Origin: Maribacter algarum (ex Zhang et al. 2020)
Lineage (GTDB): Bacteria > Bacteroidota > Bacteroidia > Flavobacteriales > Flavobacteriaceae
Length of the DNA: 64,000 nt
Assembly: GCF_005885635.1 (NCBI RefSeq)
Contig: NZ_VATY01000006.1
Span: 62,001 to 126,000 of the forward strand
Direction: 5' to 3'
The notes under the pieces are model-generated. The model was given only the letters and a program-made list of their open reading frames with translations. It did not search any database and was not told where the DNA came from. The position numbers were made by a program, and so were the translations under genes. Below are positions 1-64,000 of the stretch, one piece after another (position 1 is the first letter of the stretch; the number at the start of each line of letters is the position of its first letter).

Positions 1-2322
1 GGAGTTGCCATCTTGTTGTCTATGGCTGCTTTCTTTGACCTTTCATATAATAACTTTCATGAAAATGGAGATAGCATTTATCAAGTGTATAATACCCAAC
101 AAACTTCTAAGGGTCCCGAAGCAGGAACTAGTCAGGCGGCACCCTTTGCGGAAGCATTGAGAACTGAGGTTCCCGGAGTTGAAAGAATCACCCGTTATCT
201 AGAAGATGAAGCCTTGACAAGTTATGGCGAGAAAGATATCAATTTCGATGCGGTATGGGTCGATGCTGCTTTTTTCGAGATGTTCACTTTTCCATCGCTA
301 GAGGGTATCAAAAACAACCCTTTGGCTGATAAATCCTCAGTGGTCGTTACTAAAGAGACGGCGAAGAAACTTTTTGGTAATACCGATGCCATTGGTCAAA
401 CCATTACTATTTTAATTGATGGGAAGGAAGAGCCTTTTACCGTAGCATCTATGGTAGGAAATCATAATACACAAAACAGCTTAGAGTTTGAAATGGCGAT
501 TCCCTTTGAAAATCATGCCGGTTATGCAGAAAGTAAAGAAACTTGGAATGCACAGTACCACGAGGTCTATTTGCAATTAGAAGATGGAGTTGCTGCACAA
601 CAATTCGAACAAAATACACGCTCTTTTGTTGACCTGCACTACCAAGAAAGTATTGAAAACCTTAAAAGGGATGGGGCTGCAGTTGATGCTGATGGAAGAT
701 ATTTTCAAATTGGCTTATTACCGCTCAAGGATATTCGTTTTACCAGTTTTAGAAAAGGATATGCAGAAGTCACTAGGGCTGCCCCTTATCTGATTCTCGG
801 GGTAGCATTTCTGATTTTGTTGATTGCTGGTGTGAACTTCATTAATATGAGCATAGCTAAAAGCTCGCAACGTTTGAAAGAAATAGGTATGCGAAAGACT
901 CTTGGAGCTCAGAAAAAGCATTTGTTCTTTCAGTTTTGGAGCGAAAGCCTCTTTGTATTTACAGCGTCACTAGGTATTGGTATACTTTTGAGTTCATTGT
1001 TAATCGATGAATTTAGAACGATTTTTCGAACGAGTATTTCTTTAGAAATGTTGACATCCCCATTGGCGCTCTTCGGAATTTTTATAGCTACATTTTTGAT
1101 AACACTGTTAGTAGGAGGATATCCCGCTTTATTATTAAGTCGGTTGGGAACAATTCAATCCCTTAAGGGAAAGTTGGAAAGTTCGGGGAGCAATCGTGTT
1201 CGAAATGCCCTAATGGTTCTTCAGTTTGGTATTGCAATTTTGTTGATAAGTGGCACATTGGTGATGTGGAGCCAAGTAGATTATATGCGAAATAAGGACT
1301 TAGGATTCGATAAGGAACAAGTGCTTTCCTTTCCTGTAGATGGAAAGAAGAACAGTTATCAAGCTGTTCAATTGTTGAGAGAAGAACTTGCTGGAAACCC
1401 TGATATTTTAGCAGTTACAGCTTCAGACAGTAACCTTGGTCGGGGAAAAGATGGAAGTCAGTCAACCAGTGTTTGGGGTTTTGATTACAAGGGTAGGGGT
1501 ATCCGAACTAATGCTTTGACAGTCGATTATGATTACTTTGAGGCTTTGGGTCTTGAACTCATCCTAGGACGGTCTTTTGATAGAAGCAATACCGGGGATA
1601 CCCAAAGTGTAATTATCAACGAAAGCATGGCAAAAGAATTGGGAGAATCGGACCCGCTTACGGCCTTTCTTCCAATGGGCGATAGTCTTCGTTCTCCGAT
1701 TATTGGCGTAGTAAAGGATTATAATTTTCAGGATATTTCAAGAGCAATTGAACCATTGACTTTTTTCTTGGATAGGGAATCTGGTTTATCATATGCTTTC
1801 GTCAAGGTGGCGCCGGTAAACATGGCACGTTCTTTTGATGCAATAGAAAACGCATGGAAAAAGATAGAACCGAACTCCGCATTTCTCGGCTCGTTTTTAG
1901 ATGAGAACATCGATAACACATTCGGAAGGGAGAAGAAGATGGCAACCATGATTACTTCAGGCTCGATTGTCGCAATTGCCTTGAGTTGTATTGGACTATT
2001 TGCCATGTCATTATTAATCGTAGCACAACGCACGAAGGAAATTGGCGTTCGAAAAGTGTTAGGGGCAAGTGTTACTTCAATTACCGTACTCTTGACAAAA
2101 GACTTTTTGAAATTAGTGATAGTAGCTTTTCTTATTGCCACTCCAATAGCTTGGTGGTTTCTTAGACAATGGTTGGAGAATTATGCCAATAAAATTGACT
2201 TGGGTGTTTGGTTTTTTGTGGCTGCAGGTCTTTTGGCGATTGTCATTGCCTTATTGACGGTAGGTAGTAGAACCATAAAAGCCGCCTTACAAAACCCAGT
2301 AAAAAGTATACGAACGGAATAG
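1..2322 (+). CDS. FtsX/MacB-type ABC transporter permease (5' end outside window)
   Basis: The reading frame is open from base 1, so the true start lies upstream; the first in-frame start-like codon (TTG at 13) is internal to the usual first membrane segment. The visible 773 residues show a MacB-type periplasmic region, an FtsX block of three membrane segments with the family motif KEIGMRKTLGA, a second periplasmic region, and a C-terminal FtsX block with KEIGVRKVLGA. It ends with the NPVKSIRTE-type tail shared with the next gene. Such duplicated-FtsX permeases (~790-800 aa) belong to the inner membrane and couple to a LolD/MacB-like ATPase, supplied here by the gene at 7895. Substrate cannot be read from sequence; related sets act in drug or peptide efflux or envelope stress. 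It lies 27 bp upstream of a paralogue. Confidence 0.9.
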   Translation, partial: GVAILLSMAAFFDLSYNNFHENGDSIYQVYNTQQTSKGPEAGTSQAAPFAEALRTEVPGVERITRYLEDEALTSYGEKDINFDAVWVDAAFFEMFTFPSLEGIKNNPLADKSSVVVTKETAKKLFGNTDAIGQTITILIDGKEEPFTVASMVGNHNTQNSLEFEMAIPFENHAGYAESKETWNAQYHEVYLQLEDGVAAQQFEQNTRSFVDLHYQESIENLKRDGAAVDADGRYFQIGLLPLKDIRFTSFRKGYAEVTRAAPYLILGVAFLILLIAGVNFINMSIAKSSQRLKEIGMRKTLGAQKKHLFFQFWSESLFVFTASLGIGILLSSLLIDEFRTIFRTSISLEMLTSPLALFGIFIATFLITLLVGGYPALLLSRLGTIQSLKGKLESSGSNRVRNALMVLQFGIAILLISGTLVMWSQVDYMRNKDLGFDKEQVLSFPVDGKKNSYQAVQLLREELAGNPDILAVTASDSNLGRGKDGSQSTSVWGFDYKGRGIRTNALTVDYDYFEALGLELILGRSFDRSNTGDTQSVIINESMAKELGESDPLTAFLPMGDSLRSPIIGVVKDYNFQDISRAIEPLTFFLDRESGLSYAFVKVAPVNMARSFDAIENAWKKIEPNSAFLGSFLDENIDNTFGREKKMATMITSGSIVAIALSCIGLFAMSLLIVAQRTKEIGVRKVLGASVTSITVLLTKDFLKLVIVAFLIATPIAWWFLRQWLENYANKIDLGVWFFVAAGLLAIVIALLTVGSRTIKAALQNPVKSIRTE

Positions 2323-2349
2323 TTCATCATCAATCAAAGCTAAAGAATC

Positions 2350-4710
2350 ATGTTCAAAAACTATCTTAAAATCGCCTGGAGAAATTTACTCCGTAATAAG
2401 AGTTTTTCTCTATTAAATATTGTGGGTCTTTCCATTGGTCTGGCCGTAACAGCTCTTATTTTAATATGGATCAACTTTGAAATTGGTTTTGACCAATTTC
2501 ATGAAAAGAAAGACCGGATTTATCAGGTGTATAATGAATACCCAATCGATGGTGAGATATGGACTTGGAACTCCACACCTAAGATAATGGGCCCTACCAT
2601 TAAAAAGGATTATCCTGAAGTGGAAGGGGTTTCAAGATATAATTATGAGGATACTTTTTTGTTTTCAGTAGATGACAAAAGGATAAAATCTACAGGTACA
2701 ATTGTAGATCCTGATTTTTTAAATATGTTTAGTTTCCCATTAATTGAAGGGAATATCAATACCGTGTTGGAAGATGTAAATTCAGTTGTTATTACCGAAA
2801 CTTTTGCAAAGAAATTATTTGGTAATGAACCGGCTGTGGGTAAATTGGTTAAGGTAGATAATGCAGATTCATTTAAGGTTACTGGAATATTAAAAGACCT
2901 CCCAAATAATACAGGTTTTGATTTTGAATTTTTGATGCCTTGGTCCTACTTACAACAAAAAGGCTGGAATGATAAGAATTGGGGCAACAATTCTATTGCT
3001 ACCTATGTAATGCTAAAGGAAGGAATCAATTATGGAGATTTTTCCAAGAAAATAAAGACGCTACGCAGTGCTTATGATAAAGACTCACCAGATATGGTAA
3101 CTTTTCTTTATCCATATACAAGAGGACATTTATACTCCGAATTCGAAAACGGGAAAGAAGTTGGAGGCCATATTGATGTAATACGTTTGTTCGGTATCAT
3201 CGCTATTATTATTTTGATAATAGCTTGTATTAACTTTATGAATCTGAGCACCGCCCGAAGCGAAAAACGTGCTAAAGAAGTAGGTATTCGAAAAGTTATT
3301 GGGGCTGAAAGACAAGCACTTGTTGGACAGTTTTTGGGGGAGTCCATTTTGATTTCATTCCTGGCCGCGATTTTGGCCTTACTAATTGTTTTACTTGCCT
3401 TACCTTCTTTTAGCATGCTTATTGACAAACCCTTGTCTTTAAATATCATGGATATTCGATTTTGGATACTGGCTTTAGGAACGATATTGTTTACAGGAGT
3501 TTTAGCAGGAAGTTACCCCGCATTATATCTTTCAGGTTTTAGGCCTTCCGCAGTTCTAAAGGGAACCTTTATGAAGATGAAAAGTCCTGTGACTCCCAGA
3601 AAAGTTTTGGTAGTACTTCAATTTTCATCTGCTATAATTTTAATTACTGCAAGTCTGATAGTAACACAACAATTAAATAAAGTTCAAGATAGGCAAACGG
3701 GGTATTCAAAAAATAATTTGATTTATTCCATGATGGAAGGTGATATTGAAAAAAACTATATGCTAATCAAGGAAGAACTTTTAGCTGCCGGAATAGCCGA
3801 GTCAGTGACCAAGACAAATTCTCCAATAACAGAATCTTGGAGTAATACATGGGGTTTTGAATGGAAAGGCAAGAGTGAGGATAATATGACTTTAGTACAC
3901 AGACTTATTGCTGACGATGCGGTTACAAAAACCCTGGGTCTTGAAATCATCAATGGTCGAGACTTCAATTTGAATGCCTACCCGACTGATTCAACCGCTG
4001 CTATTGTAAACGAATCGATGGTTGAACTCATGAATTTTGAGGAACCAATTGGACAAACGGTTAAAGACAATGGTATCGAATGGCGAATTATTGGTGTAGT
4101 AAAGGATTTTGTTATGAACTCACCTTTTCAAAAAGTGGACCCTATGGTTATTGAAGGAGCAAAGGCTTGGTTCAATGTAATTCATATCAAGTTAAATCAA
4201 GATGCTAGTACAAAAGAAAGTCTAGCGCAAACCGAGATTATTTTTAAGAAATACAATCCTGAATACCCTTTCAATTATGAATTCGTTGACCAAGAATACG
4301 CCAAGAAGTTTGATGATGAAAAAAGAACAGGGCAATTAGTAAGTCTATTTACCTTGTTGACCATTTTTATTTCTTGTTTGGGCTTATTTGGTCTCGCCAG
4401 TTATATGGCGGAAAACAGAATTAAAGAAATCGGTATTCGAAAAGTTCTAGGCGCGACCGTGAGTGGAATAACAACACTGCTTTCAAAGGATTTCCTAAAA
4501 TTAGTACTCATCTCACTATGTATTGCAATACCCATTTCATGGTATGCGATGAGCCAATGGTTACAAGAATTTGCTTATAGAATTGATATTTCTTGGTGGA
4601 TTTTCGCTCTTGCGGGCATTCTTGCATTGGGAGTCGCTTTTCTTACCGTGAGCTATCAAGCAATAAGAGCGGCCAAAATGAACCCGGTCAAAAGTTTACG
4701 AACGGAATAG
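2350..4710 (+). CDS. FtsX/MacB-type ABC transporter permease
   Basis: This 786-residue protein is a full-length paralogue of its neighbours on both sides. The N-terminus (MFKNYLKIAWRNLLRNKSFS) is the standard cytoplasmic lead-in and is followed by a first membrane helix, which supports this ATG. A MacB periplasmic domain follows (about residues 45-270), then an FtsX block with KEVGIRKVIGA, a second extracytoplasmic domain, and a final FtsX block with KEIGIRKVLGA. About eight membrane segments are expected. It is an inner-membrane subunit of the ABC exporter encoded by this operon. Three tandem permeases with one ATPase may form alternative or hetero-oligomeric pores (inference). Confidence 0.93.
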   Translation: MFKNYLKIAWRNLLRNKSFSLLNIVGLSIGLAVTALILIWINFEIGFDQFHEKKDRIYQVYNEYPIDGEIWTWNSTPKIMGPTIKKDYPEVEGVSRYNYEDTFLFSVDDKRIKSTGTIVDPDFLNMFSFPLIEGNINTVLEDVNSVVITETFAKKLFGNEPAVGKLVKVDNADSFKVTGILKDLPNNTGFDFEFLMPWSYLQQKGWNDKNWGNNSIATYVMLKEGINYGDFSKKIKTLRSAYDKDSPDMVTFLYPYTRGHLYSEFENGKEVGGHIDVIRLFGIIAIIILIIACINFMNLSTARSEKRAKEVGIRKVIGAERQALVGQFLGESILISFLAAILALLIVLLALPSFSMLIDKPLSLNIMDIRFWILALGTILFTGVLAGSYPALYLSGFRPSAVLKGTFMKMKSPVTPRKVLVVLQFSSAIILITASLIVTQQLNKVQDRQTGYSKNNLIYSMMEGDIEKNYMLIKEELLAAGIAESVTKTNSPITESWSNTWGFEWKGKSEDNMTLVHRLIADDAVTKTLGLEIINGRDFNLNAYPTDSTAAIVNESMVELMNFEEPIGQTVKDNGIEWRIIGVVKDFVMNSPFQKVDPMVIEGAKAWFNVIHIKLNQDASTKESLAQTEIIFKKYNPEYPFNYEFVDQEYAKKFDDEKRTGQLVSLFTLLTIFISCLGLFGLASYMAENRIKEIGIRKVLGATVSGITTLLSKDFLKLVLISLCIAIPISWYAMSQWLQEFAYRIDISWWIFALAGILALGVAFLTVSYQAIRAAKMNPVKSLRTE

Positions 4711-4726
4711 ATAAATAAATAATGCT

Positions 4727-7144
4727 ATGTATAAACTCTTCTTAAAAATCGCTACTCGCTATTTACTCAAGAACAAGTTATATTCCTTCATCAATATCTT
4801 CGGATTGGCAATTGGAATTGCATCCTTTGTTCTAATTATGCTATATGTGAATCATGAAAAAAGCTATGACAAGTTCGAAGGTTCTGAGAATGTGCATCGT
4901 CTTTATATGGACTATTTGGAAGGTGGTGAATGGGTAGAAGGTGACGCAAACGCATATATCGTAAGTGCACCTACACTCAAGGAGGAGTTTCCGGAAGTAT
5001 TGGATTTTGTACGGCTAAGACATATGAACGGGGTTGTTCTTATGCGTGACAACATTGTTTTTGATGAAAACAAAGGATCCTTGTCGGATCCTAGTTATTT
5101 TGAAATTTTCGATCGTGAATTGGAAAAAGGAGATGTTAATCAAGCCCTGTCCGAACCTTACTCAATAGTACTGACAAAGTCTTTGGCAAAAAAAATATTT
5201 GGGTCCGAAGTACCTATGGGCAAATCTTTGAAGGTATTTGATAATGACAGTCCGGCATTTACGGTTACCGGAATCCTAGAAGATGACTTACGGAATACAC
5301 ATATCAAAAATGATTTTTTAATCTCTTTTAAAACTTTTTATACATGGAAATCATTTGAAGGTGATTGGGATTACACCTGGAACCAGAATATCTATTTCAC
5401 ATACTTACAACTTGACCCCTTGGCTGATGCCAATCTCTTGAAGAAGAAAATAATGGACTTCAAAGTAGATGGTCTCCAATTTGAAAGACACAATATTGAA
5501 CCTCTAGAAGACATTCACCTCTATTCAGACAAACCTTATGAGGCTGAGTCCAACGGAAGTGCAAGTAGGATAAATTTTCTCTTAGCTATTGCGTTGATTA
5601 TTATTGTTCTTTCTTGGTTGAATTATGTTAATCTTTCAACAGCTAAGTCTTTGGAAAGAGCCAAGGAAACCGGAATTCGAAAAGTAGCGGGTGCGCAAAA
5701 ACCCCAAATAGTTCTGCAATCACTGCTAGAATCTTTATTACTCAATTTAGTAGCCATTACTATTGCCATTTTTATTGTGGTTATGGTTTTACCCATTTTT
5801 AGCAGTTATGTTGACAAAACCTTGTCATTGGGTTTTGTTAGTGTAAAAGAATTTCTTCCCATGGCAGGTTTTATCTTATTCGGAACCGTTTTATCAGGAA
5901 TATACCCCGCATTCATTTTAAGTGGTTACTCCCCCGCAAGAGCGTTGAAAGGAAAAATACGTACTTCAAGAAGCGGTATTACAATTAGAAAAACACTCAT
6001 AATGGGTCAATTTTTGGCCACGATTGTTCTACTCATAAGCACAATTATCGTTACAAAGCAAATCAAATTTTTACAAGACCAACCTATTGGAGCCGACCTG
6101 AACCAAGTTGTTGCACTAAGCGGTCAGGTATTGAACACTATGCCAGATTCCTTATTTGCTGGCAAGCTAAAAACATTCAAAAATGAATTGGAAAAATTTC
6201 CTTTTGTAGAAAGTACCGCAGGTGCAAGAACATACCCTGGTGGGGGATACGATGATTTAAACTCAAGTGTGGGTATAACGTTCCCTGATGGAAGACGAGA
6301 TGAAAAGAGAATAACCTATAACTATAGCGTTGACCCAAATTATTTTGAATTGATGAATATGGAATTCGTAGCTGGCGAACCATTTAAAGTAAATTCAAAA
6401 GGTAATAGCAATCAGATTGTCATGAACGAAAAATTTGTTCGGTTCATGGGAATTTCCAAGATGGAGGAAGCGGTTAATAAAACGGTAAAATTTTTTAATT
6501 CGGATTGGGTCATTTCCGGCGTTGTGAAAGATTATCACCATTTCGGATTAAAGACTGATATAGAGCCCATGCTCTTGCGTTATGAATCCAACGGAGACAA
6601 TCTTCTTGTAAAACTCAACCAAAGCAATTTGTCAACCGCAAATATTTCAAACGCAATTTCACAGATTGAAAGTAAATGGAAAGAAATTTTCCCTAAAAGC
6701 ACCTTCAACTATACGTTCTTAGATCAAAATTTCGAAGCTCAATATAATGAAGACAGGGCTTTTGGTTCGGCCTTCCAAATTTTTACAATCATGGCCATTC
6801 TCATAGCCTCAATGGGCCTATTCGGTTTAACATCGTATAGCTGCATTCAAAGAAAAAAAGAGATAGGGGTGCGTAAGGTTAATGGTGCCAGTATTATTCA
6901 AATACTATCCCTTCTCAATGTAGATTTTGTCAAATGGGTCGGAATCGCTTTCATCATCGCAATCCCAATATCATGGTTTGCCATGAACAAATGGTTGGAG
7001 GGCTTTGCCTATAAAACAGCGATGAGTTGGTGGGTGTTTGCCCTTGCGGGAGCAACAGCTTTAGTTATCGCTTTGATAACGGTTAGCTGGCAGAGTTTTA
7101 GAGCAGCAGTTACCAATCCGGTAGAATCATTAAGAGATGAATAA
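4727..7144 (+). CDS. FtsX/MacB-type ABC transporter permease
   Basis: This 805-residue paralogue has the same architecture: an N-terminal helix after MYKLFLKIATRYLLKNK, a MacB periplasmic domain, an FtsX block with KETGIRKVAGA, a second periplasmic domain and a terminal FtsX block with KEIGVRKVNGA. It ends in NPVESLRDE. It is 16 bp downstream of the preceding permease and 21 bp upstream of the GIN-domain gene, so the five genes read as one operon. It diverges more from its two upstream neighbours than they do from each other (by eye, around the motifs). Substrate is unknown. Confidence 0.93.
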   Translation: MYKLFLKIATRYLLKNKLYSFINIFGLAIGIASFVLIMLYVNHEKSYDKFEGSENVHRLYMDYLEGGEWVEGDANAYIVSAPTLKEEFPEVLDFVRLRHMNGVVLMRDNIVFDENKGSLSDPSYFEIFDRELEKGDVNQALSEPYSIVLTKSLAKKIFGSEVPMGKSLKVFDNDSPAFTVTGILEDDLRNTHIKNDFLISFKTFYTWKSFEGDWDYTWNQNIYFTYLQLDPLADANLLKKKIMDFKVDGLQFERHNIEPLEDIHLYSDKPYEAESNGSASRINFLLAIALIIIVLSWLNYVNLSTAKSLERAKETGIRKVAGAQKPQIVLQSLLESLLLNLVAITIAIFIVVMVLPIFSSYVDKTLSLGFVSVKEFLPMAGFILFGTVLSGIYPAFILSGYSPARALKGKIRTSRSGITIRKTLIMGQFLATIVLLISTIIVTKQIKFLQDQPIGADLNQVVALSGQVLNTMPDSLFAGKLKTFKNELEKFPFVESTAGARTYPGGGYDDLNSSVGITFPDGRRDEKRITYNYSVDPNYFELMNMEFVAGEPFKVNSKGNSNQIVMNEKFVRFMGISKMEEAVNKTVKFFNSDWVISGVVKDYHHFGLKTDIEPMLLRYESNGDNLLVKLNQSNLSTANISNAISQIESKWKEIFPKSTFNYTFLDQNFEAQYNEDRAFGSAFQIFTIMAILIASMGLFGLTSYSCIQRKKEIGVRKVNGASIIQILSLLNVDFVKWVGIAFIIAIPISWFAMNKWLEGFAYKTAMSWWVFALAGATALVIALITVSWQSFRAAVTNPVESLRDE

Positions 7145-7165
7145 GGAAAAATAAATGAGAACGAT

Positions 7166-7882
7166 ATGAAAAAAGCAACAGCGGTACTGCTGACATTACT
7201 CTTTATAACAGCGACCTTTGCCCAAAAAAGAATCAAGGGCAACGGCAACGTCGTGACTATTGAAAGAACCACAAATGATTATGACGGTATTGCCGTATCT
7301 GGTTTTTACGAGGTAGAATTGGTCAATGGTCAAGAAGGAAATTTAACCCTAAGAGGGGAAAACAACATTTTGGACCACATCGAAACCGAGGTCAAAAGTG
7401 GTACACTGTATATAAAATCGATAAGAAATAAAACGCTTATTCCTTCACGTGGAGAAGGGGTTTTTATCACTATTCCCGTTGATGAAATAGATTTGATTCG
7501 GCTTTCGGGATCCGGAAATTTTATTGGAAAAAAAACGCTAAGAACTAACAGACTAGATATCCAGGTATCAGGTGCGCGAAATATAGATTTGACAGTAGAA
7601 ACTGAATATGTATCGGTTCAGACATCGGGTTCGAGCAATATTCGAGTAAAGGGTAACTCCGAAGAACTCAGGGTACGCTCTTCAGGATCTTCCAATGTAA
7701 AAGCTTTTGATTTAGAGGTAAATAAAGCCACCTTTGAACTATCTGGTTCTTCTGATGTGGAGACTACAGTAAACGAATCTCTTGTGTCAAGGGTCTCAGG
7801 CTCCGGTAATATTAGATATAAAGGAAATCCAAAAAAAATAAATACAAAAACTTCTGGATCTGGAAATGTTTCCAGAAATTAA
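7166..7882 (+). CDS. GIN-domain (DUF2807) exported protein
   Basis: The 238-residue product starts with a clear signal peptide (MKKATAVLLTLLFITATFAQ) and continues as a beta-solenoid with recurring SGSGN/SGSSN/SGSSD turns (for example near residues 112, 153, 172, 193 and 214). These are the hallmark of the GIN domain, called 'auto-transporter adhesin head'. It is probably periplasmic or surface exposed. In Bacteroidota such genes often sit beside ABC exporters, as here, where it is placed between the permeases and their ATPase. Biochemical function of the family is not established. The next gene starts 12 bp downstream. Confidence 0.88.
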   Translation: MKKATAVLLTLLFITATFAQKRIKGNGNVVTIERTTNDYDGIAVSGFYEVELVNGQEGNLTLRGENNILDHIETEVKSGTLYIKSIRNKTLIPSRGEGVFITIPVDEIDLIRLSGSGNFIGKKTLRTNRLDIQVSGARNIDLTVETEYVSVQTSGSSNIRVKGNSEELRVRSSGSSNVKAFDLEVNKATFELSGSSDVETTVNESLVSRVSGSGNIRYKGNPKKINTKTSGSGNVSRN

Positions 7883-7894
7883 TACCAAAATACA

Positions 7895-8560
7895 ATGCTA
7901 CTACAACTAAACAATATTTTCAAATGGGTCAATTCAGGAGGTCAACGAATCTTCCTTTTAAAGGACATTAACCTTGAAGTTGAAGAAGGAGAATTTATCT
8001 CAGTTATGGGCCCCTCTGGTTCTGGAAAATCTACACTGCTCAATGTTATTGGAATGCTAGATACATTTGATGAGGGAGAATACAATTTCTTGCACGAATC
8101 AGTACACACTCTTAAAGAAAAACATCGTGCAAATTTGTATAAAGAATATATCGGATTTGTATTTCAATCCTATCATTTGTTAGATGATCTTACCGTAAAG
8201 GAGAATCTTGAAATGCCATTATTATACAAAAAGTTCAAAGGCTCAGAACGAAAAGCTATAGTGGCCGATATGCTTGATAGATTCAATATCGTAGGCAAAA
8301 AGGATCTTTTTCCTTCGCAGTTAAGTGGTGGGCAACAGCAATTAGTTGGTGTTGCAAGAGCGCTAGTAGCAAACCCTAAACTTATATTGGCAGATGAACC
8401 AACAGGGAATCTAAATTCGCAGCAGAGTGAGGAAATTATGCAGCTTTTCAAAAAACTCAATGAGGAAGATGGTGTCACAATTATTCAGGTGACACACTCT
8501 GAGCAAAACGCGGCGTATGGTTCAAGGATTATTAATCTTTTGGACGGTCGAAAAGTTTAA
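7895..8560 (+). CDS. ABC transporter ATP-binding protein (MacB/LolD type)
   Basis: This 221-residue ATPase powers the permeases encoded upstream. Walker A is GPSGSGKST (residues 39-47), the Q-loop glutamine is near 91, the signature LSGGQ is at 143-147, Walker B LILADE at 163-168 and the H-loop histidine at 201. Length and the sequence following Walker B (PTGNLNS) match the LolD/MacB subfamily. One deviation is LSGGQQQLVGVARAL, where the usual arginine after GGQQQ is leucine. It is the last gene of the operon and of the left chromosomal flank; the attachment site of the integrative element begins 75 bp further on. Confidence 0.95.
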   Translation: MLLQLNNIFKWVNSGGQRIFLLKDINLEVEEGEFISVMGPSGSGKSTLLNVIGMLDTFDEGEYNFLHESVHTLKEKHRANLYKEYIGFVFQSYHLLDDLTVKENLEMPLLYKKFKGSERKAIVADMLDRFNIVGKKDLFPSQLSGGQQQLVGVARALVANPKLILADEPTGNLNSQQSEEIMQLFKKLNEEDGVTIIQVTHSEQNAAYGSRIINLLDGRKV

Positions 8561-8603
8561 CAGTACTTTTTGCAATTCAAAGTTAGTCGGATTAGAACCA
8601 AAC

Positions 8604-8633
8604 AAAAAAAGCTCCAAGTTTCCTTGAAGCTTT
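8604..8633 (-). terminator. Former terminator of the tRNA-fMet gene (minus strand)
   Basis: Near-perfect 11-bp arms (8608-8618 and 8623-8633, one mismatch) with a 4-nt loop precede, on the minus strand, a run of seven U. It directly follows the orphan tRNA 3' end at 8636-8680, so it probably was the tRNA-fMet terminator before the element inserted. It may now stop transcripts leaving the element from the GspM-like end. Confidence 0.6.
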
Positions 8634-8635
8634 AT

Positions 8636-8680
8636 TAGTAGCGGGGACTGGACTCGAACCAGCGACCTTCGGGTTATGAG
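8636..8680 (-). repeat. attL: 45-bp direct repeat of tRNA-fMet 3' end
   Basis: These 45 bp are identical to 57129-57173 and consist of the anticodon-to-3' part of an initiator tRNA gene (minus strand). The identity ends on both sides with different bases (T versus C on the left, TTT versus CCC on the right). Beyond 8680 there is no D-arm or 5' acceptor strand, so this copy is a tRNA fragment, as expected for one end of an element integrated in a tRNA gene. Confidence 0.92.
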
Positions 8681-8730
8681 TTTGAAAAAACTCCCTGTTT
8701 TAGGCCTTTTCGACGCTTTTTTTATTAAAA

Positions 8731-8751
8731 CCGTATACGGTATCGTATACG
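8731..8751. promoter_or_regulatory. Paired CGTATAC site, left end of element
   Basis: Two CGTATAC motifs lie within 21 bp, each containing the palindrome GTATAC. The site matches 18 of 21 positions with the one at 57028-57048 at the other end. The position, 50 bp inside attL, suggests an integrase or excisionase arm-binding site (inference). Confidence 0.5.
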
Positions 8752-8815
8752 CTGATTGAACAACTTATTTAATCAAAAATACCGATTAAAATTCGAATTA
8801 GAAAGGTTTGCGAAA

Positions 8816-9328
8816 TCACTTCACCTGCTGTACAAAAACAGTAGCGCCCAAATTGTATTTGTTGGATCTATAGTTTTTTTTCTTCTGAAAGTCAATATGA
8901 ACGATTTCCCCAAAGTTACCTTTTTGTTCTATGGTATGAATGACCTTCAAGATGTCGGTATAGTTCCCATTGAGATTGAAACTATAAGTATATAGGCTAT
9001 TTTCTCCCATTTCATAAAGATGAGGTTGGTTGAAGTCCATTACTTTGATGTTGTTTTTGCTTGCTTCTTGGTTAATGGTACGAAGTAAGTTGTTCTGAAT
9101 AGAAGTATCAACCAAATCCATTTTACCTAGTATGGAGTCATAGTGTACATCCTTTTGGCTTAGTATTGCCAACTTATTTGGAATATCCTTGAACTGCTCC
9201 ACTTGCGTATCGAGGCGTTTCGATTCGTTGCGTAACAAAACGGTTTTATTAATTGCAAGATAATAGCTTGCAAATAACAAGACCACTATGCCGATAAACA
9301 ATAACTTATTTCGATTATCTATCTTCAT
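8816..9328 (-). CDS. GspM/PilO-like assembly protein
   Basis: This 170-residue protein has one N-terminal membrane helix (about residues 9-26), a coiled-coil stretch (to about 60) and a small C-terminal periplasmic domain. This is the layout of PilO/GspM, inner-membrane alignment-platform subunits that partner with PilN/GspL. Sequence similarity is weak, so the call rests on layout and on overlapping the GspL/PilN-like gene by 14 bp. It is the last gene of the minus-strand secretion block and lies about 135 bp inside the left end of the element. Confidence 0.6.
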   Translation of the reverse strand: MKIDNRNKLLFIGIVVLLFASYYLAINKTVLLRNESKRLDTQVEQFKDIPNKLAILSQKDVHYDSILGKMDLVDTSIQNNLLRTINQEASKNNIKVMDFNQPHLYEMGENSLYTYSFNLNGNYTDILKVIHTIEQKGNFGEIVHIDFQKKKNYRSNKYNLGATVFVQQVK

Positions 9329-10523
9329 GGAATCCTATTTCGATTAAAAAATTCGAGGTGCTCTTTCCTGCATAATCATAATCCAGGGTCTCTACGGAAT
9401 TTATCCATTCTTCTTTTTCAAGTTCTTCCACCCAAAATGAAAAAGCATTTACGTCTTTTGAAATACCGGATACTAGCATAGTTCCTTCTTCCAGCAAAAT
9501 AGGTTTGTTTTCCCGGACGGGTTTGGCCAAGGGTTGGTATTTGATATCACTTAATAAAATGGAAGTCGGAATACGTTGTGCGAATAAATCCAAATAATAA
9601 GTCGCCTTAGAATTTGAAGATTTACTTAAAGTTTCAACGCGTTCTTGTTTTCTTTTTACCGAGGCGTCCAAAAACGTCAATTCGTCTTTTTTTGAACTGG
9701 TCGCTTCCATAGCGGCATTCAAATGGCCGACTTCTTCATGATAGGAATTGTATGCAAAGAAGTTTCCTAACAGCAAGACAATAAAGAATACCAGAGAAAA
9801 TTTTAAAACCTGATTAAATATCCGGAAGTTCCTAAACTCCCATTTGAGGTTCTCAGTAACTTCAATAAAATTCGTGCTTCTTGCACTTTGATTCAAATTA
9901 CCAAGAATTTGGGAAAAAGATAAAAGATAGGAACTTGATAGTTCTAGACCATTGATTTTATAAAGTCTTTTGTTTTCCGCTTTGGCGAGAGTTAAGCTTT
10001 CAATCGTCTTGTTTATTATGTTTATTTCATGGTTAGAAACAATCATGGTTTCTTCTTCCAAATATGGTATGACATTTGTCAAAGCTGAGACTCCTAAAGA
10101 GAAGGTAGAGATTTTGACTTTTAACTCTTGCAATTGCCTAAGAATGGAATCAACAGATTCCCTTCTCGATAATGTAACAACCGGTGATTTTTCTTTCTGA
10201 ATAACTTCATAGTAAAAGTTGTTTAAATCAATATTTGGAAATGCTTGATATACAATCGCCTCAACATTCGTGTTGTTGTTGAAGTCTACTTTTTTCATTA
10301 GAATATCTGAGGTGTTAATGCATAAAAATATGGGATATTTCTTTTGAATGGAGGAAGGAAGTGCATCCAAGGATTCCAGCTCCTTTTTGTTGGTAATCAA
10401 CAGTTCGCCTTTACTTTTTTTAAGTTCCAAAAGGTAATAGGCTTCACCTTTTTCAGATTCGGAAATCTCCAGACCTGAATAAGTAAACCCTTCTTTTAGA
10501 TATGTACGTAGTTTTTTTACCAT
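9315..10523 (-). CDS. GspL / PilM-PilN-like assembly platform protein
   Basis: The 402-residue protein has a long cytoplasmic N-terminal region (to about 235) without clean actin-type motifs, a single membrane helix (about 242-262) and a periplasmic part. That part starts with a coiled coil and continues with a PilN-like stretch (DLFAQRIPTSILLSDIKYQP). Cytoplasmic domain, one helix and PilN fold equal GspL, or fused PilM-PilN. In the family this subunit links the secretion ATPase to the inner-membrane platform. It shares one base with the secretin stop codon and overlaps the GspM/PilO-like gene, so translation is probably coupled. Confidence 0.68.
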   Translation of the reverse strand: MVKKLRTYLKEGFTYSGLEISESEKGEAYYLLELKKSKGELLITNKKELESLDALPSSIQKKYPIFLCINTSDILMKKVDFNNNTNVEAIVYQAFPNIDLNNFYYEVIQKEKSPVVTLSRRESVDSILRQLQELKVKISTFSLGVSALTNVIPYLEEETMIVSNHEINIINKTIESLTLAKAENKRLYKINGLELSSSYLLSFSQILGNLNQSARSTNFIEVTENLKWEFRNFRIFNQVLKFSLVFFIVLLLGNFFAYNSYHEEVGHLNAAMEATSSKKDELTFLDASVKRKQERVETLSKSSNSKATYYLDLFAQRIPTSILLSDIKYQPLAKPVRENKPILLEEGTMLVSGISKDVNAFSFWVEELEKEEWINSVETLDYDYAGKSTSNFLIEIGFHEDR

Positions 10524-12688
10524 TAATAAATAACAGTGGGTTTGATAAGGATTGTCAATTTTTGCTTAGAATCTTCCCGCTTTCTTTTGCTAAACAACCA
10601 CTTAATAACGGGTACTCTCGCTAACAAGGGTACTCCATTCCCAGAGTCGTTTTTTACTTTTTCTTCCAACCCACCTAGAATGGCTAGGTCTTGGTTTTGC
10701 ATTCGTATAATAGAACTAAACTCTCGAGAGGTCAATCCCGGAGGGGCATCATCTTCGATACGTTCGCCATTAAAATCAGATTGTATTACATTGATGTCTA
10801 AAGTCACTTGCCCGTCACCGGATACTAGGGGTTTTATGCTGATGGCAAGCTCGGCATCAATGGGCTGGTAGTTTCGGACCTCAGAAGTTGTTGGAATCTG
10901 CGAACCGAAAAAGTTCTGATTGGTCACCACATAATAAGTGGTCTCACCGATGGATAGGTTCGCTCTATGTCCATTCAAAGTTGACAATTTGGGAGAAGAA
11001 CGGATTTTAAGATTTCCATTTTCCTCCATGGCCTTGATATTGGCAAAAAACTCGGGAATTACCCTACCCATGTTGAAAGAACCAAAACCATCAAATCCAC
11101 CTATTATTTTGTTTACTGTGCTGGCACCTAGATTGACATTGGCATCGGGAAATAACTTTCCAGAAGTGTTTACCGGTGCATCTCCGATACCCCAGCTGAT
11201 TCCGGTTTCAACCGTAGCTGATTTTTTAACTTCGATAATCATTACCTCGATTAGCACGACAGGTACAGGTTTATCAATTTTTTCTATGAACTTCTTGAAT
11301 CGATTGATGTTGGCTGAAGGCCCACTGACAAAGAAACTGTTCAGTTCATAATCTACCCGGATATCTAGTTCCGATTTAATCTCATCGGGTAGTATGCTTA
11401 CTATTGCTTCTGCATTATCCTGATAATCACCAAAACCATTCGATGACTGGGTATTTATTGATCTTCTATTATTTCCAACGCCACCTTGCTGCCCACCTTG
11501 TGAGCCATTTCCGAAGTAATTCACCCCACCTGATGAGGTTCTACCTGATGTTCGGGTCCCCCCTGATTGAGAAGGATCACCTAATAGTTCTACGGAGCGG
11601 TGCATCATTTGTACGACCTCTATTTTGCGAAGACTAAGTTGATCCGCAGTACCGAAGAAATAGATATTGTTTTCCTTTTTATAAGTGAAATTACTTGGTA
11701 AACTTTGCGCTATTGGAGCATTATTTGGACGGGAGTTTCGATTTGAGTTATTTCCACCGTTATTCTGAGGAGCTTGTATACTTGCCCCTTTCCCAGCAAA
11801 AATATGTTCTAATAAGTCATCGAAATAGATGCCTTGGGCGTTAAAAGTCACATTTCCTGCCTGTTCTAATGGAGTAGCGGTATAGATATCGAGTTTCAAA
11901 TCATATCGTAAATCATTGATAATAGATGCTATCGGTTTGTTTTTAAAATCTACATCCAATACCTTTCTTAAAGTATCCAGTACTTGATAACCTGTGTTAT
12001 TTCTTGTAAGTCTACGTTGAGATTTTGAGGAGTTTTGCGAGCTCCCTTGAAAGCTATCGAACAAATAGAAACCATCTTTCGATTTTGAAAAAACCATTCC
12101 ATTTGTGGAAGCTAATTTTTCCATGGCAACATCGAAAGGAACTCCGGAGAGATAAGCGTTAAGGGAATTCATTTCAAGCCCGTTGGAATACAACAAGTTT
12201 TTTCCTGTAACATCCATTATTTTTCGAAACACCTTTTCTAAGGGGTCGTTCTGAATATCTAAAGAAATAAGTTCCCCGCTTGGTTGGTAAGTAACCAAGA
12301 TTTCCTTTTCCTTTGGAATTTCTATTGGAGGTGAAAATTGTTTTATGGACAATATATTTCCTGTAAATTCTATATCAAGCTGATACTCTTTGCAGAGGTA
12401 AACCAATAAATCGCTAACCGTGACATTTGAAAAATTGTTGACAATACTAATGTTTGCAATATCTGGTGAAACGGACATGTTGAGCTGATGGACCTTAGAA
12501 ACAGCCAACAAAAAGTTTGGTAACGTCACATTGCTCACGTTGATTTCCAACTTCAGATTTTCCTTTAACTCTGAATTTTCAACAGACAATAGTTCCAAAT
12601 TGTTTTGAATCTGTTGAATGCGTTGCGATTCCTGAGCAGTGATGCTAAAGGTTATCAGAAGGCTTATTATTAATAATAGGTTTTTCAT
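10523..12688 (-). CDS. gspD: Secretin, GspD/PilQ-like outer-membrane channel
   Basis: This 721-residue protein starts with a signal peptide (MKNLLLIISLLITFSITAQ). N-domains follow (about 45-300, with STN-like segments near 50-120 and 145-210), then a low-complexity Asn/Ser/Gly linker (about 300-420). The C-terminal secretin domain runs from about 470 to 721 and contains VPVVLIEVMIIEV and the diagnostic GVPLLARVPVIKWLF near the end. Secretins form the outer-membrane pore for T2SS or type IV pili. Bacteroidota usually export by T9SS, so a complete secretin gene with its platform is notable. No C-terminal S-domain or pilotin gene was recognised. Confidence 0.92.
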   Translation of the reverse strand: MKNLLLIISLLITFSITAQESQRIQQIQNNLELLSVENSELKENLKLEINVSNVTLPNFLLAVSKVHQLNMSVSPDIANISIVNNFSNVTVSDLLVYLCKEYQLDIEFTGNILSIKQFSPPIEIPKEKEILVTYQPSGELISLDIQNDPLEKVFRKIMDVTGKNLLYSNGLEMNSLNAYLSGVPFDVAMEKLASTNGMVFSKSKDGFYLFDSFQGSSQNSSKSQRRLTRNNTGYQVLDTLRKVLDVDFKNKPIASIINDLRYDLKLDIYTATPLEQAGNVTFNAQGIYFDDLLEHIFAGKGASIQAPQNNGGNNSNRNSRPNNAPIAQSLPSNFTYKKENNIYFFGTADQLSLRKIEVVQMMHRSVELLGDPSQSGGTRTSGRTSSGGVNYFGNGSQGGQQGGVGNNRRSINTQSSNGFGDYQDNAEAIVSILPDEIKSELDIRVDYELNSFFVSGPSANINRFKKFIEKIDKPVPVVLIEVMIIEVKKSATVETGISWGIGDAPVNTSGKLFPDANVNLGASTVNKIIGGFDGFGSFNMGRVIPEFFANIKAMEENGNLKIRSSPKLSTLNGHRANLSIGETTYYVVTNQNFFGSQIPTTSEVRNYQPIDAELAISIKPLVSGDGQVTLDINVIQSDFNGERIEDDAPPGLTSREFSSIIRMQNQDLAILGGLEEKVKNDSGNGVPLLARVPVIKWLFSKRKREDSKQKLTILIKPTVIY

Positions 12689-12741
12689 TTTTGGTTGGGT
12701 CTGTTGGTGAACAGGTCGATTATTTTAAACCCTTTCTGGGC

Positions 12742-14154
12742 CTAGTTGGTTAGTAATGAATACACTTCTTCAATAGAAGTGAGCCCAGATTTTATAAGAT
12801 TTAGGGCATTGTCCTTTAGGGTCATTATCCCTTTTTCTTTTAACTGATTATCAATCTCCAAATGATTGTCCCGAATAGGAACCATAAGGTCTTTGCTAAT
12901 CGGTAATATTTCATAAATCGCTTTTCGACCATGGTAGCCGGTATGGTGACAAGTATTGCATCCCACGGCGGCGTAATGAGATTTTAAGTCCTTAGGAATT
13001 TCAAAACCCTGTGGAAACAATTTGGTGTCAATCACACTTTCCTTTTTACAATCATTGCAGAGCTTTCGTACCAAACGTTGCGCTATGCTCATGTTAAGTG
13101 TGCTGGCAATTAAAAACGATGGAACACCCATATCGATTAATCTGGAAATTGTGCCCCAAGAAGAATTCGTATGTATAGTGGACAAAACAAGATGCCCTGT
13201 CTGAGCTGCTCGAATGGCGACATTCGCAGTATCGGCATCCCGAATCTCCCCAATCATAATGGTGTCGGGATCTTGGCGTAAAAAAGTCTTCAAGGTTCGG
13301 ACAAAATCCAAACCTATATTTTCTTTAAGTTGAACTTGATTGATGCCATCCAAAGTATATTCGATAGGATCTTCCAAGGTGAGGATATTGTCCCCTTCAG
13401 TATTGAGTTCTTTTAATGTTGCATATAGTGTGGTGGTCTTTCCTGAACCCGTAGGTCCCGATATCAAGATAATTCCGCTGGGCTGTTTCAAGCCCTCACG
13501 ATAGTTCAGCAATTCCTTTTCGGAAAGCCCCACTCGTTCTAAGTCAATGATGGTACTGTCTTTACTAAGAATACGTAGTACCAGTTTTTCCCCATGAAGA
13601 ATAGGCAAGGTAGATACTCTTATGTCAAACTCATTACCATTTGTATTTATCGAAATACGGCCATCTTGTGGAAGGCGCTTTTCGGCAATATCAAGATCTG
13701 CTTTGATCTTAACCTTATTGACTATCATAGGATATTCCTCTTGTGGAATGGTAAACTGTTCAATCAACTTGCCATCCAATCGAAAACGAACACGACATCT
13801 CTTCTCATAGGGCTCAAAATGGATATCACTGCTTCCTACTTGTTTGGCATCGATTAATATTTTTTCTAAAAAATCATTTGTATAGGTAAGCTGGGTATTG
13901 GTCTTTTGTTTCGTTTGTCTATAATTAGACGACAAGTACCGTTGCAATTCTTCCTTATCACATTTTTCTAAAACGACTGGCGTGTCCAAAACAATCTTTA
14001 ATTCCGCCAATAATTCCTTAAGTGCGTCACTATCCGTTTTTAGTATAATTCCTCCGTCGGTATCCATAATAGGTACGATGCGATAATGAAACGCTTGTTC
14101 AGCGGTTATTTTTTGTTGAAGGTCAGTAGGTATGTTGTAGGTTTCTAATTGCAT
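12742..14154 (-). CDS. gspE: Secretion/pilus assembly ATPase, GspE/PilB family
   Basis: This 470-residue cytoplasmic ATPase drives pseudopilus assembly. It has Walker A GPTGSGKTT (233-241), an Asp box around ILTLEDPIEY (257-266), Walker B with IMIGEIRDAD (299-308) and a His box around HLVLSTIHTN (321-330). Two CxxC pairs (366/369 and 399/402) form the zinc-binding element typical of GspE/PilB and absent from PilT. The N-terminal N1 domain is short. It is the only such ATPase in the window; no retraction ATPase is present, which favours a T2SS-like pseudopilus over a retractile pilus. The prepilin peptidase stop is 2 bp upstream of its start. Confidence 0.95.
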   Translation of the reverse strand: MQLETYNIPTDLQQKITAEQAFHYRIVPIMDTDGGIILKTDSDALKELLAELKIVLDTPVVLEKCDKEELQRYLSSNYRQTKQKTNTQLTYTNDFLEKILIDAKQVGSSDIHFEPYEKRCRVRFRLDGKLIEQFTIPQEEYPMIVNKVKIKADLDIAEKRLPQDGRISINTNGNEFDIRVSTLPILHGEKLVLRILSKDSTIIDLERVGLSEKELLNYREGLKQPSGIILISGPTGSGKTTTLYATLKELNTEGDNILTLEDPIEYTLDGINQVQLKENIGLDFVRTLKTFLRQDPDTIMIGEIRDADTANVAIRAAQTGHLVLSTIHTNSSWGTISRLIDMGVPSFLIASTLNMSIAQRLVRKLCNDCKKESVIDTKLFPQGFEIPKDLKSHYAAVGCNTCHHTGYHGRKAIYEILPISKDLMVPIRDNHLEIDNQLKEKGIMTLKDNALNLIKSGLTSIEEVYSLLTN

Positions 14155-14156
14155 GG

Positions 14157-14687
14157 CTACACTATGTATAAAGATGGGGTATTAGGAAAAAAACTCACTA
14201 GGGTCACAACAATCAAAAAGGATCCCATGAGACCTGCTAAGGGGATAGTATCTTTTTCCTGTTTTCCTTTAGAAACTAGAAATACGATTAATGAAAATAA
14301 TATTGCTCCCACAAACAAGATGAGAAAGGTTATGGTAGGGAAACCTAAGGCAAATGCATAGAAGAACAACAAGTCGCCAAGACCAAAACTAACGTTAAGA
14401 AATTTCATTTGTGCTACATACTTGGTGTATACAAAAAGCGCCAAAACAATTCCTGTAATCAAAAGCATGTTGGTAAATACGAAAGGGTAGAATTGTTCGA
14501 ATGACGTATTCCATATATATAACAAACCAAGTAAGAATCCAATCACAGGGAAGAGTATCCAAGAAACCATTCGTTCCTTAAAATCTTGGAATGCTATTAG
14601 GGCACATACAAGCACCAATGTTATTTTTAGTAGGAGTATCAATCTTTGATAATTTGCTTGGGGCTGCCCTGTTCGTCTATCTCCCAA
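14157..14687 (-). CDS. Prepilin peptidase (A24 family)
   Basis: This is a small polytopic membrane protein (176 aa from the ATG at 14687) that would cleave the leader of the pseudopilins encoded here. The two aspartates of the A24 family are visible: D35 in LIAFQDFKERMVSW and D105 in GLGDLL. It lacks the N-terminal methylase domain of long PilD proteins, as in archaeal and many Bacteroidota forms. Start choice is uncertain. The ATG at 14687 overlaps the pseudopilin gene by 49 bp, whereas a TTG at 14642 overlaps its stop as TTGA and leads directly into the first helix; the TTG may be the real start. Confidence 0.8.
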   Translation of the reverse strand: MGDRRTGQPQANYQRLILLLKITLVLVCALIAFQDFKERMVSWILFPVIGFLLGLLYIWNTSFEQFYPFVFTNMLLITGIVLALFVYTKYVAQMKFLNVSFGLGDLLFFYAFALGFPTITFLILFVGAILFSLIVFLVSKGKQEKDTIPLAGLMGSFLIVVTLVSFFPNTPSLYIV

Positions 14688-15034
14688 ACGTTCAGTACAC
14701 CATCGCCATCAAAGTCGGTAACGGCTTCTGCCCTTGCCTTGAAAGTAGCATTATCTGCACTTACAATTTCATAGCGATAATTCGCAGTACCATTTTCCTT
14801 TACGGTCTTGGGAGCAACAAAGTCCAACTCGTTAAAATCAACCGAGTATTTACTATACATATAGTTATGCGTGGTTTGCGCATTATAAATTGCTTTTAGC
14901 TGTGTTTGAGCTTCAACTGCTTTTGCTTTGGTAATCAATGGCATTAAATTAGGAAGCGCTAGAAGCAATAGAATACCGACAATAGCGAGAGCGATAAGGG
15001 TTTCCTGTAAATTTAGAGAAGGGACTTTCTTCAT
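14639..15034 (-). CDS. Major pseudopilin, GspG-like
   Basis: The 131-residue protein has the type IV pilin signature: a short positive leader (MKKVPS), then LNLQETLIALAIVGIL, with Glu at position +5 if cleavage follows Ser6. A long N-terminal helix and a small C-terminal domain follow. The C-terminal DFDGDGVLNVWE looks like a calcium-binding loop, a feature known from GspG major pseudopilins. The residue before the cleavage site is Ser rather than the usual Gly. It is first in the minus-strand block, with the prepilin peptidase overlapping its end. Confidence 0.85.
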   Translation of the reverse strand: MKKVPSLNLQETLIALAIVGILLLLALPNLMPLITKAKAVEAQTQLKAIYNAQTTHNYMYSKYSVDFNELDFVAPKTVKENGTANYRYEIVSADNATFKARAEAVTDFDGDGVLNVWEIDEQGSPKQIIKD

Positions 15035-15384
15035 ATTTTTGACTTTAATTCGGTTAAATTAAGTCATATAATAACTGTTTATTTTATCGAATATTATGTA
15101 CTGTTTATCGATTTTTCGTTCGCATCAAATAATTATGATTTCACAACAAAGTCGTCTTAGCTGACAACATTTTTATACTAATTCTGAAAGTAGAACGTAG
15201 TATTGCTGAATTGAATTACAGATTTTTCGTCCTAACTATGTAAATATTAAGAAAATCTGTTTTTGAATTATTTCAAATATTTCAATCAACCAAATTCTAA
15301 TAACTAATGTCCTTATTTAACAATCTAGCAGCCAATACTTTGGGTGCTGTCGCCAACTTCAATTTCAACTTTAAAACCAGAATT
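15035..15384. other. Divergent intergenic region between the two secretion/cargo operons
   Basis: This 350-bp AT-rich gap separates the minus-strand secretion block from the plus-strand cargo operon and should contain both promoters. No convincing TAnnTTTG/-33 pair, RNA gene or terminator was found. A plus-strand ORF could start at 15307, but the signal-peptide start at 15385 is preferred. Confidence 0.5.
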
Positions 15385-16521
15385 ATGAAAAATCTAAGCG
15401 GCCTTTTGGCGGTATTAGCACTCTTTTTATGTACCCTATTTTCATTTGGGCAAACTAATCTAATACAGAATTCCTCTTGGGGAGATATTAATCCTAGTAC
15501 CAACTTACCTCGATATTTTGCTCCCTACGGTGCAAATTTTGGTGCGGTCAATACCGTTGAAATCGGTATGGGGCCACATAATAATATGGTCACTTTATGG
15601 AAAGGGGTTGCTAATCTCAATACTGGGCAGGGTGAAAACCAAGATGGTGGACCTATTAGTGCATTCTTTAATCCTGATATTTCCAAATCATATCGTTTTA
15701 CCGTATGGGTAAAAAAGCAAAACTCGTTTGACGGAAAAGTTTTACTTGGCCCCCAGGTATATGACGCAGGCACAAACAAAATGGTTTTGGATGCCAACGG
15801 AAATACGGTAGCTGCACCCTATTGTGTAAATGGTGATTTACCAAGTTTGGATGAGTGGTATCTCTTTGTTGGCTTTATTCACGAAAGTACGTATGACTTA
15901 GCAAATAACCCTACCCAAAGTATGGTATATGACCAATTTGGTAATGCTGTCACAAGCCTAAGTTTGACTGACTTCAAATTTGACCCGAACGCGGTTCGAA
16001 TGCGAATTTTAAACATACAAGTACAGAATGCGAATGCAGCAGATGAAATTTTTTTCTACGCCCCCACACTTTATGAAATCAATAGCCAAATGCCATCGAT
16101 TACTTCGATTCTAAGCCCTGTCAGCACAGCAAATACCGTTTGGAACGTTGATGGAAGCGATTTGAATTATGTAGACGGAAATGTAGGTATTGGAACAGGA
16201 AATCCTGGTGCTTGGAAACTGGCAGTAAACGGAAACATTCGTGCAAAAGAAATTAAAGTAGAAACAGGGTGGGCTGACTATGTTTTTGCCGATGATTATG
16301 TTTTGCCTTCTTTGGAAGAAGTTGAAAGACATATTAAAGAAAAGGGTCATTTGATAAATATTCCTTCAGCTGAAGCAATAGAATCCAATGGAGTGCAATT
16401 AGGTGAAATGAACAAATTGCTCTTAGAGAAAATTGAAGAATTGACCCTGTATATCATCCAACAGAATAAAGACCAGAAAGAACTCGAAACCAGAATTCTC
16501 GAATTGGAAAACCAACAGTAG
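15385..16521 (+). CDS. Exported tail-fibre-like surface protein
   Basis: The ATG at 15385 (not an in-frame ATG at 15307) gives a 378-residue protein with a proper signal peptide (MKNLSGLLAVLALFLCTLFS). The first half resembles a carbohydrate-binding beta-sandwich. The C-terminal ~150 residues hold the motif set common in Bacteroidota tail-fibre-like proteins: VGIGTGNP, LAVNGNIRAKEIKV, WADYVFADDYVLPSLEEVE and GVQLGEMNKLLLEKIEELTL. They end in a coiled coil that probably trimerises. It heads the plus-strand operon that continues into the RHS genes. An adhesin or fibre role is inferred; no protease S74 catalytic motif was seen. Confidence 0.75.
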   Translation: MKNLSGLLAVLALFLCTLFSFGQTNLIQNSSWGDINPSTNLPRYFAPYGANFGAVNTVEIGMGPHNNMVTLWKGVANLNTGQGENQDGGPISAFFNPDISKSYRFTVWVKKQNSFDGKVLLGPQVYDAGTNKMVLDANGNTVAAPYCVNGDLPSLDEWYLFVGFIHESTYDLANNPTQSMVYDQFGNAVTSLSLTDFKFDPNAVRMRILNIQVQNANAADEIFFYAPTLYEINSQMPSITSILSPVSTANTVWNVDGSDLNYVDGNVGIGTGNPGAWKLAVNGNIRAKEIKVETGWADYVFADDYVLPSLEEVERHIKEKGHLINIPSAEAIESNGVQLGEMNKLLLEKIEELTLYIIQQNKDQKELETRILELENQQ

Positions 16522-16563
16522 TCTCTAACTAACTACGAATTACTAACTAAACTTTTATTTCAA

Positions 16564-17097
16564 ATGAGCAAATTAGCATTACCCATTGCGGTATTGGCTC
16601 TAATAGCCAGTGTTGCATCTTATTTTCTTTTACAATCAAATTCTGAACTAGTTTATGTTGATGTAAACAAGCTTTTGGAAGGATACAACCGAACTATGGC
16701 CGAAAGGGAAGCCTTTGCCAAAAAAACTAAAGTCTTAAAAGCGAATGTAGATAGTTTAGTCACCAACTGGCAGTCAGAATTGAAAGCTTATGAAAAGGAA
16801 AGGGCTTCGATGTCAAAGAAAGAAGTTGAACTAAAACAGGAGTTATTAAATAACAAGCAACAGCAGTTGAACAACTACCAACAAGCCATTCAAAAGCAAA
16901 TTCAAGAAGAAGATCAAAAGATGACCCAAACGGTTGTCAATGATATTAATGACTATGTAAAAGAATATGGCAAAAACCATGGCTACCCAATCATTTTTGG
17001 TGCAGGTGGTAGCGGTAACATCATGTATGCTGAAGATGCATCTGATTTAACTTCAGAAGTGTTGATTGGTTTAAACGCACAATACGCAGGAAATTAA
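16564..17097 (+). CDS. Skp/OmpH-like periplasmic chaperone
   Basis: The 177-residue protein has an N-terminal hydrophobic anchor, then VYVDVNKLLEGYN, a long coiled coil rich in Gln/Glu/Lys (about 60-125) and a C-terminal return strand with YPIIFGAGGSGNIMYA. This is the OmpH/Skp layout, a trimeric 'jellyfish' chaperone that holds unfolded outer-membrane or secreted proteins. It is embedded in the cargo operon (42 bp after the fibre gene, 1 bp before a lipoprotein gene). A dedicated chaperone for the very large RHS proteins or the barrel protein is therefore plausible (inference). Confidence 0.8.
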   Translation: MSKLALPIAVLALIASVASYFLLQSNSELVYVDVNKLLEGYNRTMAEREAFAKKTKVLKANVDSLVTNWQSELKAYEKERASMSKKEVELKQELLNNKQQQLNNYQQAIQKQIQEEDQKMTQTVVNDINDYVKEYGKNHGYPIIFGAGGSGNIMYAEDASDLTSEVLIGLNAQYAGN

Positions 17098-17098
17098 T

Positions 17099-17710
17099 AT
17101 GAGCTATATCAAACACATCTTCCTTGGTATTGGATTTTCGTTGATTCTTGGATCATGCGCGAATAGAACTTTCGATTCAAGAGAAGGACTGATGGCTTAT
17201 GTAGCCGATACTGATAATGGGTATACACAACACAAATCGGTCAACGGTATAGATTTTTCAATAAGCTATCGCCCAACCGATATGTTGGTCAGTCAAGAAC
17301 TGACTGAGGAAATGTCAAAGGCTGAAATTGACAGTTTACGCCAGAGATATGAGCAATACCTGTATTTCAATTTATCGTTGTCCAAAAATAACAAAGAAGT
17401 GTTGAGTAGCATGTCGAATAGTCGTGCTGAATTTGGAGCAATGGTCAATCAATTGGCTTTTGGAATGAGTGATAAAGTACACCTACTCAGTCAGAAAAAG
17501 GATAGCGTAGAGCTTTTGGACTATATCTACCCTCGAGAATATGGCATGGGTGGAGCCACTAATATCATGTTCGTTTATCCAAAGGATGAAAAACTGTTGA
17601 CTGGTGAATATGTTCATTTTACCATTGAGGATATCGGTATGAGGACTGGTGAAGTTGGCTTTAAAATTCCTTCTGATATACTTAAAAATGAACCTCAATT
17701 AAGTTTTTAA
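17099..17710 (+). CDS. Hypothetical lipoprotein
   Basis: The 203-residue product has a lipoprotein signal with lipobox LILGSC (Cys about 20), so it is probably anchored in the outer membrane or periplasmic face. The rest is soluble with no motif I recognise. It lies between the Skp-like gene (1 bp) and another exported protein (5 bp). An accessory role in assembly or secretion of the RHS proteins is possible. Confidence 0.75.
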   Translation: MSYIKHIFLGIGFSLILGSCANRTFDSREGLMAYVADTDNGYTQHKSVNGIDFSISYRPTDMLVSQELTEEMSKAEIDSLRQRYEQYLYFNLSLSKNNKEVLSSMSNSRAEFGAMVNQLAFGMSDKVHLLSQKKDSVELLDYIYPREYGMGGATNIMFVYPKDEKLLTGEYVHFTIEDIGMRTGEVGFKIPSDILKNEPQLSF

Positions 17711-17715
17711 ATAGG

Positions 17716-18315
17716 ATGAAATCTCGTCTAGCTCAAATAGCATTGGTAGTATTTATGTTTTCCTATTTCGGAGCAAATGCTCAGTGGAATAGTGGAACTC
17801 TTTACTTTAAGAATGGAGAGGTAAAAAAAGGCCAGATTAAATTCAATGGAACCGAGATCATAAAGTACAGAACCTCGAAAGACGATAAAAAAGTCAAATA
17901 TCATTTTTCAGAATTGGAAAAACTTGATTTGTCGAAAGATAATATTAATGCGGTTTATGTGTATTTATTACTTGAGGAAAACCTTTATCAAGTCGTTAGG
18001 CAATTGGAGAAAGGTAAGGTAAACCTATATAGTTTGGTAAGAACCTACTATGCGCCTTCAACAATGCCCGGAAGTGGTGGAGGGGTAATGACAATGGGCC
18101 ATACCAATAATATAAATCATCTTTTTGTAAAATCTATAGATGATGAATTACCTACGCATTTGGGATCAAATCAATTATTTACAAAGAACTTCAAAAAGGC
18201 GGTATCAGAGTTTTTTAAAGACTGTCCGGTTTTGGTTCAAAAGATTGAAAACAAGGAATACAAAAAAAAAGATATTCAACAAATAGTGGCATTCTACAAT
18301 AAAGAATGCAAATAA
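17716..18315 (+). CDS. Hypothetical exported protein
   Basis: The 199-residue product has a signal peptide ending near FSYFGANAQ. The mature N-terminus (GTLYFKNGEVKKGQIKF) resembles the small beta-rich start of many uncharacterised flavobacterial periplasmic proteins. It is co-directional and 18 bp from the first RHS gene. No catalytic motif is seen. Confidence 0.7.
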   Translation: MKSRLAQIALVVFMFSYFGANAQWNSGTLYFKNGEVKKGQIKFNGTEIIKYRTSKDDKKVKYHFSELEKLDLSKDNINAVYVYLLLEENLYQVVRQLEKGKVNLYSLVRTYYAPSTMPGSGGGVMTMGHTNNINHLFVKSIDDELPTHLGSNQLFTKNFKKAVSEFFKDCPVLVQKIENKEYKKKDIQQIVAFYNKECK

Positions 18316-18333
18316 AATAACCAACGATTAAAG

Positions 18334-21300
18334 ATGAGAAAGACCAAATTTTCACATAAGGTAATGGCGATTTTTTTAGTCCTTACGTTCATGCCAAGTA
18401 TGTTTCCTGTAAACTATTTGTTTGCATCGAATAATGGACCCAACGCCCCTGAAGCGGCCTCTTTTGAGCCAGTAGACGCCACGGATATGGTAAACCTATT
18501 GAGTGGAGATGTCAGTTACGTTCTGCCACTAATGGATATGCAAGGTTTTCCATTAACACTTTCATACCATGCAGGTGTTCCTCTTGATATGGAGTCAAGT
18601 TGGACCGGTCTAGGTTGGAATGTCAATGCGGGGGCTATTAGCCGAAGCGTGAGCGGCACCCCAGATGACTGGAACGATGGAAAATCGTTAGATTTTATCT
18701 ATTTCCAAGACTCTGAGGAATTTTATAATATCAATGTTGGTGTTGGTATATCACAAGCTGCTGAAGTAGGTGTTGGTATATCATGGGGATCGAACAAAAG
18801 TCTTTCGGGATCGGTTTACGGCAGTTTTATGTTCGTAAACGCTAGTATTGCCACAGACGGCGCGTATAGCGCTGGTGTTGGATTAAGTGCTGGAGGTGGA
18901 AATTTTGGAGGCTCACTAGGTATTGGAGTGTCAGGTAATGTAAATGGAGGGCCAACTTCAACAAATATTGGGGTAGGACTTGGTCATAGTAGTGGTGCTC
19001 GTGCAAGTCTGGGATATAGTATTTCAGAATCTGGAGGATCTTTTTCTTTTTCTGGAGGTTATGCCAACAATACTGCCTTTGACAAGGGTCAAGCCGGTGC
19101 TGGTGGTGGACTTTCTTTAGGAAGCTACTCTTCCGGAGATTATGATATTGATAGTAAAGGGTTTTTCATCCCTGTTCAAATTTGGATATTCAATTTGTCT
19201 TTTGGATATCGTAAAGTAACCTACAAGCTTGATAAAGCATATCCGAAACTCGGGTATGGTGGACTATACGCAAACAATGCATTTGGGAATACTCCAGATA
19301 TGGACTTAGGCGGTGATGCTTTCAATGACTTTCAAAATAGATATCGCTATACGGATATGTATGAAGAGGCAATTCCAGCAAAAGAAGAAGAATTTGTAGA
19401 AGATTATGCGCAAGAAAGAGAAAAAGTCAATTTTTCTTTTGCCAGTTATGATTCATACTCAGTAAATGCTGCGGGAATCTCTGGTTTGGTGCAACCAAAG
19501 CTATTTGAAAATGCGACCTTATATGGTTTAGGTTATGCCGGGGATGATACCGATGACGCTAGTAGAAATATGAGAGTCTATTATCATAATGCTGATTCTA
19601 GTGGAAAGACCTTTGGGACCTCTACAACAGATGGTCCAAATGACATTAAGTTTTACTTCAATGGACAATTTACCGATAATGTAGCTACACCTTCAAGGCT
19701 ATTGACTGCTGGTGCGGCTAATGATTTTGGAGATTACTTGTCGGCTACGAATGCAAATATTGGCCGTCAACGTTCGGGTAATTTTGTAGAAGTTTTTACC
19801 AACCAACAACTTGCCGATGGTACTACGGTAAAAATAGCTAGACCCCACAACGCAGATTATGCTAATTGGCCAGCAGATGGTATCGGTGCATATAAAATAA
19901 CGGCGCCTGATGGGAAAACCTATCATTATTCCTTGCCGGTATACCACTATGAACATGTTGAACGAAACCTTTTAAAAGATAATTCTCAGAACCACGTAAA
20001 TGAGAAACGACAATACACCGAATATGCAACACACTGGCTATTAACCGCAATAACAGGACCTGATTATGTCGATGTTGATAATGATAATAAAGTTGATGAT
20101 GATGATTATGGGTATTGGATAAGTTTAGAACATGGTAAATGGTCTGATGGTTATGTATGGCGCTCTCCTTACGGGGGTAAAAAATACAACACGAATTTGG
20201 CAGGTGATATCGAAACCAAAGATTTTGGAAACTATCAATTTGGTAGAAAACAATTGTACTATTTAGATAAGATTGTCTCTAGAAGTCATACTGCTTACTT
20301 CGTCAAGGATCTTCGTTATGATAGTACTGGTGCCCACGGCACAAATGAACTCAGTTCAACAAATCAAACTACATATAATTATACATTTTCTACCGATTTT
20401 GTTGAAAATGACATCACTGGGAATCCTGAAAGAGTTGGGGAAAATTTAAGTTATAAAAGGGAGTATCAACTCATGTTGGACAAGATAGTAATAGTGCCAA
20501 ACGAAAATGTACAAGTTAATCGAAATGAGAATGCTGCTCTTGCCTTGGATGATGGGTCCTGTTTCCCAGGTTATGATGATGATACGAATAACTGGAATCC
20601 CATGTTTAACTCAGCAGGGGGTTTTGCTGGTGCCTACGGTACCTCTTATAGATATGACCTTCATCAAGAAAGCAATGTATATGATATCACCGATTTTGAA
20701 AATTATGATTACGCAAATGCACAAAAAGTAATTGACTTTAGCTATAATTATTCACTTGCTCGAAATACGCCAAGTTCCCTGTTCTGTGAGGCTTACGGTG
20801 GCGGCAAATTGACTTTAACTGGGGTTGCCTTTAGAGGTAAGGGAGATTATGGATATATGCCTCCGTATCGTTTTGCTTATAAAAACGAAATGGATTACCC
20901 AGCGGGTCTTCGAACTCAGAAATTTACGGAAACGAATTATCAAATAGACCAAGCAAAAGACGGTTGGGGCTTTATTAATGAAAAAGAGGTAGCCGAACAA
21001 ATTTACGGATCAACCGATTATGAAAAGTATGGCCCGGATAATTGGAGTCTTACTGAAATTACCACGCCTACAGGAGGAAAGATAAAATTAGAATATGAAG
21101 AAGACGACTATGAGCAAGAAGCATTTTCTAGAAAATTATGGCAGAGTAATCTGAATATTAGTTTTGCACAAGCTGATTTTAATTGTAACAATTCATCCAG
21201 TATTTGTGAATACGAAGTTTACATAGAAAACTCACAAGATTTAAGGTCAGAATTAATTGTAGACTTTAATGAATTTTTTGAAATTGGTCAAAGGGTATTC

Positions 21301-23565
21301 TTTGATTTTTCTCTATGCTTCATGCAAGGAAGTAATCAATTGGGAAGCATAGATATTCCGGGAGGTTTTGACGCTGGATTTATTGTAAAAGATATAAGAA
21401 ATATTGGGGGACAACAGAATCTAATCCTCAGTACGAGCTTTCAAAATATTAATAATGAATTTTTTTCAAACACTAATGATTGGAGAGTAGTTTATAACGA
21501 AATACCATATCAGCCAACACATTCTTTTTTAAAATTTGACAAGAGTTCAAGCCAATTCATTTCAAGACCAAGAGGAGAATGTCCATCGGTTTCTGGAAAC
21601 CAATTTGGTTTTTCAATGAATTACAAGCTACTTGCTAACAAAGTCCCCAAAGATATTCAGGGTGGTGGACTTCGTGCTAAAAGTATTATTGTTTCTGATG
21701 AAAACGGCCGGGAATATAAGACTAAATATTACTACAACAACCCTGGAACTGCTAGAGAGAAGAATGACCCAAATTATGTTTCGTCAGGTATAACATCTTT
21801 TGCACCTGAAAGCGGGGTCAAATATGTTCCATATCAATCAGAACTACCTAGTCCTGGTGTAATGTACGAATATGTGACAATGGTACCGGAATCTACGAAC
21901 GGGAATGAATTGGGAAGTACGAGATATCGCTTTCATACATTGGATGCTGTATTTAACATTTTTGATCCAAACCTCAAATTAAAGTACATGTCCGAAAAGG
22001 TGAATCAGGCTACGGGTCAAGTAGAAGATGAGGAGATTACCATATTTGAATCTAACGTCAATGATCCTGGTAATGGTGATTATTTTGACACAGCAAATAA
22101 GACTTATGCTAAGTCGATTGACTTGAAGGTGAACACCTCATTGGTGGGACAATTTAGATCTATTGAAACCTTTAATGTGGAAAACCATTTAATGTCAAAA
22201 ACCCAGAAATTCTATAAGAGTGGGGAAGAAGCAAAAGCCATTACTGGTCGAGGTTCGGTTACGGAGTCCTTCCAAAGTATGAAATCTATTTTCTCAACCG
22301 ATGGCAATGATGCCAACCCTGTATTGAAAAATAGACTGGTTTCAGTATCTACAAAGGAAGACTATACAAGTGTAGTATCTGAGGTTAGAACGACAATAGG
22401 TGGCTTTATCGATACAGAAGTTTACGAAGATGCCGACCCTCAAACGGGTGCTTTTAGAGTTACAAAAACAAAAAGAGCGGATGGTACTGAAGTCCGAACA
22501 AGACAAGTGCCTGCGTATACAGAGTACACCGACATGGGCAGCAAAGCGGACAATATCAACAACAAACACATGTTGACACAAACCGCCATGACTATTAGCG
22601 ATGTAAATATGACTTCTGGCTGGCAGACAATAGCAGCTTCGGTAAATACATGGAGCCCAAGAACCTTTTATGATGATTCTGATGTATTGACTGATGATAA
22701 CATCTGGAGAAAGCATCAAACCTTTATTTGGAAAGATGATGTAGCGGCTGATGGTACTTTCGGCAGTCTTATAAATGGTGGTGATTTCAGTTGGGGGTAT
22801 GGAGATTCGCAGCCGAATACACAGTGGCAAAAAATTTCCGAAACTACACGATACAATCATTGGTCATCACCTTTGGAAGTCAAGGATATCAATGACAATT
22901 ATTTGGCCACGAAAATGGGAGACAATAATGAAAAAGTGTTTGCAACTGGCAATGCTGGTTACAAAGAACTGTTCTATTCTGGTGCCGAAGACCTTGACGG
23001 CAGCGTCTTTGGTGGAGAAGTAGGCTTAGGTACTGCAACTCATGAAACCAATTTATCCAACGTTCATAGTGGAAAAGCTTCATTAGAGATAGGCTCAGGA
23101 CAAACAGGGTACCTTGTTTCGGTTACCGAGGGTAAACGAAACAACTATAAGGCATCCCTTTGGGCAAAATTTGCTGGGCATCAAAATGTACGCCTTCAAA
23201 TTGATAGTGGAGCACCAATATCCTTTAATACAAATGAAATAGTGCGTGCGGGTGAATGGGTACAATTGAACTTCTATTTTGATATCAATGGGCAACAAAC
23301 AGTCAATGTGACTTCTGAAAACGGTGCTGCTTTTGTTGATGACTTTAGATTGCACCCCGTCGCTTCTACCATGACTTCCTATGTCTATAATGAATGGGAC
23401 GAATTGACACATATTCTCGGAGGCAACAATATGTCAACGCGATACGAGTACGACCAAGCGGGCCGATTATCAAAAACATACACGGAAGTTGAGGACTTTA
23501 ATGGCCCTGGCTCTGGAGGTTTTAAAAGAATTAGTGAAAATAAGTATTCCTACAAATACCAATAA
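18334..23565 (+). CDS. Giant exported SpvB/RHS-type protein with YD repeats
   Basis: This 1743-residue protein has a long signal peptide (cleavage near FAS, about residue 32). The Bacteroidota RHS-type entry sequence follows, with LLSGDVSYVLPLMDMQGFP and GLGWNVNAGAISRSVSG, then a glycine/serine-rich beta segment with repeated GVGI/GVGL/SGG units (about 130-260). A long beta-propeller or shell-like central region follows, and YD-type repeats appear at the extreme C-terminus (YVYNEWDELTHILGG, RYEYDQAGRLSKTY). There is no RHS core or toxin tail; the protein stops in the YD region, 3 bp before the second RHS gene. The two proteins may form one split YD shell, as in BC-type toxin complexes (inference). 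No T9SS sorting domain is visible. Confidence 0.85.
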   Translation: MRKTKFSHKVMAIFLVLTFMPSMFPVNYLFASNNGPNAPEAASFEPVDATDMVNLLSGDVSYVLPLMDMQGFPLTLSYHAGVPLDMESSWTGLGWNVNAGAISRSVSGTPDDWNDGKSLDFIYFQDSEEFYNINVGVGISQAAEVGVGISWGSNKSLSGSVYGSFMFVNASIATDGAYSAGVGLSAGGGNFGGSLGIGVSGNVNGGPTSTNIGVGLGHSSGARASLGYSISESGGSFSFSGGYANNTAFDKGQAGAGGGLSLGSYSSGDYDIDSKGFFIPVQIWIFNLSFGYRKVTYKLDKAYPKLGYGGLYANNAFGNTPDMDLGGDAFNDFQNRYRYTDMYEEAIPAKEEEFVEDYAQEREKVNFSFASYDSYSVNAAGISGLVQPKLFENATLYGLGYAGDDTDDASRNMRVYYHNADSSGKTFGTSTTDGPNDIKFYFNGQFTDNVATPSRLLTAGAANDFGDYLSATNANIGRQRSGNFVEVFTNQQLADGTTVKIARPHNADYANWPADGIGAYKITAPDGKTYHYSLPVYHYEHVERNLLKDNSQNHVNEKRQYTEYATHWLLTAITGPDYVDVDNDNKVDDDDYGYWISLEHGKWSDGYVWRSPYGGKKYNTNLAGDIETKDFGNYQFGRKQLYYLDKIVSRSHTAYFVKDLRYDSTGAHGTNELSSTNQTTYNYTFSTDFVENDITGNPERVGENLSYKREYQLMLDKIVIVPNENVQVNRNENAALALDDGSCFPGYDDDTNNWNPMFNSAGGFAGAYGTSYRYDLHQESNVYDITDFENYDYANAQKVIDFSYNYSLARNTPSSLFCEAYGGGKLTLTGVAFRGKGDYGYMPPYRFAYKNEMDYPAGLRTQKFTETNYQIDQAKDGWGFINEKEVAEQIYGSTDYEKYGPDNWSLTEITTPTGGKIKLEYEEDDYEQEAFSRKLWQSNLNISFAQADFNCNNSSSICEYEVYIENSQDLRSELIVDFNEFFEIGQRVFFDFSLCFMQGSNQLGSIDIPGGFDAGFIVKDIRNIGGQQNLILSTSFQNINNEFFSNTNDWRVVYNEIPYQPTHSFLKFDKSSSQFISRPRGECPSVSGNQFGFSMNYKLLANKVPKDIQGGGLRAKSIIVSDENGREYKTKYYYNNPGTAREKNDPNYVSSGITSFAPESGVKYVPYQSELPSPGVMYEYVTMVPESTNGNELGSTRYRFHTLDAVFNIFDPNLKLKYMSEKVNQATGQVEDEEITIFESNVNDPGNGDYFDTANKTYAKSIDLKVNTSLVGQFRSIETFNVENHLMSKTQKFYKSGEEAKAITGRGSVTESFQSMKSIFSTDGNDANPVLKNRLVSVSTKEDYTSVVSEVRTTIGGFIDTEVYEDADPQTGAFRVTKTKRADGTEVRTRQVPAYTEYTDMGSKADNINNKHMLTQTAMTISDVNMTSGWQTIAASVNTWSPRTFYDDSDVLTDDNIWRKHQTFIWKDDVAADGTFGSLINGGDFSWGYGDSQPNTQWQKISETTRYNHWSSPLEVKDINDNYLATKMGDNNEKVFATGNAGYKELFYSGAEDLDGSVFGGEVGLGTATHETNLSNVHSGKASLEIGSGQTGYLVSVTEGKRNNYKASLWAKFAGHQNVRLQIDSGAPISFNTNEIVRAGEWVQLNFYFDINGQQTVNVTSENGAAFVDDFRLHPVASTMTSYVYNEWDELTHILGGNNMSTRYEYDQAGRLSKTYTEVEDFNGPGSGGFKRISENKYSYKYQ

Positions 23566-23568
23566 ACG

Positions 23569-26500
23569 ATGAAGTTATCTAATCACACCAAAATAAGAAT
23601 CATCATAGTCCTTGCTATGTTTCTCGGAATTTCGAGTGAAATAAATGCACAAGGAGGTGGTTGTTTTGCAGCTGGGACAAACTTGTCATTCCCAGCTTCA
23701 GGAGGCACGCAAAATTCAGCGGTTCAAGGAGGCTGTTCCGATGGATCCACCTACGAGTGGCAAATAGGATCAAAACCATCTTGGGTTTCAGCTTTTGCAA
23801 ATGGAACAACATCTGTTACCGTAATAGCTTCTGCAAATACCCAAGGAGCTCGTACCGGTACCGTTCAATTGGTTAAAAATGGTTCTCAAATAGGTGTATT
23901 TTCAGTTTCCCAAGCAGCAGGACAAGTGACTGTAGGTCAGGTAAGTATTACCTCTGGTCCAACTCAAAGATGTAGTGGAAGTGGCACCTCGGATTTTAAT
24001 GCCTCGGCAACGAATGCATCGAGTTATTCGTGGACCCTTACACCAGGCGCGGGAACTATAAATAGTAGTGGAACTGTCACATGGAACAGTAGTTATATTG
24101 GTACTGCCATTGTACAAGTTACAGCAAACGGGCCGAATAATAGTACCTCAACAGCTTCAAGAAACGTCTCGGTGGTAGGGGTTTCAACCCCAAGCCTGCA
24201 GACCAATCTCAATGAAATCTGTAGCGGGGAACAAGCAACGCTTACCATGGGACCATTGCAAAGTAGCGTCAGATATCAGTTGCTTAGAAATGGAACAGTA
24301 ACAGGTCAAGAGGTTACTACCAATTCCAACGGACAACCTGGAGGAATCTCTTGGGATGTTTTTTCTGGAGGGACTTATTCTGTTCGCGGGACACAGTTAG
24401 GTGGTCTAGGTTGTTCTAACACTTGGGGAACTTTGGTCATTGACGAGAATGCAGGGCTAGGGAACCCTTCAATTAATGGGCCGAGCCAATTATGCTCAGG
24501 TACCGCTCAAACCGATTTCAATATTTCAGGCAACAATGGTACAAATACCTATGTCTGGTCAATATTAAATGGAGGACCTGCTACCATAAATTCAAGCACC
24601 GGTCTTGTGACCTGGAATGGATCCACTAGCACTGCGACCATTCGATTGACAGCAACTTCCGAGTGTGGAACTACGACGAATATTAATAAAAGTGTAAGTT
24701 TTGATTTGATTTCAACCCCGGGCCTACAAGCAAATATGAATGAATTCTGTACAGGGGATCAGGTCATGCTAAGCTTAGGGCCATTGCAAAGCAGTGTGCG
24801 ATATGAGCTACTCAAAGATGGAATCTTCACTGGATTTGAAGTTACTACTGACTCCAATGGGCAACCAGGTGGAACTTCTTGGGACGTCAGTTCGGGTGGT
24901 ACATACTCGGTTCGGGCCACAAAATCGACAGGTCTCAACTGCTCAATTACTTATGGGTCATTACCTATAATCGAGAAAGCAAATCTTGGTAATCCTGTAT
25001 TGAGCGACCCTGGTACAAGATGTAGACAAACAGGTACCTCCACACTCAATGTGACTGGAGGTTCTAGTGCCAACACCTATAGTTGGACGCTTACCAATGC
25101 GGGTAGCTCAACGATTAACGGTTCCGGTACTTCGGCCACCATTAATTGGCCTGCCAGTTTTTCAGGTACCGCTATTGCAGCAGTAGAGATTACCAGCGAA
25201 TGTGGCACTACTACAACCCTATCAAGACTTATAGTGGTGACTGAGCCAGACATCTGGTATGCCGATACTGACGGTGATAACTACGAAGACCCAGGAGGGG
25301 CAACACAACAATCTTGTACCCAGCCTGCTGGAAATTGGACCAACACCCCTCAAGGACCAGATCAGTGTCCGCTGCAACCGGCTCCAGGAACAGGAACCAA
25401 TGGTTGTGATCCAGATTGTGCTGATGGATATTTTAGGCCTTCAGGTAGCAATGACCCACCGCCAGCAGGCAATTACGTTCCAGTAGAGTTTTCTTTTCAA
25501 GAAGCTGGAGGCATCGCATACGCCGAATTGGTTTTTCCCAATGGTAGTTGTACACAGCCTTATGAAATCACCTTTTTAGACCCTATTGACGAGTGGGCCA
25601 CATTCACCTTCAATTCGGCAACCAATAGTATGGCCATTGAAGTAGAGCAATTCGTTTCGGTCAATGGTAGTAGCTCCAGAGGAACCGGAAGTAGAGTAGC
25701 TATTAATGGCATTCAGGTAGGAATACTAGGAGCTAACCAGACAGGCCCACCCGTATTTCCGACATGTGATTTGACTACAATTAGAGTTGATGGTACTGAT
25801 ATACCTTTAGCTACTGATATTGACTATCCAATTTCTAGCGATACAAAGGCTATTCAAATCGTTTTTGATCCGCTGGGTTGTGCTGGTGAAATAACCTTAA
25901 AAGACTATAATAACCCTAATGATACTCCCGAATGGTCAACTTGGCTTAGCTACGCACCTGTAGGTAATAGTACGTTCAATTTTACCACACAAGATAATAA
26001 TACGGGACAATCACGAATTGCCTATATCGGTATTTATAAACTGGATAATGATGAATTCTTAGGTTTGTTTAGAATAAGTCAGACATCATGTTTGGATATG
26101 GAATGGTACCCTGATCAAGATGGCGATGGTCAAGGCGATGCCACTGCAGTGCCAAGAGGTGGTTGTGATGCCCCAACAGATGAAACTTACAGTTTTGTAA
26201 AAAACAATAACGATTTATGTCCGTTTGAGGCAGGAACTTTGGAAAATCAGGGTTGCCCACCGGGTACGGCACCAGAGAATAGGAATACAGTAACGACTTT
26301 GACATATGATATAGGGGAAAATTTGACTGTAGGGAGCAAGTTTTACTTTGATGAAATTGGAAAATTAGAACAGGTTCAAGCCTGGGATATTAAGTCAGAT
26401 TCTATTTGGACTTCTGCCACCTTATATGATGAATTTGGATTTGTTGCTTTGCAGACACTTTCGGCACCGATAAAGCCAGGTAGTAATTTTGAGTTTAAGG

Positions 26501-29500
26501 AAGGTTTTATCAAAAAAGCTGATAATGTTACTGATTATGCTTTAGACGACTACGACGGGGTCAACAGAGAAGAACCTTTACCAGTAGGTGATGCCGATGA
26601 AGTACCTAACAACATAGCCAGTGCAACTTTGGGGTGGTACTACAGTGAAAATAACATTCGTGAAGGGTTTCAAGATGTAACGAATTTTCCATTCACAAAG
26701 AGTATTTATAGCGACCTTAATCCAGGAAAGATGTTGAGAATTGTTGGCGGTAATAAGATTAATGGAGAATGGTCTCAAAAGTATGCCTTCTCAATGAAAG
26801 CTTCGGACGAATTGTCGCTTACACCTGCATTCGGAGATGTTAAATACAGCGACTTTGAAATTACTAAAACTATTTCTCGTGATGTTCATGGAGTAGAAAA
26901 TGTTGAGTTTACCGATTCCGATGGTAAACTGTTAGCAACCGCAAGAAGTGGACCTGAGGGTGCTGAATCACCTTTGTTAAATGTCGACATTCCAGAGCAG
27001 GGATTTATAGATATACATATTCCGGAAGGAATTACAGGTTTTACTGTAAGTAATCCTAGCGAGGTAACTATTTATAATTTAATTACTGAGCAGAAAGAAA
27101 CTGACGGTACTGTAAATTTAAGTAATGGTTTTTATCGAGTCGCAGTCAATGATATGATTAACTTTATCAAAGGCAGCATATATGTCAGTTATAAGGTTAA
27201 TTATTATGATTATAGCTTGAATGTCTATGATGAAGCGGATCGTCTAGTTAAATCCTACCAACCGTTAGCATCAATAATAGCTGAAAAACCAGTATCTACA
27301 TATATTTATGATGCTCTCGGCCAATTAATTGAGATTTCAAGTCCAGATGAAGGTAGTACCCAGTTTAAATACCGAGAGAATGGACAAATCCGATTTTCTC
27401 AAGATAGTAAGCAAAAAGACCCAAACGATGATGGTGATTATAGCGATTCTGAATTTTCATATTTCAATTATGATTCTGCAGGGCGTCTTGTCGAAAGTGG
27501 AGTCTACATTGAGGATTCAATCACATTTGTTAATTCAAACTCCATAATAGAAAACGAATTAGATGATATTAACCTTGATACGGACGGTCTAGCAAATGCT
27601 AGTTGTAAAGAGCAAAAATTTACCCTTTATGATAAGCTCGATACGTCTGCACTCCACAATGCCTTGTCTGTTGAAGGTATAGGAACTAGTAATTATCCTG
27701 TTCAAAAGTTTCTTAGCGGTAATGTAAGTAAAACTTACACAGTTCAAACAAATGCAAGTTCCAGTACATGGTATAGTTATGACATATATGGGCGGATAGA
27801 ATGGGTGATTCAACAAATTGATGGCTTAGGGGTCAAAACAATTGATTATGAATATTATCCAATATCTGGACAAATTTACAAGATTTACTATCAGAAGCAT
27901 GTCCCGTCAGAAAGGTTTATCCACCGATACAATTATAATGAGGCAGACAAGCTCGTCACCGTTGAAACATCCACGGATGATAGCACTTTTATTTTAAACG
28001 CTAATCACTCATATTATGAAAATGGGTCTCTCAAACGCACTGAGCTTGCTGACGGTGTGCAAGGTGTTGATTACATATATAATTTAAACGGATTAATTAA
28101 GGGCATAAACCATCCAAGCTTAGATTCCAATAATGACCCTTCAAAAGATTCCAACGACTTATTCGGGATGCAAATCGATTACCATTCCGATGATTACAAA
28201 CGAGATGTATCTAGCGTAACCTCTCCTACATATGGCACAGATAGGTTGAATGGTGATATTAAGGGTGTACGTTGGAAAAATGACGCGATACCAGGTATGA
28301 CTAACGAACTAATGTATGCATACGAGTACAATCGTAATAATTGGCTGCTAAGTGCTGATTTTGATGGTAATGGCGATTTGGGCGATACAACTGAGCCTAT
28401 AGTTACATCAATTGCCGTAGTTGAAAATAATCAAACTCTTGATTTAAAGGCGAGTCAAAGCATCACACTTTTAGCAGATGACGGAGGAGAAGGTTTTCAT
28501 GCCAAAGATGGCAGTATGTTTTCGGCTAGAATCACGCAAGATGCAGGAGGTACTACTATTATGGAAGGTGATTATGATGTCTCCAATCTGACTTATGATG
28601 CCAACGGCAATATCTTAAGTCTGAGAAGGAAGAAAGGCTCCGATGGTGCTGGAAACGCGATGGACGACTTAAGTTACAATTATAAGACAAAAACTAATCA
28701 ACTAGAACAGGTTGTTGATATCGATGGTGATGTGCCAAATGCAGAAGACTTCGAAACACAGTTAGATTCTCAAAACTATGTTTACAATAGTATTGGACAA
28801 TTAATAGAAAATAAAGCAGCAAACCTAACATATCAATATAACTCAAATAGGCTTCTGATAGGAATTAAAAGGAATAACTTAAATTTGGTAAAGTTTTATT
28901 ACAACGATAGATTTCAAAGGGTTAGAAAAGAATCTTATTTGCCCAATGGTTTTGATATAGCCAAAACTACAAATTATGTTCGAGATATTGCGGGTTCAAT
29001 TTTAGCCATTTATACGGAAAACACACTCGTTGAACAACCTATTTACGGGAATAACCGAATTGGTGTTTATTATAAGCAAGATGATACCAGCGTTTATGAA
29101 ATAAAGGATTATTTGGGTAATGTACGTGCTACATTTATGAAATCAAATACAGATGCCATTCCCCGTTCTGCTTCTGATTATTATCCCTTTGGAGGTTCGA
29201 TGCCTGGGCGAAATTTAATTAGTGATTATAGATATTCCTTTCAAGGACAAGAAAAAGATATTGAAACTGGTAAAGAGTCCTTCGATTTAAGGTTGTGGGA
29301 TAGCAGTATAGGAAGATGGATTAGCCCTGACCCTGAGGATGAATTTTATTCTCCGTATCTTGGAATTGGAAATAATCCAATAAATCATGTAGATAAAAAG
29401 GGAGATATTATTATAGTAACTGATGCAAGAGCCCAGGCGGTGGTAAATCAATTCATGATTGCCTATCCAGTTCTCTATCAGAAATTACATAGTAGTTCGA

Positions 29501-30054
29501 TTGTAATAAGTATTAAAGTAGATGATTTGAATTTAGGAGCTGCGGGTACATTAAGAAAGCAAGGAGAATCTTCTCTTGAAAGAAATTTTGGGAAGTCAAA
29601 TGTTAAAGATAGATACCGAATTATGCCATTTCATAGAAAGACTAAAGACCATATGTATCGAAATCGATATGGCAATATAGTTTTTACCAAAATCCCTACA
29701 GAGCCAGATTTCATGTATTATAAAAAGAGCGGAAAGCATGCCATAGGACAGCGAATTTCAACAGCGGACGCAAAGAAAATTTTTGACAACGACCCAGAAT
29801 CTTTAATTACAAGTGCAGAGCTTACCTTGGACGAGAATTTTGGAATGACAATGCAAATACTTGCACATGAACTCGGTCATATTGAATTTGGCATTGATAA
29901 TGACTGGTTGGGCTTTCTTTGGTCATTAATCGAACCGGAGGATTTTTATTGGAGAGGTCACTCCAGAGGAAACCCGAATGGTGAACATGCAATATTTAGA
30001 GAACAAGGTAACGATGCCACACCGACTACGGTCATCAGCCCTAGAGATTTTTAA
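23569..30054 (+). CDS. Giant RHS-repeat protein with C-terminal zinc-protease-like toxin domain
   Basis: This 2161-residue protein has a signal peptide (to about residue 28). A BACON-like domain with PSWVSAFANGTTSVTV follows, then repeated Ig/PKD-like modules (two near-identical ~160-residue units around 200-500) and cysteine-rich thrombospondin-3-like loops (DTDGDNYEDPG, DQDGDGQGDATAV). YD repeats run from about 1190. The RHS-associated core (about 1820-1945) contains IKDYLGNVRATF, YYPFGGSMPGR, YSFQGQEKDIETG, LRLWDSSIGRWISPDP and the border GIGNNPINHVDKKGD. Beyond about residue 1946 lies a ~215-residue variable-type tail containing the zincin motif HELGH (2100-2104). Polymorphic toxins have this architecture: an exported YD shell carrying a C-terminal effector, here a likely metallopeptidase. 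The next gene, 1 bp away, is a candidate immunity protein. Confidence 0.88.
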   Translation: MKLSNHTKIRIIIVLAMFLGISSEINAQGGGCFAAGTNLSFPASGGTQNSAVQGGCSDGSTYEWQIGSKPSWVSAFANGTTSVTVIASANTQGARTGTVQLVKNGSQIGVFSVSQAAGQVTVGQVSITSGPTQRCSGSGTSDFNASATNASSYSWTLTPGAGTINSSGTVTWNSSYIGTAIVQVTANGPNNSTSTASRNVSVVGVSTPSLQTNLNEICSGEQATLTMGPLQSSVRYQLLRNGTVTGQEVTTNSNGQPGGISWDVFSGGTYSVRGTQLGGLGCSNTWGTLVIDENAGLGNPSINGPSQLCSGTAQTDFNISGNNGTNTYVWSILNGGPATINSSTGLVTWNGSTSTATIRLTATSECGTTTNINKSVSFDLISTPGLQANMNEFCTGDQVMLSLGPLQSSVRYELLKDGIFTGFEVTTDSNGQPGGTSWDVSSGGTYSVRATKSTGLNCSITYGSLPIIEKANLGNPVLSDPGTRCRQTGTSTLNVTGGSSANTYSWTLTNAGSSTINGSGTSATINWPASFSGTAIAAVEITSECGTTTTLSRLIVVTEPDIWYADTDGDNYEDPGGATQQSCTQPAGNWTNTPQGPDQCPLQPAPGTGTNGCDPDCADGYFRPSGSNDPPPAGNYVPVEFSFQEAGGIAYAELVFPNGSCTQPYEITFLDPIDEWATFTFNSATNSMAIEVEQFVSVNGSSSRGTGSRVAINGIQVGILGANQTGPPVFPTCDLTTIRVDGTDIPLATDIDYPISSDTKAIQIVFDPLGCAGEITLKDYNNPNDTPEWSTWLSYAPVGNSTFNFTTQDNNTGQSRIAYIGIYKLDNDEFLGLFRISQTSCLDMEWYPDQDGDGQGDATAVPRGGCDAPTDETYSFVKNNNDLCPFEAGTLENQGCPPGTAPENRNTVTTLTYDIGENLTVGSKFYFDEIGKLEQVQAWDIKSDSIWTSATLYDEFGFVALQTLSAPIKPGSNFEFKEGFIKKADNVTDYALDDYDGVNREEPLPVGDADEVPNNIASATLGWYYSENNIREGFQDVTNFPFTKSIYSDLNPGKMLRIVGGNKINGEWSQKYAFSMKASDELSLTPAFGDVKYSDFEITKTISRDVHGVENVEFTDSDGKLLATARSGPEGAESPLLNVDIPEQGFIDIHIPEGITGFTVSNPSEVTIYNLITEQKETDGTVNLSNGFYRVAVNDMINFIKGSIYVSYKVNYYDYSLNVYDEADRLVKSYQPLASIIAEKPVSTYIYDALGQLIEISSPDEGSTQFKYRENGQIRFSQDSKQKDPNDDGDYSDSEFSYFNYDSAGRLVESGVYIEDSITFVNSNSIIENELDDINLDTDGLANASCKEQKFTLYDKLDTSALHNALSVEGIGTSNYPVQKFLSGNVSKTYTVQTNASSSTWYSYDIYGRIEWVIQQIDGLGVKTIDYEYYPISGQIYKIYYQKHVPSERFIHRYNYNEADKLVTVETSTDDSTFILNANHSYYENGSLKRTELADGVQGVDYIYNLNGLIKGINHPSLDSNNDPSKDSNDLFGMQIDYHSDDYKRDVSSVTSPTYGTDRLNGDIKGVRWKNDAIPGMTNELMYAYEYNRNNWLLSADFDGNGDLGDTTEPIVTSIAVVENNQTLDLKASQSITLLADDGGEGFHAKDGSMFSARITQDAGGTTIMEGDYDVSNLTYDANGNILSLRRKKGSDGAGNAMDDLSYNYKTKTNQLEQVVDIDGDVPNAEDFETQLDSQNYVYNSIGQLIENKAANLTYQYNSNRLLIGIKRNNLNLVKFYYNDRFQRVRKESYLPNGFDIAKTTNYVRDIAGSILAIYTENTLVEQPIYGNNRIGVYYKQDDTSVYEIKDYLGNVRATFMKSNTDAIPRSASDYYPFGGSMPGRNLISDYRYSFQGQEKDIETGKESFDLRLWDSSIGRWISPDPEDEFYSPYLGIGNNPINHVDKKGDIIIVTDARAQAVVNQFMIAYPVLYQKLHSSSIVISIKVDDLNLGAAGTLRKQGESSLERNFGKSNVKDRYRIMPFHRKTKDHMYRNRYGNIVFTKIPTEPDFMYYKKSGKHAIGQRISTADAKKIFDNDPESLITSAELTLDENFGMTMQILAHELGHIEFGIDNDWLGFLWSLIEPEDFYWRGHSRGNPNGEHAIFREQGNDATPTTVISPRDF

Positions 30055-30055
30055 T

Positions 30056-30730
30056 ATGAAAACGATTTTGTTAATAATTTGGTTTGGTATAGTGTCAAAT
30101 GCAATTTTCTCTCAAAAGATACCAGATAGCGTGCTTATTTCTGAGTTAAAGAAAAATGTTTTAGCTTATCGAATAAGAACAGATTTCAAATTAGTAGAAC
30201 ATGGTGATAATTCTACAAGAATTAAAACTGAACTTTTACGTCTTTTTCCTGAAAAAGGTGAAGATTTGTTATTGGATGTTTCAAATATACCATTAAGGTA
30301 TCCTAATCCTAATATAGATCTGTTTGAAGTAACAAATTTCAACTACGAATTTTCACGTATTGGGAGCGATGGAGAAATAGAGATTGTGAATAACAGTAAA
30401 GAATATTTTGACTCCAAACCGAAGGTCGATCAATTATCTAGAAGAATGTTAATAGGTATTAATAGAAAAGAAAAGAGTATTATTTATGTATCCGGGTATT
30501 TTTACCTAACAAAAATAAGTAATGATTTCGACTTGGATATGAATAACCCAGATTCGTTCATTCAGTTTTTAAGATTAAAATTGTTTAATTATAATATGAA
30601 TGATTTTTCTTTTGTTAAACAGAGGAAAAAATACTTATTATACAAAGGTTATTCCAAAGCAACATCTGCAAACTATTATATCCGAGTAAACAAAAATGAC
30701 TTTGATAATTTATGTGTTACCAAAATTTAG
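30056..30730 (+). CDS. Putative periplasmic immunity protein
   Basis: The ATG at 30056, 1 bp after the toxin stop, gives 224 residues with a signal peptide (MKTILLIIWFGIVSNAIFSQ). An upstream in-frame start at 29978 would overlap the toxin gene by 77 bp and bury the signal peptide, so it is rejected. The mature protein has no motif I recognise and is rich in Lys, Asn and Ser. Its position right after an RHS toxin tail is where immunity genes lie. The signal peptide would place it in the periplasm, matching a protease that acts from outside. This role is inferred from position only. Confidence 0.6.
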   Translation: MKTILLIIWFGIVSNAIFSQKIPDSVLISELKKNVLAYRIRTDFKLVEHGDNSTRIKTELLRLFPEKGEDLLLDVSNIPLRYPNPNIDLFEVTNFNYEFSRIGSDGEIEIVNNSKEYFDSKPKVDQLSRRMLIGINRKEKSIIYVSGYFYLTKISNDFDLDMNNPDSFIQFLRLKLFNYNMNDFSFVKQRKKYLLYKGYSKATSANYYIRVNKNDFDNLCVTKI

Positions 30731-31053
30731 TATTTACTTAAATGCACTGATTCTTCGTTAACAGTCATTTGGAATTGCCTGCAAACATGAATTATTATAA
30801 TGGTTATCATTATGAAAATTCCTAGAAAATATAACGCATTTAAAATCACCTTAGATTTTCTTTGGGTTTTACATTTTTAAGTATTGGTCAACCCCTACAA
30901 ATAATCTTACTATTTGCTATCACCCAATTTTTGTTTTCAAAAACCACAGAGAATAACCCAAACACATCAAAAAACAGCTGGTTTGAGGCAAGGTTTTCTT
31001 TCAAAAAGCGTTGTATTAATACGAAAATAACTACAAACCAAATTTCTAAAATC
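30731..31053. other. Gap after the toxin/immunity pair
   Basis: This 323-bp stretch holds only an open but uncoding-looking frame leading into the next gene (Lys/Asn/Phe-rich, no signal peptide). No RNA gene, clear promoter or strong terminator was found. In RHS loci such gaps often contain remnants of older toxin tails; none was recognisable. Confidence 0.4.
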
Positions 31054-31626
31054 ATGAAAAAATTAGCCCTTGTATTAGTGTTACTTTTTGTTGGCTCAAA
31101 TATTCTTGCTCAAGACTCAAAATTGAGCGCAACCCTTTCCTATCCTTTGACCATTGGAGACAATTTTCTTAACGACTATACCGGCTACATTGATGTTGGT
31201 CTTCAATATAGTTTTGTGAATCTCGAGGTCGTACGGTTCGGTGTTTCGGCGAATGCCAGTTTCATAGGAATACCAAACCCAGGAATTGAAGGAGAGAAGT
31301 ATAGTGGAACATTAATTTACCCAAGAGTTTTTGGCGAATTTTTACTTGGCCGAGATGGGACCTTTAGACCTATAGCTGGTCTTGGCTATGGTATTAACAA
31401 ATTCAATTCCACATTAGATACTACCGGTGCCGGTTTTGATACAATAAAGCGAAATTATGAGGGCCTTATACTAAACATCGGGGCGTCTTATGACATCACC
31501 AGTTCTATTTTCGTAATTGCCCAGTATGATTGGGCCAATATTGATCGTAGCAGCAGTTTTGTGAATAATGAAAATTTTAACAACCGTGGCAGCCTCGTTA
31601 AAGTGGGCGTTGGGGTCAGGTTCTAA
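31054..31626 (+). CDS. Outer-membrane beta-barrel protein
   Basis: The ATG at 31054 starts a signal peptide (MKKLALVLVLLFVGSNILAQ); an upstream in-frame start at 30862 is rejected because it lacks one. The 190-residue product consists of alternating amphipathic strands, with GTLIYPRVFGEFLLG, FRPIAGLGYGINKF and a terminal aromatic strand ending in VGVGVRF. This fits an eight-stranded OmpW/OmpA-like outer-membrane barrel. It begins the second half of the cargo operon, 59 bp before the T9SS-sorted protein. Confidence 0.8.
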   Translation: MKKLALVLVLLFVGSNILAQDSKLSATLSYPLTIGDNFLNDYTGYIDVGLQYSFVNLEVVRFGVSANASFIGIPNPGIEGEKYSGTLIYPRVFGEFLLGRDGTFRPIAGLGYGINKFNSTLDTTGAGFDTIKRNYEGLILNIGASYDITSSIFVIAQYDWANIDRSSSFVNNENFNNRGSLVKVGVGVRF

Positions 31627-31685
31627 AATTCATTTTGTAGAAAAGATAAACCATAATATCTGTATTGAACTATACCTGATTTTCA

Positions 31686-34600
31686 ATGTCCCAAACTTTG
31701 AAAAATACCTGCCTTATACTAGTGCTACTTTTTAGCATTGGCAATATGAATGCCCAAAACGAAGCGGCAAACTGGTATTTTGGTCAATATGCGGGCCTTG
31801 ATTTTAATGGGGGTGCACCCGTCCCGCTTACCGATGGCCAACTCTGGACTCAAGAAGGGTGCTCAACGATTTCAGATGTAAATGGTAATCTCTTGTTCTA
31901 TACAGATGGTGTTACCATTTGGAATCGAGCCCACAACCCAATGCCAAATGGCATGGGGCTAAATGGACATACGTCTAGTACACAATCGGGTATCATAGTA
32001 CCTTCTCCAGGAAACCCAGATGTATACTACGTTTTTACTGTAGATGAAGGCACTGAGACAGATGGTCTTCAATATAGTGTTGTTGATATGACCTTGGATG
32101 GAGGTTTGGGTGATGTAACTACTAAGAATATACTTTTAGAGACGCCACTTTTGGAAAAGCTAACGGCAGTTGTACATGCCAATGGAAATGATATTTGGGT
32201 TTTGGCCCATCGCTACCCAGGTAATGAGTATGTGGCCTATTTGGTTACGGCTACTGGAGTGAGCGCCGCACCAGTAGTTTCTTCAATTGGGCTTAATGCA
32301 ACCCAACCTTCACATACAGTTGGATATCTCAAGTTGTCACCCGATGGCAGGTTTTTGGCTACTGCAAGTTCATCAGGAAATTATCTTCAGCTATATAATT
32401 TCGATACGGCTACTGGTATCATCAGTAATTTTTTAGACCTATCAAGCTTCTATTCGACATTAGCAGGAACCAAAATCACCTCGGTATATGGAGTAGAGTT
32501 TTCGTCAGATAGTAGTAAGCTATATGTGGCAAGTACCATTGTAGTCAATTACCCTGTTTTAGACAATAGATTATATCAGTTTGACTTGACCAATTTCAAT
32601 GCTCTTGCCATAGAAGCTTCTGCCGTCATGTTGTCTAGTCAACCCATTCAGATGGGCGGCTTGCAATTAGGCATTGATGGTAAAATTTATGTAAATCAAT
32701 ATGAACAAACTCATTTGGGGGTAATCAATAACCCCAATGTTGCAGGGATAGGAGCAAATTATGTGCAAAATGGGGTTTCATTATCGGGCAGACTTTCCCG
32801 CCTGGGGTTACCGCCTTTTATACAATCTTATTTCGTAGTAGGACTTTTGGCAAACAACTTTTGCCATGGCGACGCCACCGAATTTTCAGTGACCACAAGT
32901 GGGGCAGTAACAAGTATTAATTGGGACTTTGGTGATGGCAACACCTCTATTTTGGAGCACCCAACGCATACCTATGCGACTCCTGGCACCTATACCGTGA
33001 GTGTAACTGCTACCACTGCGTTGGAGACAAAAACAGAAAGTAAGGATATCACGATTTATGCAGTGCCAACAGCCAACACCGTCAGCGATTTTGAGGTATG
33101 CAGCAAAAACGCTTTCTCTGAATTTGATCTGTCCACTAAAGATACTGAAGTACTAGGTACACAACTGGCGACTGATTATTCAATTGGTTACTATCCGACT
33201 TTGACTGATGCGCAAAATGGTACGAACTTATTGCTGAATCTTTACACCAACACGAATTCAACTGAGACCATTTTTGCCCGTATTTCAAATGCGAACAACC
33301 CGAGCTGTTTTGATACCACTTCCTTTGATTTGATAGTCAAAGAAGCTCCAGTTTTGAACGCAGTAACAGATTGGGTAGCCTGTGATACGGATGGTGATGG
33401 TTTTTTCGATTTTGATTTGACCCAAAAAGACAATGAAGTATTGAATGGGCAGAGTGCGACTACTTTTTCGGTCAAGTACTATTTAAATCAAGCAGACGCC
33501 AATGCAGACATCAATGCCATAGGCCCAAACTATACAAACACTGTTTCACCAGAGCAAATTTTCTTTCGCATCGAAAATACAACCTACCCAGAATGTTTTG
33601 AAACAGGCAGTTTCAATTTAGAAGTTATTGCCGCTGTCTTGGCTTTAGACCCTCCAGATTTAGAAATCTGCGACGATGACAATGACGGAATCGTCTCTTT
33701 TGACCTTTCCACTCAAGATGCTATCATTTTGGGAACACAGAACCCATCTAACTTTAGTGTCAGTTACCATACCACGCAATTAGATGCAGATAATGGTTCA
33801 AATAGCTTGAACAAAACAAACTATACCAACACAACGGCATATTCGGAGACGATTTACGCCAGAGTAGAAAACAATAGTAATACCAACTGTTTTAATACCG
33901 TCTCCTTCAGTCTTCGGGTTTACGATTCACCTCTATCACAAACCGTAACCGATTGGCAAGTTTGTGATGATAACAATGATGGCATTCAAAGTTTTGACTT
34001 GTCGCAAAAAGACACCGAAGTTTTAGGAAGTCAATCGGCAACTCAGTTCAATATATCATATTATTTAAACCAAGTCGATGCGGATGGTAATATCAACCCG
34101 ATTACTGGCATTTTTCAAAATAACAGTAGTCCACAAACGGTTTTTTATCGCATAGAGAATATTGGAAATCCAAGCTGTTTTTTGACTGATAGTTTTGATT
34201 TGGAGGTATTCGATACACCTATTGCAAATGTTCCAACGGACATGGTTCTTTGCGATATCCATGAAACCGGAATCCTAAGTTTTGATTTGTCTACCAAGGA
34301 TATCGAGATTTTGAATGGACAAGACCCGAATACTTTTTCGGTTACCTATTTTTCTAGTGATGCCGATGCTGTGGCCAACCAAAACCCATTACAAAAACAA
34401 GATCATAGCAATTCATTGCCCCAGGAAGTTATTTATGCCCGAATTCAAAATAACGGGCTAACCGATTGTTATGATACTACTTCTTTTTCCATCATATTAA
34501 ATCCTTTACCACAACCTTTGTTGGATGAAACCTATGTTATTTGTCCAGATACGCCCCAACTAGATATTGATGGTGGCGATTTTGAAAGTTGGTCATGGCG

Positions 34601-35204
34601 GGATGAAAATGGAAGCGAACTTTCTACAAATAGAAATATCAACATTGTAGCTTTAGGAGATTATACACTAACAGTTACGGAAACCTTGAATGGAGCAGTT
34701 TGCGAAAAGATGGTTGATTTCCAAGTGGTATCCTCAGGTGCACCTGAAGATTTCACAACAGAGATCAAAGGTTTTTCAGATAATGTGATTATAGAAGTAA
34801 ATGTGGAGGGAACAGGTGATTTCGAATATTCAGTAGACGGCGAGAATTTTCAAAATAACAATCGAATTGAGGTATTTCCTGGAGCATATACCGTTTATGT
34901 GCGCGATGCCTTTTTATGCAGAACTTTATCCAAAGATATTATCGCATTAGGCTACCAAAAATTCTTCACTCCAAATGGAGATGGAAGACATGAATTTTGG
35001 AATATTATCGGTGCTGAGAACTACCCAGAATCCCAGTTGTTCATCTATGATCGCCAAGGTAAATTATTAGCGCAGATTTCGCCTCTCGATAGAGGCTGGA
35101 ATGGCACTTATAATGGGCTTAGATTACCCTCCACCGACTACTGGTTTCGTTATGTTTTTGATAATGGAAAAGTCTTCACCGGACACTTCACTCTGAAACG
35201 TTAA
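31686..35204 (+). CDS. T9SS type-B-sorted surface protein with PKD domain and five repeats
   Basis: The 1172-residue product has a signal peptide (about 1-24). A beta-propeller-like N-terminal part follows (about 30-400, with SPDGRFLATASSSGNYLQLY). A PKD domain comes next (about 405-465, WDFGDGNTS...HTYATPGTYTVSV), then five ~95-residue repeats (about 465-940). The C-terminal gliding-motility-associated sorting domain (FFTPNGDGRHEFW, LFIYDRQGKLL, RGWNGTYNG, YWFRYVFDNGKVFTGHF) is diagnostic of T9SS type-B substrates. The protein therefore leaves the cell by the host T9SS, not by the T2SS-like machine encoded around it. An adhesive surface role is likely. It is 75 bp upstream of a lipoprotein gene. 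Confidence 0.88.
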   Translation: MSQTLKNTCLILVLLFSIGNMNAQNEAANWYFGQYAGLDFNGGAPVPLTDGQLWTQEGCSTISDVNGNLLFYTDGVTIWNRAHNPMPNGMGLNGHTSSTQSGIIVPSPGNPDVYYVFTVDEGTETDGLQYSVVDMTLDGGLGDVTTKNILLETPLLEKLTAVVHANGNDIWVLAHRYPGNEYVAYLVTATGVSAAPVVSSIGLNATQPSHTVGYLKLSPDGRFLATASSSGNYLQLYNFDTATGIISNFLDLSSFYSTLAGTKITSVYGVEFSSDSSKLYVASTIVVNYPVLDNRLYQFDLTNFNALAIEASAVMLSSQPIQMGGLQLGIDGKIYVNQYEQTHLGVINNPNVAGIGANYVQNGVSLSGRLSRLGLPPFIQSYFVVGLLANNFCHGDATEFSVTTSGAVTSINWDFGDGNTSILEHPTHTYATPGTYTVSVTATTALETKTESKDITIYAVPTANTVSDFEVCSKNAFSEFDLSTKDTEVLGTQLATDYSIGYYPTLTDAQNGTNLLLNLYTNTNSTETIFARISNANNPSCFDTTSFDLIVKEAPVLNAVTDWVACDTDGDGFFDFDLTQKDNEVLNGQSATTFSVKYYLNQADANADINAIGPNYTNTVSPEQIFFRIENTTYPECFETGSFNLEVIAAVLALDPPDLEICDDDNDGIVSFDLSTQDAIILGTQNPSNFSVSYHTTQLDADNGSNSLNKTNYTNTTAYSETIYARVENNSNTNCFNTVSFSLRVYDSPLSQTVTDWQVCDDNNDGIQSFDLSQKDTEVLGSQSATQFNISYYLNQVDADGNINPITGIFQNNSSPQTVFYRIENIGNPSCFLTDSFDLEVFDTPIANVPTDMVLCDIHETGILSFDLSTKDIEILNGQDPNTFSVTYFSSDADAVANQNPLQKQDHSNSLPQEVIYARIQNNGLTDCYDTTSFSIILNPLPQPLLDETYVICPDTPQLDIDGGDFESWSWRDENGSELSTNRNINIVALGDYTLTVTETLNGAVCEKMVDFQVVSSGAPEDFTTEIKGFSDNVIIEVNVEGTGDFEYSVDGENFQNNNRIEVFPGAYTVYVRDAFLCRTLSKDIIALGYQKFFTPNGDGRHEFWNIIGAENYPESQLFIYDRQGKLLAQISPLDRGWNGTYNGLRLPSTDYWFRYVFDNGKVFTGHFTLKR
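33070..34505 (+). repeat. Five tandem ~290-bp coding repeats
   Basis: Within the T9SS-sorted gene, units start near 33070, 33356, 33647, 33932 and 34214. Each encodes a Cys-containing start (VC/AC/IC/LC), an Asp-rich DxDxDG-like loop, SFDLS(T/Q)KD, an (E/I)(V/I)L(G/N)(T/G/S)Q motif and a downstream ARI/RIEN strand with a second Cys. These are typical repeated extracellular domains of Bacteroidota surface proteins. The units are diverged, so recent expansion is unlikely. Confidence 0.75.
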
Positions 35205-35279
35205 AAAAGCACCATTTTTTACCGTTTTTATACAACACTTGAGGCTTATTTTCGTTTAAATAGGATAAGAAACCTACTT

Positions 35280-35999
35280 ATGCAAACTAGACTATACTTA
35301 TTGCTATCTGCTTGGCTGATAGTATCTTGCGCTCCCGTTAGGGAAATGAGCAACAAAGAGAAGCACATGCCCTCGATTGGGGACATAGGCAAGCATTCCA
35401 AATCACTGGTACATTCCACATTTCACAAAGTTGGAACCCCTTCTTTGAAGGATCCTATTGCACTTTCTGTAATGGAATTTCCCTTCACCAAATCGAAATT
35501 CAAAAAGTACTTGGAAATGGAAACGGCCAAAGGAAAAAAACCGCGATTAACTTACGTAGATTCCCTACCAAATAAACCAAAATACCTCTGTGTCGAAATC
35601 GCCGATAAAATTGGAATAAAAGAAGCCCTGAATTACGCGCATAATAATGGAGTGAAAACCTATTTGGAAAATGATGATCAGTATACAATTATCACAAAAA
35701 TAGCGGTAACATCAGATAAAGCTACCATGACAGCGCTTACGAAATCAGATGCGATTTCCTTGATTGATAACAGGAATGGAAATATTACTCTTGAAGTCTT
35801 AAAGGGACAAGATAGGAGCTTCATAAATCTTTCCACAATGGAAGTCTTCGATTATGAAGTTTCTGGATTTTGTTGGGGTGAGACCAAGTACGGTAAAAAA
35901 CAAATAGAGGCATTGTCCTCCAACGGTGAAAGTTGTCCAAGAGGTACGGAGAAAAAAGCCTACAAACTTGACAATTCCACATCGTTTTTAAAATTATAA
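35280..35999 (+). CDS. Hypothetical lipoprotein
   Basis: The 239-residue product has lipobox LIVSC (Cys about 17), so it is likely a lipoprotein. The mature part begins with a flexible charged region. It then has a globular domain with no recognised motif and three cysteines in the last ~60 residues. It is 2 bp upstream of another lipoprotein gene, with which it is probably co-expressed ahead of the secretion genes. A pilotin-like role for the secretin is possible but unsupported. Confidence 0.7.
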   Translation: MQTRLYLLLSAWLIVSCAPVREMSNKEKHMPSIGDIGKHSKSLVHSTFHKVGTPSLKDPIALSVMEFPFTKSKFKKYLEMETAKGKKPRLTYVDSLPNKPKYLCVEIADKIGIKEALNYAHNNGVKTYLENDDQYTIITKIAVTSDKATMTALTKSDAISLIDNRNGNITLEVLKGQDRSFINLSTMEVFDYEVSGFCWGETKYGKKQIEALSSNGESCPRGTEKKAYKLDNSTSFLKL

Positions 36000-36001
36000 T
36001 C

Positions 36002-36394
36002 ATGAAAAAGCTACAAACGTTGCTAATACTTACGGTTCTGATTTTATTTTCAAGTTGTGAAGACCTTTTGGAAGTACCGGATATTTCTATGGAAACAGTT
36101 CAACTTTTAGCTCCTTCGGATAGCACCACGGTTGTACAATCAAACGTGAACTTTACATGGGATGAGGTTTATGAAGCGAGCCAATACCATGTGCAAGTGG
36201 CTGCCCCAAGTTTTGAAAATGCCGCTCAAATCGTGGTTGATACACTTATAGTGGTTGATAGTACTTTCGCAAGCCCACGCTTTAATAGAGTTCTGACTGA
36301 TAGCGACTATGAATGGCGTGTTAGAGCCCAGAATAGTGGGTATGAGACAGAATTTACAATGCATAAATTCAGTGTTGATACGTCGGGCAACTAA
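36002..36394 (+). CDS. Lipoprotein with one fibronectin-III-like domain
   Basis: The 130-residue product has a lipoprotein signal with lipobox LFSSC (Cys about 19), followed by a single Fn3-like beta-sandwich. The typical strands are LLAPSDSTTV, VNFTWDEVYEASQYHVQV and YEWRVRAQNSG. Small lipid-anchored Fn3 proteins are common in Bacteroidota and usually mediate protein or glycan contact. It lies directly before the second secretion block. Confidence 0.75.
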   Translation: MKKLQTLLILTVLILFSSCEDLLEVPDISMETVQLLAPSDSTTVVQSNVNFTWDEVYEASQYHVQVAAPSFENAAQIVVDTLIVVDSTFASPRFNRVLTDSDYEWRVRAQNSGYETEFTMHKFSVDTSGN

Positions 36395-36398
36395 GAGA

Positions 36399-36418
36399 TT
36401 CCCGCCTTTGCGGGAATG
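36399..36418. terminator. Hairpin between lipoprotein and gspC-like gene
   Basis: ATTCCCGC and GCGGGAAT form an 8-bp stem with a 4-nt loop, followed 10-20 bp later by a short A/T run. The same core is a common dispersed repeat in flavobacteria. It may attenuate transcription into the secretion genes rather than stop it fully. Confidence 0.5.
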
Positions 36419-36438
36419 AAAAATAAAAAATTTTCTAG

Positions 36439-36912
36439 GTGAAAAAAAACCATAAAACATACCTGTTGTTGGCCGTTGTCCTTGGTATTTGGGGCATCAT
36501 AGGATTTAAATTCTTAAGTGCCGTGAATCCATCCACACAGGAAATTGCACAGGTTACTTCTGAGCAAACTTTCATTCCCAAGAAAATTAAAGAACGAGAG
36601 ACTTTTTCAATTGTGGCCGATTATAGAGATCCCTTTTTAGGAACTGTACAAGCACCAAAAAAAAAGGTGGTCAAAAGAAAATCGGTGCCGACCATAAAAA
36701 AAGAAGTAGTACCTACAAAATCGATACAGTATACTGGTTTTATAACGGACAAAAGTTCAAAACAAAAAATCTTCTTCGTGACAGTTGATGGTAAACAACA
36801 AATGATGTCCCTCAATGACACTTTTCAAGAGGTTAAATTGATTCGAGGAACTAAATCTTCTATTCGAGTGAAGTACGACGGACGTACGCAAAACATCTCC
36901 CTAACCGAATGA
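36439..36912 (+). CDS. GspC/PilP-like inner-membrane component
   Basis: This starts with GTG at 36439 and encodes 157 residues. It has one N-terminal membrane helix (about 7-25), then a linker with YRDPFLG, which resembles the PilP/GspC sequence preceding the HR domain, a Lys-rich stretch, and a compact beta domain (about 95-157). GspC and PilP connect the inner-membrane platform to the secretin. Similarity is limited, and the call relies on layout and on the overlap (ATGA) with the following pseudopilin gene. Confidence 0.68.
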   Translation: MKKNHKTYLLLAVVLGIWGIIGFKFLSAVNPSTQEIAQVTSEQTFIPKKIKERETFSIVADYRDPFLGTVQAPKKKVVKRKSVPTIKKEVVPTKSIQYTGFITDKSSKQKIFFVTVDGKQQMMSLNDTFQEVKLIRGTKSSIRVKYDGRTQNISLTE

Positions 36913-38201
36913 TAATTACTAAAAAAATACAAGCGGGAGCACTCCAGTTTGTACTTTTTATAGGTGCAGTCGTAGCTGTTTTATTGGCTTCTTTTATGTT
37001 GCTGTCTTTTACGCATACCCATTTTGACAAAAAAACGGATGTCCTAATTTCTGTCATCAAAAGTGCAGATTTTGGCTTGGAATCTTCACTGAAAAAAGAA
37101 ATTCCTTTGGGTGGTTCTATTGAAATTTCAAATGAAAATGACCTAAACATTGGCATTACCGTACAACGGGATTTGTGGGGTGTTTTTGAAAAGCGAACGG
37201 TTACTACATCCCATGGAAATTCTAAATATGTAAAAACAGCCCTTATTGGTGGAAAAGATGAAGTAGAAATGCCTGCTCTTTATGTAAATGATAAGCAACG
37301 CCCAGTAATTATGGCAGGTAATGCAAAGATAACTGGGGATGCCTTTTTGCCAGCTCAGGGCATGAAAATGGGAAATATTATGGGTCTAATGTATAATCGA
37401 TCTTCACTTTTGTATGGTAGGCAAAGAAAGAGTGATTCACTATTACCAAAATTAAGTAGAGAACTTGAATCACAAATAACAAAACTGACGCGTTATGATT
37501 TCCGACCTGAAGGTGAAATCATAGATAACATTCCCAAAGAGGGAATAAAGAATTCATTTCAATCTCCAACTTTAATTATAAAGGATAGAGTTATTCGCTT
37601 AAAGAACACCAATTTAATTGGAAATATAATTGTTTCCGCATCCTATAAAATCATTGTCGAGGCGGATGCTAACCTTCAGGATGTCATCTTATTGGCTCCC
37701 GAAATTAGTATTGAAAATTGGGTAAAAGGACAATTTCAGGCAATAGCAACAAAATCAATAACTGTCGGAAAGAAATGTGAGTTGGCGTATCCGTCGGTTT
37801 TGGTTGTGAACAAAAAAGCAGCGTTGAACAATTCGGAAAATAACAGTTCTTCAGGTACTTTGAATACCCAACCGGCTATTTATATGGACTCTTATTCTTG
37901 GGTTGGTGGTATAGTAATGGCACTAGATGCTTCCACAAAACAACAATATGCCCCGCTTATTAAAATAGACCCGGATGCCAAAGTAGTTGGAGAAGTTTAC
38001 TGCAATAAGAATTTAGAGCTTAAGGGAGTAGTAACTGGAAATGTGAGCACAGATGGTTTTATAGCTCTGGAAGAAGGAAGTGTCTATCAAAACCACTTGT
38101 ACAATGGGCAAATTAATAGTAAAAATCTGGATACTTCTTATGCAGGACTTTTATTGGAATCTCGTGAGCAAAACAAAAAGGTGATGAAATGGCTCTATTG
38201 A
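36909..38201 (+). CDS. Large GspK-like minor pseudopilin with a beta-helix domain
   Basis: The 430-residue protein starts with a short leader ending in Gly and a pilin-like helix (ALQFVLFIGAVVAVLLASFM). It lacks the Glu at +5, as GspK does. GspK caps the pseudopilus tip and is the largest minor pseudopilin. Residues about 200-400 form regularly spaced short strands (VIRLKNTNLIGNIIVSA, IVEADANLQDVILLAPEISI, IKIDPDAKVVGEVYC, LELKGVVTGNVSTDGF) that read as a bactofilin- or right-handed beta-helix-like domain, not usual for GspK. It overlaps neighbours on both sides, so it belongs firmly to the secretion block. Confidence 0.65.
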   Translation: MIITKKIQAGALQFVLFIGAVVAVLLASFMLLSFTHTHFDKKTDVLISVIKSADFGLESSLKKEIPLGGSIEISNENDLNIGITVQRDLWGVFEKRTVTTSHGNSKYVKTALIGGKDEVEMPALYVNDKQRPVIMAGNAKITGDAFLPAQGMKMGNIMGLMYNRSSLLYGRQRKSDSLLPKLSRELESQITKLTRYDFRPEGEIIDNIPKEGIKNSFQSPTLIIKDRVIRLKNTNLIGNIIVSASYKIIVEADANLQDVILLAPEISIENWVKGQFQAIATKSITVGKKCELAYPSVLVVNKKAALNNSENNSSSGTLNTQPAIYMDSYSWVGGIVMALDASTKQQYAPLIKIDPDAKVVGEVYCNKNLELKGVVTGNVSTDGFIALEEGSVYQNHLYNGQINSKNLDTSYAGLLLESREQNKKVMKWLY

Positions 38202-38524
38202 AGAAAATAAAGGCATCCACTTTGATGGAAACTTTGGTGGCTACTGTATTGATAGTGGTCATTTTCATGATTTCCAGTATGATTATGAACAACCTTTTGG
38301 CCAATAACATAAAGCAGAATACTGAACTCGCGGAAGAACGTCTAAATGCCTTAGAATATCAAGTACTGAATAAGGGAATCAAACTACCGTATTACGAAGA
38401 TTTTGAATCATGGGAAATATCCATTTTCGAGCAAAAACAAGGGCAATATTCATTAGTGACTTTAGAAGCTGAACACACAGTTACAAAAGCTACAGTAACG
38501 AACTATATGACCAGTGAAGACTAA
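38189..38524 (+). CDS. Minor pseudopilin (GspI/J-like)
   Basis: The 111-residue protein has the pilin signature MALLKKIKASTLMETLVATV. Glu falls at +5 if cleavage follows Ala9. A single hydrophobic helix and a small soluble domain follow. It overlaps the preceding gene by 13 bp and the next pseudopilin by 11 bp. Which minor pseudopilin it matches (H, I or J) cannot be decided by eye. Confidence 0.78.
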   Translation: MALLKKIKASTLMETLVATVLIVVIFMISSMIMNNLLANNIKQNTELAEERLNALEYQVLNKGIKLPYYEDFESWEISIFEQKQGQYSLVTLEAEHTVTKATVTNYMTSED

Positions 38525-38990
38525 AAGAGGAAAAATACCAGGCTTTGCCATTCAAGAAATGATGGTGGTTCTTGCGATTACCGCTATTGTTGTGGGGATG
38601 GCTTTTTCCGTTTTGAATTTAGTCCAGAGACAGATGGGTAGCATTGAAGATATCTATGAAGTGAAGTTGGAGGCTAACAAATTGAGGCAATCCCTTTGGA
38701 TTGATTTCAATCGGTATTCCTATGTCAATTTTGATGAACGAAAAGGGCAATTATATTTCAGCAATGAGTTGGAAGAAAAGAATTATACAATCATTGAAGA
38801 CATGATTTTCACAGAGAAGGACACCTTCAATGTTCAATTGGAACATAAGGCATTTTACTTTAAAAATCATGAGAAGAAAATTGGCGAAATAGATGCTATT
38901 GAATTAAAAACAAGTAAAGAATCGGGGCACCAACAAATATTTGTTTTTAAGGATAACGCGCCAGCAACCTATATAAATCATAAGCCATGA
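38514..38990 (+). CDS. Minor pseudopilin (GspJ/H-like)
   Basis: This starts with GTG at 38514 and encodes 158 residues. It has a canonical prepilin site: the leader ends in PG, then FAIQEMMVVLAITAIV with Glu at +5. A soluble domain of about 120 residues follows. It overlaps the neighbours by 11 bp and 4 bp (ATGA), so the genes are translationally coupled. Confidence 0.8.
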   Translation: MKTKRGKIPGFAIQEMMVVLAITAIVVGMAFSVLNLVQRQMGSIEDIYEVKLEANKLRQSLWIDFNRYSYVNFDERKGQLYFSNELEEKNYTIIEDMIFTEKDTFNVQLEHKAFYFKNHEKKIGEIDAIELKTSKESGHQQIFVFKDNAPATYINHKP

Positions 38991-40126
38991 GCGGATTCAA
39001 ACTAGAACAAACCTTGCCCCAACAAAAACAGAAGGCCAATTCTGAAAAGGATTGGGTATCCGAACTTTTACAAAAGGAAATTTCGTTCGGGAAGTCCTTC
39101 GGAAACAAAAAGAAGGAAGATTTCTATTCCGAATTAGGTGTACTTTTAAAAGCGGGAATCAATTTAAAGGATGCCTTGGCTCTGATACAGGAAAACCAAA
39201 AGAAAGACAAACAAAAAGCCTTCTATGGTGAAATGGTAGAAGCCCTGGTATCTGGTCGTAGCTTTTTTGAACTTCTACAAGAACGACCTGAGTTTTCAGA
39301 ATACGAATACTACTCGGTAAAAATTGGCGAAGAAACAGGAACACTAACGCGAATCGTGGAAGAACTTGGAAAGTTCTATGAGCGAAAGAACGAGCAACGA
39401 AGAAGTCTGACAAATGCATTGACCTATCCGATTATTATTTTATGTACAGCCGTTCTTGTAGTCGTATTTATGCTACGAATGGTAGTACCTATGTTTGAAG
39501 ATATTTTTAATCAAAATGGTGTGGAGTTACCAGCAATTACTAGAATGGTAATCAATGCCTCCGATTTCATCAAAAACTACGGATGGTTGGTTTTAATCTC
39601 TTTGGGAACAATCATTGCACTTCGAAAAACCTTTTCTCAAAAACAATGGTTCAAACAAGGCAAGGATAAGCTGCTATTGAAAATACCTTACATAGGAAGT
39701 TTTATTAGTTCCGTTTACTTAGCGCAATTCACACAAGCAGTGGCATTATTGACCGCCTCAAAAGTGCCGATGCTAAATAGTATTCAGATGGTTAGAAAAA
39801 TGATTGATTTCTATCCGTTGAACGAGGCTCTGGACAAGGTTGAAAAAGGTGTCCTATCAGGAACAAGCTTAAACGCCAGTATGAAGGAAAGTAAAATCTT
39901 TGACAACAAAATGATATCCCTCGTCAAAGTAGCTGAAGAAACCAATCAGACGGAATATATCTTCGAAAGGCTCAATCAACAGTATGCGATTGAGGTACAA
40001 CAGAAATCAAAACTGCTTTCTACCCTTATGGAACCCTTGATTATTGTGGTTATTGGTCTTTTTGTTGGGGTGATATTGGTTTCTATGTATCTGCCGATGT
40101 TTAAGCTGAGTAGTGTGGTGGGATAA
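38987..40126 (+). CDS. gspF: Inner-membrane platform protein, GspF/PilC family
   Basis: The 379-residue protein has two T2SSF domains. The first is cytoplasmic (about 45-150, FYSELGVLLKAGINLKDALAL) and is followed by a membrane helix (about 145-170, IIILCTAVLVVVFML). A second membrane helix lies near 200, the second T2SSF domain at about 240-345 (FTQAVALLTASKVPMLNSIQM), and a final helix at about 350-375. GspF is the polytopic platform on which the ATPase acts. It completes the machine split over two operons, is the last gene of the plus-strand block, and is followed by a strong terminator. Confidence 0.93.
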   Translation: MSGFKLEQTLPQQKQKANSEKDWVSELLQKEISFGKSFGNKKKEDFYSELGVLLKAGINLKDALALIQENQKKDKQKAFYGEMVEALVSGRSFFELLQERPEFSEYEYYSVKIGEETGTLTRIVEELGKFYERKNEQRRSLTNALTYPIIILCTAVLVVVFMLRMVVPMFEDIFNQNGVELPAITRMVINASDFIKNYGWLVLISLGTIIALRKTFSQKQWFKQGKDKLLLKIPYIGSFISSVYLAQFTQAVALLTASKVPMLNSIQMVRKMIDFYPLNEALDKVEKGVLSGTSLNASMKESKIFDNKMISLVKVAEETNQTEYIFERLNQQYAIEVQQKSKLLSTLMEPLIIVVIGLFVGVILVSMYLPMFKLSSVVG

Positions 40127-40144
40127 ATGCAGTTAGAGATTTCA

Positions 40145-40187
40145 ACTCTTTACAAAAAGCGGATTTTGTAAAGAGTGCTGCTTTTTT
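40145..40187 (+). terminator. Terminator after gspF
   Basis: Perfect 13-bp arms (ACTCTTTACAAAA, 40145-40157, and its complement, 40164-40176) with a 6-nt loop are followed by GCTGC and seven T. This is a convincing intrinsic terminator closing the secretion operon. The same stem sequence recurs at 48336-48369. Confidence 0.8.
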
Positions 40188-40227
40188 TGATGTATATTCT
40201 AGGGAGGTCAACCCTAATTTTTAAAAC

Positions 40228-40368
40228 ATGGTCAAAAGGCGTAATGTAAAGAGTACTGAAAATAAGTCAACTAACGCTCATGAAAAAGAGAAAGACTATT
40301 TGAGTGATTCCGAAATAAAATTGTTCTTGGAGGCCTCTAAAAAGACCAGATACCCAAAACGACGCTAG
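40228..40368 (+). pseudogene. Integrase fragment (46 codons, truncated)
   Basis: A short ORF starting at ATG 40228 ends at TAG 40366-40368. Its C-terminal half (DYLSDSEIKLFLEASKKTRY) resembles the linker that begins the catalytic domain of tyrosine recombinases, just before the first active-site arginine. The catalytic part is missing. It is probably the remnant of an integrase and marks the junction between the secretion region and the defence-like region. Confidence 0.45.
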
Positions 40369-40935
40369 CTTACATACAATTAGGCTATGAATTGGTTTAA
40401 ATACCCAATAACTTATTGCTATTTGATATAACGTCAAATTATGATTCTTTTTCTGAATCATAATGTCTTGCATTATGACACTTTGCTTGGGTAAAGCAAA
40501 GTATTTGGTACTACAGCTCCTTTAAATTTTTCTTCTAAAAAGTTTCTTCAAAAAAGGTAATGGAACACTTATTAACTTACCGACGGCAGGAGGGAGGGCA
40601 ATGTGTGTGGAATGGTATTTTACTACAAATACAAATCAGTTACGGAAAACCGTAATTGGATTCTTGTTAATTTTTACTACATTTAATTACCTCAAAAGTT
40701 TGCTTCTTACCATTTAATTCCCCAATGGTAAAAATACTCAGGAAAGGGTATTTTATTTAACTTTAAGAATAAAGAAAAAGATAAGTCGATAATGACCGTT
40801 AAAGCTTTTCTTGATAAACCAATTTCCCACTTGCCCCCGCAAACCCATATAATGAATTAAAATAGGGCTTTGGGCCTTAATACTAAAGCAAAATAATCAG
40901 TAATATAACAAATAGAAAAGACTTATTTAAACGTC
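40369..40935. other. Gap with first copy of the 155-bp repeat
   Basis: Apart from the repeat at 40461-40615 and a near-palindrome (TCATAATG/CATTATGA around 40458-40478), no gene, RNA or clear promoter was found. The stretch after 40616 is AT-rich, with broken short frames, and leads to the mechanosensitive channel gene. Confidence 0.5.
40461..40615. repeat. 155-bp direct repeat, copy A
   Basis: This is similar along its whole length to 42061-42216. It starts with TAATGTCTTG, contains an 8-bp hairpin (CTTTGCTT/AAGCAAAG) and ends with AATGTGTGTGGAATGG. The two copies lie exactly 1600 bp apart and frame the MscS gene. They are diverged mainly in the middle. Confidence 0.8.
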
Positions 40936-41958
40936 ATGGATATAGACCTTAATGCACTAAAGCCAACTTTAATACTCGCTATTACTGTAATAGTTATTAT
41001 GGCAACTTACTATTGTTTTTCTTGGATAGAAAGAAGAAAATTATGGCCGGGGTCCGTGAAGTACATTATATCAATTATAATAGCTATTGGAGGCGTTATG
41101 TTATTTGTTGCTTCGCTCGAACTTACAAATGAAGAGCAAATATTACAATACTTGACTTTAATTGTCACCGCTGGAATAACGATTAGTTCTACAAGCATTT
41201 TAGGCAATCTAATAGCAGGAATAGTTAATTCATCTATGAAACGATTTAAAAAAGGAGATTATGTGATTATTGATAAACAATACCAAGGGATAGTTACTGA
41301 GTTAAAACCATTTCATGTAACCATTCAAACGGATGACAGTAATTTTGTTACGGTACCTAATCTTCAGATTATAAGAAACCCCATAAAGCGTGTTCGAAAA
41401 ACAAACATTCATGTTGATACAATAGTTTCCTTAGGTTATGATGTCTATAAAGACAAAGTAAAGGAAACATTGAAAATGGCGGCGTTCAACGTAGGACTGA
41501 AAGATCCTTTTGTCCGCATTGTCGAACTTGGGGATTACTCTATTTCGTATAAGATTCTTGGACTTTGGGATGATAATATGGAGCTGGGTAAAATGACATC
41601 CGTACTCAATGAAAGTGTAATTGATGAACTTCACAGGGAGAATATTGAAATTGTATCTCCTGCTTTTATGAACCAAAGAAGATTAGATAGAGGTCAAAGT
41701 ATAATTCCAACGCGTGAATTATTAACTTTTTCCAGACATAATGATGGAAAAGAACCCGTGGTATTTGATGTGGGAAAAATATCACAAGAAATACAAATAC
41801 TTACAGAAGAGAAAGAAGCTATTGAGTCGAAACTTAAAGATAAAAATCGGACTATTGACGATTATCTGATTGCACTATATAGGCAGAGTGTTAAAACTAA
41901 AGAGGATAAGCTTAAAAATCTTGAAAGTGAATTAAAACGTATTGATAATGAGTTGTGA
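40936..41958 (+). CDS. MscS-family mechanosensitive channel
   Basis: The 340-residue protein has three N-terminal membrane helices (about 10-30, 42-62 and 70-95). The pore-lining helix and beta domain typical of MscS follow: ISSTSILGNLIAGIVN, RFKKGDYVIID, VTIQTDDSNFVTVPN. A C-terminal coiled coil of about 60 residues (after about 280) is unusual for a minimal MscS. It would be an inner-membrane channel gating on tension or ligand. The gene stands alone between two copies of a 155-bp repeat, beside a NACHT gene, so it could be a defence-linked effector rather than a housekeeping osmotic valve (inference). Confidence 0.9.
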   Translation: MDIDLNALKPTLILAITVIVIMATYYCFSWIERRKLWPGSVKYIISIIIAIGGVMLFVASLELTNEEQILQYLTLIVTAGITISSTSILGNLIAGIVNSSMKRFKKGDYVIIDKQYQGIVTELKPFHVTIQTDDSNFVTVPNLQIIRNPIKRVRKTNIHVDTIVSLGYDVYKDKVKETLKMAAFNVGLKDPFVRIVELGDYSISYKILGLWDDNMELGKMTSVLNESVIDELHRENIEIVSPAFMNQRRLDRGQSIIPTRELLTFSRHNDGKEPVVFDVGKISQEIQILTEEKEAIESKLKDKNRTIDDYLIALYRQSVKTKEDKLKNLESELKRIDNEL

Positions 41959-42060
41959 CCATTCGTTTTGTATAAAACCTAACCAGTTTACTCGGCTGCA
42001 TAGTTTCTCTTTGGCAATATGAAAAGCTTACCGGAGTTTTTCATATTGTAATGTGTACTA

Positions 42061-42216
42061 TAATGTCTTGGATTATAACACTTTGCTTGGGTAAAGCAAA
42101 GTATTTGGCCCTAATCTCCTTTAAATTCTTCTTCTTAAAAGCTTCTTCTACAAGAATAATGGAACACTTATTATGCGATACGACGGTAGGAGGGGAGTGT
42201 AATGTGTGTGGAATGG
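42061..42216. repeat. 155-bp direct repeat, copy B
   Basis: This is the second copy of the repeat seen at 40461-40615. It ends 2 bp before the stop codon of the convergent NACHT gene. It contains the CTTTGCTT/AAGCAAAG hairpin and the same GTGTGTGGAATGG end. Confidence 0.8.
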
Positions 42217-42218
42217 AT

Positions 42219-45200
42219 TTATTCAATAAACTCCAATGCTACTTTCTTTGCTTCTCTAAAGTTAAAAGGTGTTGATTTTGAGCTAATATATGCACCTTTA
42301 GAATCATCAATTAGTAAATTAATAAAGAACAAATCCGATTTACTTTTCTCAAGTGATTTTTTAATATCCAATAACACTTTCTGTACTTTCTTAAAATCAG
42401 TTTCCCCTGAAGATAGATTCATTATGAGGCTTCTATAAAATTCTTTATAATAACTAGATTCAAACTCGTCAAGTTCTTCATTGTATATCAAATAATAAAT
42501 ATTAAATAAATCTTTAAAAGGTTTTACTCCTTTATAATTAGAAAACTTAATGGAATGCATTGGATAAGGTTTGTTAGCAGCTAAACCCTCAATCATATAT
42601 TTATAAGCCATAACGTGGTTTTGTTCTATTAAAATTGCGAACGCATCAGTTCTAAACCGTTCTTTTTTGTTTTCCAAATATTGAAGAGCCTTTTGAGTGC
42701 CAAATTCCTTTTCAAAATCAAGTTTAAGCATTAGGTGTATAGAAGCCCAATAGATATAACTTTCGTCATCAACACATAATTCTAATAAAATCTCTTTATC
42801 GTTGGCCTTGATTACATATTCTTCAAGACTAGTCCTTTCATTAAAAAAAGACTCCCCTGTTAAAAGATACTTTCGAATACTTTGATAAGAGTCTTTTAAA
42901 TTATATTTCAATGCGTATTCAAAATGCTTGATTTTTGATAAGCCTAAAAGCTTGCTATCATTTATATTATCAACAATTTGTTTATCAAACAATTCATCAT
43001 TACCAATCAGCTCTTTTAGATAGTTAAAGCTATCATCCAATACACCACTTTTATCCATCTCATAAAATTCGATACTTTTCAATAAAAAATCTTGCGGCAA
43101 TTTAAATCCAAATACTTTTTGAAAATAAAATATCACGTCAACCTTCTTATAATTGTTTTTTATGAAGTGAAATGAGGTTGGGCCTGAAGATTTTGCAATA
43201 GCATCAAAATCAGTATTTTCTGCTGATGAAAGAGACCAATCATAGATAAAATTTTTCTGTTTATCAGAAATTATAAGCTTTCTACCATTATTCTGGTATT
43301 TTTCTATTGTCTTTCTAATTCTATCAACAATATTGAAGTTATCCCTCAAAATGATTTCCTTAACCTCTTCAAAAGATAAAACACTTTCATTTCGAGAATA
43401 GGAAATATTATCTAGAATACTTAGTGAGACATCAATTTCATTTCCATGTCCATTTTGGTCATACCAATCTCTTCTTAGTTCATTTAGTCTTGCTCTGGTA
43501 AGTCTATTTTCGTTGAGTTTGAAAATTCTTTCTATATTTTTGATAAGTCTTTTTTTGTCAAAAAGGATATCAAAATTATCTTGAGTATGTTGTTTGTATT
43601 CTTCTTGATATTGAACAAACTGTTCTTCTGTAACAACTGGTTCTTTAAATTTAACACCTCTATCTTCCATTAAATTATTAAACATGACGGCTAGTTTTCT
43701 TTTACCTGCATTGCCAATGTTATTGCGATAATACTCAATTTCTTGATGGGATATGTTTTTTTTCAATAATAGATTAACTAGGTCCGAGATATTATCTTCT
43801 TGAATAAATTGTGATATAAAATATCTACTGTCTCCGGGTTCAGTACTATTTATTAAATAATCTATAGCATCTTTTTCTTTGTTACTAGCAATAATTATTT
43901 TTTTAACAATAGAATCATGTCTTAAGAAACGGTAATTGTCCTTTATCCTTGAAAGTAGATTAATTAAAAAACTTTGCTCGTCTTTAATGAAGTTTACACA
44001 TTTATCAAGTAATCCTGGTTCAAAATCATTTGAATAGGCTGGCCTTATTTCATTATTAAAATAGCAAGATATTATATCGATAAAATTGTTAGAATCTTTG
44101 AGACGTAAAATAAGTTTGTTTAAGACAAACCTATTACCTCTTAGAACTTCGTCAGGAACAACTCTTTCTTTTAAATTGTTAATCAACAGATACTCATGTT
44201 TTATGAATTCATAATACTTATCAATATCAGTTTTTTCAGAAATAAGATATAACAAGCTGTTATTCAATTGCTTATGTGTTTCTTTTTTAAAAAGATTATA
44301 AATGTCCGTCATTAATGATTCATCATCGGAGACCAAGTTGTGCTTTTGTATAATTCGGATAATTTCAGATTTCGCACTCATAGGGAAATCTTCTAATTTC
44401 AGATGTCTCAAAAGAAATAACTTTAGCTTTCCTCGGTCAAAAGAAGATTCTGAAAAGAAGTTCAGCAATTTCAAAGCTGAGAATAAAACTCTCTCATGAT
44501 AAATTGGATAGGTGGATATTTTATCTAATAAGTAATCAACATTTTCCTTGAAATCTCCAAAATCGGCTATCTCACTTACTTCAAAGGCTCTATTTGTACT
44601 AATCCATAATGTTTTTTTAATACATTCTTCCTCGAAATATTCTTGAAAAGCTCTAATTCTAACTTCTTTAGATAGTCTATTGGAATCAGATTTAAATAAT
44701 AGCTCTATTTGATTTGCCTTAATCCAATTCAATAGCTCCTCATAATCTGAATCATTGACATCCATAATATCAAGTAAAAAGGTGAGAGAATTAAATAATG
44801 AAGGATGAATAAAATTTGTCTCTTCAATTCTAATAAAATCGAGTATCTCAGTAAAATCCTTATCTACTAATGATTTTGCAACAAAATATTCCTGTATTTG
44901 TCTATGTATGAATCCCCAATAATTAGAATCTTCATTCTTAATGATAAAAGGGTTTTCGATAAAGTTGTCATATTCATCCCCAATTGCACTGTAAAGTTCC
45001 TCATCTGTCGTATAATTCTTTTGCATCAACTCATTAATCAATGAAAGCATCTTTAATAGCTTAATTGATTTTGGTTTGTTAAGAACTGTCCTTTTAATAA
45101 CTTTAGACTTATGATTATCTAAAGCTTTGGACACATATAATTCCCAAATTTGAGATATATTCTGTGGCAACTTACCGTTATCGCCATAGTACTCAGCGAA

Positions 45201-45785
45201 TAGGTTAAGAAAAAAAGGAGTATCAATATTCTCGAAGAACTTCTCCTCTAAATTCTTTATACCAAACTTTTTTTCTAAGATTGACCTAGCTTGCCTAATA
45301 TTTATGGATTTTAATATAAAAGGTTGAAAATCTGTTATTTGAGCTAAATACTTACTATAAATATTTGTTCTACAACTCACTACATATTTGATACTTCTAT
45401 TTTTATTCTTTGAAATAAAATTTTCGAACCCAGATATGAAATCTTGAATGTCCGCAATTTCATCAAGCCCATCAAGTATAAAGATAACCTGAGGAAATAT
45501 TATCCAATCATCGTTGTTTATTAGTTCTTCAAAAGAAATGTTCTTTCTATAATATTTTAAATTGATTAAAAATGGTATAATACCTGTGCCTTCTTTTTCT
45601 TTCCAAAGCAAGTCAAAAAGCACGTTTAATTCAGTAGTTTTACCTACACCAGGATTTCCAAGGAGAATTATTTTATCAAAAGACATGATAGCCTTCCTCA
45701 AAGTAATATCGTTCTCATTATCATTGTAAGAATCAATATCGGTACCGCTATATTTGGTTATATGTCTTTCTTCGTAAAACTCCAT
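42219..45785 (-). CDS. NACHT-family STAND NTPase with long C-terminal helical region
   Basis: The 1188-residue protein begins with only ~38 residues before the NTPase: Walker A GNPGVGKTT (43-51), Walker B IFILDGLDE (101-109) in the NACHT form, and a sensor-like VVSCRT (135-140). After a winged-helix-like region (to about 320) the remaining ~850 residues look helical and repeat-rich (HEAT/ARM-like), suited to ligand sensing. No enzymatic effector is fused. The ATG directly abuts the stop of the phosphoesterase gene, so that enzyme is the likely partner. NACHT/STAND proteins act as intracellular sensors that oligomerise on a trigger, several in phage defence. The stretch is markedly AT-rich. 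Confidence 0.88.
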   Translation of the reverse strand: MEFYEERHITKYSGTDIDSYNDNENDITLRKAIMSFDKIILLGNPGVGKTTELNVLFDLLWKEKEGTGIIPFLINLKYYRKNISFEELINNDDWIIFPQVIFILDGLDEIADIQDFISGFENFISKNKNRSIKYVVSCRTNIYSKYLAQITDFQPFILKSINIRQARSILEKKFGIKNLEEKFFENIDTPFFLNLFAEYYGDNGKLPQNISQIWELYVSKALDNHKSKVIKRTVLNKPKSIKLLKMLSLINELMQKNYTTDEELYSAIGDEYDNFIENPFIIKNEDSNYWGFIHRQIQEYFVAKSLVDKDFTEILDFIRIEETNFIHPSLFNSLTFLLDIMDVNDSDYEELLNWIKANQIELLFKSDSNRLSKEVRIRAFQEYFEEECIKKTLWISTNRAFEVSEIADFGDFKENVDYLLDKISTYPIYHERVLFSALKLLNFFSESSFDRGKLKLFLLRHLKLEDFPMSAKSEIIRIIQKHNLVSDDESLMTDIYNLFKKETHKQLNNSLLYLISEKTDIDKYYEFIKHEYLLINNLKERVVPDEVLRGNRFVLNKLILRLKDSNNFIDIISCYFNNEIRPAYSNDFEPGLLDKCVNFIKDEQSFLINLLSRIKDNYRFLRHDSIVKKIIIASNKEKDAIDYLINSTEPGDSRYFISQFIQEDNISDLVNLLLKKNISHQEIEYYRNNIGNAGKRKLAVMFNNLMEDRGVKFKEPVVTEEQFVQYQEEYKQHTQDNFDILFDKKRLIKNIERIFKLNENRLTRARLNELRRDWYDQNGHGNEIDVSLSILDNISYSRNESVLSFEEVKEIILRDNFNIVDRIRKTIEKYQNNGRKLIISDKQKNFIYDWSLSSAENTDFDAIAKSSGPTSFHFIKNNYKKVDVIFYFQKVFGFKLPQDFLLKSIEFYEMDKSGVLDDSFNYLKELIGNDELFDKQIVDNINDSKLLGLSKIKHFEYALKYNLKDSYQSIRKYLLTGESFFNERTSLEEYVIKANDKEILLELCVDDESYIYWASIHLMLKLDFEKEFGTQKALQYLENKKERFRTDAFAILIEQNHVMAYKYMIEGLAANKPYPMHSIKFSNYKGVKPFKDLFNIYYLIYNEELDEFESSYYKEFYRSLIMNLSSGETDFKKVQKVLLDIKKSLEKSKSDLFFINLLIDDSKGAYISSKSTPFNFREAKKVALEFIE

Positions 45786-46898
45786 CTAGTCTCGTTTAAA
45801 ATCATCTACATTAAGGCCCTTAATTAAATTAGATTCACTCTTCTTACCTGGAAATTCATAACCATTTCCCCCAAAAGGCAAATTGTTGTCAATTCCTTTA
45901 GGGGGAGCTGAAATCGTATCGGGAACAAATTGTGGTGCTTCAATATTATATTTTCTATGGTGAATCTGGCGTATCCTATTTGACAATAAATCAATATCAA
46001 TAATTTGATAACCTGGTTGGAATTTTGATTCAATTTCATCGGGCTTATTCAATGCAGCTCTTCCTCGAAAACCGTAACAGCTTCCTACGGGGTTAAAAAT
46101 TTTTTCCGATTTCACACTATGATGATGACCAAATAAAAACATATCTACATCCTTGTTAATCAAGAATTTCTTTACTTCTTCTTGTTCAGTAAAATCATCA
46201 ATCGAGTGATGAAAAAGACAAACGGTTAAATCTAGATTATCATCGAGAACTTGAAGTTTTTGAATTGCCCAATAAAACTGTTTTGCGCCGAAATAATGAT
46301 TATTCAGATTCTTTTCTTCTAATCTACAGGTTGAGCACCTCCAAGAATCGTTGATCAAAATAAAACCCACCTTCTTATCTGAATCATTGTGATAAATATA
46401 TATGGATTCATTATTTGTACAGTCATAATTTACTGTATCCTTATGAAATTTCTCTTCAAACTTTTTGAATGGCTTTATTCGTGAATTCGCTGAATTAAAA
46501 TTGAATTGGTTTGATTCTAAATGGTCTTTTATGGTATCCTTATTTACATTTTGTTTTAATGATTTTTCATCAACCCAGAGAATGTCGTTCTCGTCAATAT
46601 CATGATTGCCCGGAACAAATAGAAAATTCTTATTAGATAGACCAAGTTTCGCGGAAATAGGCTTGATAAAAACTTCTTCAAAAACTTCATATGGAGAACT
46701 GAAACCAGTAAATTCTGACATCTGCATTAATGAGTGACCTCCTCTATCAACCAAATCCCCCGTTATTACAATCAAATCAATTTTATCTGGTGAATTAAAC
46801 TCTATAAGGTCATCTATCAAGGCGTCACGATAATTATCATGAAACTCATCGAAGTTGTTTTCAGAAAGGTGTATGTCGGATAGGTGTACTATTCTCAT
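45786..46898 (-). CDS. Calcineurin-like metallophosphoesterase, NACHT partner
   Basis: The 370-residue protein has all the metal-binding motifs of the calcineurin superfamily: DIH (D8, H10), GDLVDRGG (D48), GNHD (97-100), an H at about 230 (LFHH) and GHHH (257-260). An inserted pair of cysteines (WRCSTCRLEE, about 187-195) is unusual. No signal peptide, so it is cytosolic. The C-terminal ~60 residues after the catalytic domain (about 305-370) are Pro/Asn/Gly-rich and may bind the NTPase. Substrates cannot be read from the motifs; nucleic acid, cyclic nucleotide or phosphoprotein are possible. It is the first gene of a two-gene operon with zero spacing to the NACHT gene. Confidence 0.88.
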   Translation of the reverse strand: MRIVHLSDIHLSENNFDEFHDNYRDALIDDLIEFNSPDKIDLIVITGDLVDRGGHSLMQMSEFTGFSSPYEVFEEVFIKPISAKLGLSNKNFLFVPGNHDIDENDILWVDEKSLKQNVNKDTIKDHLESNQFNFNSANSRIKPFKKFEEKFHKDTVNYDCTNNESIYIYHNDSDKKVGFILINDSWRCSTCRLEEKNLNNHYFGAKQFYWAIQKLQVLDDNLDLTVCLFHHSIDDFTEQEEVKKFLINKDVDMFLFGHHHSVKSEKIFNPVGSCYGFRGRAALNKPDEIESKFQPGYQIIDIDLLSNRIRQIHHRKYNIEAPQFVPDTISAPPKGIDNNLPFGGNGYEFPGKKSESNLIKGLNVDDFKRD

Positions 46899-47320
46899 TT
46901 AATTTCAAAATGATAAATATAGGAAAATGACTACTAATAAATTAATTGAGCCATTCAGAATAACAATAATAGAAGTTTAAATATTTATGCTAAAAATATT
47001 AATTAAGGAATTCGGCCTCAGAGAATTTTGGTGAAACAATAGGCGAGGGGAGCGGCCATATTTTAAGGGGCTGGTTACTATTTTTCTTTGCAGTTGAATT
47101 AGTATTTAAACCTTAGAGCAGTCTTAAGAGTTACAATGGATCCTAAAATATAGCGACTGAGCCGTACATTGTTTCCAAAATTATCTGTAAGCCTTGATTT
47201 TTTTGTTTCGCAGCTGCATCCGCTCGCTCAAAGTATACTTTGCCGTATCAAGAAAAAAAGAAAAGACACTTTATTCACACTTGGTATTATATTTGAATAA
47301 GTATAGAAAACCAAACTCCA
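46899..47320. other. Gap between divergent defence-type operon and transglutaminase gene
   Basis: This 422-bp region must hold the promoter of the phosphoesterase-NACHT operon (minus) and of the transglutaminase gene (plus). A 14-bp perfect palindrome, CAAAGTATACTTTG, lies at 47229-47242. No gene is recognised. Confidence 0.45.
47288..47295 (+). promoter_or_regulatory. Candidate Bacteroidota -7 element (TATATTTG)
   Basis: An exact TAnnTTTG match lies 26 bp before the transglutaminase ATG, with a weak TTTA in place of the -33 TTTG about 20 bp upstream. Confidence 0.45.
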
Positions 47321-48259
47321 ATGCTAATTGTAAAAAGAATAGTCTTGCTGCTTCTGTTTTACTCAGGGAGCGTAATCTATGCGCAAGACTATCAAAAAGT
47401 TGATGAAATTGTTTCAAAGTATCCCAATCGCTTTAGTTCGGCAGCAAAATTAGCCAATCAAATCTCTAATGATTTTAAAACCGATTCGGATAAGGCAAGA
47501 GCCGTGTTTTTTTGGATTGCTGATAATGTTGAATACGACTCAAAAGAATATGGTAAGTTCACTTACGAATATGCAGATAAGGAGGAATATCTTCGAAAGC
47601 AAAAAAAGTATGATGATAGACTTTCTAAAAGGGTTATTTCGAAAGGTATTGCCGTTTGCGAAGGATATTCTACCTTGTTTTCAGAAGTTTGTACTGAATT
47701 GGGCATTTACTCTAAGGTGGTTTCAGGAGTATCAAAAACCACTTTTAAAGACATAGGAAAGCGATTTTATCCCGACCATGCATGGAATATTGTAGAAATT
47801 GACAAAAAACAGTATTTAGTTGATGTTACATGGGGTGCTGGAACATATGGCAATGGAGGATATAGAAAAGGCCTTGATAATTCATTTTATTTAACACCTC
47901 CTGATGTGTTTATTAAACGCCATTATCCCTTAAAATATGAGGATGCCCTACTAAAATACAAAATTAGCAAAGAAAGTTTTTTGAATGCTCCGCTTGTATA
48001 TGAAACTGACTTTTCGCTAATATCTCCTATGGAAGGCATCATACAAAAAAGCCAAGAAACTGTAAAATTCAGTTTTGGTTGTAAATCGGGGACATATACT
48101 GTCGACTACGATATTGATAGGAAACAAAACCCGTTAGGCGATTTAAAATGTATAGATTATAAACTGGAATTTGAAATCGAACTGAAGAACATTAAGCGAG
48201 CAAAAGAATTGACTTTGTATTTTGATTATAAGCAAGTTGCAATGTTTAGATTAAAATAA
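47321..48259 (+). CDS. Exported transglutaminase-like cysteine protein
   Basis: The 312-residue product has a signal peptide (to about residue 21, IYAQ). Its transglutaminase-core domain carries the catalytic triad: Cys in GIAVCEGYSTLF, His in DHAWNIVEI and Asp in LVDVTWGAG. The C-terminal ~90 residues form a beta domain. Bacterial members of this family are proteases or amidases acting in the periplasm or at the surface. It stands alone between the two defence-like units with no overlap, so a link to them is only positional. Confidence 0.85.
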   Translation: MLIVKRIVLLLLFYSGSVIYAQDYQKVDEIVSKYPNRFSSAAKLANQISNDFKTDSDKARAVFFWIADNVEYDSKEYGKFTYEYADKEEYLRKQKKYDDRLSKRVISKGIAVCEGYSTLFSEVCTELGIYSKVVSGVSKTTFKDIGKRFYPDHAWNIVEIDKKQYLVDVTWGAGTYGNGGYRKGLDNSFYLTPPDVFIKRHYPLKYEDALLKYKISKESFLNAPLVYETDFSLISPMEGIIQKSQETVKFSFGCKSGTYTVDYDIDRKQNPLGDLKCIDYKLEFEIELKNIKRAKELTLYFDYKQVAMFRLK

Positions 48260-48335
48260 CTCTGTAGCTGACCTCTACATTATGTATAATGGAAACATAA
48301 AAATTTGAAGTATTAAGGGGCTTTTAAAAAAAGGC

Positions 48336-48369
48336 AACTCTTTACAAATTGCACCTTTTGTAAAGAGTT
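48336..48369. repeat. 13-bp inverted repeat, same stem as the gspF terminator
   Basis: Perfect arms AACTCTTTACAAA and its complement flank an 8-nt loop. The stem is the same as at 40145-40176, but no T-run follows, so it may be a dispersed repeat or a regulatory hairpin ahead of the TrpF-like gene rather than a terminator. Confidence 0.6.
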
Positions 48370-48474
48370 AATAACTAAAGGTTAAGTTATATGAAAATTG
48401 GGCTATTACGAATATTGCAGAGCGGACCTAAAGCAAAATAATATCAAAAACAATTGAAGTAAATATTTATAGAA

Positions 48475-49170
48475 GTGGGTTTATTCGAAGCGGGGAACAA
48501 TAAATTAAAGGTTAAGATTTGTGGTGTGACCCGTCCACAAGATATAATTTCTTGTAGCAATCTTGGTATAGATGCAGTTGGTTTCTTGCTTGGAGATAGA
48601 TTTGGAAGATATCCATCTGATAAACTGAGCTTAATGGAGGTAGCTAATCTGATTAATTTGGTTCCAAATGATATGACTTCGGTGGTCTTGATTAAATCAG
48701 TTGATAAGGAAGAAATTATTAGTATAATAGAAAAGACAGAGCCAAATGCAATTCAGCTTCAAAATCCATTAATTTCTTCTGAAACATTAAAATTTTTATT
48801 CCACACTTATACCAAAGTAGAATTTATTAAAACAATTAAAATACAGGAAACAGATAATGTTAATTCCATTCTTTTAAATGCACTTCCATTTACCAAAATG
48901 GTAGATGCGTTTTTGCTTGATTCCGCAAGAGGAGGATCAGGAAAAACCCATAATTGGAATATTAGTAAAGAAGTGGTTGGGTATTTACATTCTTTAAAAA
49001 TCCCAGTAGTACTTGCAGGCGGCTTAACAACGAATAATGTTCTCCATTCCGTTAATCTTGTTAAACCAAACATGATTGATTTAATGACCGGGGTAAGCCT
49101 AGAAAGGGGAATCAAAAACATAGACGAGATAAAAAAACTCCAGAACATACTAAAATTAAATGAATTATGA
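48475..49170 (+). CDS. TrpF-like phosphoribosylanthranilate isomerase homologue
   Basis: This starts with GTG at 48475 (in-frame TAA at 48460; no upstream ATG) and encodes 231 residues. The TrpF landmarks are present: VKICGVTRPQD with catalytic Cys16, LLDSARGGSGKTHNW with catalytic Asp149, the phosphate-binding VVLAGGLTTNNV, and DLMTGVSLERGIKN replacing the usual SGVE..PGVKD. It is thus a TIM-barrel that may still catalyse an Amadori rearrangement of an N-phosphoribosyl substrate. No other trp gene lies nearby; instead a phosphoribosyltransferase-like gene follows after 191 bp. A duplicated tryptophan enzyme or a repurposed one are both possible; context favours the latter. Confidence 0.82.
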   Translation: MGLFEAGNNKLKVKICGVTRPQDIISCSNLGIDAVGFLLGDRFGRYPSDKLSLMEVANLINLVPNDMTSVVLIKSVDKEEIISIIEKTEPNAIQLQNPLISSETLKFLFHTYTKVEFIKTIKIQETDNVNSILLNALPFTKMVDAFLLDSARGGSGKTHNWNISKEVVGYLHSLKIPVVLAGGLTTNNVLHSVNLVKPNMIDLMTGVSLERGIKNIDEIKKLQNILKLNEL

Positions 49171-49361
49171 AATTTACTGTCTATTTCAAAAAAGCGTAGT
49201 AGCGGCATTGTCAAATTTGATGCAAGAAATCATGAACAAGTTTTAAATTAAAAAGGTTAAGATTTCCAGTAGAATTAAATAGTTGGGTTAACAATTTTAA
49301 AAATTCCTAACTCTTAAAAGAGGGAAAAAAATTAACTTGTTAAAATTTTCAATTAAATCGA

Positions 49362-50495
49362 ATGACACCACATCAGGAATTCATAGGAAATAATTTAAAA
49401 CAAATTGGCCAAATTGTTCGAAGCTGGGGCTTTCAAAAAAAAACTGATTTATATAATTCTAGGATAAGTGAGGTTATTATTTGGTTTGATAATTTTAAAC
49501 CATCGGAATTAAAGGATGCCCTTTTAATACTCTCTAAAATACAATACATTCAGTATCATAAAATCAAAGGCCTAATTGAAATTGTTTCAAACGAAATTGA
49601 CCATATATTTGGGAAGGACTTTGACAATGTACTTTTCTTTCCATTAGGCTCTTTTTCAGCCTCGAGCGGAAGTATGTATTTATATGAGTACTATAAAACG
49701 CTTGGATTAACGTCTAAAAACTTTAAACAAGACAGTTTTATCAGTTATTTAGATACTGATATTTCAATTGTTTTTATTGACGATATTATCGGATCGGGAC
49801 GTCAAGCAACAAAATTTTTTAACGAATTTCTTATCAATAAAAAAGCAAAATGCTATTACTTCACCCTTTTTGGTTTTGAATCTGGGCTCGAATACTTGAA
49901 TCTTAATGCTAATTTTGAACTAGTACTTTCAGCAAAAATTCTGTCTGATGAAGAAATGGCTTTTGGAAGTAATTCTTATGTTTTTAAAGATCTAAAAACA
50001 AGAAATAGGTTAGAGAACTTATGTGAAAAATATGGCTCGATATTGTTTCCGAAACATCCATTGGGATATGACAATTCGCAATCTCTACTTGTTTTTCCTC
50101 ACAATGCTCCTAATAACACATTACCAATTATCTGGGCTAGTACCTTTAATGAAAAACAAAAAGGAGTAATATGGAGGCCCATATGGGAGCGGAAAAAATT
50201 CAAGGAAAAAAAACCTAGGAAATCAGCTACTAATAGTGACGTAGGAGAAATTGTTACCAAATATAAAGACGTACCAACAGAAACCAATACTTCTAAATCA
50301 GAATCAAAAAGTGAGCTTCGGAGAAAGGAAATTGCATATAAGGAATTGATAGAGTTGGAAGAGCTTGTTTCAGAATGGAAGCAAAAATTATCGATTTCCC
50401 AAATTCCAAGTGAAAAAAAACATTGTAAACTCGAAATTCAAAGATTAAATCAAATGATATTAGAAGTCGAACAAAGAATTGGAAAATATAACTAA
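49362..50495 (+). CDS. Phosphoribosyltransferase-like protein (PRTase-CE-like) with C-terminal helical module
   Basis: The 377-residue protein has a PRTase fold core: VFIDDIIGSGRQATKFF contains the acidic PRPP-binding motif (D140, D141, then GSGR). A conserved distal block, HPLGYDNSQSLLVFPHNAPN followed by NTLPIIWAS (about 229-260), follows. This combination matches, from memory, the PRTase-CE group proposed in prokaryotic conflict systems (Burroughs and Aravind). After a basic, Ser/Thr/Lys-rich linker (about 280-320), the last ~50 residues form a helical module that recurs at the N-terminus of the next protein. The stop codon directly abuts the next ATG. Predicted to be cytosolic. Confidence 0.75.
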   Translation: MTPHQEFIGNNLKQIGQIVRSWGFQKKTDLYNSRISEVIIWFDNFKPSELKDALLILSKIQYIQYHKIKGLIEIVSNEIDHIFGKDFDNVLFFPLGSFSASSGSMYLYEYYKTLGLTSKNFKQDSFISYLDTDISIVFIDDIIGSGRQATKFFNEFLINKKAKCYYFTLFGFESGLEYLNLNANFELVLSAKILSDEEMAFGSNSYVFKDLKTRNRLENLCEKYGSILFPKHPLGYDNSQSLLVFPHNAPNNTLPIIWASTFNEKQKGVIWRPIWERKKFKEKKPRKSATNSDVGEIVTKYKDVPTETNTSKSESKSELRRKEIAYKELIELEELVSEWKQKLSISQIPSEKKHCKLEIQRLNQMILEVEQRIGKYN

Positions 50496-51839
50496 ATGGA
50501 TTATTGGGAAAGAAGAAAAGCGAGTATCGAACATGAATTGGATGATTTAAGCATTCACCTAAAGGATTGGAGGGTTGAGCTTAGTATCGCGAATACCCCG
50601 GATAAGAAAAAGCTTTGCAAAAGGAAAATTAAAGATTTGGAAGATGAGTTGGAAAAATATGAAAATGAACTAAATAGAATCATCAAAAAAATCTATCAAG
50701 CAAAAGTAAATTACTCTAAAAAGGAGGATTTTCAACCAAATGAAATATCAACTGATATGATTTTTGACTTGTTAAAGGAGAAATCGAAGACGCAAAATCA
50801 GGAAAGAATAGAAAATGAAAAAAAAATCAATACACCATATATGTATGGTAAGGTGGTCAATCGCGATTTAAGGGATAATGAAGGTAGCCAATATACTATC
50901 AAAGGGGAAGATGAAAATACATATTACTGCAATTACTCGCACATTCTTACGGAAGGTTTTCGAACATTAGAGATAGGAGATAAAATCCGGTTTGTTTCTG
51001 ATTTAAAGTCAGATAAAAATTTGGCAACATATGTTGTTAAAATCGAAAAAGACTTAATTTTCATTGAAGATTACCCTCCCGAATTAACCAGAAAAACTAA
51101 AAAACATTATGACAGTATATCAGATAATTATGACGAATTATGGACTTATTCCAAGGATTTTGTCACTGAAATTACTAAAAACATAATTTCTCTTTTAGAA
51201 ATTAAGGAAACTGATGTTATTGTGGATTTCGGATGTGGAACAGGCATATATTCGAAAGCAATAAGGCAGCAAGTTAGCCTTAAAAAACCTATTATTTGCA
51301 CGGACATATCTGAAAAAATGTTATCTAAAATTAATGATGGACCGTCTTATACTTTATTTCATAAAGGTGCCATTCAATTTTCAGAATTAAAACTCCAATA
51401 TGATAAAGTTTTTATAAAGGAAATGATTCATCATGTAAAAAGAGGTAGGCAAAGGCTGTATGATAACATTTATAATAATTTAAATAAAAGTGGCATTTTT
51501 ATCATCTTACTCTTACCTCCCAAAATTGAATACCCTCTTTTTACAGAAGCAATCAAATATTACGAAGAGAATCAACCTCATTATTCAGAAATAGAAAAAG
51601 GAATGAAAACATCTGGGTTTCTTACGGAAGTAAGTTTCGTTGAGTATCCATTAGAAATTGAAAAAGGAAAATATTTTGCTATGGTTAGAAATAGATATAT
51701 GTCACTGTTATCAGAATTTACTGATTCGGAAATAGAAAATGGAATTAATGAAATGGAAAGTAAATATAAGAATGAAAACATTCTTAAGTTCAATGATATA
51801 TTTGTTGTAGTCAAAGGAAGAAAAACGAATAATGAGTAA
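50496..51839 (+). CDS. Helical module + OB/cold-shock-like domain + SAM methyltransferase
   Basis: The 447-residue protein has three parts. Residues 1-70 are a charged helical module matching the C-terminus of the PRTase-like protein (LKDWRVELSIANTPDKKKLC against VSEWKQKLSISQIPSEKKHC). Residues ~105-180 resemble a cold-shock/OB fold (GKVVNRDLRDNEGSQYTI, YYCNYSHILTEGF, LEIGDKIRFVS), suggesting nucleic-acid binding. Residues ~195-447 are a class I methyltransferase with VDFGCGTGIY (243-252) and CTDISEKML. Target is unknown; RNA or a nucleotide is plausible given the OB fold. It overlaps the following NACHT-FGE gene by 8 bp, so the last three genes are tightly coupled. Confidence 0.82.
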   Translation: MDYWERRKASIEHELDDLSIHLKDWRVELSIANTPDKKKLCKRKIKDLEDELEKYENELNRIIKKIYQAKVNYSKKEDFQPNEISTDMIFDLLKEKSKTQNQERIENEKKINTPYMYGKVVNRDLRDNEGSQYTIKGEDENTYYCNYSHILTEGFRTLEIGDKIRFVSDLKSDKNLATYVVKIEKDLIFIEDYPPELTRKTKKHYDSISDNYDELWTYSKDFVTEITKNIISLLEIKETDVIVDFGCGTGIYSKAIRQQVSLKKPIICTDISEKMLSKINDGPSYTLFHKGAIQFSELKLQYDKVFIKEMIHHVKRGRQRLYDNIYNNLNKSGIFIILLLPPKIEYPLFTEAIKYYEENQPHYSEIEKGMKTSGFLTEVSFVEYPLEIEKGKYFAMVRNRYMSLLSEFTDSEIENGINEMESKYKNENILKFNDIFVVVKGRKTNNE

Positions 51840-54570
51840 ACCAAACCACCTATTACAATCTTTGCAAATTGAGTTAGCCAAGCATAAAAAAATAGAAGAT
51901 GTTTTAGGGCAATCCTTTCAACGACCTATTTCTAGTATAAAGGATGGTTATCCGGAGTTCGCAGTAGGTTGGATCAATGATGTTCTGAATAAACTATTCG
52001 ACTATTGGACATTTGAGAATAACCTTGAACTACCTAATGATTTTCAATTAGAAAACGCATCGGTTTTAATCAAGAAATACCCATCTTTTGAGTCAATAAT
52101 TAAATCTTTCGAAAAAACTCAAAAGAAGATACTCGAAAAAAAGGGGGATTGGGGTAATATTGATGTTGATGGAGCGATTGATGTATTTTCTGAATTTATC
52201 GAAATTTTGAAATGGATTTCTAAATCTGAGAATAATCTTATAGAATCTGATAGTTTTAGACTAAATGAAAACGTAACTAAAAAAACACTTTTTCTTGTAG
52301 AATTTTTTGAAATTTTGAAATTTCGGCTATTTAAATTCATCGAATTTAATCAAGAATCAGCCTACCTACTTTTTGAAAAGAAGACTGGTCTCAAACACGA
52401 GTATATTGAAGTTGTTATTTCTGATAATTTACGTGTATTAGAAGGAATTCAAACTAGTAAACAGAGTATTTTAGAAACTACTTACCCATTAAAAACAAGT
52501 TTTATCTTGACGGATAATTATTCTATTGCTCAACAAATTCCTAAGGACGTGTTCACCCTAGATTCCTTTGTCAGCAAGTATTTAGACTATAATCGTTATT
52601 TAGAAAATTTAAGAATAATAGACTATAACTTAGGTGATGAAAAGTTTGTTGAACTTTCTGGCGAACTATTATCATATATCACTGACAAACAAGAATTTAA
52701 AATTGTATCTACATCGGATATTAATCTCATACTTGAAGAATTTTTAAATTCCGAAAGAGGTAATTTATTTGTCTTATCTAAACCTGGGGGAGGAAAAAGC
52801 TTCATTTGTAGATCCATATTAAAAAAAATCAGTTCAAATCATAATGATAGCAAATATTCTATTTATTTCGATGTTTCTTTAATGACATTGGGCGAAAAAA
52901 TAGAAGATTTCATAATTCGTAATACATCAAACTATTTTGACCTGCAGGCAAATGAAATATTTGATGTTATTTATTTTTTAAATAACTACGGCAGACTTAT
53001 TCTAATTTTTGACGGGTTAGACGAGGTTTTTGATAAATTTGATATTAAAGACTTTATTAGTGTTTTTGGAGAAATATCTAAATTATTTACTCATAAGTCT
53101 AAGATTATAATTACTTCGAGATTATCCTTTTTAATGTCCTCGAAACATATTTCAGAATTATTAAACAAAGAGGCTTTAATCTCGGATAAAATTGCTACTG
53201 AGCTAAACTCTGTCGGGCTTGATCCTCTTCAACTTCCCAATTTTGAAATATTAAAATTGAATGATATTCAATTAAAGGAAATCGAAGTTAGCAAGAAACA
53301 TTTAAAACTGTCACGGGAAATTCCGAAAACTAATGATATCTCGATTACACCATTGGAATATCGTCTGCTTGAAAATATACCAATCAATCAGTCCTTAACC
53401 TCATTTAGCTTTAAAAATAACAAGTTTTCAAAATCAAAACTGATATACAACTACTTAATTACACTTGCCGATGATTTGGTAAAATCCAACAGTAAGACAT
53501 TTCAGGATTTCGTTAATTATTTTAGTCAATCATATCAAAAGAATGTTTTGCATTTTGAACTTCTTCAATTGTTCACTTTTTTTGGGCAAGACCTGTTTAT
53601 TGATAATATTCCGTCATTGAAAAATATGGCTTTTCGGGAGTTGTTTGTCGAATTTGGAGAGAATAAAATTAAATTTAAGCATAAAAATTATTTAGAATTT
53701 ATGTTTGCCCTTGCCTATGTAAATAATCCGGTTTTAATTGATGACTGTATATCCATTTCAGACGAAATAAGAATCTACATTAACGAAATGAATAATGATA
53801 GATCCTATTTTAATATTTTTAATAAATATCATCCTAGTGAATTATTGGTGGACAAAGGTTACTATGTTACAGGAGAGTATGACAATACAAAAATTAGAAA
53901 ATTAGATAAAAATCTGATTTTTGATGAATATTTTGTTACCGTTAAAGAATATAACGAGTTTTTATCAGCGGTAAAGAAATTTGATATCAAGGAATTTGAA
54001 CATAGTTTACAACCCACAGGATTTTCACACACACCACAATATACTCGGCTAAAGGAAAAGGATTATTTTTTTGATGAGAAATTCTTGGATTATCCCGCTA
54101 TTTGCCTTTCCTACTGGAGTGCTTATGCTTATGCTAGTTTTATGGGGAAGAGATTGCCAACCTCTTTTGAATGGGAATGCGCAACTAGAGGAAAATATGG
54201 CAACTTATTTTCCTGGGGCAATTCTGTAGAAATATCCGCGGCAAATTCTGCAGATTATTGGGCTGATGAATTATTGGTTGTATATGATAAATGGAAAGAC
54301 CATTTTGATAAATCAGGTAATGTTAGAGGCGGGAATCCTGTGGGAAAAGACACTTTCGAAAAAAACAAATCGGATTTTGGTATTCGTCACATGTGCGGAA
54401 ATATTTGGGAATATTCTTCAACGGTAAGTGAGGACTACAGCAAGGTAGTAATTTGCGGTGGATCTTTTGATAATCCATTACGTGCTATAAAAGGATCTTC
54501 TAAAGGTATTGCCAAAATCTTGACATTTAGCAATGCAGTTGGATTCAGATGCTGTAAAGAATTACATTAG
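51832..54570 (+). CDS. NACHT NTPase fused to FGE-sulfatase-type (C-type lectin fold) domain
   Basis: The 912-residue protein has a ~300-residue helical N-terminal part, a NACHT NTPase with Walker A KPGGGKSF (317-324) and Walker B LILIFDGLDEV (about 386-396), a helical winged region (about 480-660), and an FGE-sulfatase-like domain (about 675-912). The last shows EYFVTVKEYNEFL, FPAICLS-like spacing (YPAICLSYWSAYAYASFMG), RLPTSFEWECATRG, HMCGNIWEYS, ICGGSFDNP and NAVGFRCC. The cysteines expected of active formylglycine-generating enzymes downstream of GGS are not visible, so the domain is probably a ligand-binding C-type-lectin-fold module. Such fusions occur among STAND sensors and diversity-generating retroelement targets; no reverse transcriptase is present here. 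Confidence 0.88.
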   Translation: MSKPNHLLQSLQIELAKHKKIEDVLGQSFQRPISSIKDGYPEFAVGWINDVLNKLFDYWTFENNLELPNDFQLENASVLIKKYPSFESIIKSFEKTQKKILEKKGDWGNIDVDGAIDVFSEFIEILKWISKSENNLIESDSFRLNENVTKKTLFLVEFFEILKFRLFKFIEFNQESAYLLFEKKTGLKHEYIEVVISDNLRVLEGIQTSKQSILETTYPLKTSFILTDNYSIAQQIPKDVFTLDSFVSKYLDYNRYLENLRIIDYNLGDEKFVELSGELLSYITDKQEFKIVSTSDINLILEEFLNSERGNLFVLSKPGGGKSFICRSILKKISSNHNDSKYSIYFDVSLMTLGEKIEDFIIRNTSNYFDLQANEIFDVIYFLNNYGRLILIFDGLDEVFDKFDIKDFISVFGEISKLFTHKSKIIITSRLSFLMSSKHISELLNKEALISDKIATELNSVGLDPLQLPNFEILKLNDIQLKEIEVSKKHLKLSREIPKTNDISITPLEYRLLENIPINQSLTSFSFKNNKFSKSKLIYNYLITLADDLVKSNSKTFQDFVNYFSQSYQKNVLHFELLQLFTFFGQDLFIDNIPSLKNMAFRELFVEFGENKIKFKHKNYLEFMFALAYVNNPVLIDDCISISDEIRIYINEMNNDRSYFNIFNKYHPSELLVDKGYYVTGEYDNTKIRKLDKNLIFDEYFVTVKEYNEFLSAVKKFDIKEFEHSLQPTGFSHTPQYTRLKEKDYFFDEKFLDYPAICLSYWSAYAYASFMGKRLPTSFEWECATRGKYGNLFSWGNSVEISAANSADYWADELLVVYDKWKDHFDKSGNVRGGNPVGKDTFEKNKSDFGIRHMCGNIWEYSSTVSEDYSKVVICGGSFDNPLRAIKGSSKGIAKILTFSNAVGFRCCKELH

Positions 54571-54856
54571 ATTTTATTTACTGCTAGCATAAGTTCTATT
54601 TTTTAGCTCGCTATGTTCCGGAATAACGAATGCCACTTGGCATTTCAATTGTTAAGGTTTGAGAAAAAAGGAAAAGAGTGTGAGAAGAGCGCAATTTTCA
54701 AAAATAAAACCTCCTATTTCTCTAAGAGCCCTATTTACTGAGTGGAAAATACCGGAGTAGAACTAGATTACCTATTGTGTGTCAGCTTGTTGCGACAAGT
54801 ACTCTGTGAATGCCCCTAATAATTTAGGAACCGAAAAAATTTCACAACCCTTTGTC
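54571..54856. other. Gap between convergent cargo and integrase-linked gene
   Basis: This 286-bp region lies between convergent genes. A small hairpin (AATGCC/GGCATT, 54629-54644) may act as a bidirectional terminator. Nothing else was recognised. Confidence 0.4.
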
Positions 54857-55669
54857 TTAACTCTTAACCTTCCCAAAAACAGATTGCAATAAGTATTCAA
54901 TTGCCTCTTCATCAGAAACTATTGGTGATTTTTTTAGAATCCTTTCTTCGAAATCCGGATCAGGCTTTTCAACAATGGTTTTATTGTTGTTGCTAGTGGT
55001 GACTTTTTGTTGGTTGTTCTTCTCAACCATCGGGTAGGTTTCGTTTTGTTCAAAATTGTACTTACCATTCAAGCTGGAAAGGATTTTATAGGCACCTTCC
55101 AATTTTATGACCTCCTTGAGTATATCAATTTCTTCAATGAGTTCTGCAACAAAATATCCTTTGTTGCCGAAGAGAAATTGTTGCAATGCAATAGTTTTGC
55201 TTAAATCACTTTTCAGGGCGTTGCGTTTTGTTTCTAAAAAGGGAAGTTTGTTCATGTTCTCTAAAACAATTTCCCCGTTTTCCAACTTCTGTTCGCTTAT
55301 GACCCTCAAACCTTTTGTTGCTATCTGGTCAAAATAAAATTTGAAATACTTTAACGCGATTTGCTTCTGTTTCGATTTTTTCAGCCCATATTTCTCTTCA
55401 TTGAAGGTTATGGAGAAATTGTAGAATTGTTTCGAAATGAGCGGTTCATATTGTTGAAGGATGAATGAATAGAACTCTTGTTGTACTATTTTGTTCGGGA
55501 CTATTTGTTTTGTTGTTTCGGACCTGAGAATAGGAACTGGTGTTCCATCCATAGGTAGGGTGAAGCTGTCTATTCGGACAAACAGTCCCTTGGAAAACAG
55601 GTATTCCCCCTGTTCCTGTTCCGATAGTTTTTTGTATTGTTCCTGTTCTATTGAACCAAAATACTTCAT
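54857..55669 (-). CDS. Hypothetical element-associated protein
   Basis: The ATG at 55669, 1 bp after the integrase stop, is preferred over an upstream in-frame start at 55726 that would overlap the integrase by 56 bp. The 270-residue product begins MKYFGSIEQEQYKKLSEQEQ, is charged and mostly helical, has no membrane segment, and ends in a low-complexity Asn/Gln/Lys linker and a short acidic tail. I do not recognise a family. Transcriptional linkage to the integrase suggests a role in integration, excision or element maintenance (inference). Confidence 0.7.
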   Translation of the reverse strand: MKYFGSIEQEQYKKLSEQEQGEYLFSKGLFVRIDSFTLPMDGTPVPILRSETTKQIVPNKIVQQEFYSFILQQYEPLISKQFYNFSITFNEEKYGLKKSKQKQIALKYFKFYFDQIATKGLRVISEQKLENGEIVLENMNKLPFLETKRNALKSDLSKTIALQQFLFGNKGYFVAELIEEIDILKEVIKLEGAYKILSSLNGKYNFEQNETYPMVEKNNQQKVTTSNNNKTIVEKPDPDFEERILKKSPIVSDEEAIEYLLQSVFGKVKS

Positions 55670-55670
55670 A

Positions 55671-57020
55671 TTACCCTTTTTGTTGTTCTTGGAATAAATG
55701 GGAATAGTCCTGTGGCAATACCGCATCGATATCCCTAAGATAGGCTTCCAGAGCTTTTAATGTTGTATGGCCTGTAATGAGCATTAATTTGCTTTTGGCC
55801 TCCAAAGGAGTCGAGGTCTTTGCCAATTCTCGATATAAAATTGTGGTATGGGTATGTCTGAAACTATAGAGACCATAATTCTTTCCAAGTCCAAAATTGT
55901 CTTTTACCTTTTTAAAGCGACCGGAAAAGTAATTTCTCTTATCGGTTTCTGAAGTATCCCAAACCCCTCCTATTTCATATGGGGTGAACAAATCTGAATT
56001 TTTGTCCATCTTAACAAGGTCAGGTAGTTTTGCCAACAATATTTCTGGAATGATCTTGATCTTTACAGGTTTGTTCTTGGCACGAACATATATTTTTCTG
56101 TCCAAAACATCGATGTCCCCGATTTTCAAACGGCAGACCTCTATGGGTCTTAAAAAATTATAGGAAATGAACTGGATGAACAGCTTCAGTAGGGGGTCGT
56201 GTTCATCCAAATAACTGTTTATTCCTACTATTTGTTGCGGGGTGAAAGTCTTGTTTCGTTCAGGGACTGTTTTAAGTACATTTATCTTGTGTATAAAGTT
56301 CTCCCTGATGATTTCGTTGTCTTCCAAAGTGGTGAACAATGAACTCAGGTTTGTTCTTGCATTGTTCCTACTGCGGGCTGAGGTATTCTCTAAAACTATG
56401 TTCAGGTATTCAACAACTGCTTTTTTGGTGACATCTTCTATTTGGATAATGCCCTTGGTATTCAACCATTTTTGAAAACGGAGTATGGTGCTTTTGTATT
56501 TGGGGTATGAGTTTTGGTTGAGTGTTCTTCTTTTGATTTTAAGTCCTAGTTCAAAGGCTTCCGCCACGGAAGTTGTTACCTCTTTTGTTGCTGTTTCGAC
56601 AGTTTTTGTTGCTTCTTTTTGCTCCTCTTCACTTGATTTATCGTTTTTGGGAGATGATATAACAGTTTTTGTTGTTTTGGCAACAATTTGGTTGTTGTGG
56701 TCATTCTTTTTATTGAAGAACTTATCCATGAGTTCGGTATTGTCAGAGTATGGACTGAACCCTGCATCGAGCAATATTAGAAGATTACGCTGTAGAACTT
56801 TTAAAAACCCGAATCTATCCCTTTTGTTATGGAATCGATTGGCACCTCCCTTTATGGGCGATTGTCTTTTAAGTTTCCCTGTTTTGGGATCGCGAAAGGA
56901 GTAATAGAGATACCAATCCTTTTTCAAAGCATTTCTCTGGTCGGCTTTGGAGAGTTTTGACCATTGCTTTGGATCAATTCCCCCAGTGTAGATTTTAGGC
57001 TCTGAATAGTTCGATTTCAT
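55671..57020 (-). CDS. Tyrosine recombinase (integrase) of the element
   Basis: The ATG at 57020 (MKSNYSEPKIYTGG) is chosen. An in-frame start at 57098 would run through the paired CGTATAC sites and give an untypical N-terminus. The 449-residue protein has a SAM-like core-binding domain (about 165-260) after a Lys/Glu/Thr-rich linker. The catalytic domain carries the first Arg in NFLRPIEVCRL, a box with GLYSFRHTHTT (Tyr where His is usual, then Arg), a His in LITGHTTLKALEAY, and the nucleophile Tyr in that last motif. It adjoins tRNA-fMet and would catalyse integration and excision at the 45-bp repeats. Confidence 0.93.
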   Translation of the reverse strand: MKSNYSEPKIYTGGIDPKQWSKLSKADQRNALKKDWYLYYSFRDPKTGKLKRQSPIKGGANRFHNKRDRFGFLKVLQRNLLILLDAGFSPYSDNTELMDKFFNKKNDHNNQIVAKTTKTVISSPKNDKSSEEEQKEATKTVETATKEVTTSVAEAFELGLKIKRRTLNQNSYPKYKSTILRFQKWLNTKGIIQIEDVTKKAVVEYLNIVLENTSARSRNNARTNLSSLFTTLEDNEIIRENFIHKINVLKTVPERNKTFTPQQIVGINSYLDEHDPLLKLFIQFISYNFLRPIEVCRLKIGDIDVLDRKIYVRAKNKPVKIKIIPEILLAKLPDLVKMDKNSDLFTPYEIGGVWDTSETDKRNYFSGRFKKVKDNFGLGKNYGLYSFRHTHTTILYRELAKTSTPLEAKSKLMLITGHTTLKALEAYLRDIDAVLPQDYSHLFQEQQKG

Positions 57021-57027
57021 GTTGAAA

Positions 57028-57048
57028 CCGTATACGTTTTCGTATACG
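57028..57048. promoter_or_regulatory. Paired CGTATAC site upstream of the integrase
   Basis: Two CGTATAC motifs within 21 bp lie 8 bp upstream of the integrase ATG, matching 18 of 21 positions of the left-end site. A TACTTTTA sequence on the minus strand (57054-57061) could be the -7 element, which would put the site over the transcript start and allow autoregulation (inference). Confidence 0.5.
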
Positions 57049-57077
57049 TTTAGTAAAAGTACGGAAATAGAAGGCAT

Positions 57078-57108
57078 AAAAAAACGGTTTGTACGCATAC
57101 AAACCGTT
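57078..57108 (-). terminator. Element-borne terminator downstream of tRNA-fMet
   Basis: Perfect 11-bp arms (57083-57093 and 57098-57108) with a CGCA loop are followed on the minus strand by a U-run (A 57078-57084). It lies 24 bp past the tRNA 3' end and would stop tRNA transcripts before the integrase gene. Confidence 0.75.
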
Positions 57109-57128
57109 GGTTTTAATGGCCTTAGGCC

Positions 57129-57204
<76 letters not shown>

Positions 57205-57264
57205 ATGTATGTTAGAAAGTGCATCGCTACACTAATTTCCCATTTCAATTCTCAGGCTGAGTAG

Positions 57265-57295
57265 GTACCCTGTCCTGAGCGAAGTCGAAGGGTAC
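57265..57295. repeat. Dispersed inverted repeat
   Basis: GTACCCT and AGGGTAC arms enclose CCTGAGCGAAGTCGAAG, a core widely scattered in bacterial intergenic regions. It has replaced most of a second tRNA-like sequence here. Confidence 0.6.
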
Positions 57296-57311
57296 TGCTC
57301 TACCCCGCGAT
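57293..57311 (-). other. Remnant of a tRNA-fMet 5' end
   Basis: A 19-bp sequence identical to 57188-57206 (5' acceptor strand and start of the D-arm) occurs upstream of the intact tRNA. The rest of a tRNA is missing and is replaced by the dispersed repeat. No other feature was recognised between 57312 and the symporter gene at 57503. Confidence 0.55.
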
Positions 57312-57502
57312 ATGGGTTTTATCTCACTTGTTTTTGCAACTTCAGGTCATTAAGCTGACGAGATAAAGGCGCGCTACTATTTGTAACGGGCGACAAATAT
57401 ACAACGGTTTCTTTGTTTTATCAAGACTTGTTGCAGGAATATTTTTCTTTGTCAAAACCGAACAATTAGTTAAAATCCATACCTTCGGACTTATACTTTT
57501 CT

Positions 57503-58867
57503 ATGGAAGCAATCAATGATTTTCTCTCAAGAACCATTCCGTTTACCGAATGGCCTATGTTTTTGCTGCTGATAGTTGGCGGTTTGTTTTTAGTTTTTTA
57601 CTCCAAGTTTTTACCTTATCGCTTTTTTGGTCATGCTATCGCCATTACGGCAGGAAGATATGACGATAAAAATGCTAAAGGAGATGTCAGCTCTTTTCAA
57701 GCCCTTTCTGCAGCGGTAGCAGCTACCGTAGGCTTGGGCAATATTTCTGGGGTTGCCATTGCAATACATGATGGAGGTCCCGGAGTTGTCTTCTGGATTT
57801 GGATGACCGCTTTAATTGGTATGTGTATAAAGTTTTACTCGTGCAGTCTTTCGATAATGTACCGTGGGGTTGATTCTGAAGGAAAAGTTCAAGGTGGTCC
57901 CATGTACTATATCACTAAAGGTTTGGGTGAAAAGTGGAAGCCATTGGCTGGGTTCTTTGCAGTGTGTGGGCTTTTTGGGTTTCTTGGTGTATTTACAGCT
58001 AACCAATTTACCGAGACCTTTATGAGCGTTATTGAGCCATCGAGTACACTTTTCGAAATGAGCGAATTAAATTGGAAATTGAGCGTTGGTATTGTTCTGG
58101 CAATAATAACTTCTTTCGTAATTTTTGGAGGCTTGACCAAAATAGCCAAGGTAGCTTCTGCGATTGTTCCTTTTATGGTTTTAGTTTATTTGATTGCCGT
58201 AATTGTTGTTATGGTTTTGAATGCTCAACAAGTACTTCCTTCTTTAAAAATGATTATTACCGAAGCATGGAATTTTGATACTATTGTAACTGGAGGTTTC
58301 TGGGGCTTGGTTATAATAGGAGTGCGACGTGCTATGTTCTCTAACGAAGCAGGTTTAGGAAGCGCACCCATGTATCACGGGCAGTCGAAGACTGATAATC
58401 CTATTAAGGAAGGTTTGGTAGCAAGTTTGGGACCGTTTATAGACACCATATTGGTATGTACCATGACTGCAGTGGTCATTATTTTGAGTGGTGCTTATTT
58501 AGAAGATTCCAGTGGCATCGTAATGACTTTATCCGCTTTTGAAACTACACTTTTTGGATTTGGTGACGATTTGTTAATGATAATAGTTACCGCCTTTGCC
58601 TTGTCCACGCTTTTCACCTATTCCTATTATGGGGTAAAAAGTTTGTCCTTTTTAACCAATGCGAAAATTGGAAAATTGTATAACGTCTATTTTGTAGCCA
58701 TGATAATTTTTGCCGCTGTGGCGTCACTTGATTTGGTCAAGAACTTGATTGATTTATCCTACGCCTTGATGGTAATTCCGAATATGATTGCCGTACTTTT
58801 GTTGGCTCCTAAAGTGAATGAAAAAGCGAGGGAGTATTTTAAACAATTGAAAGATGGCAGAGCATAA
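57503..58867 (+). CDS. Alanine or glycine:cation symporter (AGCS family)
   Basis: This 454-residue inner-membrane protein has about eleven hydrophobic helices. AGCS motifs are present: SSFQALSAAVAATVGLGNISGVA, split here as SFQALSAAVAATVGLG and GNISGVAIAIHDGGPG, and RAMFSNEAGLGSAPMYHG. It would import alanine or glycine with Na+. It overlaps era by 14 bp, an arrangement common in flavobacteria, and lies outside the element, so it belongs to the backbone. Confidence 0.92.
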   Translation: MEAINDFLSRTIPFTEWPMFLLLIVGGLFLVFYSKFLPYRFFGHAIAITAGRYDDKNAKGDVSSFQALSAAVAATVGLGNISGVAIAIHDGGPGVVFWIWMTALIGMCIKFYSCSLSIMYRGVDSEGKVQGGPMYYITKGLGEKWKPLAGFFAVCGLFGFLGVFTANQFTETFMSVIEPSSTLFEMSELNWKLSVGIVLAIITSFVIFGGLTKIAKVASAIVPFMVLVYLIAVIVVMVLNAQQVLPSLKMIITEAWNFDTIVTGGFWGLVIIGVRRAMFSNEAGLGSAPMYHGQSKTDNPIKEGLVASLGPFIDTILVCTMTAVVIILSGAYLEDSSGIVMTLSAFETTLFGFGDDLLMIIVTAFALSTLFTYSYYGVKSLSFLTNAKIGKLYNVYFVAMIIFAAVASLDLVKNLIDLSYALMVIPNMIAVLLLAPKVNEKAREYFKQLKDGRA

Positions 58868-59738
58868 AGCAGGATTTGTTAACATCATCGGAAACCCCAA
58901 CGTGGGTAAATCTACTTTGATGAATGCTTTCGTGGGAGAGAAATTATCCATAATAACATCAAAGGCCCAAACTACAAGACACCGTATTTTAGGTATTGTT
59001 AATGGGGATGATTTTCAAGTAATTTTATCTGACACACCAGGAATTATTAGACCCGCCTACGAGTTGCAGTCTAGCATGATGAACTTTGTGAAATCTGCCT
59101 TTGAAGATGCTGATGTCTTGTTGTACATGGTTGAGATAGGGGAGAAGGCTTTAAAAGATGAAGCTTTCTTTGAAAAGATAAAGAATAGTAAGATTCCTGT
59201 TTTACTCTTGCTAAATAAAGTAGATACGGCAACTCAAGAATTGTTAGAAGAACAAGCGCAATATTGGCAAGAAATACTCCCTACAGTTGAGTTACATCCA
59301 ATTTCTGCATTGTCTAATTTTAATGTAAAAGGGGTTTTTGAGCGTATTATTGAGTTGCTTCCTGAAGTACCTCCCTATTATCCAAAAGACCAATTGACCG
59401 ATAAACCCGAACGGTTTTTCGTAAATGAAACTATTCGGGAGAAAATCCTGATTCATTATAAAAAAGAGATTCCATATTCCGTGGAGGTAGATACTGAGGA
59501 GTTTTTTGAAGATGAGGATATCATTCGAATGCGTTCGGTAATAATGGTGGAACGTGATTCTCAAAAAGGGATTATTATCGGTCACAAAGGAAGTGCCCTA
59601 AAACGAGTAGGAGTAGAGTCCAGAAAAGACCTCGAAAAGTTCTTCGGAAAACAAGTGCATTTGGAACTTTATGTAAAAGTGAATAAGAACTGGCGGAGTA
59701 ATGCCAGACAGCTGAAACGCTTTGGATATAATAATTAG
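58854..59738 (+). CDS. era: GTPase Era
   Basis: This 294-residue GTPase binds 16S rRNA and helps 30S maturation. It has G1 GNPNVGKST (about 13-21), G2 around TTRHRI, G3 DTPG (about 62-65), G4 NKVD (about 123-126) and a C-terminal KH domain with GIIIGHKGSALKRVG. Length and order match Era. Its ATG lies within the end of the symporter gene (14-bp overlap). Confidence 0.97.
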   Translation: MAEHKAGFVNIIGNPNVGKSTLMNAFVGEKLSIITSKAQTTRHRILGIVNGDDFQVILSDTPGIIRPAYELQSSMMNFVKSAFEDADVLLYMVEIGEKALKDEAFFEKIKNSKIPVLLLLNKVDTATQELLEEQAQYWQEILPTVELHPISALSNFNVKGVFERIIELLPEVPPYYPKDQLTDKPERFFVNETIREKILIHYKKEIPYSVEVDTEEFFEDEDIIRMRSVIMVERDSQKGIIIGHKGSALKRVGVESRKDLEKFFGKQVHLELYVKVNKNWRSNARQLKRFGYNN

Positions 59739-59827
59739 TCGAAAACCCTTTCGATTATTGTTTCATCTCTGCGTAACCTATTTTAGAGCAAGCCCTTGAG
59801 ACATTCGTAGGGGATTAACCTTAAAAT

Positions 59828-59862
59828 CGAGGCAAACCTGCCTGTCCGGTAGGCAGGCCTCG
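59828..59862. repeat. Nested inverted repeat between era and der
   Basis: Inner arms CCTGCCT/AGGCAGG (59837-59857) sit inside outer arms CGAGGC/GCCTCG. This is a GC-rich dispersed hairpin typical of flavobacterial intergenic regions and may also terminate era transcripts. Confidence 0.6.
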
Positions 59863-59916
59863 GAGTATTTAAATCTTGATTATCAAGTAAAACCTAGTAC
59901 TTCAATAATTTAGCAG

Positions 59917-59924
59917 TATTTTTG
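59917..59924 (+). promoter_or_regulatory. Candidate -7 element for der (TATTTTTG)
   Basis: An exact TAnnTTTG match stands 19 bp before the der ATG. The -33 element is not clear. Confidence 0.5.
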
Positions 59925-59943
59925 CACCTCCAAAAATAAAAAC

Positions 59944-61248
59944 ATGAGTGCTATCGTAGCCATTGTGGGAAGGCCGAATGTAGGGAAATCCACTTTTTTC
60001 AACAGACTAATCGAACGACGCGAAGCTATCGTTGACGCCGTGAGTGGTGTTACGCGCGATCGTCACTACGGAAAAAGTGACTGGAACGGTAAGGAGTTTT
60101 CAGTTATTGATACGGGCGGATATGTATTAGGAAGTGATGATATTTTTGAACAAGAAATCGATAAGCAAGTAGAATTAGCGATTGAGGAGGCCGATGCCAT
60201 TATATTTATGGTTAATGTTGAAGATGGAGTTACAGGAATGGATGAAGACGTGGCAAAACTTCTCAGACGTGTTAATAAACCTGTTTTTTTAGCAGTAAAT
60301 AAAGTAGACAACGCCAAACGAGCAGAAGATGCTGTCGAGTTTTATTCTTTGGGATTGGGGGATTATTACACCCTTTCAAGTATCAACGGTAGCGGAACAG
60401 GCGATTTGTTAGATGCATTGGTTGAGGTGCTTCCTGAAAGTGAGAAGGATGAAAGCGAATTACCAAGATTTGCAGTTATTGGACGACCAAATGCAGGAAA
60501 GTCATCTTTTATTAATGCGTTGATAGGAGAAGATAGATACATTGTAACAGATATTGCTGGTACTACGCGGGACAGTATTGATTCCAAATACAACCGCTTT
60601 GGGTTTGAATTCAACTTAGTGGATACCGCAGGAATCCGGCGTAAGGCAAAGGTCAAAGAAGATTTGGAATTTTACTCCGTAATGCGCTCGGTTCGTGCTA
60701 TAGAACATGCAGATGTATGTTTACTTCTTGTAGATGCTACTCGAGGTTTTGACGGACAAGTAGCAAATATTTTTTGGCTAGCACAACGCAACAACAAAGG
60801 CATTGTAATTTTGGTCAACAAATGGGATTTGGTAGAAGACAAAGAAACCAATACCATGAAGCAGTATACCCAAAAAATAAAACAAGCCATTGAGCCTTTT
60901 GTCGATGTACCTATTCTTTTCATTTCTGTATTGACGAAACAGCGCATTTTCAAGGCAATTGAAACTGCTGTTCAGGTTTACGAGAATAGAAGTCGAAAAA
61001 TACCCACCAGCAAGTTCAATGATACCATGTTACCTATTATTGAACATTACCCGCCACCAGCGTACAAAGGTAAATTTGTGAAAATTAAGTTTTGCATGCA
61101 GATACCTTCGCATTATCCGCAATTTGCTTTTTACTGCAATCTTCCTCAATATGTTCGCGAACCTTATAAACGTTATTTAGAGAATAAGCTTCGTGAGGAG
61201 TTTGATTTTATGGGAGTGCCAATATCGATTTTTATGCGGAAGAAATAA
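59944..61248 (+). CDS. der: GTPase Der (EngA)
   Basis: This 434-residue protein has two tandem G domains: GRPNVGKST (8-16), DTGG and NKVD in the first, and GRPNAGKSS (about 179-187), [11 protein letters not shown] and NKWD in the second. A C-terminal KH-like domain ends in [12 protein letters not shown]. Der is essential for 50S ribosome maturation. It is 205 bp downstream of era with its own promoter-like element. Confidence 0.97.
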
Positions 61249-61255
61249 AAAATGC

Positions 61256-62185
61256 TCAAAAACTGAGTTTTCCGCCATCCATTAAATCAATAATTTCTCT
61301 GGTTACTCCGTAATGATCAGTGCCAAATGACATTACTTTTGCGTTCTTAGATTTTAAGAAACGAATCTCTACTTCACTTAAGGCGCCAACATTTTGATCT
61401 CTTTTACCATAGAACACCACTAAATTTGATAGGTCTTTGGTCTTTAGCTCTTCCGTAAATTTACGGATGCCTAATCCTGCCTTAAGCATTTCACTTGCCT
61501 TTCTAATCTTATAATAACGTTCTGTTCGAGAAGGTCTTGCTCTGGTGGTATCAGGCTCTCTAAGTGTTTTCCCGTCTTTCTCAAATTTGGAGTTATGACC
61601 TTTTAATTGAAAAAAGGTTTGAAGCGAATCGGCATTCAATCTACCTGAAATCATAAAGTATTTATCCGCTAGAGAAGGCCTGGTGGCTATATAATGTGGA
61701 ACTACAAAAGCGCTGTAAGAATGACCAGCTACCACAACATATTTATTTCTGTCCTTAAAATATTTGATAGCACGGTACATCATTTCCGATGAATTGTCTA
61801 TTTCCTTTATACCATCTTCCAGGGTGAAGGACTTTTGCCAATTAAAGATATCAGGATTATAGGTGCTTGACTGGTGCAAACTGACAAAGTGATAGTTTTT
61901 GAAACTGTTCAAATACATCCAATCAATTTTGCCATTGTAATCATAACCCAGTTGGTTCGTTGGCCCGCCATCACCCATAATAAGCACTGTGTCATTTGCA
62001 ATTGAACCCTCAGACATCCATAGCTTGGTCGTGTCTTCTGGAAAAACAGTAGGAGAGTAGTTTACCTCTTTAATGGATATTTTCTTAAAGCCATGTTTGG
62101 TTCTTTTTTCTTTTTCCAAATAACCAAACCCAATTGTTAAGAACAAACCTATTATGACGGATATTTTTAGAGCTATTTTTTTCAT
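61256..62185 (-). CDS. Membrane-anchored alpha/beta-hydrolase-like protein
   Basis: The 309-residue product has an N-terminal signal or anchor helix (about 7-23). The hydrolase triad is visible: nucleophile Ser in VVAGHSYSAF, Asp in VVFYGKRDQNVG and His in GTDHYGVTRE, with an upstream MGDGGPTNQ that may form the oxyanion region. It is probably a periplasmic esterase or peptidase of unknown substrate. It is divergent from a MarR-type regulator 112 bp away, with a long palindrome between them, so it is likely a target of that regulator. Confidence 0.72.
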   Translation of the reverse strand: MKKIALKISVIIGLFLTIGFGYLEKEKRTKHGFKKISIKEVNYSPTVFPEDTTKLWMSEGSIANDTVLIMGDGGPTNQLGYDYNGKIDWMYLNSFKNYHFVSLHQSSTYNPDIFNWQKSFTLEDGIKEIDNSSEMMYRAIKYFKDRNKYVVVAGHSYSAFVVPHYIATRPSLADKYFMISGRLNADSLQTFFQLKGHNSKFEKDGKTLREPDTTRARPSRTERYYKIRKASEMLKAGLGIRKFTEELKTKDLSNLVVFYGKRDQNVGALSEVEIRFLKSKNAKVMSFGTDHYGVTREIIDLMDGGKLSF

Positions 62186-62236
62186 GATTCTATAATTTTA
62201 AAAATATCTTTATATCAAGATACTTTGCTAATATAT

Positions 62237-62266
62237 AAAATATATCTTTATGTAAAGATATATTTT
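62237..62266. promoter_or_regulatory. 30-bp palindrome, likely MarR-type operator
   Basis: Two perfect 14-bp arms meet at a TG centre (core TATCTTTA-TG-TAAAGATA). A second partial copy (TATCTT/AAGATA, 62205-62222) lies closer to the hydrolase gene. The placement between a MarR-family gene and its divergent neighbour suggests dual control. Confidence 0.7.
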
Positions 62267-62297
62267 CGTATTTTTATTTTATACCCATTTAAGTGTT

Positions 62298-62795
62298 ATG
62301 AAAGAATCGCAAGAAGATATTATCGATAACCTGGTTTCTCAATGGCACCAGGAAAGACCCGAATTGGATGCTGAAGCAATGTATATAGTCGGCAGGATCT
62401 TGAAATTGGGAAAAATACTTGAAAAACGTGCTGGCCAGGCGTTAAAAGACAGTGGAATATACTATACTGATTTAGATGTATTAGCCACTTTGAGAAGATC
62501 TGGTAAACCATACGAACTTACACCAAAGGAACTCATGAGGTCCGTTTTGATTACCTCCGGAGCAATGACTGCCCTGTTGGATAGACTGACCAGACTCGAC
62601 CTGATATACAGGGCTCCTGATAAAAAAGATGGTCGTATTAAAAGAGCTGGGCTCACTAAAGAGGGTAAAAAAGTTATTGATAAAGCCATTGAGATTCGGT
62701 TCGAAGAAGCGAATGATTCGGTGCGTAAACTAAACAAGGCCGAAAGAGCTTCTTTAGCTACTTTATTGAAGAAAATGTTAACTGAATTAGGTTGA
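62298..62795 (+). CDS. MarR-family transcriptional regulator
   Basis: This 165-residue protein is a winged-helix regulator. It has an N-terminal dimerisation helix, a helix-turn-helix in DLDVLATLRRSG...LTPKELMRSVLITSGAMTALL, split over about 60-95, and the wing with DKKDGRIKRAGLT (DxRxxR-like). Such proteins usually repress themselves and a divergent gene until a small ligand binds. The 30-bp palindrome 32 bp upstream is the probable operator. Confidence 0.92.
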   Translation: MKESQEDIIDNLVSQWHQERPELDAEAMYIVGRILKLGKILEKRAGQALKDSGIYYTDLDVLATLRRSGKPYELTPKELMRSVLITSGAMTALLDRLTRLDLIYRAPDKKDGRIKRAGLTKEGKKVIDKAIEIRFEEANDSVRKLNKAERASLATLLKKMLTELG

Positions 62796-62797
62796 AG

Positions 62798-63595
62798 CTA
62801 CCACCCCCCAGAAGCACCACCGCCTCCAAAGCCACCACCGCCGAAACCTCCGCCAAAGCCACCTGAGCCTCCGCCGAATCCACCGCCACTGCCAAATCCG
62901 CCACCAGAACCACTACTGCGACCCATATTGCTCAAAATAATGATGTCCCACAGGTCTAGTCCGGTTGAGCGTTTTCCTCCATTACGGCCGCCACCTCTTC
63001 GATTGCGACTTGATAAGATAATTAGAATAACAAAAAAGATGATAAAAGGTAAAAAGCTTCCCAAGGGAAAACCTTCGGAAGTATCAAAAGTCCGTTCCTC
63101 TTTAAACTCACCGCTTAATACTTGAAAAATAACATCGGCACCTTTATCAAGTCCCCCGTAGTAATCGTTTTGCTTGAATTGCGGAACGATTATAGTTTCA
63201 ATTATTCTTCTAGACATTGCATCGGTTAAAGAACCTTCAACGCCATAACCTGTATTAATAGCAATCCGGCGGTCGTCTCGCGCGAGAAGAATTAAAATTC
63301 CATTGTCTTTGTCTGCCTGACCAATTCCCCATTTTTGGCCCCATTGTGCTCCGAGATAATTGATGTTTTCTCCCTCAGTTGAACTAATTATGGCAACAAC
63401 AATTTGTGTAGAAGTACTATCGGAATACCGAATAAGTTTTTGTTCCAAAGCTTCTTCTTGACCTGCGGGTAATAAGTCAATGTAATCATAAACACTGGTT
63501 TGCAGCTCAGGTTTTTCAGGAATCTGAAACTGGGCGAATGAAAATCCGCAGGACAAAAAAAGAAAAACGACAAGGCTATCCTTTAGATACTTCAT
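62798..63595 (-). CDS. TPM-domain protein with Gly-rich tail (YgcG-like)
   Basis: The 265-residue product has a signal peptide (to about residue 21). Its TPM domain (about 35-165) contains VYDYIDLLPAGQEEALEQKL, STQIVVAI and RRIAINTGYGVEG. A membrane helix (about 178-195) and a C-terminal Gly/Ser/Phe-rich tail (about 225-265) follow. This is the membrane-anchored YgcG type. It overlaps the upstream TPM gene by 20 bp; such pairs usually follow lemA, which would lie outside the window. Confidence 0.88.
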   Translation of the reverse strand: MKYLKDSLVVFLFLSCGFSFAQFQIPEKPELQTSVYDYIDLLPAGQEEALEQKLIRYSDSTSTQIVVAIISSTEGENINYLGAQWGQKWGIGQADKDNGILILLARDDRRIAINTGYGVEGSLTDAMSRRIIETIIVPQFKQNDYYGGLDKGADVIFQVLSGEFKEERTFDTSEGFPLGSFLPFIIFFVILIILSSRNRRGGGRNGGKRSTGLDLWDIIILSNMGRSSGSGGGFGSGGGFGGGSGGFGGGFGGGGFGGGGASGGW

Positions 63596-64000
63596 CGCTC
63601 AGTTCGTTTATGTCACCATGATGCCATGGAAAATGATTTTCCAATTGTTTGCCAGTGCTTAACACACCATCAATGATTCCTTGTTTAAAGTTCCCTTTTT
63701 TAAAATGGTCCTGAATGGCATCGCGTGTGGTATCCCAAAAATTATCAGGAACAACTTCATCTATACCCTTATCACCATAAATGACAAATTTCCTATCATT
63801 GACCGCTACATAAATCAATACGCCATTTTCATCTTTAGTATTATCCATCTTAAGCAAATGGAATACCTCTTTGGCACGATTAAAATGCTTTAGTCGTGTG
63901 TGCGATTCAATATGAACTCGAATTTCTCCTGAAGTGTTTTTTTCTGCCTCAAGAATGGCTTGAACAATTTCTTGTTCTTCATTATCTGATAAAAGCTTTT
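63576..64000 (-). CDS. TPM-domain protein (5' end outside window)
   Basis: The frame is open to the window edge, so at least 141 codons are present and the start lies beyond 64000. The visible part includes SDNEEQEIVQAILEAE, TSGEIRVHIE, NGVLIYVAVNDRKFVIYGD and WDTTRDAIQDHFKKG, characteristic of the TPM family without a signal or tail. The usual order lemA - TPM - TPM(YgcG) on the minus strand fits. Confidence 0.88.
   Translation of the reverse strand, partial: KLLSDNEEQEIVQAILEAEKNTSGEIRVHIESHTRLKHFNRAKEVFHLLKMDNTKDENGVLIYVAVNDRKFVIYGDKGIDEVVPDNFWDTTRDAIQDHFKKGNFKQGIIDGVLSTGKQLENHFPWHHGDINELSDEVSKG

What the first reader, a model, noticed from the sequence alone, without database searches (positions are those of the whole stretch)
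48475..54570. TrpF-like / PRTase-like / OB-methyltransferase / NACHT-FGE cluster
Four co-directional genes, the last three abutting or overlapping, combine base/nucleotide chemistry with a STAND sensor. A phosphoribosyltransferase followed by a TrpF-like Amadori isomerase copies the consecutive TrpD-TrpF steps, so the pair could make or destroy an N-phosphoribosyl compound, and a methyltransferase could modify it or RNA. No other trp gene is present. This is the best candidate in the window for an undescribed defence or signalling system.
Basis: inference. Interest (0 to 1): 0.9.

Follow-up and report, generated by a model that had tools for sequence, protein, structure and literature searches.

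The report
Immune-sensor operon with exchangeable effectors
A gene cluster on a mobile island of a flavobacterium looks like one version of an immune operon that, in two bacterial phyla, keeps the same sensor and methyltransferase but carries different predicted killing proteins.

Summary
The four genes are real and at the stated coordinates. The last three form a version of a conserved module: a SAM methyltransferase (MT), a NACHT/STAND protein ending in an FGE (lectin-like) domain, and a cold-shock-type OB domain. In 30 of 46 public-genome loci found with the MT profile, all 30 actinomycetes, the order is MT, STAND-FGE, OB, CorA-like membrane protein. One other Bacteroidota genome has TIR-OB, MT, STAND-FGE beside a TIR-STING gene and near type I restriction genes. 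In the window the OB is fused to the MT, and a PRTase-CE protein stands where TIR or CorA stands elsewhere; the PRTase tail and MT head share a similar coiled-coil-like stretch. I read this as a defence system whose effector here is the PRTase. TrpF-like is a genuine non-canonical PRAI homologue, absent from the other copies examined; probably cargo or an accessory. The cluster lies on a 48.5-kb tRNA-Met island with 45-bp direct repeats. The paper searches listed below did not show this combination described. Function is inferred, not tested.

The parts
8636..8680 (.). att-like 45-bp direct repeat (left end of the island)
   Evidence: identical to 57129-57173, the 3' part of tRNA-Met
48475..49170 (+). 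TrpF-like (PRAI) protein, 231 aa; probably accessory or cargo
   Evidence: PF00697 5.5e-20; Cys, Asp, GGSGK and AGG motifs kept; outside the clade of trp-operon rows, on a long branch
49362..50495 (+). PRTase-CE protein, 377 aa; predicted effector (PRTase domain about 49380-50234)
   Evidence: PF24390 3.9e-42, PADLOC PRTase_III-A 8.7e-47; PRPP-loop motif IDDIIGSG
50319..50486 (+). C-terminal coiled-coil-like stretch of the PRTase (coil called by eye), similar to the MT N-terminus
   Evidence: 56-aa ungapped match, score 82; 0 of 1000 shuffles reach it (max 66); best non-self match among 1681 proteins, next 57
50496..51839 (+). coiled-coil-like head + cold-shock-type OB + class I SAM methyltransferase, 447 aa
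50511..50678 (+). N-terminal coiled-coil-like stretch of the MT protein
50832..51056 (+). cold-shock-type OB domain; separate gene in actinomycetes, fused to TIR in G146
   Evidence: 51% identity over 92 aa to the TIR-OB protein; profile hit 2.7e-30 (the profile includes the window row)
51099..51824 (+). methyltransferase domain
   Evidence: 51% identity to a cyanobacterial lone MT, 48% to G146, 33-38% to most actinomycetes; profile hit 2.6e-97 (includes the window row)
51832..54570 (+). NACHT/STAND protein with FGE C-terminus, 912 aa; predicted sensor-switch
   Evidence: 39% identity over 911 columns to G146, 27-30% to the 11 actinomycete rows aligned
52780..53130 (+). NACHT domain core
   Evidence: PF05729 residues 317-433
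53908..54555 (+). FGE/C-type-lectin-fold domain without the Cys pair of active FGE (pair recalled)
   Evidence: PF03781 residues 693-908; VICGG(S/A)(Y/F)DNP in 12 of 12 aligned sequences
55671..57098 (-). tyrosine-type integrase of the island
   Evidence: PF00589 3.7e-8, PF13495 4.9e-7
57129..57173 (.). att-like 45-bp direct repeat (right end, in tRNA-Met 57131-57204)

Best explanation
PRTase, OB-MT and NACHT-FGE form one member of an immune operon, unnamed as far as I searched, that moves between bacteria. SHOWN BY SEQUENCE: a three-part core (class I SAM methyltransferase, NACHT-FGE protein, cold-shock-type OB domain) is shared by Actinomycetota and Bacteroidota; beside it stands a CorA-like protein in actinomycetes, a TIR domain fused to the OB in G146, and a PRTase-CE protein here. 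INFERRED: the FGE domain senses an invader-derived ligand and releases the NACHT switch; the STAND-MT-OB assembly then activates the attached effector. In the window the attachment would be the coiled-coil-like stretch shared by the PRTase tail and the MT head, in place of the direct TIR-OB fusion. The PRTase then kills or arrests the cell by a PRPP-dependent reaction on a nucleotide or base. The MT probably acts on a small molecule or primes the complex; its substrate is unknown. TrpF-like is probably cargo, or an accessory that acts on the PRTase product.
For: Ordered MT, STAND, OB, CorA-like in 30 of 46 loci, plus one (L141) with the first three and then the contig end. TIR-OB, MT, NACHT-FGE in G146; TIR_2 1.1e-13, neighbouring TIR-STING 1.4e-31 and 7.6e-28; type I RM genes within 6 kb. 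CorA-like: PADLOC CorA profiles 5.7e-9 and 3.4e-8 on two sequences 37% identical; two C-terminal hydrophobic peaks above 1.4 in 6 of 8 sequences, one in 2. PRTase family in defence settings: PADLOC PRTase_III-A 8.7e-47; an RT next to PRTase and a 104-aa gene in three genomes; a C5 DNA methylase or HsdM nearby in two others. Shared coiled-coil-like stretch. Island with integrase and 45-bp repeats. In the 30 loci (28 of the full-module genome loci, L141 and a plasmid locus) no neighbour outside the module recurs in more than 11, as expected of a moving unit; my ORF caller is crude in G+C-rich DNA, so neighbours may be missed.
Against: Only one copy with the PRTase is known, so its membership rests on position, gene abutment and the shared stretch, whose coiled-coil nature was called by eye. 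21 of 23 other strong PRTase-CE places were read and none has the core. No orthologue of the MT or NACHT-FGE in 148 near relatives: non-own NACHT-FGE matches lie in its C-terminal part (listed rows within residues 639-891), and non-own MT matches are weak, best 5.8e-8. The MT family also occurs alone: 7 of 46 loci. CorA-like is a moderate match: Pfam and NCBIfam show no CorA, the model is poor (pLDDT 53.8) and Foldseek found nothing at E<=1e-3. No STAND-FGE copy in viral contigs. No phage assay. Streptomyces copies could have a non-defence role.
Confidence: 0.68

Rival explanations
1. The TrpF-like protein is an integral second enzyme: PRTase makes an N-phosphoribosyl compound and TrpF-like turns it by Amadori rearrangement into a dead-end ketose, so that the reaction is irreversible and drains PRPP or a nucleobase. 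(Not exclusive of the best explanation.)
For: Adjacent, same strand, no + strand terminator-like site listed between them (weak scan). TrpF-like keeps the KICG Cys, LLD Asp, RY Arg, GGSGK and AGG motifs (catalytic roles recalled). Outside the clade of trp-operon rows, and the genome has its own TrpF. TrpF-like directly before a uracil PRTase on a Corynebacterium plasmid.
Against: 191-nt gap. By HMM the only TrpF hit among the 46 genome loci, the G146 contig, four plasmid loci, one viral-collection contig and the window is the window's own; none in the 21 other PRTase-CE loci by blastp. Its place in the tree is unsure (branch 2.76).
Confidence: 0.17
2. The MT makes, consumes or modifies a SAM-derived signal that gates the effectors, in the manner of type III CRISPR SAM-AMP and CorA. 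(Not exclusive.)
For: The MT keeps its glycine-rich SAM motif in the core-copy rows of the 18-row alignment; CorA-like beside it in 30 of 46 loci. CRISPR-associated CorA binds SAM-AMP (PMC10600005, passages). The MT resembles small-molecule methyltransferases.
Against: I noticed no nucleotidyltransferase or phosphodiesterase partner in the module (not searched for by profile). TIR is fused to OB, and the PRTase shares a stretch with the MT, which points to physical coupling rather than a diffusible signal.
Confidence: 0.1
3. The MT-STAND-OB module is a regulatory or metabolic system of actinomycetes (development, specialised metabolism) and not defence; the window copy is a transferred relative.
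For: Most copies are in Streptomyces; MT relatives lie downstream of an aminotransferase-like gene in L100 and, by eye, L147.
Against: TIR and PRTase-CE in the effector place, defence genes around G146, few conserved flanks, mobile island in the window.
Confidence: 0.12
4. Chance neighbours: MT-STAND is one unit, and PRTase and TrpF-like are unrelated island cargo.
For: PRTase-CE occurs without the core in the 21 other places read; island cargo is mixed.
Against: PRTase stop and MT start abut, and the two proteins share a stretch that no other of 1681 proteins compared matches as well.
Confidence: 0.15

Closest known systems
STAND NTPase-FGS conflict systems (Kaur, Burroughs, Iyer, Aravind, eLife 2021, PMC8195603; section 7 read whole, other parts as passages; figures and source data not seen)
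   Same: STAND/NACHT fused to an FGS/FGE lectin-fold domain; effectors and adaptor domains swapped between copies; TIR among the effectors
   Different: That section does not mention a SAM methyltransferase, a cold-shock OB partner, a CorA-like or a PRTase effector; its NTPases often carry N-terminal EADs or effectors, here the N-terminus is an unrecognised helical plus alpha/beta region; no RT among the nine proteins scanned here
Type III-A retrons (PRTase effector; PLoS Biol 2025, PMC12548924, passages)
   Same: PRTase family (PADLOC PRTase_III-A is the best profile)
   Different: No RT or winged-helix gene among the proteins scanned around the cluster; the PRTase has a coiled-coil-like tail
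Type III CRISPR SAM-AMP/CorA signalling (Nature 2023, PMC10600005, passages)
   Same: A CorA-like membrane protein beside a SAM-binding-type protein in the actinomycete relatives
   Different: No Cas10 or CRISPR noticed; no CorA-like hit in the window
Tryptophan biosynthesis TrpD-TrpF
   Same: A phosphoribosyltransferase next to a PRAI-family protein
   Different: PRTase-CE is not TrpD; the PRAI protein lies outside the clade of trp-operon rows; the genome's own trp operon is elsewhere
bNACHT anti-phage proteins (PMC12169576, search listing only)
   Same: NACHT switch
   Different: Multi-gene module with MT and OB, and an FGE domain

Membership tests
STAND-FGS conflict systems | STAND NTPase domain | tested here: met
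   PF05729 1.6e-6; P-loop G312, G314, K315 invariant in 12 of 12
STAND-FGS conflict systems | C-terminal FGS/FGE domain without FGE catalysis | tested here: met
   PF03781 5.1e-22; where active FGE has its Cys pair (recalled), VICGG(S/A)(Y/F)DNP in 12 of 12
STAND-FGS conflict systems | effectors exchanged between copies | tested here: met
   CorA-like, TIR-OB, PRTase; TIR and PRTase are each a single copy, and that these are effectors is inferred
STAND-FGS conflict systems | known EAD or effector domain at the STAND N-terminus | tested here: inconclusive
   no Pfam hit there; AF2 pLDDT 64.7, Foldseek nothing at E<=1e-3
STAND-FGS conflict systems | protection against invaders | not testable with these tools
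   needs phage assays
Type III-A retron | PRTase of the III-A family | tested here: met
   PDLC02934 8.7e-47
Type III-A retron | reverse transcriptase and winged-helix gene alongside | tested here: not met
   no RT or winged-helix hit among the nine proteins scanned at 42-57 kb
Tryptophan pathway TrpF | falls with trp-operon TrpF proteins | tested here: not met
   outside the 18-row set (97/98) that holds all eight rows labelled trp, long-branch caveat; 117.7 bits against a 215-bit equivalog cut-off
Tryptophan pathway TrpF | PRAI family and catalytic residues | tested here: met
   PF00697; Cys and Asp motifs aligned (roles recalled)
CRISPR-associated CorA (for the actinomycete fourth gene) | CorA-type membrane C-terminus | tested here: inconclusive
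   PADLOC hits 5.7e-9 and 3.4e-8, two hydrophobic peaks in 6 of 8; no Pfam or NCBIfam CorA hit; model poor, no fold match

The most novel reading that the evidence does not exclude
A STAND-controlled immune system in which the methyltransferase is the signalling enzyme: on sensing an invader through FGE, it makes or modifies a SAM-derived small molecule that gates interchangeable effectors (CorA-like channel, TIR, PRTase), a non-CRISPR counterpart of SAM-AMP signalling. In the window copy, the PRTase with the TrpF-like isomerase would form an irreversible two-step PRPP or base sink.
Probability: 0.08. Interest if true: 0.93.

Novelty: new variant of a known kind. Interest (0 to 1): 0.72.

Why it matters
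If true, it adds a multi-gene STAND immune operon, found in two phyla, with a methyltransferase and a cold-shock OB partner, and it ties three effector types (CorA-like, TIR, PRTase-CE) to one sensor core. That makes two open questions testable: what PRTase effectors do (they are also retron effectors), and why an immune sensor needs a small-molecule-type methyltransferase.

Tried and rejected
TrpD-TrpF pathway copy: rejected as the main reading (no recurrence in the copies read; separate trp operon; other PRTase type). RNA or DNA base methylation: disfavoured, the nearest solved relatives are mostly phosphoethanolamine and other small-molecule methyltransferases. PADLOC mad2 hits (2.7e-14 window, 1.2e-12 L103, 9.1e-18 G146) cover only part of the methyltransferase fold, so I did not file it under MADS. 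FGE as an active formylglycine enzyme: disfavoured, Cys pair lacking. DGR-diversified sensor: not tested; no RT among the nine scanned proteins. HEPN RNase at the STAND N-terminus: the 13 actinomycete rows of A5 carry RNRSTH, window and G146 do not; no profile hit, left open. STAND N-terminus and CorA-like folds: models too weak.

Searches that led nowhere: PRTase in genome contigs by single sequence; TrpF, STAND and OB in viral contigs; PRTase in phages; the MT head in plasmids; PRTase against solved structures; paper search 'PRTase-CE'.

NACHT-FGE profile (A3) searches: 2 of 395 Bacteroidota genomes (own and G146), 1 of 128 in the order of G146 (G146 itself), 1 of 397 in the own family (own). 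In some searches only 2 candidates a genome were scored in the rows shown, so copies may have been missed.

One of the 46 loci (L146) was matched by the OB part only.
Full report
OBSERVATION. The four genes exist as described: TrpF-like 48475-49170, PRTase-CE 49362-50495, OB-MT 50496-51839, NACHT-FGE 51832-54570, all on the + strand. The last three abut or overlap; TrpF-like stands 191 nt apart. The region is A+T-rich (GC 0.28-0.31 in the three 2-kb bins from 48 to 54 kb; 0.36-0.41 in most other bins).

SETTING. A 45-bp perfect direct repeat, 8636-8680 and 57129-57173, the second in tRNA-Met, flanks about 48.5 kb, with an integrase next to the tRNA. 13 of 14 genomes of the genus, the own one included, have the flanking symporter gene. 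I read 6 of the 12 others: all 6 have tRNA-Met beside the symporter, 5 of 6 the Era-like gene after it, and none shows a match (blastp 1e-10) to the window proteins of 30-57 kb. Proteins of 8.6-30 kb were not compared. One of the six (L208) ends just past the tRNA, so it says little. The cluster thus very probably lies on an integrative island.

TRPF-LIKE. The genome has an ordinary trp operon with TrpF elsewhere. The window copy keeps PRAI motifs but lies outside the 18-row set that holds all eight rows labelled trp in a 30-row tree, on a branch of length 2.76, so its exact place is unsure. Non-trp PRAI homologues are not unusual: several genomes in a draw of 198 carry two or three PRAI matches. 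One on a Corynebacterium plasmid directly precedes a uracil PRTase in a cluster with AMP-binding, tautomerase and pseudouridine-5'-phosphate glycosidase genes. Of the plasmid TrpF hits I looked at four settings; only that one has a PRTase next to it.

PRTASE. PRTase-CE with an intact PRPP-loop motif. 23 places besides the window were found at E<=1e-10 in 59 relatives and 395 phylum genomes; I read 21 of them (not G155, G442; G007 and G010 hold near-identical copies). None has TrpF-like, the MT or the NACHT-FGE protein by blastp at 1e-3 (the TrpF row is L032, the trp operon locus). Three have an RT next to the PRTase.

THE CORE MODULE. In 148 near relatives neither the NACHT-FGE nor the MT has an orthologue: non-own matches are to the C-terminal FGE part or weak methyltransferase-fold matches. 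Plasmid searches gave three Streptomyces and one Saccharopolyspora plasmid with the MT, one of them with MT and a full-length NACHT-FGE side by side. A profile-guided scan of the 84,980-species collection gave 46 loci, 45 with the MT and one (L146) matched through the OB. 1 (L141) has the first three and then the contig ends. 10 have the MT only: 7 lone (L101, L102, L119, L130, L132, L135, L136), L138 a fragment, L142 and L145 at contig edges. 5 are broken or partial (L121, L122, L139, L144, L146). PRTase profile hits: 0 of 46. TrpF profile hits: 0 of 46. The models include rows from some of these loci, so their E-values for those rows are not independent; order and adjacency are. The fourth gene matches PADLOC CorA profiles (5.7e-9, 3.4e-8) and has one or two hydrophobic C-terminal peaks; Pfam and NCBIfam do not call it CorA, its structure model was poor and gave no fold match.

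THE SECOND BACTEROIDOTA COPY. The NACHT-FGE profile found 2 of 395 Bacteroidota genomes: the window's own and G146. G146 has TIR-OB (272 aa), MT (247 aa, 48% identity) and NACHT-FGE (905 aa, 39% over the full length), tightly linked, with no PRTase or TrpF hit on its 27-kb contig. Next to TIR-OB lies a TIR-STING gene; on the other side a TrkA-N gene with a weak RyR match, and type I RM genes within 6 kb. Two more searches of 128 and 397 genomes found no further copy. Copies are rare in these draws; few candidates a genome were scored, so the counts are lower bounds.

COUPLING. The OB domain of the window MT is 51% identical over 92 aa to the OB fused to TIR in G146. I take this as a homologous coupling element. 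It was called a coiled coil by eye, no coil predictor was run, and coiled-coil bias is only partly controlled by these tests.

MECHANISM. Shown: gene content, order, domain families, different genes in the effector place. Inferred: FGE senses, NACHT switches, MT and OB form the adaptor, PRTase is the effector. The MT's nearest solved relatives are mostly phosphoethanolamine and other small-molecule methyltransferases; the OB's are cold-shock proteins (best E 3e-4; Apaf-1 rows near 0.02 look like chance). Why the core needs a methyltransferase is the main open point.

LITERATURE. Kaur et al. 2021 (PMC8195603; section 7 read whole, other passages; figures and source data not seen) describe STAND-FGS systems with exchanged effectors and adaptors; no methyltransferase, cold-shock OB, CorA or PRTase appears in that section. 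The 2020 paper (PMC7159879; passages) lists cold-shock OB domains and FGS among components of other conflict systems. PMC10907252 (passages) treats DGR-diversified STAND-FGE sensors. PMC13092281 (passages) mentions PRTase in a figure legend on validated defence systems; I did not see which. PMC12548924 (passages) calls PRTase the usual effector of type III retrons. Searches whose listings gave no description of this gene combination; two papers listed (PMC7824862, PMC5512222, the latter with 16 mentions of PRTase) were not opened. The library lacks most subscription papers, so 'not in print' is not shown.

VERDICT. A real, conserved, multi-gene module of the STAND-FGS kind, with a methyltransferase and an OB partner and, as I read it, exchangeable effectors; the window copy is its PRTase version on a mobile island. 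TrpF-like is the weakest member.

Noticed in passing
window 42219-46898 (-): A second STAND pair on the island: calcineurin-like phosphoesterase followed by a 1188-aa NACHT protein; the phosphoesterase matches PADLOC PDC-S60 at 1.3e-36.
   Followed up: no
window 8636-57173: 48.5-kb integrative island at tRNA-Met with 45-bp perfect repeats; cargo upstream of the defence genes includes pilus/secretion-like genes and a 2161-aa protein with RHS/YD-like repeats (by eye).
   Followed up: partly
L214 5764-7094: Corynebacterium aurimucosum plasmid pET44827: TrpF-like gene directly before a uracil PRTase, then AMP-binding, tautomerase and pseudouridine-5'-phosphate glycosidase genes: a TrpF-PRTase pair outside trp.
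   Followed up: partly
L182 5289-10911: TrpF-like protein sharing LLDS...GGSGKT and TGVS with the window copy, between a Cupin_8 protein and genes for an unknown 415-aa protein, a 2-hydroxyacid dehydrogenase, an unknown 369-aa protein and a P-loop kinase.
   Followed up: partly
L178-L181, L189: Extra PRAI homologues starting with an IQIAGV or IQVAGI motif, outside trp operons, in five genomes of one Bacteroidota family.
   Followed up: no
L101 10001-10741; L102 9992-10738: Cyanobacterial lone methyltransferases 51% and 42% identical to the window MT domain, with no STAND or OB hit in the locus.
   Followed up: no
L100 6804-9714; L147 5786-8735: Relatives of the MT two genes downstream of an aminotransferase-like gene, on a Saccharopolyspora plasmid and a viral-collection contig (Pfam tested for L100 only).
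   Followed up: no
STAND N-terminus of 13 actinomycete rows (A5): Actinomycete STAND proteins carry an RNRSTH (HEPN-like) motif that is not present in the window or G146.
   Followed up: no
G000:C1:45800-46618 and 1163374-1164102: Two more PRTase-CE proteins in the same genome, in other settings.
   Followed up: partly
L143 16172-17416 (-): A second CorA-like gene near a copy whose own CorA-like gene is broken.
   Followed up: no
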